This document shows positions 1-46,443 of a DNA stretch of 46,443 bases, one piece after another. The notes under the pieces were generated by a model. The model was not told the origin of the DNA. It did no database searches and saw nothing but the letters and a program-made list of their open reading frames with translations. The number at the start of each line of letters is the position of its first letter. The first letter of the stretch is position 1. The position numbers and the translations under genes are program-made. Source of the stretch: an uncultured Polaribacter sp. (GTDB lineage Bacteria; Bacteroidota; Bacteroidia; Flavobacteriales; Flavobacteriaceae); NCBI GenBank assembly GCA_913061165.1, contig CAJXTJ010000006.1, positions 1 to 46,443 on the forward strand, given 5' to 3'.

Positions 1-50
1 TACGAGATGTAGAGAGGTCTCGTGGGCTCGGAGATGTGTATAAGAGACAG
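1..50 (+). other. Nextera/Tn5 i7 adapter remnant (sequencing artefact)
   Basis: TACGAGAT-GTAGAGAG-GTCTCGTGGGCTCGGAGATGTGTATAAGAGACAG matches the Nextera i7 adapter with an 8-nt index. Confidence 0.98.
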
Positions 51-636
51 TAAATACATAGCTGCAATTGGAGGTAAAGAAAAAGTAATGGCTGTTAAAA
101 CTACGATTACTATTGCAAACGCAACTATTCAAGGAACGCCTTTGGTAATGACAATGAAAGCTGCTGCGCCTAATAAGTCTTCGCAAGAAATTTCTGTAAT
201 GGGCAACACCATGCAAAAAACTGTTTTTAATGGAACTACAGGATACGCTTCTTTAAGAGGTCAAAAGAAAGAGATGACCGCAGAAGAAATTGCGAAAGCA
301 AAAGGGAAAAGTGGTATTTTTAAAGACTTGGTATATGCTGCTGGAGAATTGTTAAGAATTGAGCCTTTAGACGGTAAAAATGCTATTGTTTTAAAATATA
401 AGGATAGCGAAGTTTATTATGACATGACTTCTGGTTTAAAAGTAAAAGAAGTAAAAACAGGAAAAGGACCCGATGGTAAAGAAGTGAAAACGCCAACAAT
501 CTATGGTGATTATAAAGAAGTAAACGGAGTTAAATTTCCGCATGCGATTGGAATTAAATCTGGTCCAATGAATTTAGATTTCGTTGTAAAAGAAATTAAA
601 GTAAATGAAGGCGTTTCTGATGCAGATTTTGAATAG
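51..636 (+). CDS. 5'-truncated CDS; outer-membrane lipoprotein-sorting-like C-terminal domain, possibly the C-terminus of an M16 peptidase-type protein
   Basis: Open from the adapter junction; 'YIAAIGGKEKV...MTMKAAAPNKSSQEISVMGNTMQKTVFNGTTGY...SEVYYDMTSGLKVKEV' resembles domains following insulinase-family peptidases in Bacteroidetes. Confidence 0.6.
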
Positions 637-665
637 TTAAAATAGAAATAAGATGTAATAGCATC

Positions 666-700
666 AAGAGTCAAAACAGTACGTTTTGACTCTTTTTTTT
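666..700 (+). terminator. Rho-independent terminator
   Basis: AGAGTCAAAAC-agtac-GTTTTGACTCT followed by T-run. Confidence 0.85.
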
Positions 701-768
701 AAACATTAGTTTTAGCAGAAATAACATACATGGATAAAATTACAGTCTTGCTTCTTACTTAAAAAAAA

Positions 769-1644
769 TTATTTTTTTTTATTCACCAAGTATACTCCTA
801 AAAGGATAACAACTCCTCCAAATATTTGAAGTGTACTCAATTTTTCGCCATCTAAAACTCCCCAAAAAATAGCAACTAAAGGAATTATATAGGTTACAGA
901 TGAAGAAAAAACAGGATCTGAAACCTGAACTAATTTATTATAAATAGTTTTTGCAATACCAGTTCCTACAATTGATAAAATTGCTAAATACCCTAAAGAG
1001 CTAATTAATATCTCATTTTTTAAATCAAACGTTCTAAAAAAATCTGTAAAGGCTAAAACAATAATTGAAGGAATGAGTAATATTAAAAAATTACCAGTTA
1101 CAATAGAAAGTGCGTTTAAATCGTTTAAATATTTCTTAATCATATTTGCATTGAGTGCATATCCAAAAGATGCTATAATCATTAACAAAGCATACCAATA
1201 ATTCTGATTCGGATTTAAGTCTGCACCTTTTAATATTAGAATTAGCGTCCCTACCAACCCAATTAGAATTCCGTAAAACTGAGTTTTATTAAAAGCAAAG
1301 CCAAACGCTATTGCACCTAAGATTAAAGTATAAAAAGGAGTTAACGAGTTTAAAATAGCAACTACAGCGCTATCTATGTTTGTAATTGCAAATGCAAATA
1401 AAAATCCAGGAATAAAAGTACCTGCAATAGCAGTGTAAAATATATATTTATAATGTTTCTTTTCTATTTTTTTTAAAGACGGAGTAGCAACAGAAAGTAA
1501 AAAAACTGCAGTAAAAATCATTCTTAAAGCGCCTAATTGAATAGGAGTAACGCCCAACAATGCTTTCTTCATTAATATAAATGAACTACCCCAAACCAAA
1601 GAAAGTAAACTAAAATACAGCCACTTTTGTTGTTGATTATTCAT
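769..1644 (-). CDS. DMT/EamA family transporter
   Basis: 291 aa, 10-TM pattern, EamA-like 'LVWGSSFILMKKAL'. Confidence 0.85.
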   Translation of the reverse strand: MNNQQQKWLYFSLLSLVWGSSFILMKKALLGVTPIQLGALRMIFTAVFLLSVATPSLKKIEKKHYKYIFYTAIAGTFIPGFLFAFAITNIDSAVVAILNSLTPFYTLILGAIAFGFAFNKTQFYGILIGLVGTLILILKGADLNPNQNYWYALLMIIASFGYALNANMIKKYLNDLNALSIVTGNFLILLIPSIIVLAFTDFFRTFDLKNEILISSLGYLAILSIVGTGIAKTIYNKLVQVSDPVFSSSVTYIIPLVAIFWGVLDGEKLSTLQIFGGVVILLGVYLVNKKK

Positions 1645-1728
1645 GGTTTAGTTAATTTTTTGTCAAAAATCCGATAAAAAATTAGATATAAAGCCCATTA
1701 TATATAAATTTGTAAAAATTAAAAACAG

Positions 1729-2049
1729 ATGAACACTAAAAATATATTTTTTGCAATAGCAATAGCTTGTTTTATGATAACAGGATGCAAAGAAAATAAA
1801 GAAGTTAAAAAAGAAAATATTTCTTTAGCTATTTCTGGAATGACTTGCGAGATTGGTTGTGCAAAAATAATTCAATCTAAACTCTCTAAAAAAGAAGGTG
1901 TCCTAGCGGCAAAAGTTATTTTTGCAGATAGTATTGCAACAATAGCGTTTGATGGAAATACGACTTCTAAGAAAGACTTAATTGCCTTTGTAGATGGCAT
2001 TGCTGGTGGAGCTTTATACAAAGCTTCTGAAACTTCAATACAACCTTAA
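1729..2049 (+). CDS. Heavy-metal-associated (HMA) domain lipoprotein; possibly frameshifted at its 3' end
   Basis: Lipobox-like ITGCKE; 'ISGMTCEIGCAKIIQSKLSKKEGV' HMA core. Confidence 0.7.
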   Translation: MNTKNIFFAIAIACFMITGCKENKEVKKENISLAISGMTCEIGCAKIIQSKLSKKEGVLAAKVIFADSIATIAFDGNTTSKKDLIAFVDGIAGGALYKASETSIQP

Positions 2050-2290
2050 TATTTCTGAAAAAAATAACATCTGTTCCGATACTTGTAAAGAAAATTGTGA
2101 AATGGCTTGTTGTAAGGGCAAAATAATACCTAAACTTAACTTACTTTATTACAATATCTTAGACTTAAATCAAAGCAAACTCTTCTTTATATTAAGATTC
2201 AAAACCTTTTTAATGTTAAATTAATGTTACCAAAACGTTTTTTTAATGTAATTTAATTACTTATATTTGAGGTATAAATAAATTAGGATT

Positions 2291-2644
2291 ATGAAGAAAG
2301 CAATAATTTTAGCATTAATTTTTGTATCAAGCTTTGGGTTTGCACAAGAAAAAGAAACTTCTTTTGAGAGAGAAGGAAATTTAGTAAAAGCTACTTATTA
2401 TAATGCAGAAGGTCAGATAAGTATTATTGGTTATTTTAAAGATAAAAAAATAACAGGTACTTGGACTAGTTATGATACTAACGGTAATAAAACTAAGATT
2501 GCCCATTATAAAGATGGCAAGAAAGTAGGTAAGTGGTTTGTATGGAATAAAAATACATTAAAAGAAATTACTTATAATAGTAACGTAATTGTTAGTGTTA
2601 ATGATTGGAAATCTGAATCTAGACTAGCTTTAAATAACGATTAA
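2291..2644 (+). CDS. MORN-repeat/YwqK-like secreted protein
   Basis: Signal peptide; repeats 'GYFKDKKITGTWTSYDTNGNKTKIAHYKDGKKVGKWFVW'; preceded by TATATTTG at 2262-2269. Confidence 0.7.
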   Translation: MKKAIILALIFVSSFGFAQEKETSFEREGNLVKATYYNAEGQISIIGYFKDKKITGTWTSYDTNGNKTKIAHYKDGKKVGKWFVWNKNTLKEITYNSNVIVSVNDWKSESRLALNND

Positions 2645-2670
2645 TTATTCCGTTAAAAACATATATAAAC

Positions 2671-2703
2671 GAAAAAAGCAGGCTTAACGCCTGCTTTTTC
2701 CTT
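2671..2703. terminator. Bidirectional terminator between convergent genes
   Basis: GAAAAAAGCAGGC-ttaac-GCCTGCTTTTTC. Confidence 0.8.
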
Positions 2704-2726
2704 TTTCTTAATCAATAATTAGTTCC

Positions 2727-4691
2727 TTATAATCCTGCATTCTTCCAAGTCCAAGTAGAAACATCTACTTTAGTTCCTGTTTTGTAATCTGCAGTTGTAG
2801 AAGCAGCAACACCGTCTATGATAACACTTGCTAAATCGCCTCCGTCTTTCATATCTATATTTTTTTCATACCCTTCTAACCAAATATTAGTAATGGTTGC
2901 ACCTGAAGTCTTTTTAAACTGTAAACTTGTACCTCCCACTGCAGAGATAGCTGTTAAATTTACAAACTTAGGATTGTTATTGTCTTTATCTCCTTCAAAA
3001 GCAGTAGAGAATCCTGATACAGTATGAGAAATGTAAGTATTTGTTACTGTTCCGTTCCAACCTTCTGTCCAATCTACAGAATCATCAGCATTATTTTCTA
3101 AATATAAATTACTAGCTGAAACTGTTCCTCCAAAAAATTCTATTCCATCATCTTTACCGTCAATAACAGATACATTTTCTATAGTAGTTCCAGAACCAAC
3201 TGCGTATAATGATATTCCGTTGTATTGCGAATCTGAATTAATTTGAGCTCCTGTTCCTTTAATAACTAGGTATTTGATTGAACCAGAATTGTCTGCATCA
3301 TTTGTACCACCGTAAATAAAACCACCAACTTCTGCTTCTGCATTTGCACCAGCCGTTGTTGTTGCATCTCCACAAATTGTTAATCCGCCCCAATCTCCAG
3401 GACTAGAAGCAACAGAAGCCATTACAACAGGGTTGCTTTCTGTTCCTTGAATATCTATTTTACCACCTTTTAAAACTGCAATATACACTGCTGTACCATC
3501 TGCTTTCGCCTCAATCTTAGTGCCTGCAGGAATTACTAATTCTCCACCAGCTTTTACAATATAAGAAGAATTTAAGACGTATTTTATAGAAGCATCTAAA
3601 ATAACTTTACTAGCTACTGTGCCTTGTAAAGGTAAAGTAGTAATAGAAACACTAGAGTTTACCCAATTAAAAGCTGCTGCAGTAACAAGCGCTGTACTTG
3701 TGTAAGATAAAGAAGGATCTGCAGCAACACCGTCTATTAGAACGTTTGTTAAATCTCCACCATCCTTCATGTCTATAGAAGTATCATAACCTGTTAATGA
3801 CAATCCTGTTATGGTAGCACCAGATTGTTTTTTGAATTGTAAAGCTGTACCTCCAACAGAAGAAACTGCAGTAATATTATTAAATTTAGGATTTCCATTA
3901 TCTTTGTCTCCTTCAAAAACAGTTGAAAAACCAGAAACTGTGTGCGTAATGTATGCGTTTGTTACCGTTCCGTTCCAACCTTCTGTCCAATCGATAGAGT
4001 CATCTGCATTGTTTTCTAAAAATAAATTGCTAACAGAAACTGTACCTCCAAAAAACTCGATACCATCATCTTTACCATTAATTATAGCAACATTATTAAT
4101 TGTTGTTCCAGCACCAACAGCATATAAAGAAACTCCGTTGTACTGAGAGTCTGGATTAATTTGAGCCCCAGTTCCTTCTATAACTAAATAGCTAATAGAC
4201 CCAGAATTGTCGGCATCATTTGCACCTCCATAAATAAAACCACCAACTTCTGCCTCTGCATTTGCACCTGCTGTTGTTGTAGCATCTCCACAAATAGTTA
4301 AACCGCCCCAATCTCCAGGATTTCCTGAAACAGACGCCATAAATACTGGACTATCTTCTGTACCTAGCACATTTATTTTAGCTCCTTTTAAAACAGCAAT
4401 GTAAACACTTGTTCCACCGTCAAGTGCCTGAATTCTTGTGCCCTCAGGAATTGTTAACGTTGCTCCTGGTTCTATGATAAAAGAACCATTTAAATTGTAA
4501 ATCTGACTTGAGTTTAACGTAAAATCTTCATCAAGATTACCGTTCATAATTCCAGACTTTAAGCTTTCAATTACTAAAGAATCTGTTCCTCCAATAATAA
4601 TTCCTGGCTCTTCACTACCACAATTAGTGAATGTTAAAGTAACAAAACAAAGTGTTACGATGTTCAAAATTTTAAAAACTGATTTTTTCAT
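2727..4691 (-). CDS. Lipoprotein with two tandem ~306-aa right-handed beta-helix-like modules
   Basis: Lipobox LTFTNCGSEE; near-identical halves (AVLKGxKIxVxGTExxPVxMASVxxxPGDWGGLTICGDATTTAGANAEAEVGGFIYGG twice). Confidence 0.75.
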   Translation of the reverse strand: MKKSVFKILNIVTLCFVTLTFTNCGSEEPGIIIGGTDSLVIESLKSGIMNGNLDEDFTLNSSQIYNLNGSFIIEPGATLTIPEGTRIQALDGGTSVYIAVLKGAKINVLGTEDSPVFMASVSGNPGDWGGLTICGDATTTAGANAEAEVGGFIYGGANDADNSGSISYLVIEGTGAQINPDSQYNGVSLYAVGAGTTINNVAIINGKDDGIEFFGGTVSVSNLFLENNADDSIDWTEGWNGTVTNAYITHTVSGFSTVFEGDKDNGNPKFNNITAVSSVGGTALQFKKQSGATITGLSLTGYDTSIDMKDGGDLTNVLIDGVAADPSLSYTSTALVTAAAFNWVNSSVSITTLPLQGTVASKVILDASIKYVLNSSYIVKAGGELVIPAGTKIEAKADGTAVYIAVLKGGKIDIQGTESNPVVMASVASSPGDWGGLTICGDATTTAGANAEAEVGGFIYGGTNDADNSGSIKYLVIKGTGAQINSDSQYNGISLYAVGSGTTIENVSVIDGKDDGIEFFGGTVSASNLYLENNADDSVDWTEGWNGTVTNTYISHTVSGFSTAFEGDKDNNNPKFVNLTAISAVGGTSLQFKKTSGATITNIWLEGYEKNIDMKDGGDLASVIIDGVAASTTADYKTGTKVDVSTWTWKNAGL

Positions 4692-4819
4692 GTTTGTTTA
4701 GTATAGTTGTTATTTTATACAAAGTTATTCTCTTATTTTCTCTCTTTGTTTACCTAAATATTATTAGTATGTTAGGTTATAGATAAATAAAGCTCTTTTG
4801 TTAAGTAATGGTTATTAAC

Positions 4820-7630
4820 TTAGAATGTATACGTAACACTTACTGTTAACCGACTTCCTTTTTTATAAGACTGCACTGTTTGATTTGTTTCTTCGGCTGT
4901 AATTAAACTTCTAACTTTTTGGGTTTGTCTAATTTCTGGATTTGATAAATTTCTTCCTACGAATTTTATGAATAGCTGTTCTGTTAATTTTTTACTTACT
5001 ACTAAATCTAATGTTACAAACCCTTTCTCTATAATTTCATCATTGTATTCTGTAGCTCTATTTACAAAGCCCTCTGCACCTCCCAAGGAGAAAATTTTAT
5101 CTGATGAATAGTTCCCCGTTAAAGTAGCAACAAATTCTTTTTCTTTTTTATCACTAAAACTTAAAGAACCATTTGCAATAAAATCTGATGCTCCTTGTAA
5201 ACTAGATGCTGTAAGGTCTTTATATTGAAAGTTTTCAAACAAATCTTGGTTCAACCACATTTTAGTAATATTACCAGTGATGTTTAAAATACTTTCATCG
5301 TCACCATTTTTTAATAAATTTGTCTTTGCTTCTAACTCTACCCCATAAACAGTTGCTTTTTCTCCTGTATTGGCATAAAAAAAGTATCCTGAAGAGCCTC
5401 TTGTTAACGCTAAGTTAATTGGGTTGTTAATTTGTTTGTAAAATGCTGTTGCAGAAAAAAGTTGCCCCCTTTCTGGAAACATTTCATATTTTAGATCGAA
5501 ATTATAAATTTCTGATTTCTCTAAATCTGGATTCCCCTTTGTTACACGACCTGTTGGAGACACATATTCAAAAGGAGACAATTCTTTAAATTCTGGTAAA
5601 GTTTGTGTAATACTAGATGCAAAACGCAGGTATTTATTTTCTGATAACTCATACTTTAGGTTTATACTAGGATATAAGCTTTCATATGTTTTATTTAAAG
5701 TTCCAAGTCTAGCACCATTGGGTCCATTATAATTTCCAACATCCCAAATAGAATTAATTTCGTCTCTTTCAAAGCGCGCTCCTAAATTACCAGAAAACTT
5801 ATCTCGAGAAAAATCGAAATTTACAAACCCTGCTAAAATAGATAAGTCTGCTTGATACCTATCTGGCACTCCTATGGTTAAATTTAATCCGTTGTTAAAA
5901 TTAGTGTCTGTAAAAGTAGTTGACAATTCATCTATTGATGGTGCTGTAAAATCTTTTGCATCTACACCAATAAATAAAGACCTAAAAGTTCTTTCTTTAT
6001 ATCTGTAATTAAATCCGTAGTTTAAAGCATAAGGCTTGTTACCATCTGCGTCTAATGCTCCTAAAATCCATTTATTCTGCACCAAAGCATTGTATTCTGT
6101 ATCTTGAATTTTTTGAGTAGATTTTCTTTGTTGAAAATCGCCAACATGTGCATATTGAATTGTTGGAGCATGGTCTATATTTAAGATATTAATCTCATTT
6201 CTAATTCTATTTGGCTCTTCTGCCAAAACAAAATTATACCCTCCAGCCCAATTTAAAGTATTGTTTTCGTTCCATTTATGTTCCCCTAATAATTGGTTGA
6301 TAAATAATGTGGTTTGTTTAAAATTTTGATCTCTAACAAAAGCACCATCTTCCTGCGGATCTTGATCAAATACATACCCATAACCCTTTCTACCTTGTTC
6401 GTATAAATTATCAGTTCCATTATTAACAAATAAAGTATTATACTTGATTTTATTATTGGCATTTAATTTTAAACCTACATTTATATACCCTGTAGTATTT
6501 GTTCTTGAGATGTATTGTTCAACATCATTTTCGTTAGAACTTACACCTCTATCGCTATTGATTTCTCTTGTAATAGCAGGAAAAGAAGTATTTAAAACAT
6601 TCAATCGATACGAATTAAAAACGCCTTCTCTGTATTCAAAAGTTTTCGCATGAGAACCAGTAAAAAAGACCGCTATATCTTTACCAAAAATTTCAAATTT
6701 CTTTGCAGCCGAAAAAGAAATATTAAAGTTTACGGGGGTAGACAATGTTTCGGTATCCCAGCCTTGGCGCGTTACCAAATCTTGTAATGCAAATTGTTTT
6801 TGATGAAACCCTAAAGCAACATCTGTATTGGTAATGGTAGTTCTAAAATTATCCGAGAGACCTGCAACATTTGTATTTGTTCCTCCTGAAAATGTAACAG
6901 CATATCCTTTTTTAGAATATTCTTTAGAGTTTACATCTACATTACCAGAACCTTGGTCTGCATAACCACTTGTTGTATACGTTTTACTAATTCCTATATT
7001 TTTAATGATATTTGTAGAAAATAAGTTTAAATTAATATTTTTATTAGCCACATCATCAGAAGGAATTGGCAATCCATTCATTGTTGTAGATAAATACCGA
7101 TCTCCCAAACCTCTTATATAAATACTACCCGAACTTTCACTTTTTGTAACACCAGAAATTTTGGTAGTTGCATTTGCAGCATTCGAAACGCCTACTTTCG
7201 CTAATGTTTGTGCTCCAATACTTTCAATAATTACCGTTGCTTTCTTTTGCTCTAATAAAAGGGCATTTGCAGACTCCTTACCTACTGATGACTTTATTAC
7301 AATTTCATCTAAAGCCACCCCTTCTTCTGCAGACATTACTTGGTTTAAGGTTAAGGTTTCTCCAGCTTGTATTGTAAATGTTTTTTCTACTGTTTTGTAT
7401 CCTAAAAAACTAAAAGAAACAATATGTGTTCCAGCAGGCACCTTAAAAGAATAGTTCCCGTCAAAATCTGTCGTTGTTCCAATATTAGTTCCTATTATAA
7501 AGACATTTGCAAAAGGCAAAGATTCGTTATTTGCTTCTTTATCCGTTAACAAACCCATTAAAGTTCCTTTGTCTTGTGCAATTAACAATTGACTAAGCGC
7601 GATAAAAGCAATACATACTATTTTCTTCAT
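4820..7630 (-). CDS. TonB-dependent receptor with N-terminal carboxypeptidase-regulatory-like domain
   Basis: Signal peptide, 'GTTTDFDGNYSFKVPAGTHIVSFSFLGYKT', plug 'SGSIYIRGLGDRYLSTTMNGLPIPSDD', C-terminal aromatic 'SVTYTF'. Confidence 0.9.
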   Translation of the reverse strand: MKKIVCIAFIALSQLLIAQDKGTLMGLLTDKEANNESLPFANVFIIGTNIGTTTDFDGNYSFKVPAGTHIVSFSFLGYKTVEKTFTIQAGETLTLNQVMSAEEGVALDEIVIKSSVGKESANALLLEQKKATVIIESIGAQTLAKVGVSNAANATTKISGVTKSESSGSIYIRGLGDRYLSTTMNGLPIPSDDVANKNINLNLFSTNIIKNIGISKTYTTSGYADQGSGNVDVNSKEYSKKGYAVTFSGGTNTNVAGLSDNFRTTITNTDVALGFHQKQFALQDLVTRQGWDTETLSTPVNFNISFSAAKKFEIFGKDIAVFFTGSHAKTFEYREGVFNSYRLNVLNTSFPAITREINSDRGVSSNENDVEQYISRTNTTGYINVGLKLNANNKIKYNTLFVNNGTDNLYEQGRKGYGYVFDQDPQEDGAFVRDQNFKQTTLFINQLLGEHKWNENNTLNWAGGYNFVLAEEPNRIRNEINILNIDHAPTIQYAHVGDFQQRKSTQKIQDTEYNALVQNKWILGALDADGNKPYALNYGFNYRYKERTFRSLFIGVDAKDFTAPSIDELSTTFTDTNFNNGLNLTIGVPDRYQADLSILAGFVNFDFSRDKFSGNLGARFERDEINSIWDVGNYNGPNGARLGTLNKTYESLYPSINLKYELSENKYLRFASSITQTLPEFKELSPFEYVSPTGRVTKGNPDLEKSEIYNFDLKYEMFPERGQLFSATAFYKQINNPINLALTRGSSGYFFYANTGEKATVYGVELEAKTNLLKNGDDESILNITGNITKMWLNQDLFENFQYKDLTASSLQGASDFIANGSLSFSDKKEKEFVATLTGNYSSDKIFSLGGAEGFVNRATEYNDEIIEKGFVTLDLVVSKKLTEQLFIKFVGRNLSNPEIRQTQKVRSLITAEETNQTVQSYKKGSRLTVSVTYTF

Positions 7631-7696
7631 TGTAGTTATTATTTATTGTTGCAAAAGTCTATCTCTTTTGTAAAGTCTATGTTAGTTTTAAATTAT

Positions 7697-7729
7697 GTTT
7701 GTATTACATAAGTATTAACTAAAGGTTAA
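7697..7729 (-). promoter_or_regulatory. Pho-box-like 11-nt direct-repeat array upstream of the TonB receptor
   Basis: Minus strand TTAACctttag|TTAATacttat|GTAATacaaac, phase continuing to CTAAC (7685) and TTTAC (7674), then TAGACTTTTGCA (7661-7650). Confidence 0.5.
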
Positions 7730-7742
7730 GTAGTCTAAATTG

Positions 7743-7798
7743 TTAACTTTTAATTAATTTTCATTCAACATTAAATTAAAGTTTTAGTGGCATATTTG
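7743..7798 (+). promoter_or_regulatory. Pho-box-like array and -7 element facing the orphan terminator
   Basis: TTAAC(7743), TTAAT(7754), TCAAC(7765), TTAAA(7776), TTTG(7795); 11-nt phase and 19-nt final spacing. Confidence 0.45.
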
Positions 7799-7803
7799 TG
7801 TAA

Positions 7804-7890
7804 TCTTTAAAGATAAAAAGTCATTATAATTTATTAGTTTTTGTCGACTATTTTATATGACAAACTGCCTTTAGCTAAGGCAGTTTTTTT
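7804..7890 (+). ncRNA. Candidate small RNA or leader (~85 nt)
   Basis: Promoter-like array upstream, palindrome ATCTTTAAAGAT at 7803-7814, no credible ORF, ends in a strong intrinsic terminator. Confidence 0.35.
7862..7890 (+). terminator. Intrinsic terminator inside the divergent intergenic region
   Basis: AAACTGCCTT-tagct-AAGGCAGTTT + T7. Confidence 0.8.
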
Positions 7891-7898
7891 ATGTTTTA

Positions 7899-7945
7899 GT
7901 AACCTCTAGGTAACATTACCTTAACATTATTATTAGTTCTTTGCA
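7899..7945 (+). promoter_or_regulatory. Pho-box-like array and -7 element of the porin gene
   Basis: GTAACctctag|GTAACattacc|TTAACattatt at 7899/7910/7921 then TAGTTCTTTGCA (7934-7945). Confidence 0.55.
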
Positions 7946-7964
7946 GCGACAAAAACTAATAATA

Positions 7965-9173
7965 ATGAAATTATCTCAACTACGTAATGTAATAATCTTA
8001 GGATGTATTTGTGTATTTTTAAATGCCAATGCCCAAGAAACAAACGCACCCAAATTTGGAAAAGGACTCTTTAATTTAATAGGACAAGACAGTACTTGGT
8101 CTATGAAGGTTGGCCTTCGTTTTCAATCACTTGCAACTAGTAAATGGGATGCAAATAATGGTGTATCCAATCCAGAATCTTCCATGTTAATTAGACGTTC
8201 TCGTTTAAAATTTGATGGTTTTGCATTTTCACCAAAATTAAAATACAAAGTAGAATTAGGTTTGTCTAACCGAGATCAATCTGGTGCATCTATATACACA
8301 AGTAATGCTTCTAGACAGATTTTAGATGCTGTTTTAAAATGGAATTTCTCTGGAAACTTTGTCTTATGGTTTGGGCAAACAAAACTACCAGGAAACAGAG
8401 AACGCGTTATATCATCTGCAAACCTGCAGCAAGTAGACCGTTCTTTATTAAATAGTAGATTTACAATAGACAGAGATATGGGTATACAACTAAGACACCA
8501 TTTTAATTTAACCGATACTTTTTTAGTAAAAGAAATATTTTCTATTGCCCAAGGTGAAGGAAGAAATATTACTACAGGTAATTTGGGCGGTCATCAATAC
8601 ACCACCAGAGTAGAGTTATTTCCTTTTGGTGATTTTAAAAGTAAAGGGGATTACAAAGGAAGTGATTTGAAATTTGAACCAAGCCCTAAATTATCTTTAG
8701 GTGTTGCATATGATTTTAACAATAATGCGTCTAAAACAAGAAGTAACCAAGGTTCTTACATGCTGAATGATACGGGTTTTTATTCAACAAATATTTCTAC
8801 ATTATTTGTAGACGCAATGTATAAGTACCAAGGATTTTCTTTAATGGCAGAATATGCCAATAGAACTGCAGACGATGCTTTTGCAAAGAATTCCGACGGA
8901 AGTTTAACAGGCGATGAGGTGCAAGTAGGAAATGGTTTAAATATACAAACTGGGTATTTAGTATCTAAAACCGTAGAACTTTCTGGACGATACACAAATA
9001 TATCTTTAGACAAAGAAATTACTGGAAAAGGTAGTGAAAATCAATATACTTTGGGATTATCTAAGTACATTGTAGGGCACAGTTTAAAGGTTCAAACAGA
9101 TCTAAGCTATACAGACATTGGTTTTAAAACGAATCAATTACTGTTTAGAGTACAAATAGATATTCATTTTTAA
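7965..9173 (+). CDS. Phosphate-selective porin O/P family outer-membrane protein
   Basis: Signal peptide from ATG 7965; 'RRSRLKFDGFAFSPKLKYKVELGLSNRDQSG...WFGQTKLPGNRERVISSANLQQVDRS' typical of the porin O/P family. Confidence 0.85.
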   Translation: MKLSQLRNVIILGCICVFLNANAQETNAPKFGKGLFNLIGQDSTWSMKVGLRFQSLATSKWDANNGVSNPESSMLIRRSRLKFDGFAFSPKLKYKVELGLSNRDQSGASIYTSNASRQILDAVLKWNFSGNFVLWFGQTKLPGNRERVISSANLQQVDRSLLNSRFTIDRDMGIQLRHHFNLTDTFLVKEIFSIAQGEGRNITTGNLGGHQYTTRVELFPFGDFKSKGDYKGSDLKFEPSPKLSLGVAYDFNNNASKTRSNQGSYMLNDTGFYSTNISTLFVDAMYKYQGFSLMAEYANRTADDAFAKNSDGSLTGDEVQVGNGLNIQTGYLVSKTVELSGRYTNISLDKEITGKGSENQYTLGLSKYIVGHSLKVQTDLSYTDIGFKTNQLLFRVQIDIHF

Positions 9174-9183
9174 TATACGTAAC

Positions 9184-9228
9184 ATAACATAAAGGTAACA
9201 TTCATAACTTTTTGTGTTTGTAAATTTG
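9184..9228 (+). promoter_or_regulatory. Promoter with TAAC repeats and -7 TAAATTTG upstream of the PiT gene
   Basis: ATAAC(9184), GTAAC(9195), TAAATTTG (9221-9228). Confidence 0.5.
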
Positions 9229-9252
9229 CTTAACTTAATTTAATAAAACAAA

Positions 9253-11505
9253 ATGGGAGATCCATATATTTTGATGTTAGTTGCTTTAGCTGTATTAGCT
9301 ATTGTAGATTTAGTAGTGGGAGTTAGTAATGATGCTGTAAATTTTTTAAATTCAGCAATTGGCTCAAAAGCAATATCTGTAAGAAATATTATGATTATTG
9401 CTAGCTTAGGTGTGTTTATAGGAGCAATAACATCTAGTGGTATGATGGAAGTTGCACGAAAAGGGATTTTTAACCCTAGCATGTTTATGTTCCAAGACAT
9501 CATGATTATTTTTATGGCAGTAATGATTACAGACATCCTTTTATTAGATGTCTTTAATTCATTAGGTATGCCAACATCTACCACAGTTTCTATTGTATTT
9601 GAATTGTTAGGTGCTGCCGTTTGTATTTCTCTAATAAAGATTTCTACAAATGATACACAAACTTTTTCAGATCTTTGGAACTACATAAATCATGAAACAG
9701 CAACCAAAATTATTCTCGGAATTCTACTCTCTGTAGTTGTTGCTTTTTCTGTTGGTGCTATTGTACAATTTGTTTCAAGAATTATTTATTCATTTAATTT
9801 TGATAAAAGACCAACATACATTAGTGCATTATTTGGTGGTTTTGCAATTACTGCTATTACCTACTTTATTATTATAAAAGGAATGAAAGGAACGCCTTTT
9901 TATAAAGATGTTAAGTTTTTAATTGAAGGAAATACAATATTAATAATTGCTGGTAGTTTTGTTGTTTGGGCAATTGTATCTCAAATTCTAATACAAGCAT
10001 TTAAAATTAATATCTTAAAATTAATTATTGGAATAGGAACCTTTTCTTTAGCAATGGCTTTCTCAGGAAACGATTTGGTAAACTTTGTTGGAGTGCCAAT
10101 TGCTGCTTGGAATTCTTATGAAGCTTGGAGTATTTCAGGTGTTTCTGCAGATGCGTTCTCTATGGGTGTTTTAGCTAAAAAAGTACCTTCTAATGTCTGG
10201 CTATTATTACTAGCTGGTGCAATTATGGTTGTTACTTTATGGACTTCTAGCAAAGCTAAAAATGTAATTAAAACAGGTATCGACTTGTCTAGACAAGGTG
10301 AAGGACATGAGAAATTTAAGCCAAATCCGTTATCTAGAGTTACCGTAAGATTGGCTATGACAATAAATGCTGGAATTAGATTTGTAATACCAAAACCAAC
10401 TTTGGCTTTTATAGATTCAAAATTTACGAAACCAGTTATAGCGTTACCAAAAGACAAAACATATGAATTACCTGCTTTTGATATGGTAAGAGCAGCTGTA
10501 AATTTAATTGTTGCAGGTATCTTAATATCTATTGCAACATCAATGAAATTACCATTATCTACAACTTATGTAACTTTTATGGTAGCAATGGGTACTTCTT
10601 TAGCAGACAGAGCTTGGGGTAGAGAAAGTGCAGTATATAGGGTAGCAGGTGTTTTAAACGTAATTGGTGGTTGGTTTTTAACTGCTATTACTGCGTTTTT
10701 AGCTGCAGCCTTAGTTGCATATCTTATTAGTTATGATATGGTCATGATTCCTATTTTATTAGCACTAGTTACTTTTCTAATTGGAAGAAATACGTTAATT
10801 CATAGAAGAAAAAAGAAGGAAGAACAACAACAAGTTTATATTGAGAGAGCAGAATTAATTACCATTAATGGTGTAATTGAAGAAAGTGCAGATCATATTT
10901 CTAGCGTTGCAAATAGAGTAAATAAATTATACACCAATGTGGTAGATGATTTAGCGAAACACGATTTAAATAAGTTACGCAAAACAGACAAACATGTTGG
11001 TAAGTTAAATGATGAAATTGATTCATTAAAAGATGGTGTTTTCTATTTTATCAAGTCATTAGATGAAACTTCTGTGCAAGCAAGTAGGTTCTATATTATG
11101 GTCTTAGGTTATTTACAAGACGTTGCACAATCTATTAGTTATATTTCTAGAGCTAGTTACAAGCACGTAAACAACAATCATAAAAACTTAAAGAAAGTAC
11201 AATTAAATGACCTGAAGCAAATAGATGAAGAATTATCTGCTTTATTATTAAAGGTGGCAGATGTTTTTGAAAAAAGAACTTTTGATAATTTAGGTGAAAT
11301 TTTAATTGAAAAGCAAGCGTTGTTTACAAACGTTACAACATCCATAGAAAAGCAAGTTGCTAGAATTCGAACAGATGAAACAAGTCCTAAAAACACAACA
11401 CTTTACTTTAGCTTACTACTAGAAACTAAAGATTTAATTTCTGGCTTAATGAACCTTCTAAATACCTATGAAGAATTCTATTTAAGTACAAAACAAAATG
11501 ACTAA
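9253..11505 (+). CDS. PiT-family inorganic phosphate transporter with C-terminal PhoU-like helical domain
   Basis: 'DLVVGVSNDAVNFLNSAIGSKA', 'FSGNDLVNFVGVPIA', C-terminal helical region 'IEESADHISSVANRVNKLYTNVVDDLAKHD'. Confidence 0.9.
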   Translation: MGDPYILMLVALAVLAIVDLVVGVSNDAVNFLNSAIGSKAISVRNIMIIASLGVFIGAITSSGMMEVARKGIFNPSMFMFQDIMIIFMAVMITDILLLDVFNSLGMPTSTTVSIVFELLGAAVCISLIKISTNDTQTFSDLWNYINHETATKIILGILLSVVVAFSVGAIVQFVSRIIYSFNFDKRPTYISALFGGFAITAITYFIIIKGMKGTPFYKDVKFLIEGNTILIIAGSFVVWAIVSQILIQAFKINILKLIIGIGTFSLAMAFSGNDLVNFVGVPIAAWNSYEAWSISGVSADAFSMGVLAKKVPSNVWLLLLAGAIMVVTLWTSSKAKNVIKTGIDLSRQGEGHEKFKPNPLSRVTVRLAMTINAGIRFVIPKPTLAFIDSKFTKPVIALPKDKTYELPAFDMVRAAVNLIVAGILISIATSMKLPLSTTYVTFMVAMGTSLADRAWGRESAVYRVAGVLNVIGGWFLTAITAFLAAALVAYLISYDMVMIPILLALVTFLIGRNTLIHRRKKKEEQQQVYIERAELITINGVIEESADHISSVANRVNKLYTNVVDDLAKHDLNKLRKTDKHVGKLNDEIDSLKDGVFYFIKSLDETSVQASRFYIMVLGYLQDVAQSISYISRASYKHVNNNHKNLKKVQLNDLKQIDEELSALLLKVADVFEKRTFDNLGEILIEKQALFTNVTTSIEKQVARIRTDETSPKNTTLYFSLLLETKDLISGLMNLLNTYEEFYLSTKQND

Positions 11506-11524
11506 GAAATAAGAGTAATTATTT

Positions 11525-11556
11525 AAAAACCATGATGAATTTCATGGTTTTTTTTT
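11525..11556 (+). terminator. Intrinsic terminator
   Basis: AAAAACCATGA-tgaatt-TCATGGTTTTT. Confidence 0.75.
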
Positions 11557-11580
11557 GCTTTAAAATTAAAAAAAGATTGC

Positions 11581-13371
11581 TTATTTTTTGTGATAAAAGC
11601 TGTGAACTTTTACCGCTCTAGCATGCCCAATTTCTGCTTTTAATTCTTCTAATGAGGCTTCTTTTACGCGTTTTGCCGATTTAAACTTGCGCAATAAAGT
11701 TGTAATTGTTTGCACACCCACATCAGGAATTTGCTCTAACTCAGATTTTATAGCGCTTTTACTTCGTTTGTTTCTATGAAAGGTAATTCCAAATCTATGC
11801 GCTTCGTTTCTTAAATATTGTGTAATCTTTAAAGTTTCAGATTTTTTATCTAAGTATAACGGAATAGGGTCGTCTGGATAATAAATTTCCTCTAATCTTT
11901 TAGCAATCCCTATAATGGCTATTTTACCACGCAAACCCAAATCTTCTAAAGCTTTTAACCCAGAAGATAACTGCCCTTTTCCACCGTCTACAATAATTAA
12001 TTGTGGCAACGTTTGTTCTTCTTCCAATAAGCGCTTGTAGCGCCTAAAAACCACCTCTTCCATAGAACCAAAGTCATCTGGCCCTACAACCGTTTTTATG
12101 TTGTAATGTCTGTACTCTTTTTTACTTGGTTTTCCATCTCTAAAAACTACACAAGCTGCAACAGGGTGCGTTCCTTGAATGTTAGAATTATCAAAACACT
12201 CGATATGACGGGGTTCTACATGCAAACGCAAATCTTTTTTCATCTGCGCCATAATCCTTTTTACATGCCGCTCTGGATCTACAATTTGTGTCTGTTTAAA
12301 TTGCTCTTGTCGGTAATATTTTGCATTTCTTTCCGAAAGTTCTACAATGCGTTTTTTATCTCCTAATTTAGGAATCGTTACTTTTACTATTCCACCCAAA
12401 TTCACATTAAAAGGCACATAAATTTCTGGAGAAATAGAGCTAAAACGCTGTCTTATTTCAACAATAAAATGCGTTAATAATTCTGTATCTGTTTCGGCTA
12501 ATTTTTTCTTAATTTCTGTAGTATGAGATTGAATAATAGCACCATTAGAAATTTTCAAAAAGTTTGCGTAACCATGCGTTTCATCAGAAATAATAGAAAA
12601 AACATCTACATTGTTTATCGCAGGATTTATAATGGTACTCTTCGATTGATAATTGCCTAATAAGCTTAGTTTCTCTTTAATTTTTTGCGCTTCTTCAAAC
12701 TCCATTTTTTCTGCAAATACCAGCATCATTTCTTGAAACTTCTCTAAACCTTCTTTAAAGTTTCCTTTAATAATATTTCTAATGGCTTTTATAGAGTTGT
12801 TATAATGACTTTCTGTTTCTAAATTTTCACAAGCTCCTTTGCAATTTTTTAAATGGTATTCTAAACAGACCTTATATTTGCCTTCATTTATATTTTGATG
12901 GCTTAAGTCATACGTGCAAGTTCTTAAAGGATACAGCTCTTTTATTAAATCTAATAAAATTCGAACGGTTTTTATAGAAGTATAAGGTCCAAAGTATTCC
13001 GAGCCGTCTTTTATAACCCTACGCGTCATAAAAATTCTAGGAAAACGTTCTTTTTTTATGCAAATCCAAGGGTATGTTTTATCGTCTTTTAATAAAATAT
13101 TATACCGTGGCTTGTGTTTTTTTATGAGATTGTTTTCTAGTAATAAAGCATCCGTTTCAGTTGCTACAACAATATGTTTTATACTTACAATTTTAGTTAC
13201 TAAAACCTTGGTCTTGCCGTTGTCATGTGTTTTTGAAAAATAAGAAGAAACTCTTTTCTTTAAGTTTTTAGCTTTCCCAATATAAATAATTACCTCATTT
13301 TTATCAAAATATTGATACACACCGGGCTCATTTGGTAAGGTTTTTACTTGAAGTTCTAAAGATGCAGACAT
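11581..13371 (-). CDS. uvrC: Excinuclease ABC subunit C
   Basis: GIY-YIG start 'LPNEPGVYQYFDKNEVIIYIGKAKNLKKRVSSYF', UvrC RNase H-like and HhH domains. Confidence 0.97.
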   Translation of the reverse strand: MSASLELQVKTLPNEPGVYQYFDKNEVIIYIGKAKNLKKRVSSYFSKTHDNGKTKVLVTKIVSIKHIVVATETDALLLENNLIKKHKPRYNILLKDDKTYPWICIKKERFPRIFMTRRVIKDGSEYFGPYTSIKTVRILLDLIKELYPLRTCTYDLSHQNINEGKYKVCLEYHLKNCKGACENLETESHYNNSIKAIRNIIKGNFKEGLEKFQEMMLVFAEKMEFEEAQKIKEKLSLLGNYQSKSTIINPAINNVDVFSIISDETHGYANFLKISNGAIIQSHTTEIKKKLAETDTELLTHFIVEIRQRFSSISPEIYVPFNVNLGGIVKVTIPKLGDKKRIVELSERNAKYYRQEQFKQTQIVDPERHVKRIMAQMKKDLRLHVEPRHIECFDNSNIQGTHPVAACVVFRDGKPSKKEYRHYNIKTVVGPDDFGSMEEVVFRRYKRLLEEEQTLPQLIIVDGGKGQLSSGLKALEDLGLRGKIAIIGIAKRLEEIYYPDDPIPLYLDKKSETLKITQYLRNEAHRFGITFHRNKRSKSAIKSELEQIPDVGVQTITTLLRKFKSAKRVKEASLEELKAEIGHARAVKVHSFYHKK

Positions 13372-13537
13372 ACTACAAAATTACGCAAATTTATAATTGA
13401 TACACTGAATTCATAGATAGTCTTTGAAATCTAGTAGAAAGTAGACACCCTTTAGACAAGCTTTCTAAAAAAACCTTCTTTTTAATAACTCATGAAATTC
13501 GCGTCTCCACTTTTTCTTTGTAAAACAACTAGTACTC

Positions 13538-14134
13538 TTATTTCGGAAAAGCTTGTTTGCTAAAAACAAATAACAACGCAACACCAACAGAAATAAAAGC
13601 ATCTGCAGGATTAAATATATACTGAAAGAAAGTAAACATTTCTCCACCCATGAAAGGAATCCATTCTGGTAAAGTTCCTTGCCAAAGCGGAAAATAAAAC
13701 ATGTCTACTACTTTCCCATAGAATAATTCTCCTGTAGTATTTTCTGGAAACATTTTCGCTAGGCTGCGCGTAGGGTGATCAAAAATAACTCCGTAAAAAA
13801 TAGAATCTATAATATTACCTACTGCCCCAGAAAAAATTAAAGCAATAGCCACAATTACAGCATTGTGTGTTTTGGCTTTTATAGCACCCATTAACCAATA
13901 AATAATTGCAGACACAGCCACCACTCTAAATAAAGTTAAAAAAAGTTTTCCTGCTTTACCGCCAAATTCAAAACCCATTGCCATACCGTTGTTCTCGGTA
14001 AAATGGATTCTAAACCAGTCAAAAAATACTACTTCTTCGCCCAAAACAAAGTGCGTTTTTACATAGATTTTTATAATCTGATCTAATAAAATTGCAATAA
14101 TTATAGTAAAGATTGCCAGCTTCTTTTTTGACAT
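13538..14134 (-). CDS. lspA: Lipoprotein signal peptidase
   Basis: 'FTENNGMAMG', 'GAVGNIIDSIFYGVIFD', 'FNPADAFISVGV'. Confidence 0.95.
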   Translation of the reverse strand: MSKKKLAIFTIIIAILLDQIIKIYVKTHFVLGEEVVFFDWFRIHFTENNGMAMGFEFGGKAGKLFLTLFRVVAVSAIIYWLMGAIKAKTHNAVIVAIALIFSGAVGNIIDSIFYGVIFDHPTRSLAKMFPENTTGELFYGKVVDMFYFPLWQGTLPEWIPFMGGEMFTFFQYIFNPADAFISVGVALLFVFSKQAFPK

Positions 14135-14177
14135 TTTTTTTTAATTTATGATAACAAAAATAACACTATTATTAGAT

Positions 14178-14840
14178 TTATCGGTGTGTTAAGAAAATAT
14201 TACCTTTTAAAGTAGTAATTGCTATTTCTTTGCTCGTATACGTTCTGTTTTCTTCATATTTTTTTTTATAAAAAACAGCATCAATTTTAATTTTACCAAT
14301 CTTAGAAGCTATTGTTAAATTTGATTTTTTAAGCACTCCAAACAGGTTTCCTTCATACATTTTTAAGGCCAGGTTTTGCTGGATGGTGTCTAACTTAACA
14401 ATGCCTTTTTCTATCAAAACATTTAAGTTTCCATTGTAGCTTTTAGAAGCAATATTTATATGTTCTCCAAAAATAGAAACCTCCTTATTTTTTGGAATTT
14501 TAATCGTTACCGATGCTCTTTTTAATCTTTTTGTAATGTACTTTCTAAAGACAGCGTCTTCACTTTTAAAAACGGGAATCTTAAATTTTATTTCAGTTTT
14601 GATACTTTTTTCTTCAATTACAATGTGCTGCTTATTTGGGTCTTCTGCATATAACAAAATTTCTATAAATTTAGAAGTTGAATTTTCTAAAACCAAATCA
14701 TCCAAACCCTTAGTAAAAATAACTATTTCTTTAGTGTTGGTTGTAAGCTTTTTTATGATTTTTTTTTGAGAGAAGGTACTACTTGAAATTAGAATAAAGA
14801 AACACAATGTTTTTAGTAAAGTATTCTTACCAATATCCAT
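14178..14840 (-). CDS. Secreted hypothetical protein, DUF4097-like repetitive beta fold
   Basis: Signal peptide; short beta repeats; next to lspA/dksA-like genes. Confidence 0.5.
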   Translation of the reverse strand: MDIGKNTLLKTLCFFILISSSTFSQKKIIKKLTTNTKEIVIFTKGLDDLVLENSTSKFIEILLYAEDPNKQHIVIEEKSIKTEIKFKIPVFKSEDAVFRKYITKRLKRASVTIKIPKNKEVSIFGEHINIASKSYNGNLNVLIEKGIVKLDTIQQNLALKMYEGNLFGVLKKSNLTIASKIGKIKIDAVFYKKKYEENRTYTSKEIAITTLKGNIFLTHR

Positions 14841-14897
14841 TAACTATATTTTATTTTAGTTGAGAAATTACTAAACTAACTACTCTTTGTAATACTT

Positions 14898-14924
14898 AAA
14901 AGGCTTCCAAAATGGAAGCCTTTT
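14898..14924 (-). terminator. Intrinsic terminator downstream of the DksA/TraR-like gene
   Basis: AAAAGGCTTCCA-aaa-TGGAAGCCTTTT. Confidence 0.8.
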
Positions 14925-14929
14925 AAATG

Positions 14930-15307
14930 TTATTGTTTGCGTTTTGCTTCAATACTTAAAGTAGCATGAGGCACTAGTTTTAAACGTTCTTTTTGAATTA
15001 ATTTACGTGTAACTCTACAAACACCGTAGGTCTTATTATCTATTCGCATTAATGCATTTTTAAGATCTCTAATAAACTTCTCTTGTCTTATGGCAAGTTG
15101 CACATTAGCTTCTTTACTCATTACTTCAGAACCTTCGTCAAAAGATTTAAATGATGGTGATGTATCATCTGTACCGTTTCCTGCGTTATTTTTATAAGCA
15201 CTCTCTAATGAAGCTAAATCTGCCTCTGCTCTGGCTATTTTTTGATCAATAATTACTCTGAACTCCTGTAGATCTTCGTCTGAATATCTTAATTTAACGT
15301 CCAACAT
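14930..15307 (-). CDS. TraR/DksA family transcriptional regulator
   Basis: 'NKTYGVCRVTRKLIQKERLKLVPHATLSIEAK'. Confidence 0.85.
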   Translation of the reverse strand: MLDVKLRYSDEDLQEFRVIIDQKIARAEADLASLESAYKNNAGNGTDDTSPSFKSFDEGSEVMSKEANVQLAIRQEKFIRDLKNALMRIDNKTYGVCRVTRKLIQKERLKLVPHATLSIEAKRKQ

Positions 15308-15311
15308 ACTA

Positions 15312-18300
15312 TTACATTTTTTCGATTAATATTCTACTTTTAATGGTATCAAATTCAATTTCTGTACCATTGCTTAAGGTATCTACAAAAACCAATTCCT
15401 TAGTTAATGTTTCACTCATAATATATTCTTTATTATCAGAAATAGACTTTTGTAAGTTTTCAAAATTTAAAATTGTTAACTTAATTTTATCTGTTACTTC
15501 TAAACCTGTATCTTTTCTTGCGTTTTGAATTCTGTTTACCAATTCTCTGGCAACTCCTTCTTTACGCAACTCTTCAGAAATAGTAACGTCTAAAGCCACT
15601 GTTAACGCTCCTTCATTTGCAACCAACCAACCTTCTATATCCTTAGATGATATTTCTACATCCGAGACATCCAAAATAATATTTTTCTCGTTAACCTCGA
15701 TAGAAATGTGTTTATCTTTCTCTATTTTGTTAATATCTTCTTGATTGAACTTTTGAATTTCAGCAGCTACAAGACGCATATCTTTTCCAAATTTAGGACC
15801 TAATGTTTTAAAATTAGGTTTAATTTGTTTAATTAAGATCTCTGATGCATCGTCTAAAATCTGAATTTCTTTTATATTTACTTCATTCTTAATTAGGTCT
15901 GCAACAGCTAAAATAGTCTCTTTTTGCGCTACACCGTCAACAGGAATCATTATTTTCTGAAGTGGTTGTCTTACTTTTATCTTCTCTTTTGCTCTTAAAG
16001 AAAGTACTAAAGAAGAGATGGTTTGTGCACTTTCCATTTTGTGTTCTAAGCTTTTATCAACAAAGCTTTCATTATACACAGGAAAATCAGATAAATGAAT
16101 ACTTTCTGAGGTTTCTTTCTTAGTTACAGCGTTTAAATCCTGGTACAATCGATCCATAAAAAACGGTGCAATTGGTGCGCCTAATTTTGCGATGGTATTC
16201 ATACAGGTATACAAGGTTTGATACGCAGAAATTTTATCTGTCTGGTAATCTCCTTTCCAGAAACGTCTTCTACTTAAACGCACATACCAGTTACTTACAT
16301 AATCTTGTGTAAAGTCTGATATTGCTCTTGCGGCTCTTGTAGGTTCGTATGCTTCGTAAAATTTATCTACTTTATTGATTAAAGTGTGTAATTCTGATAA
16401 AATCCAACGGTCTAATTCTGGTCTTTTTTCTAAAGGAATATCTGCTTCTTCATATGAAAAACCATCAATATTTGTGTATAAAGTAAAAAATGAATACGTG
16501 TTGTATAACGTTCCAAAAAACTTACGTTTCACCTCTTCAATTCCTTCTAAATCGAATTTTAAATTGTCCCATGGGTTTGCATTTGAAATCATATACCATC
16601 GGGTTGCATCTGCACCGTATGTAGCTAATGTTGTAAAAGGATCTGTTGCATTTCCAAGACGTTTAGACATTTTATGTCCATTTTTATCTAAAACCAAACC
16701 GTTAGAAACTACATTTTTATACGCTACAGAATCAAAAACCATCGTTGAAATTGCATGTAAGGTATAGAACCAACCTCTTGTTTGGTCTACTCCTTCTGCA
16801 ATAAAATCTGCTGGAAAAGATTCGTTTTCATCAATTTTCTGTTTATTTTCAAACGGATAATGCCACTGCGCATAAGGCATAGAACCAGAATCGAACCAAA
16901 CATCAATTAGATCGCTTTCACGTTTCATTGGCTGTCCCGAAGCAGAAACTAATACTATTTCATCTACAATATTCTTATGTAAATCTATTTTTGCATAGTT
17001 TTCTTCAGAATTATTTCCAATTTCAAAATCTTCAAAAATATCTTTTGCTAAAACGCCAGCTGCAACGGCCTTTGCCATCTCATTTTTTAATTCTTCAACA
17101 GAACCTATACAAATTTCTTCTTTACCATCTTCTGTTCTCCAGATTGGTAAGGGAATTCCCCAATAACGAGACCGCGATAAGTTCCAATCATTTGCATTTG
17201 CCAACCAGTTTCCAAAACGCCCAGTTCCTGTAGACTCTGGTTTCCAGTTAATGGTTTTGTTTAAACTGTGCATTCTATCTTTTATATCGGTTACTTTTAT
17301 AAACCAAGAATCTAACGGATAGTATAAAATTGGTTTATCGGTACGCCAACAATTCGGATAACTGTGCTTGTATTTTTCTACCTTAAAGGCTTTATTTTCT
17401 ATTTTTAATTTAATAGCTAGCTCAACATCAATCGATTTTTCTGGTGCTTCGCCATCTGCATAATATTCGTTCTTTACATATTTACCAGCAAATTCACCCA
17501 TTTCTGGTCTAAACTTTCCTTGTAAATTTACTAACGGAACTAAATTATCATTCTCATCTTTTACCAACATTGGCGGAATTTCTGGCACCGCTTGTTTTGC
17601 AACGATTGCATCATCTGCTCCAAAAGTTGGCGCTGTATGTACAATTCCGGTTCCGTCTTCTGTGGTGACAAAATCACCCAAAATTACTCTAAAAGCATCT
17701 TGTTTATTTTCAAATTCACAACCGTAATCTAAGATTTGTTCGTATTTAATGTCGACTAAGTCTTTCCCTACAAATTCTTTAACAACGTAAAAAGGAATCT
17801 TTTTATCACCAGAATTGTATGCGCTTAATGCTTCCAAAGTTTCCACTTCAAAATTATTTTTCCCTGCAAATTGCTTTCCAACTAATTTTTTAGCTAGAAT
17901 TACTTTTGTAGGTTCAAAGGTATATTGATTAAAGGTAGACACTAAAACATATTCTATTTTAGGGCCAACTGTTAATGCAGTATTACTTGGCAACGTCCAA
18001 GGAGTGGTGGTCCAAGCGATGAAATAAACCGTTCCTTCGTTTTGTAAAAAGCCTGGCAACGTATTTTGTACGGCCTTAAACTGTGCAACAACCGTAGTAT
18101 CTGTTACGTCTTGGTAAGTTCCTGGCTGATTTAATTCGTGAGAACTTAAACCTGTACCGGCTTTTGGCGAATATGGCTGAATGGTATAGCCTTTGTAAAT
18201 TAATTTTTTATTATAAATCTCTTTTAGCAACCACCAAACAGATTCCATATATTTTGGCTCATAGGTAATATATGGATCTTCCATATCTACCCAATAGCCC

Positions 18301-18719
18301 ATTTTCTCTGTTAAATCATTCCAAATGCCTGTATAACGCATTACTGCTGTTCTACAAGCAGCATTATAATCTTCTACAGAAATTTTCTTCCCAATGTCTT
18401 CTTTGGTAATACCTAGCTCTTTTTCTACGCCTAATTCTATAGGTAAACCATGCGTATCCCAACCAGCTTTTCGCTTTACTTGGTATCCTTTCATGGTTTT
18501 ATAACGTGGAAAAATATCTTTAATAGCGCGCGCTAAAACGTGGTGAACTCCTGGTAATCCGTTTGCAGAAGGAGGTCCTTCAAAGAAAACATAAGGCTCA
18601 GCGCCTTCTCGAGTAGTTACACTTTTTTCAAATATGTTATGCTCTTGCCAGTAATCTAGCATTTCTTCTGCTACTTTTGGTAAGTCAAGTCCTTTATATT
18701 CAGGGAATTTCGCGCTCAT
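15312..18719 (-). CDS. ileS: Isoleucyl-tRNA synthetase
   Basis: 'FFEGPPSANGLPGVHHVLARAIKD', 'KMSKRLGN'. Confidence 0.98.
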   Translation of the reverse strand: MSAKFPEYKGLDLPKVAEEMLDYWQEHNIFEKSVTTREGAEPYVFFEGPPSANGLPGVHHVLARAIKDIFPRYKTMKGYQVKRKAGWDTHGLPIELGVEKELGITKEDIGKKISVEDYNAACRTAVMRYTGIWNDLTEKMGYWVDMEDPYITYEPKYMESVWWLLKEIYNKKLIYKGYTIQPYSPKAGTGLSSHELNQPGTYQDVTDTTVVAQFKAVQNTLPGFLQNEGTVYFIAWTTTPWTLPSNTALTVGPKIEYVLVSTFNQYTFEPTKVILAKKLVGKQFAGKNNFEVETLEALSAYNSGDKKIPFYVVKEFVGKDLVDIKYEQILDYGCEFENKQDAFRVILGDFVTTEDGTGIVHTAPTFGADDAIVAKQAVPEIPPMLVKDENDNLVPLVNLQGKFRPEMGEFAGKYVKNEYYADGEAPEKSIDVELAIKLKIENKAFKVEKYKHSYPNCWRTDKPILYYPLDSWFIKVTDIKDRMHSLNKTINWKPESTGTGRFGNWLANANDWNLSRSRYWGIPLPIWRTEDGKEEICIGSVEELKNEMAKAVAAGVLAKDIFEDFEIGNNSEENYAKIDLHKNIVDEIVLVSASGQPMKRESDLIDVWFDSGSMPYAQWHYPFENKQKIDENESFPADFIAEGVDQTRGWFYTLHAISTMVFDSVAYKNVVSNGLVLDKNGHKMSKRLGNATDPFTTLATYGADATRWYMISNANPWDNLKFDLEGIEEVKRKFFGTLYNTYSFFTLYTNIDGFSYEEADIPLEKRPELDRWILSELHTLINKVDKFYEAYEPTRAARAISDFTQDYVSNWYVRLSRRRFWKGDYQTDKISAYQTLYTCMNTIAKLGAPIAPFFMDRLYQDLNAVTKKETSESIHLSDFPVYNESFVDKSLEHKMESAQTISSLVLSLRAKEKIKVRQPLQKIMIPVDGVAQKETILAVADLIKNEVNIKEIQILDDASEILIKQIKPNFKTLGPKFGKDMRLVAAEIQKFNQEDINKIEKDKHISIEVNEKNIILDVSDVEISSKDIEGWLVANEGALTVALDVTISEELRKEGVARELVNRIQNARKDTGLEVTDKIKLTILNFENLQKSISDNKEYIMSETLTKELVFVDTLSNGTEIEFDTIKSRILIEKM

Positions 18720-18965
18720 TATGTATTGTTTCTTATAAGAATGCGAAATTAATCAATTTTTTGAGTTTGATGGAGAAATTAGATAGCAAAGTTGCAGCGT
18801 CGTAAAGATATTGAAATTGTGCCTTTTACAAACGAACGCATTTAATCGGTGTTTCTTACCTTCTTCTTTAGTTCGAATCTAAAGCAATTAAAATAACAAA
18901 GAATAAGTTAGAAGCGCTACTTCTTGGCATAAAAGGAATAGGAAAACAAACTTTTTGAAATCAAT

Positions 18966-19724
18966 TTACATTCCTTTTTCTTTTTTTATTCTATCATATG
19001 CTTCTTGAATACTTTGAAATTTTTCATTAGCACCTTTTAAATGTTCTTTACCTAAACCTACTAATTTATCTGGGTGGTATTTCTTAACCATTTTTCGATA
19101 CGCCTTCTTTACTTCAGTGGTAGAAGCCTCTTTTGTAATCTCTAAAATTTTATATGCATTGTCAGATGCATCATAAAACATGGCTTTTATAGAGGTGTAA
19201 TCTCTGTCATTTATATACAGATACCCTGCAATTTTTCTTATTTCTTCCACTTCACTCTCGGTAACAAAACCATCTGCTTTTGCAATACCAAATAAGAAAT
19301 GAAGCAATTGTAAACGAGAAGCATGTGGCATATGACTTCTTATTTGCATACAAACTTGCCTTGCAGAAATCTCTTTTTTAACAATCCCTTTAAAAAGCTT
19401 AAAAGCACTGTTTGCTCTTTCTTTACCATACATTCCTGTAAATTGTGCTCTCACAAAATCCAATTCTTTCGGGTCTATTCTGCCATCTGCCTTAATAACA
19501 ATAGAGGCTAACACCAATAAACTCATTTCAAAATCTCCAGATTGTGTATCTGCACCTCCTCTGCTGTTTCCAGCTCTTTGCTGGTACGCTCTTTGTTCTT
19601 CTGTTAAATCTGCTTCAGAAAAACCACCTACAAAACTACCAATAGCAAACCCCAACGCAGCACCAATTGGGCCACCAAAAGTAAAACCTAAACCTGCTCC
19701 TAACCATTTTGTAAAATTTCCCAT
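18966..19724 (-). CDS. DjlA-like co-chaperone: glycine-rich N-terminus, TerB domain, C-terminal J domain
   Basis: 'YKILEITKEASTTEVKKAYRKMVKKYHPDKL' J domain. Confidence 0.9.
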   Translation of the reverse strand: MGNFTKWLGAGLGFTFGGPIGAALGFAIGSFVGGFSEADLTEEQRAYQQRAGNSRGGADTQSGDFEMSLLVLASIVIKADGRIDPKELDFVRAQFTGMYGKERANSAFKLFKGIVKKEISARQVCMQIRSHMPHASRLQLLHFLFGIAKADGFVTESEVEEIRKIAGYLYINDRDYTSIKAMFYDASDNAYKILEITKEASTTEVKKAYRKMVKKYHPDKLVGLGKEHLKGANEKFQSIQEAYDRIKKEKGM

Positions 19725-19882
19725 AATTATGTTTTATATTTTTCAAAGATATGAAAAGCAGTATTTTTAAGACTATTTTAAAAGCATCAATTTTATTGAT
19801 ATTTGCATTACAACAACAATGCCTTTAAATTTGAATTTTGCTGAACTTATGTATATCTTTGCCTTTTAAAATTATAACAATT

Positions 19883-20293
19883 ATGTATCCAGAAGAATTA
19901 GTAAAACCAATGCGCGAAGAATTAACCAACGCAGGTTTTGAAGCATTATATACAAGTAAAGACGTTGAGAACGCAATGTCTAAAGAAGGAACAACATTAG
20001 TAATGGTAAACTCAGTTTGCGGTTGCGCAGCTGGTACTGCAAGACCAGGAGCAATTGCTTCTTTAGGTGCAGAAAAAACACCTACTAACTTAACTACTGT
20101 TTTTGCAGGTGTAGAAAAAGAATCTACACAAAAAGCAAGAGAGTTTATGATTCCTTTTCCAGCATCTTCACCAGCAATTGCATTGTTTAAAGATGGTAAC
20201 TTGGTACACATGTTAGAACGCCACCATATAGAAGGTAGATCTGCACAAATGATTGCTCAGAATTTAGCGCAAGCTTATGATGAGTTTTGCTAG
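19883..20293 (+). CDS. BrxA/BrxB (YphP/YqiW) family bacilliredoxin
   Basis: 'MYPEELVKPMREELTNAGFE', 'VNSVCGCAAGTARPG'; TATCTTTG promoter element at 19854-19861 supports this start over 19838. Confidence 0.93.
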   Translation: MYPEELVKPMREELTNAGFEALYTSKDVENAMSKEGTTLVMVNSVCGCAAGTARPGAIASLGAEKTPTNLTTVFAGVEKESTQKAREFMIPFPASSPAIALFKDGNLVHMLERHHIEGRSAQMIAQNLAQAYDEFC

Positions 20294-20316
20294 TATCATT
20301 TTAAATAAAGACTTTT

Positions 20317-20350
20317 AAAAAAATCCACTCTAATTAGAGTGGATTTTTTT
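20317..20350. terminator. Perfect-palindrome terminator
   Basis: AAAAAAATCCACTCTAATTAGAGTGGATTTTTTT. Confidence 0.85.
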
Positions 20351-20419
20351 ATTTTTACAAAACCACCTGAACATTAGTATCCTAATAGTTCGCAATATGT
20401 GGTTTGCAATCATAAAATA

Positions 20420-21079
20420 ATGGACAAAGAGAAAATTATTACGGCTACCATTGCCTTTGTGAAAAAGGAATTAAAAAATGCCGAAGGAGGGCATGATTGG
20501 TTTCACATAGAACGCGTATTTAAAAACGCACTTTTAATATCTAAAGATGAAAAAGTTGATACCTTTGTAGTTTCTCTAGCTGCACTTTTACATGATATAG
20601 CAGATCCTAAATTTTATAATGGTGATGAAACTATTGGACCGAGAATAGCTTCTGAATTTCTTACAAACCAAAATGTAAGCAAAGAAATCATTCAGCATGT
20701 TGTAAACATAATACAGCATATTTCTTATAAAAATTCTTTTGATAAAGAAATGAAAACATTTACTTCTAAAGAACTAGAAGTTGTGCAAGACGCAGACCGG
20801 TTAGATGCTATTGGTGCTATTGGCATTTCCCGTTGTTTTAACTATGGGGGCTTTAAAAACAGGGCGTTGTACGATCCTGAAATTATTCCAGATTTAAACA
20901 TGACAAAAGAGCAATATAAGAATTCTGATGCGCCAACGCTTAATCATTTTTATGAAAAACTACTCTTATTAAAAGACCAAATGAACACCGCTTCTGGAAA
21001 AAAAATTGCTGCAGAAAGGCACCAGTATATGGAGGAATTTCTAAAACAGTTTTATGATGAATGGGATGGTTTAAAGTAG
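20420..21079 (+). CDS. HD-domain phosphohydrolase (YedJ-like)
   Basis: 'GGHDWFHIERVFKNALLI', 'LAALLHDIADPKFYNGDE', 'VQDADRLDAIGAIGI'. Confidence 0.88.
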   Translation: MDKEKIITATIAFVKKELKNAEGGHDWFHIERVFKNALLISKDEKVDTFVVSLAALLHDIADPKFYNGDETIGPRIASEFLTNQNVSKEIIQHVVNIIQHISYKNSFDKEMKTFTSKELEVVQDADRLDAIGAIGISRCFNYGGFKNRALYDPEIIPDLNMTKEQYKNSDAPTLNHFYEKLLLLKDQMNTASGKKIAAERHQYMEEFLKQFYDEWDGLK

Positions 21080-21080
21080 T

Positions 21081-21269
21081 TTAATTTTCCTTTGCTGCCT
21101 CTAAAGCAGTAATTTTATATTCTAACACCGCAAGTTCTTCTGCCTTTTCTATGATTTCTTCTACCGTTAAATTCGAATTAGAATTTATAAAATTTAAAGT
21201 TTCTAAACTTTTAAAAGTATAATAACTTAGTGTTTCTTCAATTTTATCTTTGCTGGTTTTCATTTTCAT
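21081..21269 (-). CDS. Small hypothetical protein
   Basis: 62-aa ORF with Lys/Glu-rich helical content, 12 nt downstream of the AraC-family gene. Confidence 0.55.
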   Translation of the reverse strand: MKMKTSKDKIEETLSYYTFKSLETLNFINSNSNLTVEEIIEKAEELAVLEYKITALEAAKEN

Positions 21270-21281
21270 AAAAATTTTTAT

Positions 21282-22151
21282 TTACTGTACAAGTTTTAAT
21301 ATTTGACTTCTATATTTTGAGGCAGATTTACCTGTAAACTCTTTAAATAATTTATTAAAATGAGAAAAATTATTAAAACCACACTCAAAACAAATATCTG
21401 TAATACTCATATTACTTTCGGATAGCAATTTTGTAGCATGCACAACTCTGTACTCATTTACTAATTTAGTAAATGTCTTTGAAGTTGTTTTTTTAAAAAA
21501 CCGGCAAAAGGCAGGCACCGTCATACTAACCAACCCTGCAATTTCATCTAAACTTATATGCTGGTTAAAATTCTCATTTATATGTTTAAATATGATATCT
21601 ATTTTACTACTATCTTGTGGCTGCGTTTCAAAAGCAAAACCATCTGCATTTAAAATTGTATAATCATCTGTTTGCGCTAATTCTCTTAAAATATCTAAGA
21701 AAGAAATAATTCTATGAGGGCCTTCTAAATCTACTAACTCTTCAATTTTAGCGCCAATTCTCTTCTTTATTTCAATATTAAATCGAATTCCTTTTTTTGC
21801 ACGCTCAAAAAGCTGAGCAATAGCAACCATCTCTGGAATTTTAAAAAAATCTTCTCCTAAAAACTCTGGTTTAAACTGTATTAATGTTTCAGAACCATTG
21901 GTTGTTAAACGATCCATAAAACCTAAATGTGGCAAATTAGACCCAATTAATACCAATTGGCTATTGTTAAAATAACTTATATGATTTCCAATATGTCTTT
22001 TTCCTTTTCCTTTATTTACATATACAATTTCTATTTCTGGATGAAAATGCCAAAAAGCTTTATTAGTCTTCAAAAATTGCACGTGCTTTTTTACTAATAA
22101 CGAACTACCAAAACTTGGTGTAATTTTTTCTAATGTTGGTTTTATATTCAA
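21282..22151 (-). CDS. AraC family transcriptional regulator with N-terminal cupin
   Basis: 'FWHFHPEIEIVYVNKGKGKRHIG' cupin; 'SISDICFECGFNNFSHFNKLFKEFTGKSASKYR'-type HTH. Confidence 0.92.
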   Translation of the reverse strand: MNIKPTLEKITPSFGSSLLVKKHVQFLKTNKAFWHFHPEIEIVYVNKGKGKRHIGNHISYFNNSQLVLIGSNLPHLGFMDRLTTNGSETLIQFKPEFLGEDFFKIPEMVAIAQLFERAKKGIRFNIEIKKRIGAKIEELVDLEGPHRIISFLDILRELAQTDDYTILNADGFAFETQPQDSSKIDIIFKHINENFNQHISLDEIAGLVSMTVPAFCRFFKKTTSKTFTKLVNEYRVVHATKLLSESNMSITDICFECGFNNFSHFNKLFKEFTGKSASKYRSQILKLVQ

Positions 22152-22205
22152 TGGGTACTCATTTAATACAAAATTACAATACTTAAAAGTAATATGTTAT
22201 ATAAA

Positions 22206-22237
22206 ATTAACTTAATTGTATACCATATTAACTTAAT
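22206..22237 (+). promoter_or_regulatory. Direct repeats ATTAACTTAAT x2, 21 bp apart, in the AraC-family/secreted-protein divergent region
   Basis: Exact 11-nt copies at 22206-22216 and 22227-22237. Confidence 0.5.
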
Positions 22238-22354
22238 GCTTATATAATATTGAGTATAGTGACAATATAGAACACAAAATCGTCAATTTAGATGTTTTCT
22301 AAGTTCTAAATCTGCCCTAATTTTGTAGTGTTCATTATACTTAAATAAAAAAAT

Positions 22355-22936
22355 ATGAAAACAACACTTAAAAAGCACTTGGTAGCAGTTACACTATTAT
22401 TATCATTAGTAAGTTACGCAACAGATAAAAACATTTCTACAACTATAGACGGGAAAAAAGTTAAAGTTGAATTTACAGCTGTAAGAAAAGGACAAATTTT
22501 ATCTATAAAAAACGAAAATAATACTGTAATGTATACCAACATTATTGAAATGGCTGGAAATTATGCCAGAACATTTGATTTAACTGGTTTAGAAAACGGT
22601 ATGTATACAGCAGAATTAGAAAAGGATTTTGAAACAATTATAAAGCCATTTTTAGTAGAAAACGGACTCGTTACTTTTACACCTGAAGAAAATAAAACAA
22701 TTTTTAAGCCCGTTATTAGAATTCAAGATAATTTACTACTTATTTCTAAAATATCTTTAGAAAACCAGCCTGTAAAAATAACTTTATACTATCAAGGTGA
22801 TATCATTTATACTGAAAATGCTAAAGGTGCTAAAATTTTAAATAGAGCCCTTAGATTGTTAAAAAACAAAAAAGGAAATTATACAGTAGCTATAAAGGCT
22901 AACAACAAAAATTACAGTAAAAGTTTTAAAATATAA
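22355..22936 (+). CDS. Secreted hypothetical protein
   Basis: Signal peptide 'KKHLVAVTLLLSLVSYA'; promoter element TAATTTTG at 22318-22325. Confidence 0.75.
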   Translation: MKTTLKKHLVAVTLLLSLVSYATDKNISTTIDGKKVKVEFTAVRKGQILSIKNENNTVMYTNIIEMAGNYARTFDLTGLENGMYTAELEKDFETIIKPFLVENGLVTFTPEENKTIFKPVIRIQDNLLLISKISLENQPVKITLYYQGDIIYTENAKGAKILNRALRLLKNKKGNYTVAIKANNKNYSKSFKI

Positions 22937-22982
22937 ATAATTTAGTTAATTGTTCATTAAGCTAATGCTAAAGTTTAGTGGT

Positions 22983-23012
22983 AAAGCGAGTCTTAATTGG
23001 CTCGCTTTTTTT
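22983..23012. terminator. Intrinsic terminator
   Basis: AAAGCGAG-tcttaattgg-CTCGCTTTTTT. Confidence 0.7.
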
Positions 23013-23015
23013 ATT

Positions 23016-23798
23016 TTAATTCCCAGAGAAATCAGGTTTTCTTTTTTCAAGAAAAGCGGTAGTTCCTTCTCTAAAATCTTCCGTTCCGAAACATTCTCCG
23101 AAAGCATTAATTTCTGCATCAAAACCGTTTACACCATCCTCGAAATTTGCATTTATAGCAACAATTGCAGCAGAAATTGCTACCGAAGAGTTTCTTAATA
23201 TTTTACTTGCAATTTTTTCTACCAATGGTATTAACTCTTCTTGTGTTGTTACATGGTTTACCAATCCGAAGGCTTTGGCATCTTCTGCAGAAATCATTCC
23301 GGCAGTCATAATCATTTCCATTGCTTTTCCTTTACCCACCAACTGCGGCAAACGCTGTGTACCACCGTAGCCCGGAATTACCCCAAGCGAAACTTCTGGC
23401 AAACCCATTTTTGCATTGTCTGATGCAATTCTAAAATGACAAGCCATTGCCAATTCTAAACCGCCACCTAATGCAAAACCATTGATTGCAGCAATTACAG
23501 GTGTAGCTAAATTTTCAATAAAATTAAATAATATTTCTTGGCCTTCTCTCGCTAAAGTAGCACCTTCATCACTAGTAAAATGTGCAAATTCAGAGATGTC
23601 TGCTCCTGCAACAAATGCCTTTTCTCCACTACCTGTAAGTATAATTACTTTTATATTTAAGTCGCTTTCTAAAGCATCAAATGCTTTGTGTAGCTCATAT
23701 ATAGTTGCCTTGTTTAAGGCATTTAATTTTTTTGGTCTGTTGATTGTTATTTGTGCTAAAGCAGCTGTCTTTTGAACTAAAATATTTTCGAAAATCAT
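23016..23798 (-). CDS. Enoyl-CoA hydratase/isomerase family protein
   Basis: 'EKAFVAGADISEFA', 'AINGFALGGGLELAMACHFRIAS', 'GVIPGYGGTQRLPQLVG'. Confidence 0.95.
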   Translation of the reverse strand: MIFENILVQKTAALAQITINRPKKLNALNKATIYELHKAFDALESDLNIKVIILTGSGEKAFVAGADISEFAHFTSDEGATLAREGQEILFNFIENLATPVIAAINGFALGGGLELAMACHFRIASDNAKMGLPEVSLGVIPGYGGTQRLPQLVGKGKAMEMIMTAGMISAEDAKAFGLVNHVTTQEELIPLVEKIASKILRNSSVAISAAIVAINANFEDGVNGFDAEINAFGECFGTEDFREGTTAFLEKRKPDFSGN

Positions 23799-23853
23799 TT
23801 TGTTATCTATTTAAAATGGGTGTTAAAACTATAAATTCTACTTTAAATTAATT

Positions 23854-25311
23854 TTATTTTTTTGGTAAAATTACAGTAAAAACCGTTCCAGTACCTTTAT
23901 TTGAAGTGAATGAAATAGCACCATCGTACGCTTCTATAATGTTTTTTATCATTGGCAAACCTAAGCCCATTCCGCTTGTTTTTGTGGTGAACTTCGGTTC
24001 GAAAATTAAATCTTTTACCGCATCAGAAATTCCTTTTCCATTGTCTGAAACTACAATTTTTATTTTAGTCCCTTTAGATATTACTTCAACATTTATGAAA
24101 GGGTTTTCTTCGTTTTCTGTTGCCTGAAGTGCATTTTTAACCAAATTAGTTACAATTCTAATTAGCTGTGTTTTATCTAAAAAAGCGTATAATTCCTTTT
24201 CTTTTGTTAGGTATTTTAGAGATTTCTCGTTGAAAATATCGAGTGCTAATTTTACAATACTTATAATTTCTATTTTTTCTTTTTTCTGCGTTGGCATTTT
24301 TGCAAAATCTGAAAAAGCAGAGGCTATTGAACTCATAACATCTATTTGTTGAATTAAAGTCTGACTATATTCTTTTAGTTTTTCTTTAATATTTTCGTCT
24401 TCTGGATTAAATTTTCGTTCAAAACTTTGCACAGACAAACGCATTGGTGTTAGCGGATTCTTAATTTCATGGGCTACTTGTTTTGCCATTTCTCTCCAAG
24501 CCTGTTCTCTTTCACTTTTAGCTAATCTTACTGCACTTTCTTCTAACTGATCTATCATATTATTATAAGCATCTACTAAAATCTCAATTTCTGAGCTTGC
24601 GTTATTTAATATAATTTTCTCATTTCTTTCGTTCAAACGCGTTTGCTGCATTTTATCTGAAATGGTCTTTATTGATCGTGTAATATAACTAGACAAAAAA
24701 TAAGCAAAAGAAATTGCTAACAAAAACATGAGCAAGTACACCAAACTTAATCTGTAAATAAACTCTTTAAGCTCAGCTTCTATTTCAGAGTTGTCTTGCG
24801 TAAACTGCAATTCTAAAATACCTATTCGTTTAAATTTTGGGCCATTTATATAAGAATAGGAGGTTTGATAACTTGTACCATCAATTTCTTTATTTTTTAA
24901 AATTCTATGATTGGAGTTTTTTGCCAATTCAGAGACTATATACGCTGTTAAAGGGGTAGTGTCTATTTTTTCAAACGCATTACCAAAGGAGGTTTTTAGT
25001 AAGTTTCCTTTTAAGCTATAAATTGTAATATTTAGTTTGTTTATAGAGGATATCTCATAAATTCTATCCTGAAAAATCTTCGATAAATTATCTGAATTTA
25101 CGGCGTGTGTGGTTTTATTTGTAAGTTCTAATTCAATTGTTTTTTTTGCAATAACTTCTTTACGCTCAAAACGCTGAATATTATAGTCTTTTGTCTGCTC
25201 ATCATACTGGTATACCGTTACTACCAAAATTAAAATAGATGTTAACAACACCAATAAAATCATGGATAAAAAAATACGAATTCTTAAAGAGATGCTGGTT
25301 AAACGAATCAA
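23854..25311 (-). CDS. Sensor histidine kinase (HAMP-HisKA-HATPase_c, NtrY-like)
   Basis: 'MAKQVAHEIKNPLTPMRLSVQ', 'VSDNGKGI', 'TSGMGLGLPMIKNII'. Confidence 0.93.
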   Translation of the reverse strand: MIRLTSISLRIRIFLSMILLVLLTSILILVVTVYQYDEQTKDYNIQRFERKEVIAKKTIELELTNKTTHAVNSDNLSKIFQDRIYEISSINKLNITIYSLKGNLLKTSFGNAFEKIDTTPLTAYIVSELAKNSNHRILKNKEIDGTSYQTSYSYINGPKFKRIGILELQFTQDNSEIEAELKEFIYRLSLVYLLMFLLAISFAYFLSSYITRSIKTISDKMQQTRLNERNEKIILNNASSEIEILVDAYNNMIDQLEESAVRLAKSEREQAWREMAKQVAHEIKNPLTPMRLSVQSFERKFNPEDENIKEKLKEYSQTLIQQIDVMSSIASAFSDFAKMPTQKKEKIEIISIVKLALDIFNEKSLKYLTKEKELYAFLDKTQLIRIVTNLVKNALQATENEENPFINVEVISKGTKIKIVVSDNGKGISDAVKDLIFEPKFTTKTSGMGLGLPMIKNIIEAYDGAISFTSNKGTGTVFTVILPKK

Positions 25312-25454
25312 ATTTTATGATTTTTTATTGGGCTTTAAAAACGATTCCTAAAGACATTAATAGTATAATTTAGGTTAAAGATAATCAAATAAAAAATCAT
25401 TACAACCCAAAAATTGCGCAGTAATGGCTTTTGTAGTTTTTATCCCTTCACTTC

Positions 25455-25712
25455 TTATTTATGCTTTAATTTCATAATTATTAGAAATAAAGAGAGCATG
25501 GCAGTAATTGCATTCGCTAAAATCATTGGCAAACTGTTTAGGTGAATTCCATAAATTAACCATAAAACAATTCCAATAAAAAAAGCAACATACATGGTAA
25601 GAGACAACCCTGAGGTATCTTTTGTTTTGTACGTTTTAAAAACCTGCGGCAAAAATGATGCTGTTGTAATACACGCTGCTAATAACCCAATAATTTCGAA
25701 AAAATCAATCAT
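25455..25712 (-). CDS. SemiSWEET family sugar transporter (PQ-loop)
   Basis: 85 aa, 'TASFLPQVFKTYKTKDTSGLSLTMY'. Confidence 0.9.
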   Translation of the reverse strand: MIDFFEIIGLLAACITTASFLPQVFKTYKTKDTSGLSLTMYVAFFIGIVLWLIYGIHLNSLPMILANAITAMLSLFLIIMKLKHK

Positions 25713-25850
25713 TTTTTTTATTTTTTTTGATGTATTCTATTCTTACTAAATCACGTTTCAGTAATAATCTTTCGATTTTTTTTAATACGATTTCTCAATC
25801 GCCTAAAAAGGCACTTTTCGAAATGACAAATAAATTACATAAACCGACTA

Positions 25851-25877
25851 GCAGATTGCTTCGTGCCTCGCAATGAC
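25851..25877. repeat. Possible dispersed palindromic intergenic element
   Basis: GCAGATTGCTTCGTGCCTCGCAATGAC with ATTGC/GCAAT stem in an otherwise non-coding 200-bp spacer. Confidence 0.35.
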
Positions 25878-25915
25878 ATTTTACAAACAAACTAATACAT
25901 ATAAAGGCTGCGCCT

Positions 25916-28900
25916 TTAACCAACGATATTTATAATTTTACCAGGAACAACAATTACTTTTTTAGGAGTTCTACCCTCTAATTGTGCAATTGTTTTTTCA
26001 TGTACTAAAACTGCTTTTTCTATTTCTTCTTTTGATAAATCCAATGAAAGTTCTAACGTAAAACGCATTTTACCATTAAATGAAATCGGATAATTTTTAG
26101 CACTTTCTACCAAATGTTTTGCATCAAAAACCGGAAAATCTGCCGTAGAAATAGATTTTTTATTTCCTAGTTTGCTCCATAGTTCTTCTGAAATATGCGG
26201 TGCATACGGAGATAATAAAACTAATAAAGGTTCTAATATAGCCCGCTTATTACATTTTAATGTTGTTAAATCATTTACCGCAATCATAAAGGTAGAAACA
26301 GAAGTGTTAAAAGAAAAACGCTCTATATCTTCTTGAACCTTCTTAATTGTTTTGTGTAAAACCTTTAACTCCTCTTTTGTTGCTTTCTCTTTTGAAACTT
26401 CAAAAATTTCTTCGTTAAAATACAGTTTCCATAATTTCTTTAAAAAGGATGAAACTCCAGAAATACCTGAAGTTTTCCAAGGTTTTGCTTGTTCTAAAGG
26501 CCCTAAAAACATTTCGAACAAACGCAATGCATCTGCACCGTATTGGGCAACAATAGCATCCGGATTTACAACATTGTATTTCGACTTAGACATTTTTTCT
26601 ACTTCACGCTTTACTTTGTAAACTCCATCTTCTAAAATAAATTCGGAGTTTTTATAAGCTGCATTTAAGGCATGATTTTTAAAAGCATCAACATCCAACT
26701 CATCAGAGGTATTTACCAAAGAAACATCTGCATGAATTTCGGTCTTTACAATCATTACGATGTCTGCATTCAAAGGACTCAAAAACCCTTTATCCATTAG
26801 ATAGTTTTTAACAACCGTTTCAAATTCGTCATCAGAACTAAATAAATTCTTAGAAACAAGTACTGTTGGTATTTTATTTAAAACATCATCATTCGATTTT
26901 TCATCAGCACAACCACAGCCTTCTTTTACAAAAGCAGTTGCTTTGTATACAAAAGCAGAAGTCCCTAAAATCATCCCTTGGTTTATCAGTTTTTTTGCAA
27001 ACTCATCTACAGGCACTATCCCTTTATCAAACAAGAATTTTTGCCAAAAACGCGCATACAATAAATGCCCTGTTGCATGTTCAGAACCTCCAATATATAA
27101 ATCTACTTCTTTCCAATAATCTAAGGCTTCTTTGCTTGCAAATTCTGCTGTATTGGCAGCATCCATATATCTATTAAAATACCAAGAACTTCCTGCCCAA
27201 CCAGGCATTGTATTTAACTCTAAAGGATACACCGTTTTATTTTTTAACTTCTCATTAGAAACTACTTTCTTTGCACGAGAATCCCAAGCCCATGCTGTTG
27301 CATTTCCTAAAGGTGGTTTTCCATCTTCTGTTGGTAGGTATTTTTCTACTTCTGGCAATACAATTGGCAGGTGTTTTGCGTCAATCATTTGAGGCATTCC
27401 GTCTTTATAATACACTGGAAATGGTTCTCCCCAATAACGTTGTCTGCTAAAAACAGCATCTCGCAAACGGTAATTTATTTTGCCGTAACCAAAGCCCCGT
27501 TTCTCCATTTCAAAAATGGATAATTTTAATGCTTTCTTATATTTTAGTCCTGATAAAAAATCGGAATTTGCAATTTTTGTTGCGTCTTTACCGGTGTGTG
27601 CTTCTTCAGAAATATCGACTCCCTCAAAAATATTAGGAATAGGAATTTCGAACTTTTTAGCAAAATCGTAATCTCTTTGATCTCCACAAGGTACTGCCAT
27701 TACGGCTCCTGTTCCGTAGTTTGCTAGTACGTAATCTCCAATCCAGATTTGAACCTTCTCCCCAGAAAAAGGATGTATTGCATACGCTCCTGTAAATACA
27801 CCAGAAATAGTTTTTACATCTGCCATTCGATCGCGTTCAGAGCGTTTTGCCGTGGCTGTAATATACTTTTCAACAGCTGCTTTTTGAGCATCCGTAGTAA
27901 TTTTGGAAACCAACTCGTGCTCTGGAGCAAGCGTCATAAAAGAGACACCAAAAATAGTGTCTGGTCTTGTGGTAAAAACCGCTATTTTATATTGATTTTT
28001 TGCCGTTAAAGCTACTTCTTTTTTAGCTCCTTTTTCAATTGCTTTTGGAAATTGAATTGCTGCATTAATTTTAGAAACTACAGAAAGTACGTTTTCAATA
28101 ACTTCTTCATTTGTAAAACGAACCACATTAAATCCCTCTTTTGCAAAGAATTCAGTTCTTGCTGCTTCCTCTTCTTTTCCAGAAAACTCTACAATTATAT
28201 TTTTTGCCAAGCATACATAATCTACCAAAAATGCACCAATCGTATATTTTTTTCTGAATTTTGCTGCACCTTTTTTATTTTTTAATTCATCCCAAAGAAT
28301 GGTTTCTGCTTTCGATAAGTTTTGTCTTAGTTCTTTTAAAGCTTCTAGTTCTTTATAAGATAATTTTACTTCAGAACTTACTTTCTCAGTACCATTTGCA
28401 ACATCAAAAGAAACCATGGCTCCTTGAGAACGCCCAATCCAATTTGTTTGAGAATCTTTTAAAGGCTGTGGCCAATCTATGGTTTCTAAACCGTCTAATA
28501 AACGCTGTGCATATGCAGAAATTCGCATAGACCATTGGGTCATCTTTTTACGAACTACAGGATGACTTCCTCTTTCTGATACGCCGTTTACAATTTCATC
28601 ATTTGCTAAAACGGTTCCTAAACCCGGACACCAATTTACTTCTGTATCCGATAAAAAAGTTAAACGGTATTGTAATAAAATTGCTTCTTTTTCGGTTGTT
28701 GAAAATGCGTTCCATTCTTCCGCAGAAAAAAAGGCAATATCTTCATCTGATACAGCATTTACTTTCGCGTTTCCAGATTTTTTGAAAATTGAAATTAAAG
28801 TAGAAATATCTTCTGCTTTGTCTGTGTCTTTATGGTACCAAGAATTAAACAACTGAATAAAAATCCACTGTGTCCATTTATAATATTCAGGGTTAGAAGT

Positions 28901-29275
28901 TCTTACTTCTGTACTCCAATCAAAAGAAAAACCAATTTTATCTAATTGTTTTCTATAGGTTGCAATGTTTGCTTCTGTGGTTTTTGCTGGGTGTTGGCCA
29001 GTTTGAATTGCGTATTGTTCTGCTGGTAAACCAAAAGAATCATACCCTTGCGGATGCAACACATTAAAGCCTTTATGACGCTTATAACGTGCATAAATAT
29101 CACTTGCAATATACCCTAAAGGATGCCCAACATGCAAACCTGCACCACTTGGATACGGGAACATATCTAACACATAATATTTTGGCTTTTCAGAAGTGCT
29201 TGAGGCTTTAAAAGTTTGATTTTCTGCCCAAAATTTTTGCCAATTTTCTTCTATTTCTTGATGATTGTATTGCAT
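25916..29275 (-). CDS. leuS: Leucyl-tRNA synthetase with inserted DUF559-like domain
   Basis: 'FPYPSGAGLHVGHPLGY', 'FTTRPDTIFGVSFMTLAPEH', 'EKMSKSKYNVVNPD'; insertion at residues ~306-410. Confidence 0.97.
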   Translation of the reverse strand: MQYNHQEIEENWQKFWAENQTFKASSTSEKPKYYVLDMFPYPSGAGLHVGHPLGYIASDIYARYKRHKGFNVLHPQGYDSFGLPAEQYAIQTGQHPAKTTEANIATYRKQLDKIGFSFDWSTEVRTSNPEYYKWTQWIFIQLFNSWYHKDTDKAEDISTLISIFKKSGNAKVNAVSDEDIAFFSAEEWNAFSTTEKEAILLQYRLTFLSDTEVNWCPGLGTVLANDEIVNGVSERGSHPVVRKKMTQWSMRISAYAQRLLDGLETIDWPQPLKDSQTNWIGRSQGAMVSFDVANGTEKVSSEVKLSYKELEALKELRQNLSKAETILWDELKNKKGAAKFRKKYTIGAFLVDYVCLAKNIIVEFSGKEEEAARTEFFAKEGFNVVRFTNEEVIENVLSVVSKINAAIQFPKAIEKGAKKEVALTAKNQYKIAVFTTRPDTIFGVSFMTLAPEHELVSKITTDAQKAAVEKYITATAKRSERDRMADVKTISGVFTGAYAIHPFSGEKVQIWIGDYVLANYGTGAVMAVPCGDQRDYDFAKKFEIPIPNIFEGVDISEEAHTGKDATKIANSDFLSGLKYKKALKLSIFEMEKRGFGYGKINYRLRDAVFSRQRYWGEPFPVYYKDGMPQMIDAKHLPIVLPEVEKYLPTEDGKPPLGNATAWAWDSRAKKVVSNEKLKNKTVYPLELNTMPGWAGSSWYFNRYMDAANTAEFASKEALDYWKEVDLYIGGSEHATGHLLYARFWQKFLFDKGIVPVDEFAKKLINQGMILGTSAFVYKATAFVKEGCGCADEKSNDDVLNKIPTVLVSKNLFSSDDEFETVVKNYLMDKGFLSPLNADIVMIVKTEIHADVSLVNTSDELDVDAFKNHALNAAYKNSEFILEDGVYKVKREVEKMSKSKYNVVNPDAIVAQYGADALRLFEMFLGPLEQAKPWKTSGISGVSSFLKKLWKLYFNEEIFEVSKEKATKEELKVLHKTIKKVQEDIERFSFNTSVSTFMIAVNDLTTLKCNKRAILEPLLVLLSPYAPHISEELWSKLGNKKSISTADFPVFDAKHLVESAKNYPISFNGKMRFTLELSLDLSKEEIEKAVLVHEKTIAQLEGRTPKKVIVVPGKIINIVG

Positions 29276-29346
29276 TTCTATTTCCTTAATTAAGCGACAA
29301 ATTTACGTTTAATCTTTCTAAGTGAAAAGCTACTTTACTTTAAATT

Positions 29347-29382
29347 AAAAGAGGCTTCCAATTTGTATTGGAAGCCTCTTTT
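29347..29382 (-). terminator. Intrinsic terminator downstream of the DUF2911 gene
   Basis: AAAAGAGGCTTCCAAT-ttgt-ATTGGAAGCCTCTTTT. Confidence 0.85.
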
Positions 29383-29449
29383 AAAATTGTAATAATTGCG
29401 ATTATAACCACTCTAAATAACTAGCGGTTTTTTAAAATGTCTCTAAAAA

Positions 29450-30001
29450 TTAATCTTCTGGCGCTGCTACTGTTATCGAAACAGAAACTACTGTGTTTTC
29501 CCAGCCCATTTTTAAGGTCATGTCTTCATCAAATAACATAGAAAAAGCTTCTATACTTTTTTCTGATGTAGAAATTTTTCCTGAAACACGCACTACATCT
29601 TCCTCTTGTTTGTAAAAATAAGAACCCCAAACATTTCTTGCTGTACTCAAAATTACCGTCCAATCTGCTTCTGAAGCGGGTATAGTAAATAAAGAATAGG
29701 TTCCTGCTTTTACTGCTTTCCCTCCAAAAATTACATCTTTATAAAATGTAATTTCTGCTGCTTCGTTTGCTCCTGTTCTCCAAACTTTGTCCGCTGGTGC
29801 TAATTTCGCTAAATCTCTTCCTTTTAATTGTGGCCTCCCATAAACAACCTTTACAACCTTATCTGAATTTCTATAACTACTTGGGAACGCGGCTACATCT
29901 AAAGGACTTAAGTCTAATTTAGGGAATTTTTGTGCAGAAATTTCTGTTGCACTAATTAAGGTGATTGCAAAAATTGCAATTGCTAATATTGATTTTTTCA
30001 T
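29450..30001 (-). CDS. DUF2911 domain-containing secreted protein
   Basis: 'VKVVYGRPQLKGRDLAKLAPADKVWRTGANEAAEITFYKDVIFGGKAVKAGTYSLFTIP'. Confidence 0.9.
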   Translation of the reverse strand: MKKSILAIAIFAITLISATEISAQKFPKLDLSPLDVAAFPSSYRNSDKVVKVVYGRPQLKGRDLAKLAPADKVWRTGANEAAEITFYKDVIFGGKAVKAGTYSLFTIPASEADWTVILSTARNVWGSYFYKQEEDVVRVSGKISTSEKSIEAFSMLFDEDMTLKMGWENTVVSVSITVAAPED

Positions 30002-30089
30002 TTTTATAAATTAAATTATTATTGATTTTCAAATTTGTCATAAAAAACAGAAAACCTTACGTTGGTTGCTATTAATTTTTTGTTAACTT

Positions 30090-30206
30090 TTAATGGCAAT
30101 CACAACCTGTATTGCAATTTCCTTTTTTCTTAGATGGAAATACGTATTTTTTCACCAAGAAAATTACGGCTAAAAGCAACAATACATACACGGCTATTTC
30201 TTGCAT
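30090..30206 (-). CDS. FeoB-associated Cys-rich membrane miniprotein (38 aa; absent from the ORF track)
   Basis: MQEIAVYVLLLLAVIFLVKKYVFPSKKKGNCNTGCDCH*; one TM plus CNTGCDC; start overlaps feoB stop (TAATG). Confidence 0.85.
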   Translation of the reverse strand: MQEIAVYVLLLLAVIFLVKKYVFPSKKKGNCNTGCDCH

Positions 30207-32314
30207 TATTTAAGAATTTGAAAAACTATTAATGAACATACATAGGCCAAACCTGTCATTCCAAAAAGTTGAATTAAAGGCCATTTCCATGTTTTAGTTT
30301 CGCGCTTTACAATCGCTAAAGTTGCCATACACTGCATTGCAAACGCGTAAAAAACTAATAAAGACATGCCCGCCGGGAAATTAAATATTTTTTTACCCGT
30401 TGCCGGATTAATTTCTGAGCGCATTTTTTCTTTAATAGTAGTCGTGTTTTCATCATCTGAACCTACACTATAAATAGTAGCTAAAGTACCTACAAACACC
30501 TCTCTAGCTGCAAAAGATGTAATTAAGGCAATTCCAATTTTCCAATCGTACCCCAAAGGTCTTATAGCTGGCTCTATAGACTTACCCATAATACCAATAT
30601 AAGAATTTTCTAATTTTACCGCTGCAATTTTTTGTTGCAATTCATCGGCTCCTAAGTTTTTATTTGCTACTTTTTCTATGGTGTTTTGTTCAGCATTCTT
30701 GTAAGATTCTGGCCCGTTAGAGGCTAAAAACCACAAAACTACAGACAAGGCTAAAATAATTTTACCTGCACCTAAAACAAAAGCTTTTGTTTTTTCTAAA
30801 ACATCAAATAATACATTTTTTACAGAAGGTAATTTATAGTTAGGCATCTCTACTACAAAGAAAGAATTACTTTTAATTTTTAAGGTTTTCTGTAAAATAT
30901 AAGCTGCTAAAATTGCAGTTACAAAACCTAAAGCATACAACATTAGTAATGTAAAAGCTTGTAAATTATAAAATCCAAATATTTTTGTATCTGGTATAAT
31001 TAACGAAATTAAAATTGCATAAACAGGCAGTCTTGCAGAACACGTTGTAAAAGGAACTACCAAAATAGTAATTAAACGTTCTTTCCAGCTAGAAATAGTT
31101 CTGGTTGCCATTATTGCAGGAATTGCGCAGGCAGTTCCAGAAATTAATGGAATTATAGATTTTCCATTCATCCCAAAGCGGCGCATAATTTTATCCATTA
31201 GAAAAACAACACGACTCATATAACCCGTTTCTTCTAAAACAGCTATAAACAAAAATAAAATAGCAATTTGTGGTATAAAAATAATAACACCACCAATGCC
31301 CGGAATAATTCCTTCGACAATTAAATCTGATAAAACACCTGTTGGTAAATTACTTCTTGCAAAATCTGATAGTTCTGCAAAAGTAGTATCAATTAAATCC
31401 ATTGGTAAAGAAGACCAATCGAAAATAGATTGAAAAATCAACAATAAAACCAATAAGAAAATAAAGTATCCAAAGATTCTATGTGTAAAAACCTTATCTA
31501 ACTTCGCCCTTAAATCTTTGGCTTTGCTCTTGTCTACTAGATAGGTGTTTTTTAAAATTTTATTAATCTCTTGGTAGCGATAAATGGTTTCTTTGTGCTG
31601 GTATTTCTTTAATTTAGAAACATCTTTGTTAAAAGACAGTAGTTTTTCTTTTTCTTGTTTCGTAATTTCTTCTGGAAAATTCTTTTGTGTAACCATTAAC
31701 CACAACTCATACAATGTGTAGTTTGGGTTAATTGCTTTTAACTCCTCAAAATACGCAGGGTCTATCTTCTTATTATCGCACATTGGTGTTGCTTTTGCGG
31801 CAACATGACACTTAATAATGGCAGCTTTTACAGCTTCAATTCCTTGGTTTTTTCTAGCACTTATTAAAACAACTTCTGTATTTAGTTCTTCTTTTAGTGC
31901 TGTTAAATCAATAGAAATTCCTTTTCTAGTCATTTGGTCTACCATATTTATGGCTAAAACCGTAGGGATTTCTAAATCTTTAATTTGAGAAAATAATAAT
32001 AAATTTCGCTTTAAGTTTTCTACATCTGCAACCACTAAAATTACATCCGGAGATTCTTTTATATCTTTTTTAAGTAAGGTTTTTAAAACAATACTTTCGT
32101 CTACAGAAGTGGGGTTTATACTATAAGTTCCTGGTAAGTCTATAATTACTGCATTCTGTGTTGCAGACAGTTTACAGGTTCCTTGTTTTTTATCTACCGT
32201 TACTCCTGGATAATTTCCTACTTTCTGAGTTAAACCCGTAAGTTGATTAAAGAGTGAGGTTTTCCCTGTATTCGGATTTCCTATTAAAGCAACTTTTATA
32301 TCTTTCTTAGACAT
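30206..32314 (-). CDS. feoB: Ferrous iron transport protein B
   Basis: 'ALIGNPNTGKTSLFNQLTGLTQKVGNYPGVTVDKK', gate domains. Confidence 0.98.
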   Translation of the reverse strand: MSKKDIKVALIGNPNTGKTSLFNQLTGLTQKVGNYPGVTVDKKQGTCKLSATQNAVIIDLPGTYSINPTSVDESIVLKTLLKKDIKESPDVILVVADVENLKRNLLLFSQIKDLEIPTVLAINMVDQMTRKGISIDLTALKEELNTEVVLISARKNQGIEAVKAAIIKCHVAAKATPMCDNKKIDPAYFEELKAINPNYTLYELWLMVTQKNFPEEITKQEKEKLLSFNKDVSKLKKYQHKETIYRYQEINKILKNTYLVDKSKAKDLRAKLDKVFTHRIFGYFIFLLVLLLIFQSIFDWSSLPMDLIDTTFAELSDFARSNLPTGVLSDLIVEGIIPGIGGVIIFIPQIAILFLFIAVLEETGYMSRVVFLMDKIMRRFGMNGKSIIPLISGTACAIPAIMATRTISSWKERLITILVVPFTTCSARLPVYAILISLIIPDTKIFGFYNLQAFTLLMLYALGFVTAILAAYILQKTLKIKSNSFFVVEMPNYKLPSVKNVLFDVLEKTKAFVLGAGKIILALSVVLWFLASNGPESYKNAEQNTIEKVANKNLGADELQQKIAAVKLENSYIGIMGKSIEPAIRPLGYDWKIGIALITSFAAREVFVGTLATIYSVGSDDENTTTIKEKMRSEINPATGKKIFNFPAGMSLLVFYAFAMQCMATLAIVKRETKTWKWPLIQLFGMTGLAYVCSLIVFQILK

Positions 32315-32317
32315 GAA

Positions 32318-32545
32318 TTATTCGCTTTTTAGAATTTTTATTTTTGAAGCTGTTTCTTTTCTAATTGCCAAATGACTTCCGTTTACGCAGATATATAAAG
32401 GATCTTTTAAGGGCGCTATTTGTACCAACTGAACCTCTGCTCCTGGCAAACAACCCATTTCTAATAATTTTAATGGTATCGAATCTAAAGATTCTTCAGA
32501 AATATACCCCATTTCTCCAATATGTAAAGATGCTATTGTATTCAA
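32318..32545 (-). CDS. feoA: FeoA domain protein
   Basis: 75-aa SH3-like 'LLEMGCLPGAEVQLVQIAPLKDPLYICVNGSHLAIRKETA', adjacent to feoB. Confidence 0.93.
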   Translation of the reverse strand: MNTIASLHIGEMGYISEESLDSIPLKLLEMGCLPGAEVQLVQIAPLKDPLYICVNGSHLAIRKETASKIKILKSE

Positions 32546-32596
32546 CGTTTTTTATTTGGACAGCAAATATAACCATTTAGAATCATTCTAAACAAG

Positions 32597-33277
32597 TTAT
32601 TGAGAGGCATATTCTTCCTTTAACAAAAGAATATCTTTCTTCAGCTTTTCCATATCTTCTTTTTCCGTTCCGTCATAATAGCCTCTAATGCGTTTTTCTT
32701 TGTCTACTAATACAAATTGCTCTGTGTGTATAAAGTCGTTTTCGTCTCCAGTACCTTCGTCTAAAACAGCAAAATAACTTTTTCTAGCGAGCTCATAAAT
32801 ATGAGTTTTAGCTCCTGTAGTTATATTCCACTTGCCATCTATAACCCCTTTTCTGTCGGCATATTCTTTTAAAGCAGCAACACTATCTATGATAGGTGTT
32901 ACAGAATGAGAAAGAAACAAGATATCGTCATCGTTTTTATAAAAGTCTTGCAATTCATTCATATTATATGCCATGGCTATACAAATAGTCTGGCAACGCG
33001 TAAAAAAGAAATCTGCAACGTAAATTTTATCTTTATAGTTTTTATTCGTGATTTTCTCACCATTCTGATTGGTCAATTCAAAATCTGCAATCGTATGATC
33101 TTTGGTAATGTGTTTCATAGAAAAATCTACTAAACGTGGATTTACATCTGCAGGATTGTAAATTTTTAATTTTTCATCTACTTTTAATAATTGATAAAAA
33201 ACAGGAATAACAACAACAGAAAAAAGGGCTAAAAAAATAAATGTTGGAATCGATTTTTTAAAGAATTTAAGCTCCAT
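32597..33277 (-). CDS. SCO1/SenC family protein
   Basis: 'YVADFFFTRCQTICIAMAYNMNELQ' CxxxC; 'FIHTEQFVLVDKEKRIRGYYDGT'. Confidence 0.92.
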   Translation of the reverse strand: MELKFFKKSIPTFIFLALFSVVVIPVFYQLLKVDEKLKIYNPADVNPRLVDFSMKHITKDHTIADFELTNQNGEKITNKNYKDKIYVADFFFTRCQTICIAMAYNMNELQDFYKNDDDILFLSHSVTPIIDSVAALKEYADRKGVIDGKWNITTGAKTHIYELARKSYFAVLDEGTGDENDFIHTEQFVLVDKEKRIRGYYDGTEKEDMEKLKKDILLLKEEYASQ

Positions 33278-33447
33278 GGTTTTATTTTATTTTACAAAAA
33301 TACGACTTAAAAACACCCTAGAAAAGCAAACAAAAACAAATGCTATCTAAAATATTTGTTAAATTAAAAAAGCAAACTTTAATAGTTCTTTTACACCTCT
33401 ACCGAAAACCTTACATTTGTATCTTTTTTAATCTGATTTAACGCTGA

Positions 33448-34803
33448 ATGGAAATATTAATAAAAGCATCTCAATTTATACTAAGTTTATCCTTACTAAT
33501 TGTTTTGCACGAATTAGGGCATTTTATACCCGCAAAATTATTTAAAATTAAAGTAGAAAAATTCTACTTATTTTTTGATTATAAATTCTCAATTTTAAAG
33601 AAAAAAGTTGGTGATACTGTGTACGGTATTGGCTGGATTCCTCTAGGAGGGTATGTAAAAATCTCTGGGATGATAGACGAAAGTATGGACACCGAGCAGC
33701 TAGTGCAACCAATACAATCTTGGGAATTTAGATCTAAACCAGCTTGGCAGCGCCTAATTGTTATGTTAGGTGGTGTTTTTGTAAACTTTATTTTAGGAAT
33801 TTTTATCTACATTATGCTAATGTGGTCTTATGGTGAGCGGTATTTACCAAATGAAAATGTAAAAGACGGGATTTGGGCAGACAATGCATTAGCTAAAAAC
33901 TTAGGTTTAAAAACAGGTGATAAAATTTTAAGTGTTGATGGTGAAAAAGTGAAAAAATTTCGCAGTTTACCTCTAGAGTTTATCAACGGAAATAACTATC
34001 AAATTGAAAGAAATGGTGTCGTTTTAGATCAAGAAATACCAGAAGATTTTATTTCTCAATTAATGGATAGAGGTAAAAGTGCTGGTAATTTTTTAAATGT
34101 AAGATACCCATTTGTAATTGCAAATGTTCAAAAAGATTCTTTAAATGGTGGCGCAGATATACAACCTAAAGATATTGTTACAGCAATTAATGGAAATGCT
34201 ATTTCTTATTATGACGAGGCTAAACAAGCATTAGCGGAGTTTAAAGGCCAAGATATTTCTATTACGGTAAAAAGAGGTGCAACCTCTAAAGAAATACCTG
34301 TAAAGGTTTCTAATTACGGAAATATAGGCGTTGTGTTTAGTGGAACTAGTCTTAAAGATTTAGAAAAACTAGGGTATTACGATTTAGCAGATTTCGAATA
34401 CTCATTCTTAGAAGCAATTCCTGCAGGTTGGAACAAGTCTATAAAAACCTTAACAGATTACATGAAGCAGTTAAAGAAAATCTTTAATCCAAACACAGGT
34501 GCTTATAAAGGTTTGGGTGGGTTTATTTCTATTGGAAGTATTTTTCCTAGTGAATGGAGCGCACAATCTTTCTGGGAGATTACAGCTTTCTTATCTATCA
34601 TGTTAGGTTTTATGAACTTATTGCCAATACCTGCTTTAGACGGTGGACATGTAGTTTTTACACTTTGGGAAATGATTACCGGAAGAAAACCCGGAGATAA
34701 GTTCTTAGAATATGCACAAGTTGTTGGCTTTATTTTACTGATTACCTTATTACTTTTTGCAAATGGGAATGATGTATACAGACACTTAAAAGATTATTTT
34801 TAG
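33448..34803 (+). CDS. rseP: Site-2 RIP metalloprotease
   Basis: 'VLHELGHFIPAKLF', two PDZ-like regions, 'NLLPIPALDGGHVVF'. Confidence 0.96.
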   Translation: MEILIKASQFILSLSLLIVLHELGHFIPAKLFKIKVEKFYLFFDYKFSILKKKVGDTVYGIGWIPLGGYVKISGMIDESMDTEQLVQPIQSWEFRSKPAWQRLIVMLGGVFVNFILGIFIYIMLMWSYGERYLPNENVKDGIWADNALAKNLGLKTGDKILSVDGEKVKKFRSLPLEFINGNNYQIERNGVVLDQEIPEDFISQLMDRGKSAGNFLNVRYPFVIANVQKDSLNGGADIQPKDIVTAINGNAISYYDEAKQALAEFKGQDISITVKRGATSKEIPVKVSNYGNIGVVFSGTSLKDLEKLGYYDLADFEYSFLEAIPAGWNKSIKTLTDYMKQLKKIFNPNTGAYKGLGGFISIGSIFPSEWSAQSFWEITAFLSIMLGFMNLLPIPALDGGHVVFTLWEMITGRKPGDKFLEYAQVVGFILLITLLLFANGNDVYRHLKDYF

Positions 34804-34828
34804 ATAAAAACAGCTTCTTTAAAAATTT

Positions 34829-34866
34829 AAAAGCCTCACAAATTAAATTTGTGAGGCTTTTTTTTA
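34829..34866. terminator. Bidirectional terminator between convergent genes
   Basis: AAAAGCCTCACAAATT-a-AATTTGTGAGGCTTTT + T-run. Confidence 0.85.
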
Positions 34867-34921
34867 GTTTTAGAAATCCTTAATGTAAAAGAATAAATTT
34901 CTTTACTTCAGATTATATCTT

Positions 34922-36739
34922 TTATAGATTATAGCGCAAACCAAATAAAAGACTACTTGGTGGCATTGGTACAAAACCAGACTCTATATATTCTGCATTA
35001 AATATATTATTTGCAGTAACCGTAAAATTAAATGCATTAACAGCTACAATTACAGAAGCATCCCAAACATTATAACTTGTTCCAATTGTGCGCTCTGCAT
35101 GTTTATAAATTATATTTTGTCTTACATTCTTAAATAGTTTACTCTCAAAACGAGTTATAAATTGGTGCTTTAAGGTATTTAAAGAATACCTTGATAAGTC
35201 TTTATTCTGATCTAAAATATCATCATTTAAATAATTATATCCAAAAGACAACGTTTGGTTGAACTCATTTAATTTAAAACGAGTTTCTGTATTTAACTCA
35301 AAACCTTTGGTATTTACTTTTGCAATATTTGTTGCTTCATACTTTGATGTTACATCTGGTCTAATAAAATCAATTAAATTATCAGCATCTCTATTAAAAA
35401 TAGCAACAGAAGATGTAAATCTTCCAGAATTAAACTTCAATCCAATTTCTTGAGCAAACGCTTCTTCTGGTTTTAAATTAGAATTTCCAATTGTACTTCT
35501 ATCATTATAATACAAATCTGTATACGTAGGTATTCTGTAAGTAACACCTAAATTACCATAGGCTTTTAAATTATCAGACAATTTAAAACCAATATCCAAC
35601 CCTGGAAACGCATGAAATTTAAAATCAGAAAAATACGTAATCGCAACACCTGGAGTAATATCTATTTTACCATCTGCAAATTTAAAACGGTGTTCTAAAA
35701 ATAAGTTTGCCATGGTTCTATTTCTCTTTCCTAAATTATTACTGCTTATAAAAACTCTAGAAATATCTAAGCCAAAACCAGTAATACCCAAATCTGAGGT
35801 GTAAGAAGCATTTGTTTCCACGCCTACTTTATTCGTAATATGTAAGTTTCTATAAACACTTGGGTTGTCTCTTATGTATACATATTCATCTTGACCTCTT
35901 TTCCAATAAACTCTTGGAGTAATTTTAAATTTCTCCGTTCTAAAAGTAGTAGAAGCACCAAACAAACTACTCTGTGTTTCTTCATATTGTTCTGTTGCAG
36001 TTGCACTTGCATAGAATCCGTTTGCTCCGAATTTTTTATCGAAAAAAGTAGCGATTACTTCTATAGGTTGTTCTTTCTTATTAAAAATACCTTTTAATAC
36101 ATAGTTTTTATTTTCATAATCAGAATTGTGTCTATATCCATCTGAAGTTAAGATACCAACATGTGCAATTATTGATGCATTTTCAAATTCTTTTCCAACA
36201 GTTACAGAACCATTTAATTGTCCGAAAGAACCTGCTTCTATATTTACAGAAGCAGTATTTTCTAATGTGCTCTTTGTTACAATATTTATAGCGCCAGTAA
36301 ATGCATTTTGTCCGAAAACTCTTGCAGCCGGACCTTTAATAATTTCTATTCTCTCGATAACTTCAATTGGCAAAGCGGCATTCATTGTATGATGTCCTGT
36401 TTGTGCATCATCCATTTTAATACCGTCTATTAACAATAATGTTTGATCAAAACCACCACCCCTAATATATAAATCTGCTTGACTACCGGCAGATCCTCTT
36501 CTTCTAATATCTACACCAGCAACTTGCTGTAACAAATCTGCAACGTTTGTAGCAGCACTGTTTTTAATAAATTCCGCAGAAATAACTTGTATGGTTCTAG
36601 CATTCTCTTTAAAAGGTAAATCTATTCTGGTAGATTTTATTAAAATAGTATCTAGTGCCTGTATTTCCTTTTTTTCCTGAGAAAAAAGATTCAAATGCAA
36701 AATTAAAATTGCAATAATTAGTAATTTACTTTGGTTCAT
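34922..36739 (-). CDS. TonB-dependent receptor (BtuB-like size, ligand unknown)
   Basis: Plug 'NVADLLQQVAGVDIRRRGSAGSQADLYIRGGGFDQTLLLIDGIKMDDAQTGHHTMNAALPIEVIERIEIIKGPAARVFGQNAFTGAINIVTK'. Confidence 0.93.
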   Translation of the reverse strand: MNQSKLLIIAILILHLNLFSQEKKEIQALDTILIKSTRIDLPFKENARTIQVISAEFIKNSAATNVADLLQQVAGVDIRRRGSAGSQADLYIRGGGFDQTLLLIDGIKMDDAQTGHHTMNAALPIEVIERIEIIKGPAARVFGQNAFTGAINIVTKSTLENTASVNIEAGSFGQLNGSVTVGKEFENASIIAHVGILTSDGYRHNSDYENKNYVLKGIFNKKEQPIEVIATFFDKKFGANGFYASATATEQYEETQSSLFGASTTFRTEKFKITPRVYWKRGQDEYVYIRDNPSVYRNLHITNKVGVETNASYTSDLGITGFGLDISRVFISSNNLGKRNRTMANLFLEHRFKFADGKIDITPGVAITYFSDFKFHAFPGLDIGFKLSDNLKAYGNLGVTYRIPTYTDLYYNDRSTIGNSNLKPEEAFAQEIGLKFNSGRFTSSVAIFNRDADNLIDFIRPDVTSKYEATNIAKVNTKGFELNTETRFKLNEFNQTLSFGYNYLNDDILDQNKDLSRYSLNTLKHQFITRFESKLFKNVRQNIIYKHAERTIGTSYNVWDASVIVAVNAFNFTVTANNIFNAEYIESGFVPMPPSSLLFGLRYNL

Positions 36740-36785
36740 TTTAAGTGTTATTTTAGTATAAATAGACTACAAAAGTCGTAACTTT

Positions 36786-36830
36786 CCGGACGACTAAACT
36801 AGTCCAGTTTTAAAATGATTGATAGTCCGG
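36786..36830. promoter_or_regulatory. Candidate MocR-type operator between divergent genes
   Basis: CCGGAC (36786 region), GACTA-aac-TAGTC palindrome (36792-36804), TAGTCCAG (36800) and TAGTCCGG (36823) direct repeats. Confidence 0.45.
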
Positions 36831-38326
36831 TAAATACAGTACTAAAACAACTCATTGATTTTGATAAAGCAATGGTGCAACCCGTGTATATTCAAGTTTC
36901 ACAACAAATTGCAAATGCCATACAGCGAAAATATTTAACCAAAGGTACTAAGCTACCCGGAACCCGGGTATTAGGCCAGTTATTAAAAGTACATAGAAAT
37001 ACGGCAGTTGCTATTTACGAAGAGCTGGCATCCCAAGGTTGGGTAGAAGTCATACCAAATAAAGGCACCTTTATTTTAGAGCCCGATCGGAAAACAAAAA
37101 AAATTAAAGTATTATCAAAAAAAATAGAGGAAGCATACTCCTACGCCAAAACAACAGGCTTTCCTTTTCAAAAATCCTTTCATTTAGCATCTACAGTGCA
37201 ACTAACAAATGCTAAATATAGTATTAATGATGGAAAACCAGATGTACGTTTGCATCCAGTACATCAATTTACACGGTGGTACAGCGCTGCTATGAAGCGT
37301 AAAACATTGATAAAGAAATGGAACGAACCAAAGGAACATTCCTATTCTTTATTTCAAACACAGCTCTGTAACTATTTAAATGCAACGAGAGGTTTTCATA
37401 TAAGTCCGAATAATCTATTAAGCACCCGTAGTTCAGAAATGAGCTTATACATTGTTTCTCAATTATTGATACAGCAAAATGATGTCGTATTAGTGGGGAA
37501 TTTGAGTAATTATGCTTCTAATATGATTTTTCAACAAGCGGGTGCAAATATCAAAACCATTCCTGTGGACGCAGCAGGTTTAGATATTGAGTATATTAAA
37601 AAACATTTTGTAAAAAACAGTATTCGATGCGTTTACATCTGCGCGCAAAGAGATTACCCTACAACGGTAACCTTAAGCGCAGAGCGCAGGCTAGCCTTGC
37701 TGCAACTTGCTAAAGAGTTTGGTTTTGCTATTATAGAAGATGATTACGATTATGATTTTCAGTTTGAAGGTTCTGCAATGTTACCCATGGCAAGCGCAGG
37801 CACAAATGGAATGGTTATTTATTTAGGAAAACTAGGACAATCTTTATTTCCTAGTTTTCAAACAGGATTTGTGGTAGCGCCAGCAAACCTAATTTCTGAA
37901 GCCACAAATTATTTGCAATTGCTAGACAAGCAAGGAGATTTTATACAAGAACAGATGTTATCTGAATTAATTATTGAAGGTGAAATTTACCGACTGATGA
38001 AAAAAAATGTAGTTCTCTATAAACAAAGACTTGATTGTTTATGCGAACTATTAACAGAACACTTTAAAGATATTGCCTATTGGAAAACACCTTCTGGAGG
38101 ATTGACAATTTGGTTACAATTTAAGCCTAAAATATCATTAGTAAAACTAGCTGAAGAAGCAGAAAAAAACAATTTATTTCTTCCCAAAACCATCCTTTAT
38201 CAAGATAAAAATACCTGTGCTATTCGTTTTGGATTTGGGCATTTAAATACAGAGGAAATAGCAGCTGTAATTCAAAAATTAAAAAATGCTTATCACAAAG
38301 TATCCATAAAAAAAAGTAAACATTAA
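36815..38326 (+). CDS. MocR-like (GntR-HTH + aminotransferase-fold) regulator with degenerate PLP site
   Basis: N-terminal 'PVYIQVSQQIANAIQRKYLTKGTKLPGTRVLGQLLKVHRNTAVAIYEELASQGWVEVIPNKGTFI'; C-terminal AAT-I fold 'IIEDDYDYDFQFEG'. Confidence 0.9.
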   Translation: MIDSPVNTVLKQLIDFDKAMVQPVYIQVSQQIANAIQRKYLTKGTKLPGTRVLGQLLKVHRNTAVAIYEELASQGWVEVIPNKGTFILEPDRKTKKIKVLSKKIEEAYSYAKTTGFPFQKSFHLASTVQLTNAKYSINDGKPDVRLHPVHQFTRWYSAAMKRKTLIKKWNEPKEHSYSLFQTQLCNYLNATRGFHISPNNLLSTRSSEMSLYIVSQLLIQQNDVVLVGNLSNYASNMIFQQAGANIKTIPVDAAGLDIEYIKKHFVKNSIRCVYICAQRDYPTTVTLSAERRLALLQLAKEFGFAIIEDDYDYDFQFEGSAMLPMASAGTNGMVIYLGKLGQSLFPSFQTGFVVAPANLISEATNYLQLLDKQGDFIQEQMLSELIIEGEIYRLMKKNVVLYKQRLDCLCELLTEHFKDIAYWKTPSGGLTIWLQFKPKISLVKLAEEAEKNNLFLPKTILYQDKNTCAIRFGFGHLNTEEIAAVIQKLKNAYHKVSIKKSKH

Positions 38327-38330
38327 ACAA

Positions 38331-38585
38331 TTGATTCTTATAAAATATTTAATAAGCAATGCCATTGACGGTGTAAAATTACTAGTATATAAAGATAATT
38401 TTGAAAAGGCATTAGAAATTAGAAGCTATCAAAAAGACAGAAACGGAAATAATTTCTCTTGTCCTAACTGCAATTCTAATCGAATTTTAATAGCCCCAAT
38501 ACAAAGAAAAAATGTTTTCTATATGTTGTTCCCTTTTTTTGAAAAAACCAGAAAGATCTGCAATAAATGTAGCGTAATATTTTAA
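38331..38585 (+). CDS. Short DUF2007-like protein with zinc-ribbon CPNC/CNKC, apparently N-terminally truncated
   Basis: 'SNAIDGVKLLVYKDNFEKALEI...CPNCNSNRI...CNKCSVIF'. Confidence 0.5.
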   Translation: MILIKYLISNAIDGVKLLVYKDNFEKALEIRSYQKDRNGNNFSCPNCNSNRILIAPIQRKNVFYMLFPFFEKTRKICNKCSVIF

Positions 38586-38631
38586 AATAAAAGAGATCTA
38601 GATTTAAAGAAAAGTTATAATTTGCATTCCT

Positions 38632-39066
38632 ATGGAAACTACGAAAACACTTACTTTTTATACCCCAAAACTACCCTCTGGAAACGGAGCAATATTTGTT
38701 GACACAGGTATATCTGCAGGATTTCCATCTCCTGTAGACGATTTTAGTGAAAGTAGAATCTCTCTAGATGATGAATTAATTAAAAATAAAGACACCACGT
38801 TTTATGCAAAGGTAAAAGGGCAGTCTATGATTGGTGCGGGTTTAGATGATAATGATTTGTTAGTAATTGATAGGAGTTTAGCTCCTACAAATAATAAAAT
38901 TGCCGTTTGCTTTTTAGATGGAGAATTTACTGTAAAACGCTTGCGTGTAGAAAAAAACGAAGTTTGGTTGCAACCAGAAAACCCTAACTACCCGATTATA
39001 AATATTACAAAAGAGAATGATTTTATGGTTTGGGGCATTGTAACAAATGTTATTAAGAAAGTTTAA
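38632..39066 (+). CDS. umuD: UmuD-like S24 autoprotease (translesion polymerase subunit)
   Basis: Ala-Gly cleavage region 'ISAGFPSPVDDF', Ser 'KGQSMIGAGL', Lys 'GEFTVKRL'. Confidence 0.92.
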   Translation: METTKTLTFYTPKLPSGNGAIFVDTGISAGFPSPVDDFSESRISLDDELIKNKDTTFYAKVKGQSMIGAGLDDNDLLVIDRSLAPTNNKIAVCFLDGEFTVKRLRVEKNEVWLQPENPNYPIINITKENDFMVWGIVTNVIKKV

Positions 39067-39107
39067 ATTTCTCTTTTTAAAAAACAATATCTGATATAAA
39101 AAACACT

Positions 39108-39809
39108 ATGGAAAACACTTTAGAAAACAAAATATTATTAAGTACCGCTACAGATCAAGTTCGTGTAGAATTTTATAAAAAAACCTACAAGCATGTTGCT
39201 GGTGGCGTTTTATTATTTATTGTTTTTGAGTATCTATTGCTACAAAGCGATGTTATTGTAAACTTTATGATGTCTATGACGCAAGGTTGGCGTTGGCTTG
39301 TAATGTTAGGTGGTTTTATGTTTGTTACTAATTATGCCGAAAGTACCGTTTTAAAAACTGCAGATAAAAATAAACAGTATATGGCATATGCACTCTATGT
39401 TTTTGCACAAGCCATTATTTTTGTACCTCTTTTGTACATCGCAATTTATTATACAGAAAGTGCCGAATTAGTAGAACAGGCAGCTATTGTAACTTTAGCA
39501 TTATTTACAGGTATTTCTGCCGTTGTTATGGTTACTAAAAAAGATTTTTCGTTCTTAAAGGCGGGTTTAACTGTTGGCTTTTTTATTGCAATGGGCTTAA
39601 TTGTTGCCGGATCTTTATTTGGTTTTAATTTAGGTTTATGGTTCTCTGTTGGTATGTGTGTATTAGCTGGAGGCTCTATTTTATACCAAACCTCTAACTT
39701 GGTAAATAAATATGGTACTGAAGATTACATACCTGCTTCTTTAGGTTTATTTGCTTCTTTGATGCTACTTTTTTGGTATGTATTATCGATATTTATGTCT
39801 AGAGATTAA
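39108..39809 (+). CDS. Bax inhibitor-1/YccA-like membrane protein
   Basis: 7-TM pattern; 'YALYVFAQAIIFVPLLYIA', 'AAIVTLALFTGISAVVMVTKKDFSFLKAGL'. Confidence 0.85.
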   Translation: MENTLENKILLSTATDQVRVEFYKKTYKHVAGGVLLFIVFEYLLLQSDVIVNFMMSMTQGWRWLVMLGGFMFVTNYAESTVLKTADKNKQYMAYALYVFAQAIIFVPLLYIAIYYTESAELVEQAAIVTLALFTGISAVVMVTKKDFSFLKAGLTVGFFIAMGLIVAGSLFGFNLGLWFSVGMCVLAGGSILYQTSNLVNKYGTEDYIPASLGLFASLMLLFWYVLSIFMSRD

Positions 39810-39833
39810 AACTAATTTTTATATAAATAAACA

Positions 39834-39868
39834 GAAAGACGGTGCTAAAAAGTACTGTCTTTTTTTGT
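39834..39868 (+). terminator. Intrinsic terminator
   Basis: AAAGAC...GTCTTTTTTT stem-loop. Confidence 0.5.
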
Positions 39869-39957
39869 TTAAAAAATAAATTTATTATCAATAAAAAATA
39901 TTTTATTATTGTTTTACAATAATTTTATATATTTGCAGGACTCTAAAAATAGAAATT

Positions 39958-40461
39958 ATGAAAAAAATAAATATATTAAAAACGATAGTAGATTTACTTT
40001 GGATATTTTCTATGCCCGTGGTATTGATAATTATTGGAGTTTCCTTCACAACATTTTTTGTAGATTTAAGTGATTTAAGTATCACAATAAATGCTTTAGA
40101 TTTTGATACGAATAGCACTTTGTCAAAAATATTATTTGTTATTTCATCTTTAAATTATTTATTACTTATTGTGGCTTTGTATTTTTTTAGAAAAGTATTA
40201 ACCAATTTTGTACGCGTAAGAGTTTTTGAAGAGGTAGTCATTAGTTCTTTTAAGAAAATAGGAAACCTATTAACGTTTTCAGGTTTTATTTCGCTGATAA
40301 TTTCAATAATTGGTAAAATATATTTTGAACAAAAAGTTTCCTTAGAATTTGGTTTAAATCAACATTTAGTACTTATTTGTTTGGGTTTATTCTTTTTAGT
40401 TTTAAGTGAAATATTTAAAATAGCTAAAAACGCAAAACAAGAAAACGACTTAACAATATAG
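39958..40461 (+). CDS. DUF2975 membrane protein
   Basis: 4-TM, immediately followed by YozG-like HTH gene. Confidence 0.8.
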   Translation: MKKINILKTIVDLLWIFSMPVVLIIIGVSFTTFFVDLSDLSITINALDFDTNSTLSKILFVISSLNYLLLIVALYFFRKVLTNFVRVRVFEEVVISSFKKIGNLLTFSGFISLIISIIGKIYFEQKVSLEFGLNQHLVLICLGLFFLVLSEIFKIAKNAKQENDLTI

Positions 40462-40463
40462 CT

Positions 40464-40670
40464 ATGGCCATCATTGTAAACTTAGACGTAATGCTTGCCA
40501 AACGTAAAATGCGGAGTAAAGAACTGGCAGAAATTATTGGCATTACCACAGCAAATTTATCCATCTTAAAATCTGGTAAAGCAAAGGCTGTTCGTTTTTC
40601 TACTTTAGCAGCAATTTGTAAAGCATTAGAATGCCAGCCTGCAGATATTTTAGCATTTGTAGCCGATTAA
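40464..40670 (+). CDS. XRE/YozG-like helix-turn-helix regulator
   Basis: 'MLAKRKMRSKELAEIIGITTANLSILKSGKAKAVRFSTLAAICKALECQPADIL'. Confidence 0.92.
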   Translation: MAIIVNLDVMLAKRKMRSKELAEIIGITTANLSILKSGKAKAVRFSTLAAICKALECQPADILAFVAD

Positions 40671-40684
40671 TGTATGTTTTAGCT

Positions 40685-41134
40685 TTAATTTAAATTCCGT
40701 TTTTCAATAAAAAAACGTTTTAAAAGCTGGGCACACTCTTTTTCTAGAATTCCGGAAACTACTTTTGTCTTTGGGTGAAGTGTTGTTTTTAAGTTAACAA
40801 ACCCTCTTTCGGGTTCTGAGGCTCCATAGACTATTTTACCAATTTGAGTCCAGTAACTGGCACCAGCGCACATCTGGCATGGTTCTAAAGTAACATATAG
40901 CGTGCAATCCTTTAAATATTTTCCGCCTAAAAAATCTGCTGCAGAAGTAAATGCCTGCATTTCTGCGTGCGCTGTTACATCATTTAACATTTCTGTTAAG
41001 TTATGTGCTCTTGCAATTATTTGGTCTTTAAAAACAACTATAGCACCTACAGGAATTTCTCCTTTTCCAAAAGCGGTTTCTGCTTCCTGAAAAGCTTTTT
41101 TCATAAAATAAACATCATCAAAAGGCTGTATCAT
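40685..41134 (-). CDS. tadA: Nucleoside/tRNA adenosine deaminase
   Basis: 'AHAEMQAF', 'LEPCQMCAGA'; start at MIQPFDD rather than the ORF-track start at 41272. Confidence 0.9.
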   Translation of the reverse strand: MIQPFDDVYFMKKAFQEAETAFGKGEIPVGAIVVFKDQIIARAHNLTEMLNDVTAHAEMQAFTSAADFLGGKYLKDCTLYVTLEPCQMCAGASYWTQIGKIVYGASEPERGFVNLKTTLHPKTKVVSGILEKECAQLLKRFFIEKRNLN

Positions 41135-41244
41135 GAAGTATTGATTAAGAAAGACAAAATTAAGTAAAATATTTGCGATAGCTTTGTATTTATAAAGCAA
41201 CTGTTTTATCAATATAAAATTGGAAGTTGTATTTTTGTAACCGA

Positions 41245-43008
41245 ATGAAGAATTTGTTAGATAACATATCAAATCCGAAAGATTTAAGAAAACTAAATCC
41301 TACTCAATTGCCACAGTTGGCCAAAGAGTTACGTGCATTTATTATTAATGTTATTGCCACAAAAGAAGGGCATTTAGGCGCAAGTTTAGGAGTTATAGAA
41401 CTTACCATTGCAATTCATTATTTGTTTGATACCCCCAATGATTTACTCGTTTGGGATGTTGGACACCAAGCATACGGCCATAAAATTTTAACGGGAAGAA
41501 AGGCTATTTTTCACACCAACAGACAATTTGGTGGCATTGCAGGATTCCCATCCAGAAAAGAAAGCGCATTTGATGCTTTTGGCGTGGGGCATTCTTCTAC
41601 TTCTATTTCTGCAGCTTTAGGAATGGCAATTGCATCGAACCTAAAAGGGCAGACCGAAAAACAACACATTGCTGTTATTGGCGATGCTTCTATTGCCAGC
41701 GGAATGGCTTTTGAAGCACTAAACCATGCGGGGGTTTCTAAAGCAAATTTACTCATCATTTTAAACGACAACGCTATCGGAATAGATCCATCTGTTGGTG
41801 CTCTTAAAGAATATTTAACTAGGGTAAAGACAGATAGAAAGCTAGCCGCTCAAAATAATATTATAAAAGCCTTAAGTTTTGATTATTCTGGTCCAATTGA
41901 TGGCCATAATTTACCGAAGGTCTTGGCTGAATTAGAACGCTTAAAATCTGTGAAAGGTCCTAAGTTTTTACATGTAATTACCACCAAAGGTAAAGGATTA
42001 CAGAAAGCAGAAGAAGACCAGGTAACCTATCATGCTCCTGGAAAGTTTGATAAAGTTTCGGGTGTACGCATAAAAAAAATAGCAAGTTTATATACAAAAT
42101 ACCAAGATGTTTTTGGAAAAACAATGGTAGAATTAGCAACACAAAACAATAAAATTATAGGAATTACACCTGCAATGTTAACAGGAAGTTCACTAAAATT
42201 TATGTTTGAAAAATTCCCAAAAAGAACTTTTGATGTAGGTATTGCAGAACAACATGCAGTAAGCTTAGCTGCAGGAATGGCAACACAAGGTTTTATTCCG
42301 TTTTGTAACATTTATTCTACCTTTCTACAACGTGCTTATGACCAAGTAATTCATGATGTTGCACTTCAAAATTTACCAGTTATTTTCTGTTTAGACAGAG
42401 CAGGTTTGGTTGGAGAAGATGGTGCTACACATCACGGAGTTTTTGATTTGGCATACTTGCGTGCCATTCCTAATTTAATTGTTTTTGCACCTAGTAATGA
42501 AGTTGAATTGCGTAATATTTTATATACAGCCCAATTAGGATTAAAAAATCCGATTGCAATTAGATACCCAAGAGGAACTGGAAGTATTATTGATTGGCAA
42601 AAACCTTTTGAAATAATTGAAATTGGAAAGGGACTACAGTTAAAAACAGGAACTAAAATAGCTATTTTATCTATTGGTACAATCGCTAAAAATGTTACTG
42701 ATGCGTTTGAATTAACAGATAATTCTACAGAAATTGCACACTTTGATATGCGTTTTGTAAAACCTTTGGATGAGCGTTTGTTGCATGCTGTTTTTAAAAA
42801 TCACAAAACTATTTTCACCATTGAAGATGGTACCATAAAAGGCGGATTTGGAGCTGCTATTTTAGAATTTGCTTCCAAAAATGAGTATAAAAACAAGATT
42901 CAAGTACTAGGTATTCCAGATAACTTTATAGAACACGGAAGTGTTTTAGAACTTCAACGTAAAATTGGTTTGGATGCTAAATCTATCGCCAAAAAAATAA
43001 TGAAATAA
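41245..43008 (+). CDS. dxs: 1-deoxy-D-xylulose-5-phosphate synthase
   Basis: 'VGHQAYGHKILTGR', 'GDASIASGMAFEALNHAG', 'DRAGLVGEDGATHHGVFDLAYLR'; TATTTTTG at 41230-41237 upstream of ATG 41245. Confidence 0.96.
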   Translation: MKNLLDNISNPKDLRKLNPTQLPQLAKELRAFIINVIATKEGHLGASLGVIELTIAIHYLFDTPNDLLVWDVGHQAYGHKILTGRKAIFHTNRQFGGIAGFPSRKESAFDAFGVGHSSTSISAALGMAIASNLKGQTEKQHIAVIGDASIASGMAFEALNHAGVSKANLLIILNDNAIGIDPSVGALKEYLTRVKTDRKLAAQNNIIKALSFDYSGPIDGHNLPKVLAELERLKSVKGPKFLHVITTKGKGLQKAEEDQVTYHAPGKFDKVSGVRIKKIASLYTKYQDVFGKTMVELATQNNKIIGITPAMLTGSSLKFMFEKFPKRTFDVGIAEQHAVSLAAGMATQGFIPFCNIYSTFLQRAYDQVIHDVALQNLPVIFCLDRAGLVGEDGATHHGVFDLAYLRAIPNLIVFAPSNEVELRNILYTAQLGLKNPIAIRYPRGTGSIIDWQKPFEIIEIGKGLQLKTGTKIAILSIGTIAKNVTDAFELTDNSTEIAHFDMRFVKPLDERLLHAVFKNHKTIFTIEDGTIKGGFGAAILEFASKNEYKNKIQVLGIPDNFIEHGSVLELQRKIGLDAKSIAKKIMK

Positions 43009-43009
43009 A

Positions 43010-44350
43010 TTAAATAATATTTCCTGTTAATTTTTTATGCATTCTAATTGCATAACTATCTGAAATTCTGGAAACGTAACTACATACCTGCATAATTCTA
43101 TCATACAAACGAACAGAATCTGTTTTATACTCTTCTGGTAATAAATTTAAAACCAACTTATCAAAATTAGACGGATTCCCATCAAAGGTATTATTTAAAG
43201 CAGTTACAAATACATCTAATAAATCTGCAATAATCCGATAACCCGCAACTTCTTTCTCTACAACCTCTGTGCTTTTGTAAATTTTAGCAATACTAATTTT
43301 AATAATGTCATTTATCTGCGCTTCGTAAGCGCATTTCTCTAACAATGATTTTTCAAAAGTACCGGCTAAAATTGCCGCTTCGTTTGCTAAAAAAACAGCT
43401 ACAGCTTCATTAATTAATACCCCAATTGCCAAGGCACGTAAATAACTTACTCTGTCTGTTTTTTGCTTTAATGAATGGTATTTTTTACTATCAATGGTAT
43501 CTTTTACGAGCTTAATCATATATTCTAAAGCAAATTCTTCCTCAATTAAACCAAGGTTTATTCCGTCTTCAAAATCTATAATTGTATAACAAATATCATC
43601 TGCCGCTTCCACCAAATAAGCTAAAGGATGCCTATAAAAAGAAATAGCCTCTGCAGATTTCTGCAACATACCTAAATCTTCTACTACCTCTAAAAACGCT
43701 TGTTTTTCTGATTGAAAAAAGCCATACTTTTTATCTACAATATGGTTGGTTGGATTTTTTGGAAGGCTTTCTTTCGGATACTTTAAAAAGGCTCCTAAAG
43801 TAGCATAAGACAAGCGCAAACCTCCAAAAACACCCTCTCTAGATTCTGTTAATATCTTGAATCCGTTTGCATTTCCTTCAAAGTCTATTAAATCTTGATA
43901 TTCTTTATCTGTAAGTTTTCCTTTATATTTTGCACCGTTTCCTGTTTTAAAATACTCGCCAATAGCTTTTTCTCCTGAATGCCCAAAAGGCGGATTCCCA
44001 ATATCGTGTGTTACAGAGGCCGCAGCAACGATGGCACCAAAATCATTAAAAGTGTATCCTAAAGCGGCTAAATTGGGATGGCGTTCTAACAACACTTTAC
44101 CAACCCTTCTGCCTAAAGTTCTACCCACAACAGACACCTCTAAACTGTGTGTTAAACGGGTGTGTACAAAATCGGTTTCAGATAACGGAATTACCTGTGT
44201 TTTGTCTTGTAAACTTCTAAATGCCGATGAAAAGATGATTCTATCAAAATCTACATCAAAACCCAAACGTGTTTCATCTTGTGCCTCTCTTGGTCGTTTT
44301 TGTGTATCTCCAGAGCGCTTTAAAGAAAGTAGTTGTTCCCAGTTCATCAT
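43010..44350 (-). CDS. dgt: dGTP triphosphohydrolase
   Basis: 'FRSLQDKTQVIPLSETDFVHTRLTHSLEVS', 'VTHDIGNPPFGHSGEKAI'. Confidence 0.95.
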   Translation of the reverse strand: MMNWEQLLSLKRSGDTQKRPREAQDETRLGFDVDFDRIIFSSAFRSLQDKTQVIPLSETDFVHTRLTHSLEVSVVGRTLGRRVGKVLLERHPNLAALGYTFNDFGAIVAAASVTHDIGNPPFGHSGEKAIGEYFKTGNGAKYKGKLTDKEYQDLIDFEGNANGFKILTESREGVFGGLRLSYATLGAFLKYPKESLPKNPTNHIVDKKYGFFQSEKQAFLEVVEDLGMLQKSAEAISFYRHPLAYLVEAADDICYTIIDFEDGINLGLIEEEFALEYMIKLVKDTIDSKKYHSLKQKTDRVSYLRALAIGVLINEAVAVFLANEAAILAGTFEKSLLEKCAYEAQINDIIKISIAKIYKSTEVVEKEVAGYRIIADLLDVFVTALNNTFDGNPSNFDKLVLNLLPEEYKTDSVRLYDRIMQVCSYVSRISDSYAIRMHKKLTGNII

Positions 44351-44377
44351 AATTATAAAATATCGTCTAAATTAAAC

Positions 44378-44410
44378 AAAAAAAAGAAGCCTTTCGACTT
44401 CTCTTTTTAT
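44378..44410 (-). terminator. Intrinsic terminator downstream of nrdA
   Basis: AGAAG-cctttcga-CTTCT flanked by A/T runs. Confidence 0.55.
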
Positions 44411-44440
44411 CAATTTTGTAATAAAAAACAATCTACTCGA

Positions 44441-46219
44441 TTATCCTTCGCAACTTGCACAATCTTTCTTTTGTTTAAATTTTTGTGCTGCATTCATACT
44501 GTGTTGGTAATACATAGATTTTACACCTAATTTCCAAGCCGTAATATATACATCGTTTACTTCTTTAATTGGCATATCTGGATGTACCATAATATTTATA
44601 GATTGCCCTTGGTCTATGTGCGTTTGTCTATTTGCTGCTTGATACACAATTACTTTTTGATCTATTTCTGAATACGTTTTAAATACGTCTTTCTCTGCTT
44701 CTGTTAAGATACTCAAGTGCTGCACAGAACCATCATTGTCTCGAATGCTCTTCCAAACATCTGAAGTACTTTGTCCTTTTTCTTCTAATAATTTTTCTAA
44801 AACCGGATTTCTAATGGTTGTTTTAATTTTTGCAATATCTTTTACATAAATATTAGACCAAATTGGCTCGATACCCTGTGATACTTGTCCTAAAATAAAG
44901 GCAGATGATGTTGTAGGTGCTACTGCATTTAAAGTGGTATTACGTCTACCGTACCCTTTTAACACTTTTGGTTCCCCATACATTTTTGCCATTTCTTCTG
45001 AGGCTTTGTATGATTTCTCTTTAATAACCTTAAAAATCTCGGTATTTAAATTGTATGCTTCTTGACTGTCAAATGCCAACATTTTAGATTGCAATAAAGA
45101 ATGCCAACCCAAAGCTCCTAAGCCTAAAGCTCTGTTTTCTTTTGCAAAACTGTAGGCTTTTTCCATAAAACGAAATGTAAACTGATCGTCTCTATCTGGA
45201 GAATCTTTAAACACTTCTAATTTAGTAATAAACTCTTGCATTACTGCATCTAAAAAGAAAGCTAAAGTTTCTACTGCATCTGTATCTTTCCACTCCTCAT
45301 AATGCACCAAGTTAATTGATGATAAACAGCATACAAAAGACCAATCTTCATTAGAAGGCAGCATAATTTCTGTACACAAATTACTTGCATAAATTTCGTG
45401 GTTTTTGTCTTTATAAACATCTACCGTTCCATTGTTTGCATTGTCTCTAAATAAAATATAAGGATACCCTATCTCTCCTCTTCTTTGTAAAATTTTTGCC
45501 CAAATACTTCTCTTTTCGGTATCTCCAGCAATCATTTCTTCCATCCATTGGTCACTTACCGTAACACCATGGGTTAATTCTTGTATTGGGTTTCCTTCCG
45601 TTCCTATTTCTAAAAATTCTTTAATATCTTTATGATCAACTGGTAAATATGGAGAAAAACGTCCACGTCTTACAGAACCTTGACTTACAACATCCACCAT
45701 TTTTTCAAACAACTGCATGATGTGCACAGAACCAGATGATGACCCATTGTTTTTTACATCTGCACCTCTTTCACGAAGTTTTCCAAAGTAACCAGAAGTA
45801 CCTCCTCCTAGTTTAGACATCATACCTACTTCAGATTGCGAGTATAAAATGTCTCCCATATCATCTGCTACATGCGAACCAAAACAGCTAATTGGCAACC
45901 CTCTTTTCTTTCCAAAATTAGACCAAACTGGTGACGATAAAGAAAAATAACCTGCAGCCATATACTTGTAAAACTTATCTGAAAATCCTTTAATTTTCAA
46001 GATGCGTTCTGCATTGTCTGCTATCTCACGTATTCTCTCTTCTGGTGTTGTATCTCCTGTTAAATAACCAGACTCTAAAAATTTGCGACTATTTTCTGTT
46101 AGCCAGGTAATTTCTGGTTCTTTTTGTTTTTCGAGAATTTCTTTTCTTGCAGTATTTGCTGCTTGAATTAATTGTTCGTGCTCTGTAAGGTGGGTAGTCT
46201 TAGATTCAGTTTGGTTCAT
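44441..46219 (-). CDS. nrdA: Class I ribonucleoside-diphosphate reductase alpha subunit lacking an ATP cone
   Basis: 'SSPVWSNFGKKRGLPISCFGSHV', 'NLCTEIMLPS', C-terminal CASC; 592 aa without N-terminal ATP-cone. Confidence 0.95.
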   Translation of the reverse strand: MNQTESKTTHLTEHEQLIQAANTARKEILEKQKEPEITWLTENSRKFLESGYLTGDTTPEERIREIADNAERILKIKGFSDKFYKYMAAGYFSLSSPVWSNFGKKRGLPISCFGSHVADDMGDILYSQSEVGMMSKLGGGTSGYFGKLRERGADVKNNGSSSGSVHIMQLFEKMVDVVSQGSVRRGRFSPYLPVDHKDIKEFLEIGTEGNPIQELTHGVTVSDQWMEEMIAGDTEKRSIWAKILQRRGEIGYPYILFRDNANNGTVDVYKDKNHEIYASNLCTEIMLPSNEDWSFVCCLSSINLVHYEEWKDTDAVETLAFFLDAVMQEFITKLEVFKDSPDRDDQFTFRFMEKAYSFAKENRALGLGALGWHSLLQSKMLAFDSQEAYNLNTEIFKVIKEKSYKASEEMAKMYGEPKVLKGYGRRNTTLNAVAPTTSSAFILGQVSQGIEPIWSNIYVKDIAKIKTTIRNPVLEKLLEEKGQSTSDVWKSIRDNDGSVQHLSILTEAEKDVFKTYSEIDQKVIVYQAANRQTHIDQGQSINIMVHPDMPIKEVNDVYITAWKLGVKSMYYQHSMNAAQKFKQKKDCASCEG

Positions 46220-46223
46220 AGAT

Positions 46224-46414
46224 TTAAAATAAGTCGTCGCTAGTTATACTTTTAGTTCTTTTGCTGTAATTAATAGATCTTTTTACAAAGAAATCTCCGT
46301 GTTTGGTTCCAATAATTTCATCATCAAACCAATCTGTTTCAGATAATAAAACGGCATCAATTTCAAATATTTTTGTAATACCAATGCTTGACAATGAGTT
46401 GTTAAATCTATTTT
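46224..46414 (-). CDS. nrdB: Ribonucleotide reductase beta subunit, C-terminal fragment (cut by contig end; absent from the ORF track)
   Basis: Minus-strand translation ...FEIDAVLLSETDWFDDEIIGTKHGDFFVKRSINYSKRTKSITSDDLF*. Confidence 0.8.
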
Positions 46415-46443
46415 CTGTCTCTTATACACATCTGACGCTGCCG
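46415..46443 (+). other. Nextera/Tn5 i5 adapter remnant (sequencing artefact)
   Basis: CTGTCTCTTATACACATCTGACGCTGCCG = reverse complement of the Nextera read-1 transposase adapter. Confidence 0.98.

Follow-up and report, generated by a model that had tools for sequence, protein, structure and literature searches.

The window analysed here, a stretch of 46,443 nucleotides from an uncultured Polaribacter sp., contains a divergent pair of genes: a TonB-dependent receptor (7630..4820, minus strand; PF13715, PF14905 and PF07715) and a 402-amino-acid member of the phosphate-selective porin O/P family (7965..9173, plus strand; PF07396 at 42 bits, with a cut-off of 20.9). A PiT phosphate transporter gene (9253..11505, plus strand; PF01384) follows the porin. 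Between the two phosphate-uptake genes of the divergent pair lies a unit composed of a repeat array, a promoter element and a terminator (7743–7891), which a preliminary description had interpreted as a candidate phosphate-regulated small RNA gene. The coordinates given there for the array units, the TTTG, a palindrome and the terminator were all found to be right when read from the sequence, as was the divergent arrangement of the receptor on the minus strand and the porin on the plus strand. At the start of the contig (1–50), the sequence ending in AGATGTGTATAAGAGACAG is a Nextera-type sequencing adapter; the first ORF (22..636) begins inside it, and the first residues of this ORF, MGSEMCIRDS, are an artefact of the adapter.

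The array of the unit (7743..7780, plus strand) is a putative site for a PhoB-type activator and consists of four TTAAC-like units—TTAAC at 7743, TTAAT at 7754, TCAAC at 7765 and TTAAA at 7776—set in 11-nt steps. Nineteen nucleotides past the last unit is TTTG (7795), part of the sequence CATATTTG (7791..7798, plus strand), which is kept in relatives and is a 7/8 match to TAnnTTTG, the -7 element of Bacteroidota promoters. The porin has a promoter of its own on the 3′ side of the terminator, with an array of GTAAC, GTAAC and TTAAC at 11-nt spacing (7899..7925, plus strand; kept in 167 porin promoters) and a -7 TTTG (7940..7943, plus strand), again 19 nt past the last unit.

Arrays were scored by a scan for TTAACATT three times at 11-nt spacing, for which the maximum score is 24. 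The top scores in the 46-kb window, 20/24, are at 7743, 7899 and 2241 (minus strand), all of them inside the phosphate cluster, and in 2.0 Mb of a congener only two sites, counted over both strands, score 20 or more, one of them being the porin promoter. The units lie at -52, -41 and -29 from the TTTG in 140 related small RNA promoters and at -40, -28 and -18 in the porin promoters, and thus share the same phase; the promoters in each set were anchored at the TTTG and chosen by seed or leader. PhoB-type direct repeats with an 11-nt period are present before both promoters, an assignment made without comparison with the phylum's own precise PhoB motif. The third array (20/24; 2210–2252, minus strand) is just upstream of a gene for a 117-amino-acid MORN-like protein (2291..2644, plus strand), and a homologue of this gene is found near the small RNA at loci L191, L216, L226, L252 and L045. 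The PiT gene has TAACAT-type repeats (TAACATAACATAAAGGTAACATTCATAAC) of its own just upstream (9180–9215), and the porin and PiT may be under separate control.

The predicted RNA is about 90 nt long (7802..7891, plus strand, with a start that is uncertain by a few nucleotides) and forms three hairpins; segment 7802–7892 folds at -21.5 kcal/mol, with a z score of -4.4 relative to shuffled sequences. Stem-loop 1 (7803..7814; AUCU-UUAA-AGAU, ATCTTTAAAGAT) has covariation at all three of its modelled pairs, and stem-loop 2 (7820..7861) is a long hairpin with covarying helices 3–5 and the seed discussed below at its apex. Stem-loop 3 with its T run is the intrinsic terminator (7862..7890), formed by a 10-bp stem (7862–7886) followed by T7. 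Since 1.6 weaker sites per 4 kb are expected by chance in the terminator scan, a consensus match alone is weak proof; compensatory changes are seen in nine of nine stem pairs.

An RNAalifold consensus on a MAFFT alignment at first recovered only the apical stem and the terminator, owing to a misalignment of the long hairpin, and it was replaced by a model derived from single folds. On 64 sequences, 90.6% of the cells are paired and 28 of the 32 base pairs have compensatory changes; the covariation score is 0.390, compared with 0.148 (sd 0.007) after shuffling and no more than 0.082 when the structure is slid. These numbers are somewhat biased in favour of the structure, to which the alignment had been fitted, although the margin is large. 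The least variable element is the apical stem (UAGUU/GACUA), as expected of a segment that must match the target too, and segments of the RNA outside the seed are also strongly conserved. The only ATG frame in the RNA has five codons, and RNA lengths vary by indels among relatives. Rfam gives no match at the gathering threshold, and with E-values up to 10 its best sub-threshold matches are at chance level. At the level of sequence, the unit qualifies as a putative gene for a conserved, structured, non-coding RNA with its own promoter and intrinsic terminator; that it is transcribed is an inference.

A covariance model restricted to the RNA, assembled from 30 sequences with the window excluded, finds the RNA of the window at 69.2 bits, as a single strong copy in this genome. 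Weak opposite-strand matches (in the window 7857–7979, minus strand; 22.6 bits) were rejected as genes, being mirror matches of the leader plus terminator. The model matches 105 of 251 Flavobacteriaceae genomes, representing 99 of the 237 genera sampled; in an order-wide sample it matches 11 of 298 genomes, only one of which is outside the Flavobacteriaceae. A pattern of seed plus leader was found in at least 118 stretches and in 55 of 301 sampled genomes of the family, with none in the controls listed; among the 80 matches listed are the genera Algibacter, Winogradskyella, Aequorivita, Tenacibaculum, Arenibacter, Flagellimonas, Polaribacter, Lutibacter and Muriicola. This pattern presupposes the pairing, and the prevalence is therefore taken from the covariance model search. 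Scored per genome, 95 have both the RNA and a porin ortholog, 10 the RNA only, 33 the porin only and 113 neither (odds ratio 33), a figure that is partly due to shared ancestry; as to the 33 porin-bearing genomes without a model match, stricter filters lose weak ones. Two copies of the RNA are present in G200 (C1:1063402 and C1:1180669), each with a matching leader, and in G147 (C37 and C11), where the second, situated at the end of a contig, may have arisen in assembly.

A DNA search of relatives yielded 24 orthologous porin regions besides that of the window, and 23 of them have a recognisable RNA seed, terminator and porin leader. The exception, L027 (G019), has a porin that is preceded by other sequence and lacks the RNA. 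In 12 regions no receptor was seen upstream within the stretch retrieved, yet, L027 apart, the array, the RNA and the porin are still there, and the array therefore belongs to the RNA. Five congeners that lack a porin match (G002, G020, G024, G025 and G035) have no RNA match at an E-value of 0.001 or better.

The target of the RNA is suggested by its seed, TTATTAGTTTTTGTCG (7831..7846, plus strand), which is a perfect reverse complement over 16 nt of CGACAAAAACTAATAA (7947–7962), just 5′ of the porin ATG at 7965, and which among relatives is either invariant or co-varies with the leader. The best duplex joins RNA positions 7810–7847 to mRNA positions 7946–7977 (plus strand)—the leader, the start codon and the first codons—at -27.3 kcal/mol, and positions 7–16 are paired in essentially all of 152 distinct seed/leader pairs of the common length. 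Compensatory changes recur. In L010 and L025 the seed is one T shorter and the leader one A shorter; in L225 and L239 the seed has changed from TTTTTG to TTTTAG and the leader from GACAAAAA to GACTAAAA, and a leader swap of GACAAAAACT to GACTAAAACT occurs naturally in L225. Five further loci (L215, L228, L236, L244 and L248) have TAAG or AAAG in place of TTAG in the seed and CTTA or CTTT in place of CTAA in the leader, and L250 combines a TACAG seed (a TTAG to ACAG change) with a CTGTA leader.

Natural RNA–leader pairs have a mean energy of -24.75 kcal/mol, compared with -22.2 (sd 0.16) when the pairs are re-dealt, a separation of about 15 SD, and none of 10,000 permutations gave an energy as low. 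Because related sequences share letters, the permutation does not provide a strict probability, and more weight attaches to the recurrence of compensatory changes, even without a count of independent events on a tree. For the 66 loci found by the model that have a target next to them, the longest perfect complement downstream has a median length of 13 nt, against 7.5 for shuffled sequences; in 43 of these loci it is at least 12 nt long, and in some of the others it is shortened by wobble pairs. Judging from sequence comparison alone, the RNA almost certainly pairs with the start of the porin messenger. That the pairing blocks translation of the porin is the most likely consequence, and repression is inferred.

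Apart from the porin leader and the strand opposite the RNA gene, the genome of the window has only one perfect copy of GACAAAAACTAA, and this is inside a coding sequence. Perfect and one-mismatch copies of GACAAAAACTAA are not enriched in this genome (43 sites, compared with 79 for the reversed sequence used as control), and across 30 genomes no seed complement before an ATG recurs, other than in the porin leader and antisense to the small RNA. Because ranking by raw duplex energy is biased towards GC-rich sites, gene starts were also ranked by their longest perfect complement: among 1774 gene starts in the congener G023, the porin comes only ninth by energy but first by perfect complement (13 nt).

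At three loci, L191 (G180), L216 (G072) and L252 (G166), the small RNA is intact with an unchanged seed, but the next gene is PiT and there is no porin leader; the longest downstream complement there is at chance level (7, 9 and 7 nt), and either recent loss of the porin or the existence of further targets would account for this. Elsewhere the RNA and leader precede a different protein: another outer-membrane barrel at L226 (G106), where the next-but-one gene encodes a PstS-like protein, and a different porin-like protein of 400 amino acids, followed by PiT, at L045/L205 (Confluentibacter lentus). The control region therefore stays in place while the barrel is exchanged.

The preliminary interpretation of the unit as a small RNA gene is largely borne out. 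It was to be abandoned if the array and terminator were not conserved in relatives, and both, together with the RNA, are kept in the genus and in much of the family; the covariation analysis that it proposed as a check reveals the strong structural covariation described above. The absence of a credible reading frame holds, as does the claim that the upstream array drives no gene, given the separate promoter of the porin. Overlooked were the porin's own array and TTTG (7899–7943) and the 16-nt complementarity of 7831–7846 to 7947–7962. The target was not identified there, and its identification as the porin leader is the principal outcome of the present analysis. Regulation by phosphate is well supported by context, namely the porin array, the PiT gene and a phosphate-induced cluster in F. 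johnsoniae, without the control itself having been demonstrated.

That cluster, the PhoBR cluster of F. johnsoniae, is reported to contain OprP, a TBDT and a lipoprotein (FII) and to be Pi-induced, the lipoprotein strongly so, with no rise of OprP mRNA at low phosphate (PMC8115612). It resembles the window in its porin O/P, a TBDT with the same Pfam domains and a pectate-lyase-like lipoprotein, and differs in that OprP mRNA is not induced and that the accessible portion of the text mentions no small RNA (PMC8115612). Control of both promoters by PhoB is likely, and PhoB-dependent expression remains an inference.

We consider it probable that 7743–7891 is an array-driven gene for a small regulatory RNA that pairs with the porin leader and that, with the porin, constitutes an incoherent feed-forward loop. 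A PhoB-type activator—inferred, as is transcription from the site—would bind the 11-nt array and give rise to an RNA of about 90 nt ending at the terminator. The porin's own array and promoter lie 3′ of this terminator, and the same signal would therefore make both porin mRNA and its repressor; with phosphate as the inferred signal, both promoters would be on when phosphate is low. The U-rich seed (UUAGUUUUUGUCG), displayed atop the second hairpin, would allow the RNA to pair with the whole of the short porin leader and the start codon, so that ribosome binding would be blocked, and the pairing would probably also mark the porin mRNA for decay. Synthesis of the porin would thereby be capped or timed: porin would be made only if its mRNA outruns the RNA, or if the two promoters respond differently. 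Action in trans, likewise inferred, is favoured because the promoters are separate, the terminator is conserved and the RNA survives without the porin (L191, L216 and L252), although read-through in cis is not excluded. Weighing against this reading are the ninth place of the porin by raw duplex energy, the three loci at which the RNA persists with no porin leader, the 33 genomes that have a porin but no model match, and the OprP mRNA of F. johnsoniae, which showed no rise at low phosphate.

Such read-through is the basis of a different reading, in which transcripts from the upstream array continue into the porin and the antisense part folds onto the porin start in the same molecule, silencing it. 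The RNA is indeed on the same strand as its target and always just upstream of it, and the read-through transcript folds with the same pairing at -57.0 kcal/mol, but a strong conserved terminator stands between the two, the transcript from the porin's own conserved promoter would begin just before the target site, and the RNA persists at the three loci with no porin behind it; we regard a cis-acting leader as quite unlikely. The porin promoter and leader (7925–7967) also form an inverted repeat of 17 nt (94%) that surrounds the TTTG and the start codon, within which the start codon of a transcript reading through from upstream could be hidden. An inverted repeat in an AT-rich genome is also all that the matching segments need be if they are a DNA-level feature or part of a mobile element, and a small coding gene might be imagined. 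These we find scarcely credible, given the single strong copy in the genome, the compensatory changes both within the RNA hairpins and between RNA and leader, and, for a coding gene, the five-codon frame and the indel differences in length.

It is also conceivable that the RNA pairs with porin mRNA while its main role is another—regulating further targets, being titrated by porin mRNA as a sponge, or protecting the mRNA. The intact RNA at three loci without a porin leader and the conservation outside the seed can be read in this way, but no other complementary leader recurs in the 30 genomes, near matches are not enriched in the RNA's own genome, and activation is hardly to be expected from a duplex that covers the start codon; we consider this reading unlikely. 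Somewhat less easily set aside, though still unlikely, is the possibility that the TTAAC array serves another regulator and that the phosphate neighbourhood is incidental. There are no direct binding data, and a weight-matrix scan of G023 for more array-driven genes gave few convincing sites; against this, the same kind of array is present at the porin promoter, the neighbours include porin O/P, PiT and PstS-like genes, and the homologous F. johnsoniae cluster is reported to be Pi-induced (PMC8115612). A phosphate-responsive, trans-acting repressor of the porin remains the reading that we prefer.

Base-pairing small RNAs that repress porins are known from enterobacteria, where MicF acts on ompF and MicC on ompC, both dependent on Hfq and encoded at a distance from the gene that they silence. 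The RNA of the window is similar in being short, intrinsically terminated and antisense to the part of a porin mRNA at which ribosomes bind. It differs in immediately preceding its target gene, in the same orientation and with activator sites of one type at the two promoters, and in the apparent absence of Hfq: a search for PF17209 found none in this genome at E-values up to 1, whereas control genomes give matches. Within the same bacterial family, Rfp18 of Flavobacterium psychrophilum is a structured small RNA with experimentally supported targets, which are metalloproteases, and is described as conserved in Flavobacterium (PMC9723704); the targets are thus different, and our model rarely matches probable Flavobacterium, the two sequences not having been compared. 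Small RNA candidates of Sinorhizobium meliloti likewise rise under phosphate starvation, with no PhoB site seen upstream by the authors, in an unrelated phylum and, in the portion of that paper available, without a stated link to a phosphate porin (PMC2573895). No described equivalent of the RNA was found in the open-access literature. We file it as a new RNA family, MicF/MicC-like in its inferred action and kept apart from these by the apparent lack of Hfq and the different gene arrangement.

On balance, and with due reserve, we favour the wider reading that this is a Flavobacteriaceae-wide family of small RNAs that silences a phosphate porin without Hfq by means of a duplex spanning the entire leader and start codon, RNA and target being turned on from tandem promoters by a common phosphate-type activator, as a self-contained incoherent feed-forward module that is kept despite exchange of the barrel (L226, L045). 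Few Bacteroidota small RNAs with an established target are known, and here the target can be read from the sequence alone, given that in many genera changes in the RNA are matched by changes in the porin leader. The natural compensatory pairs point to the exact mutations for a direct test, and the covariance model is available for finding the RNA in other flavobacterial genomes. If the interpretation is true, the RNA would provide a model of how a major marine group silences mRNA without Hfq, and phosphate uptake in that group would have a built-in post-transcriptional brake.
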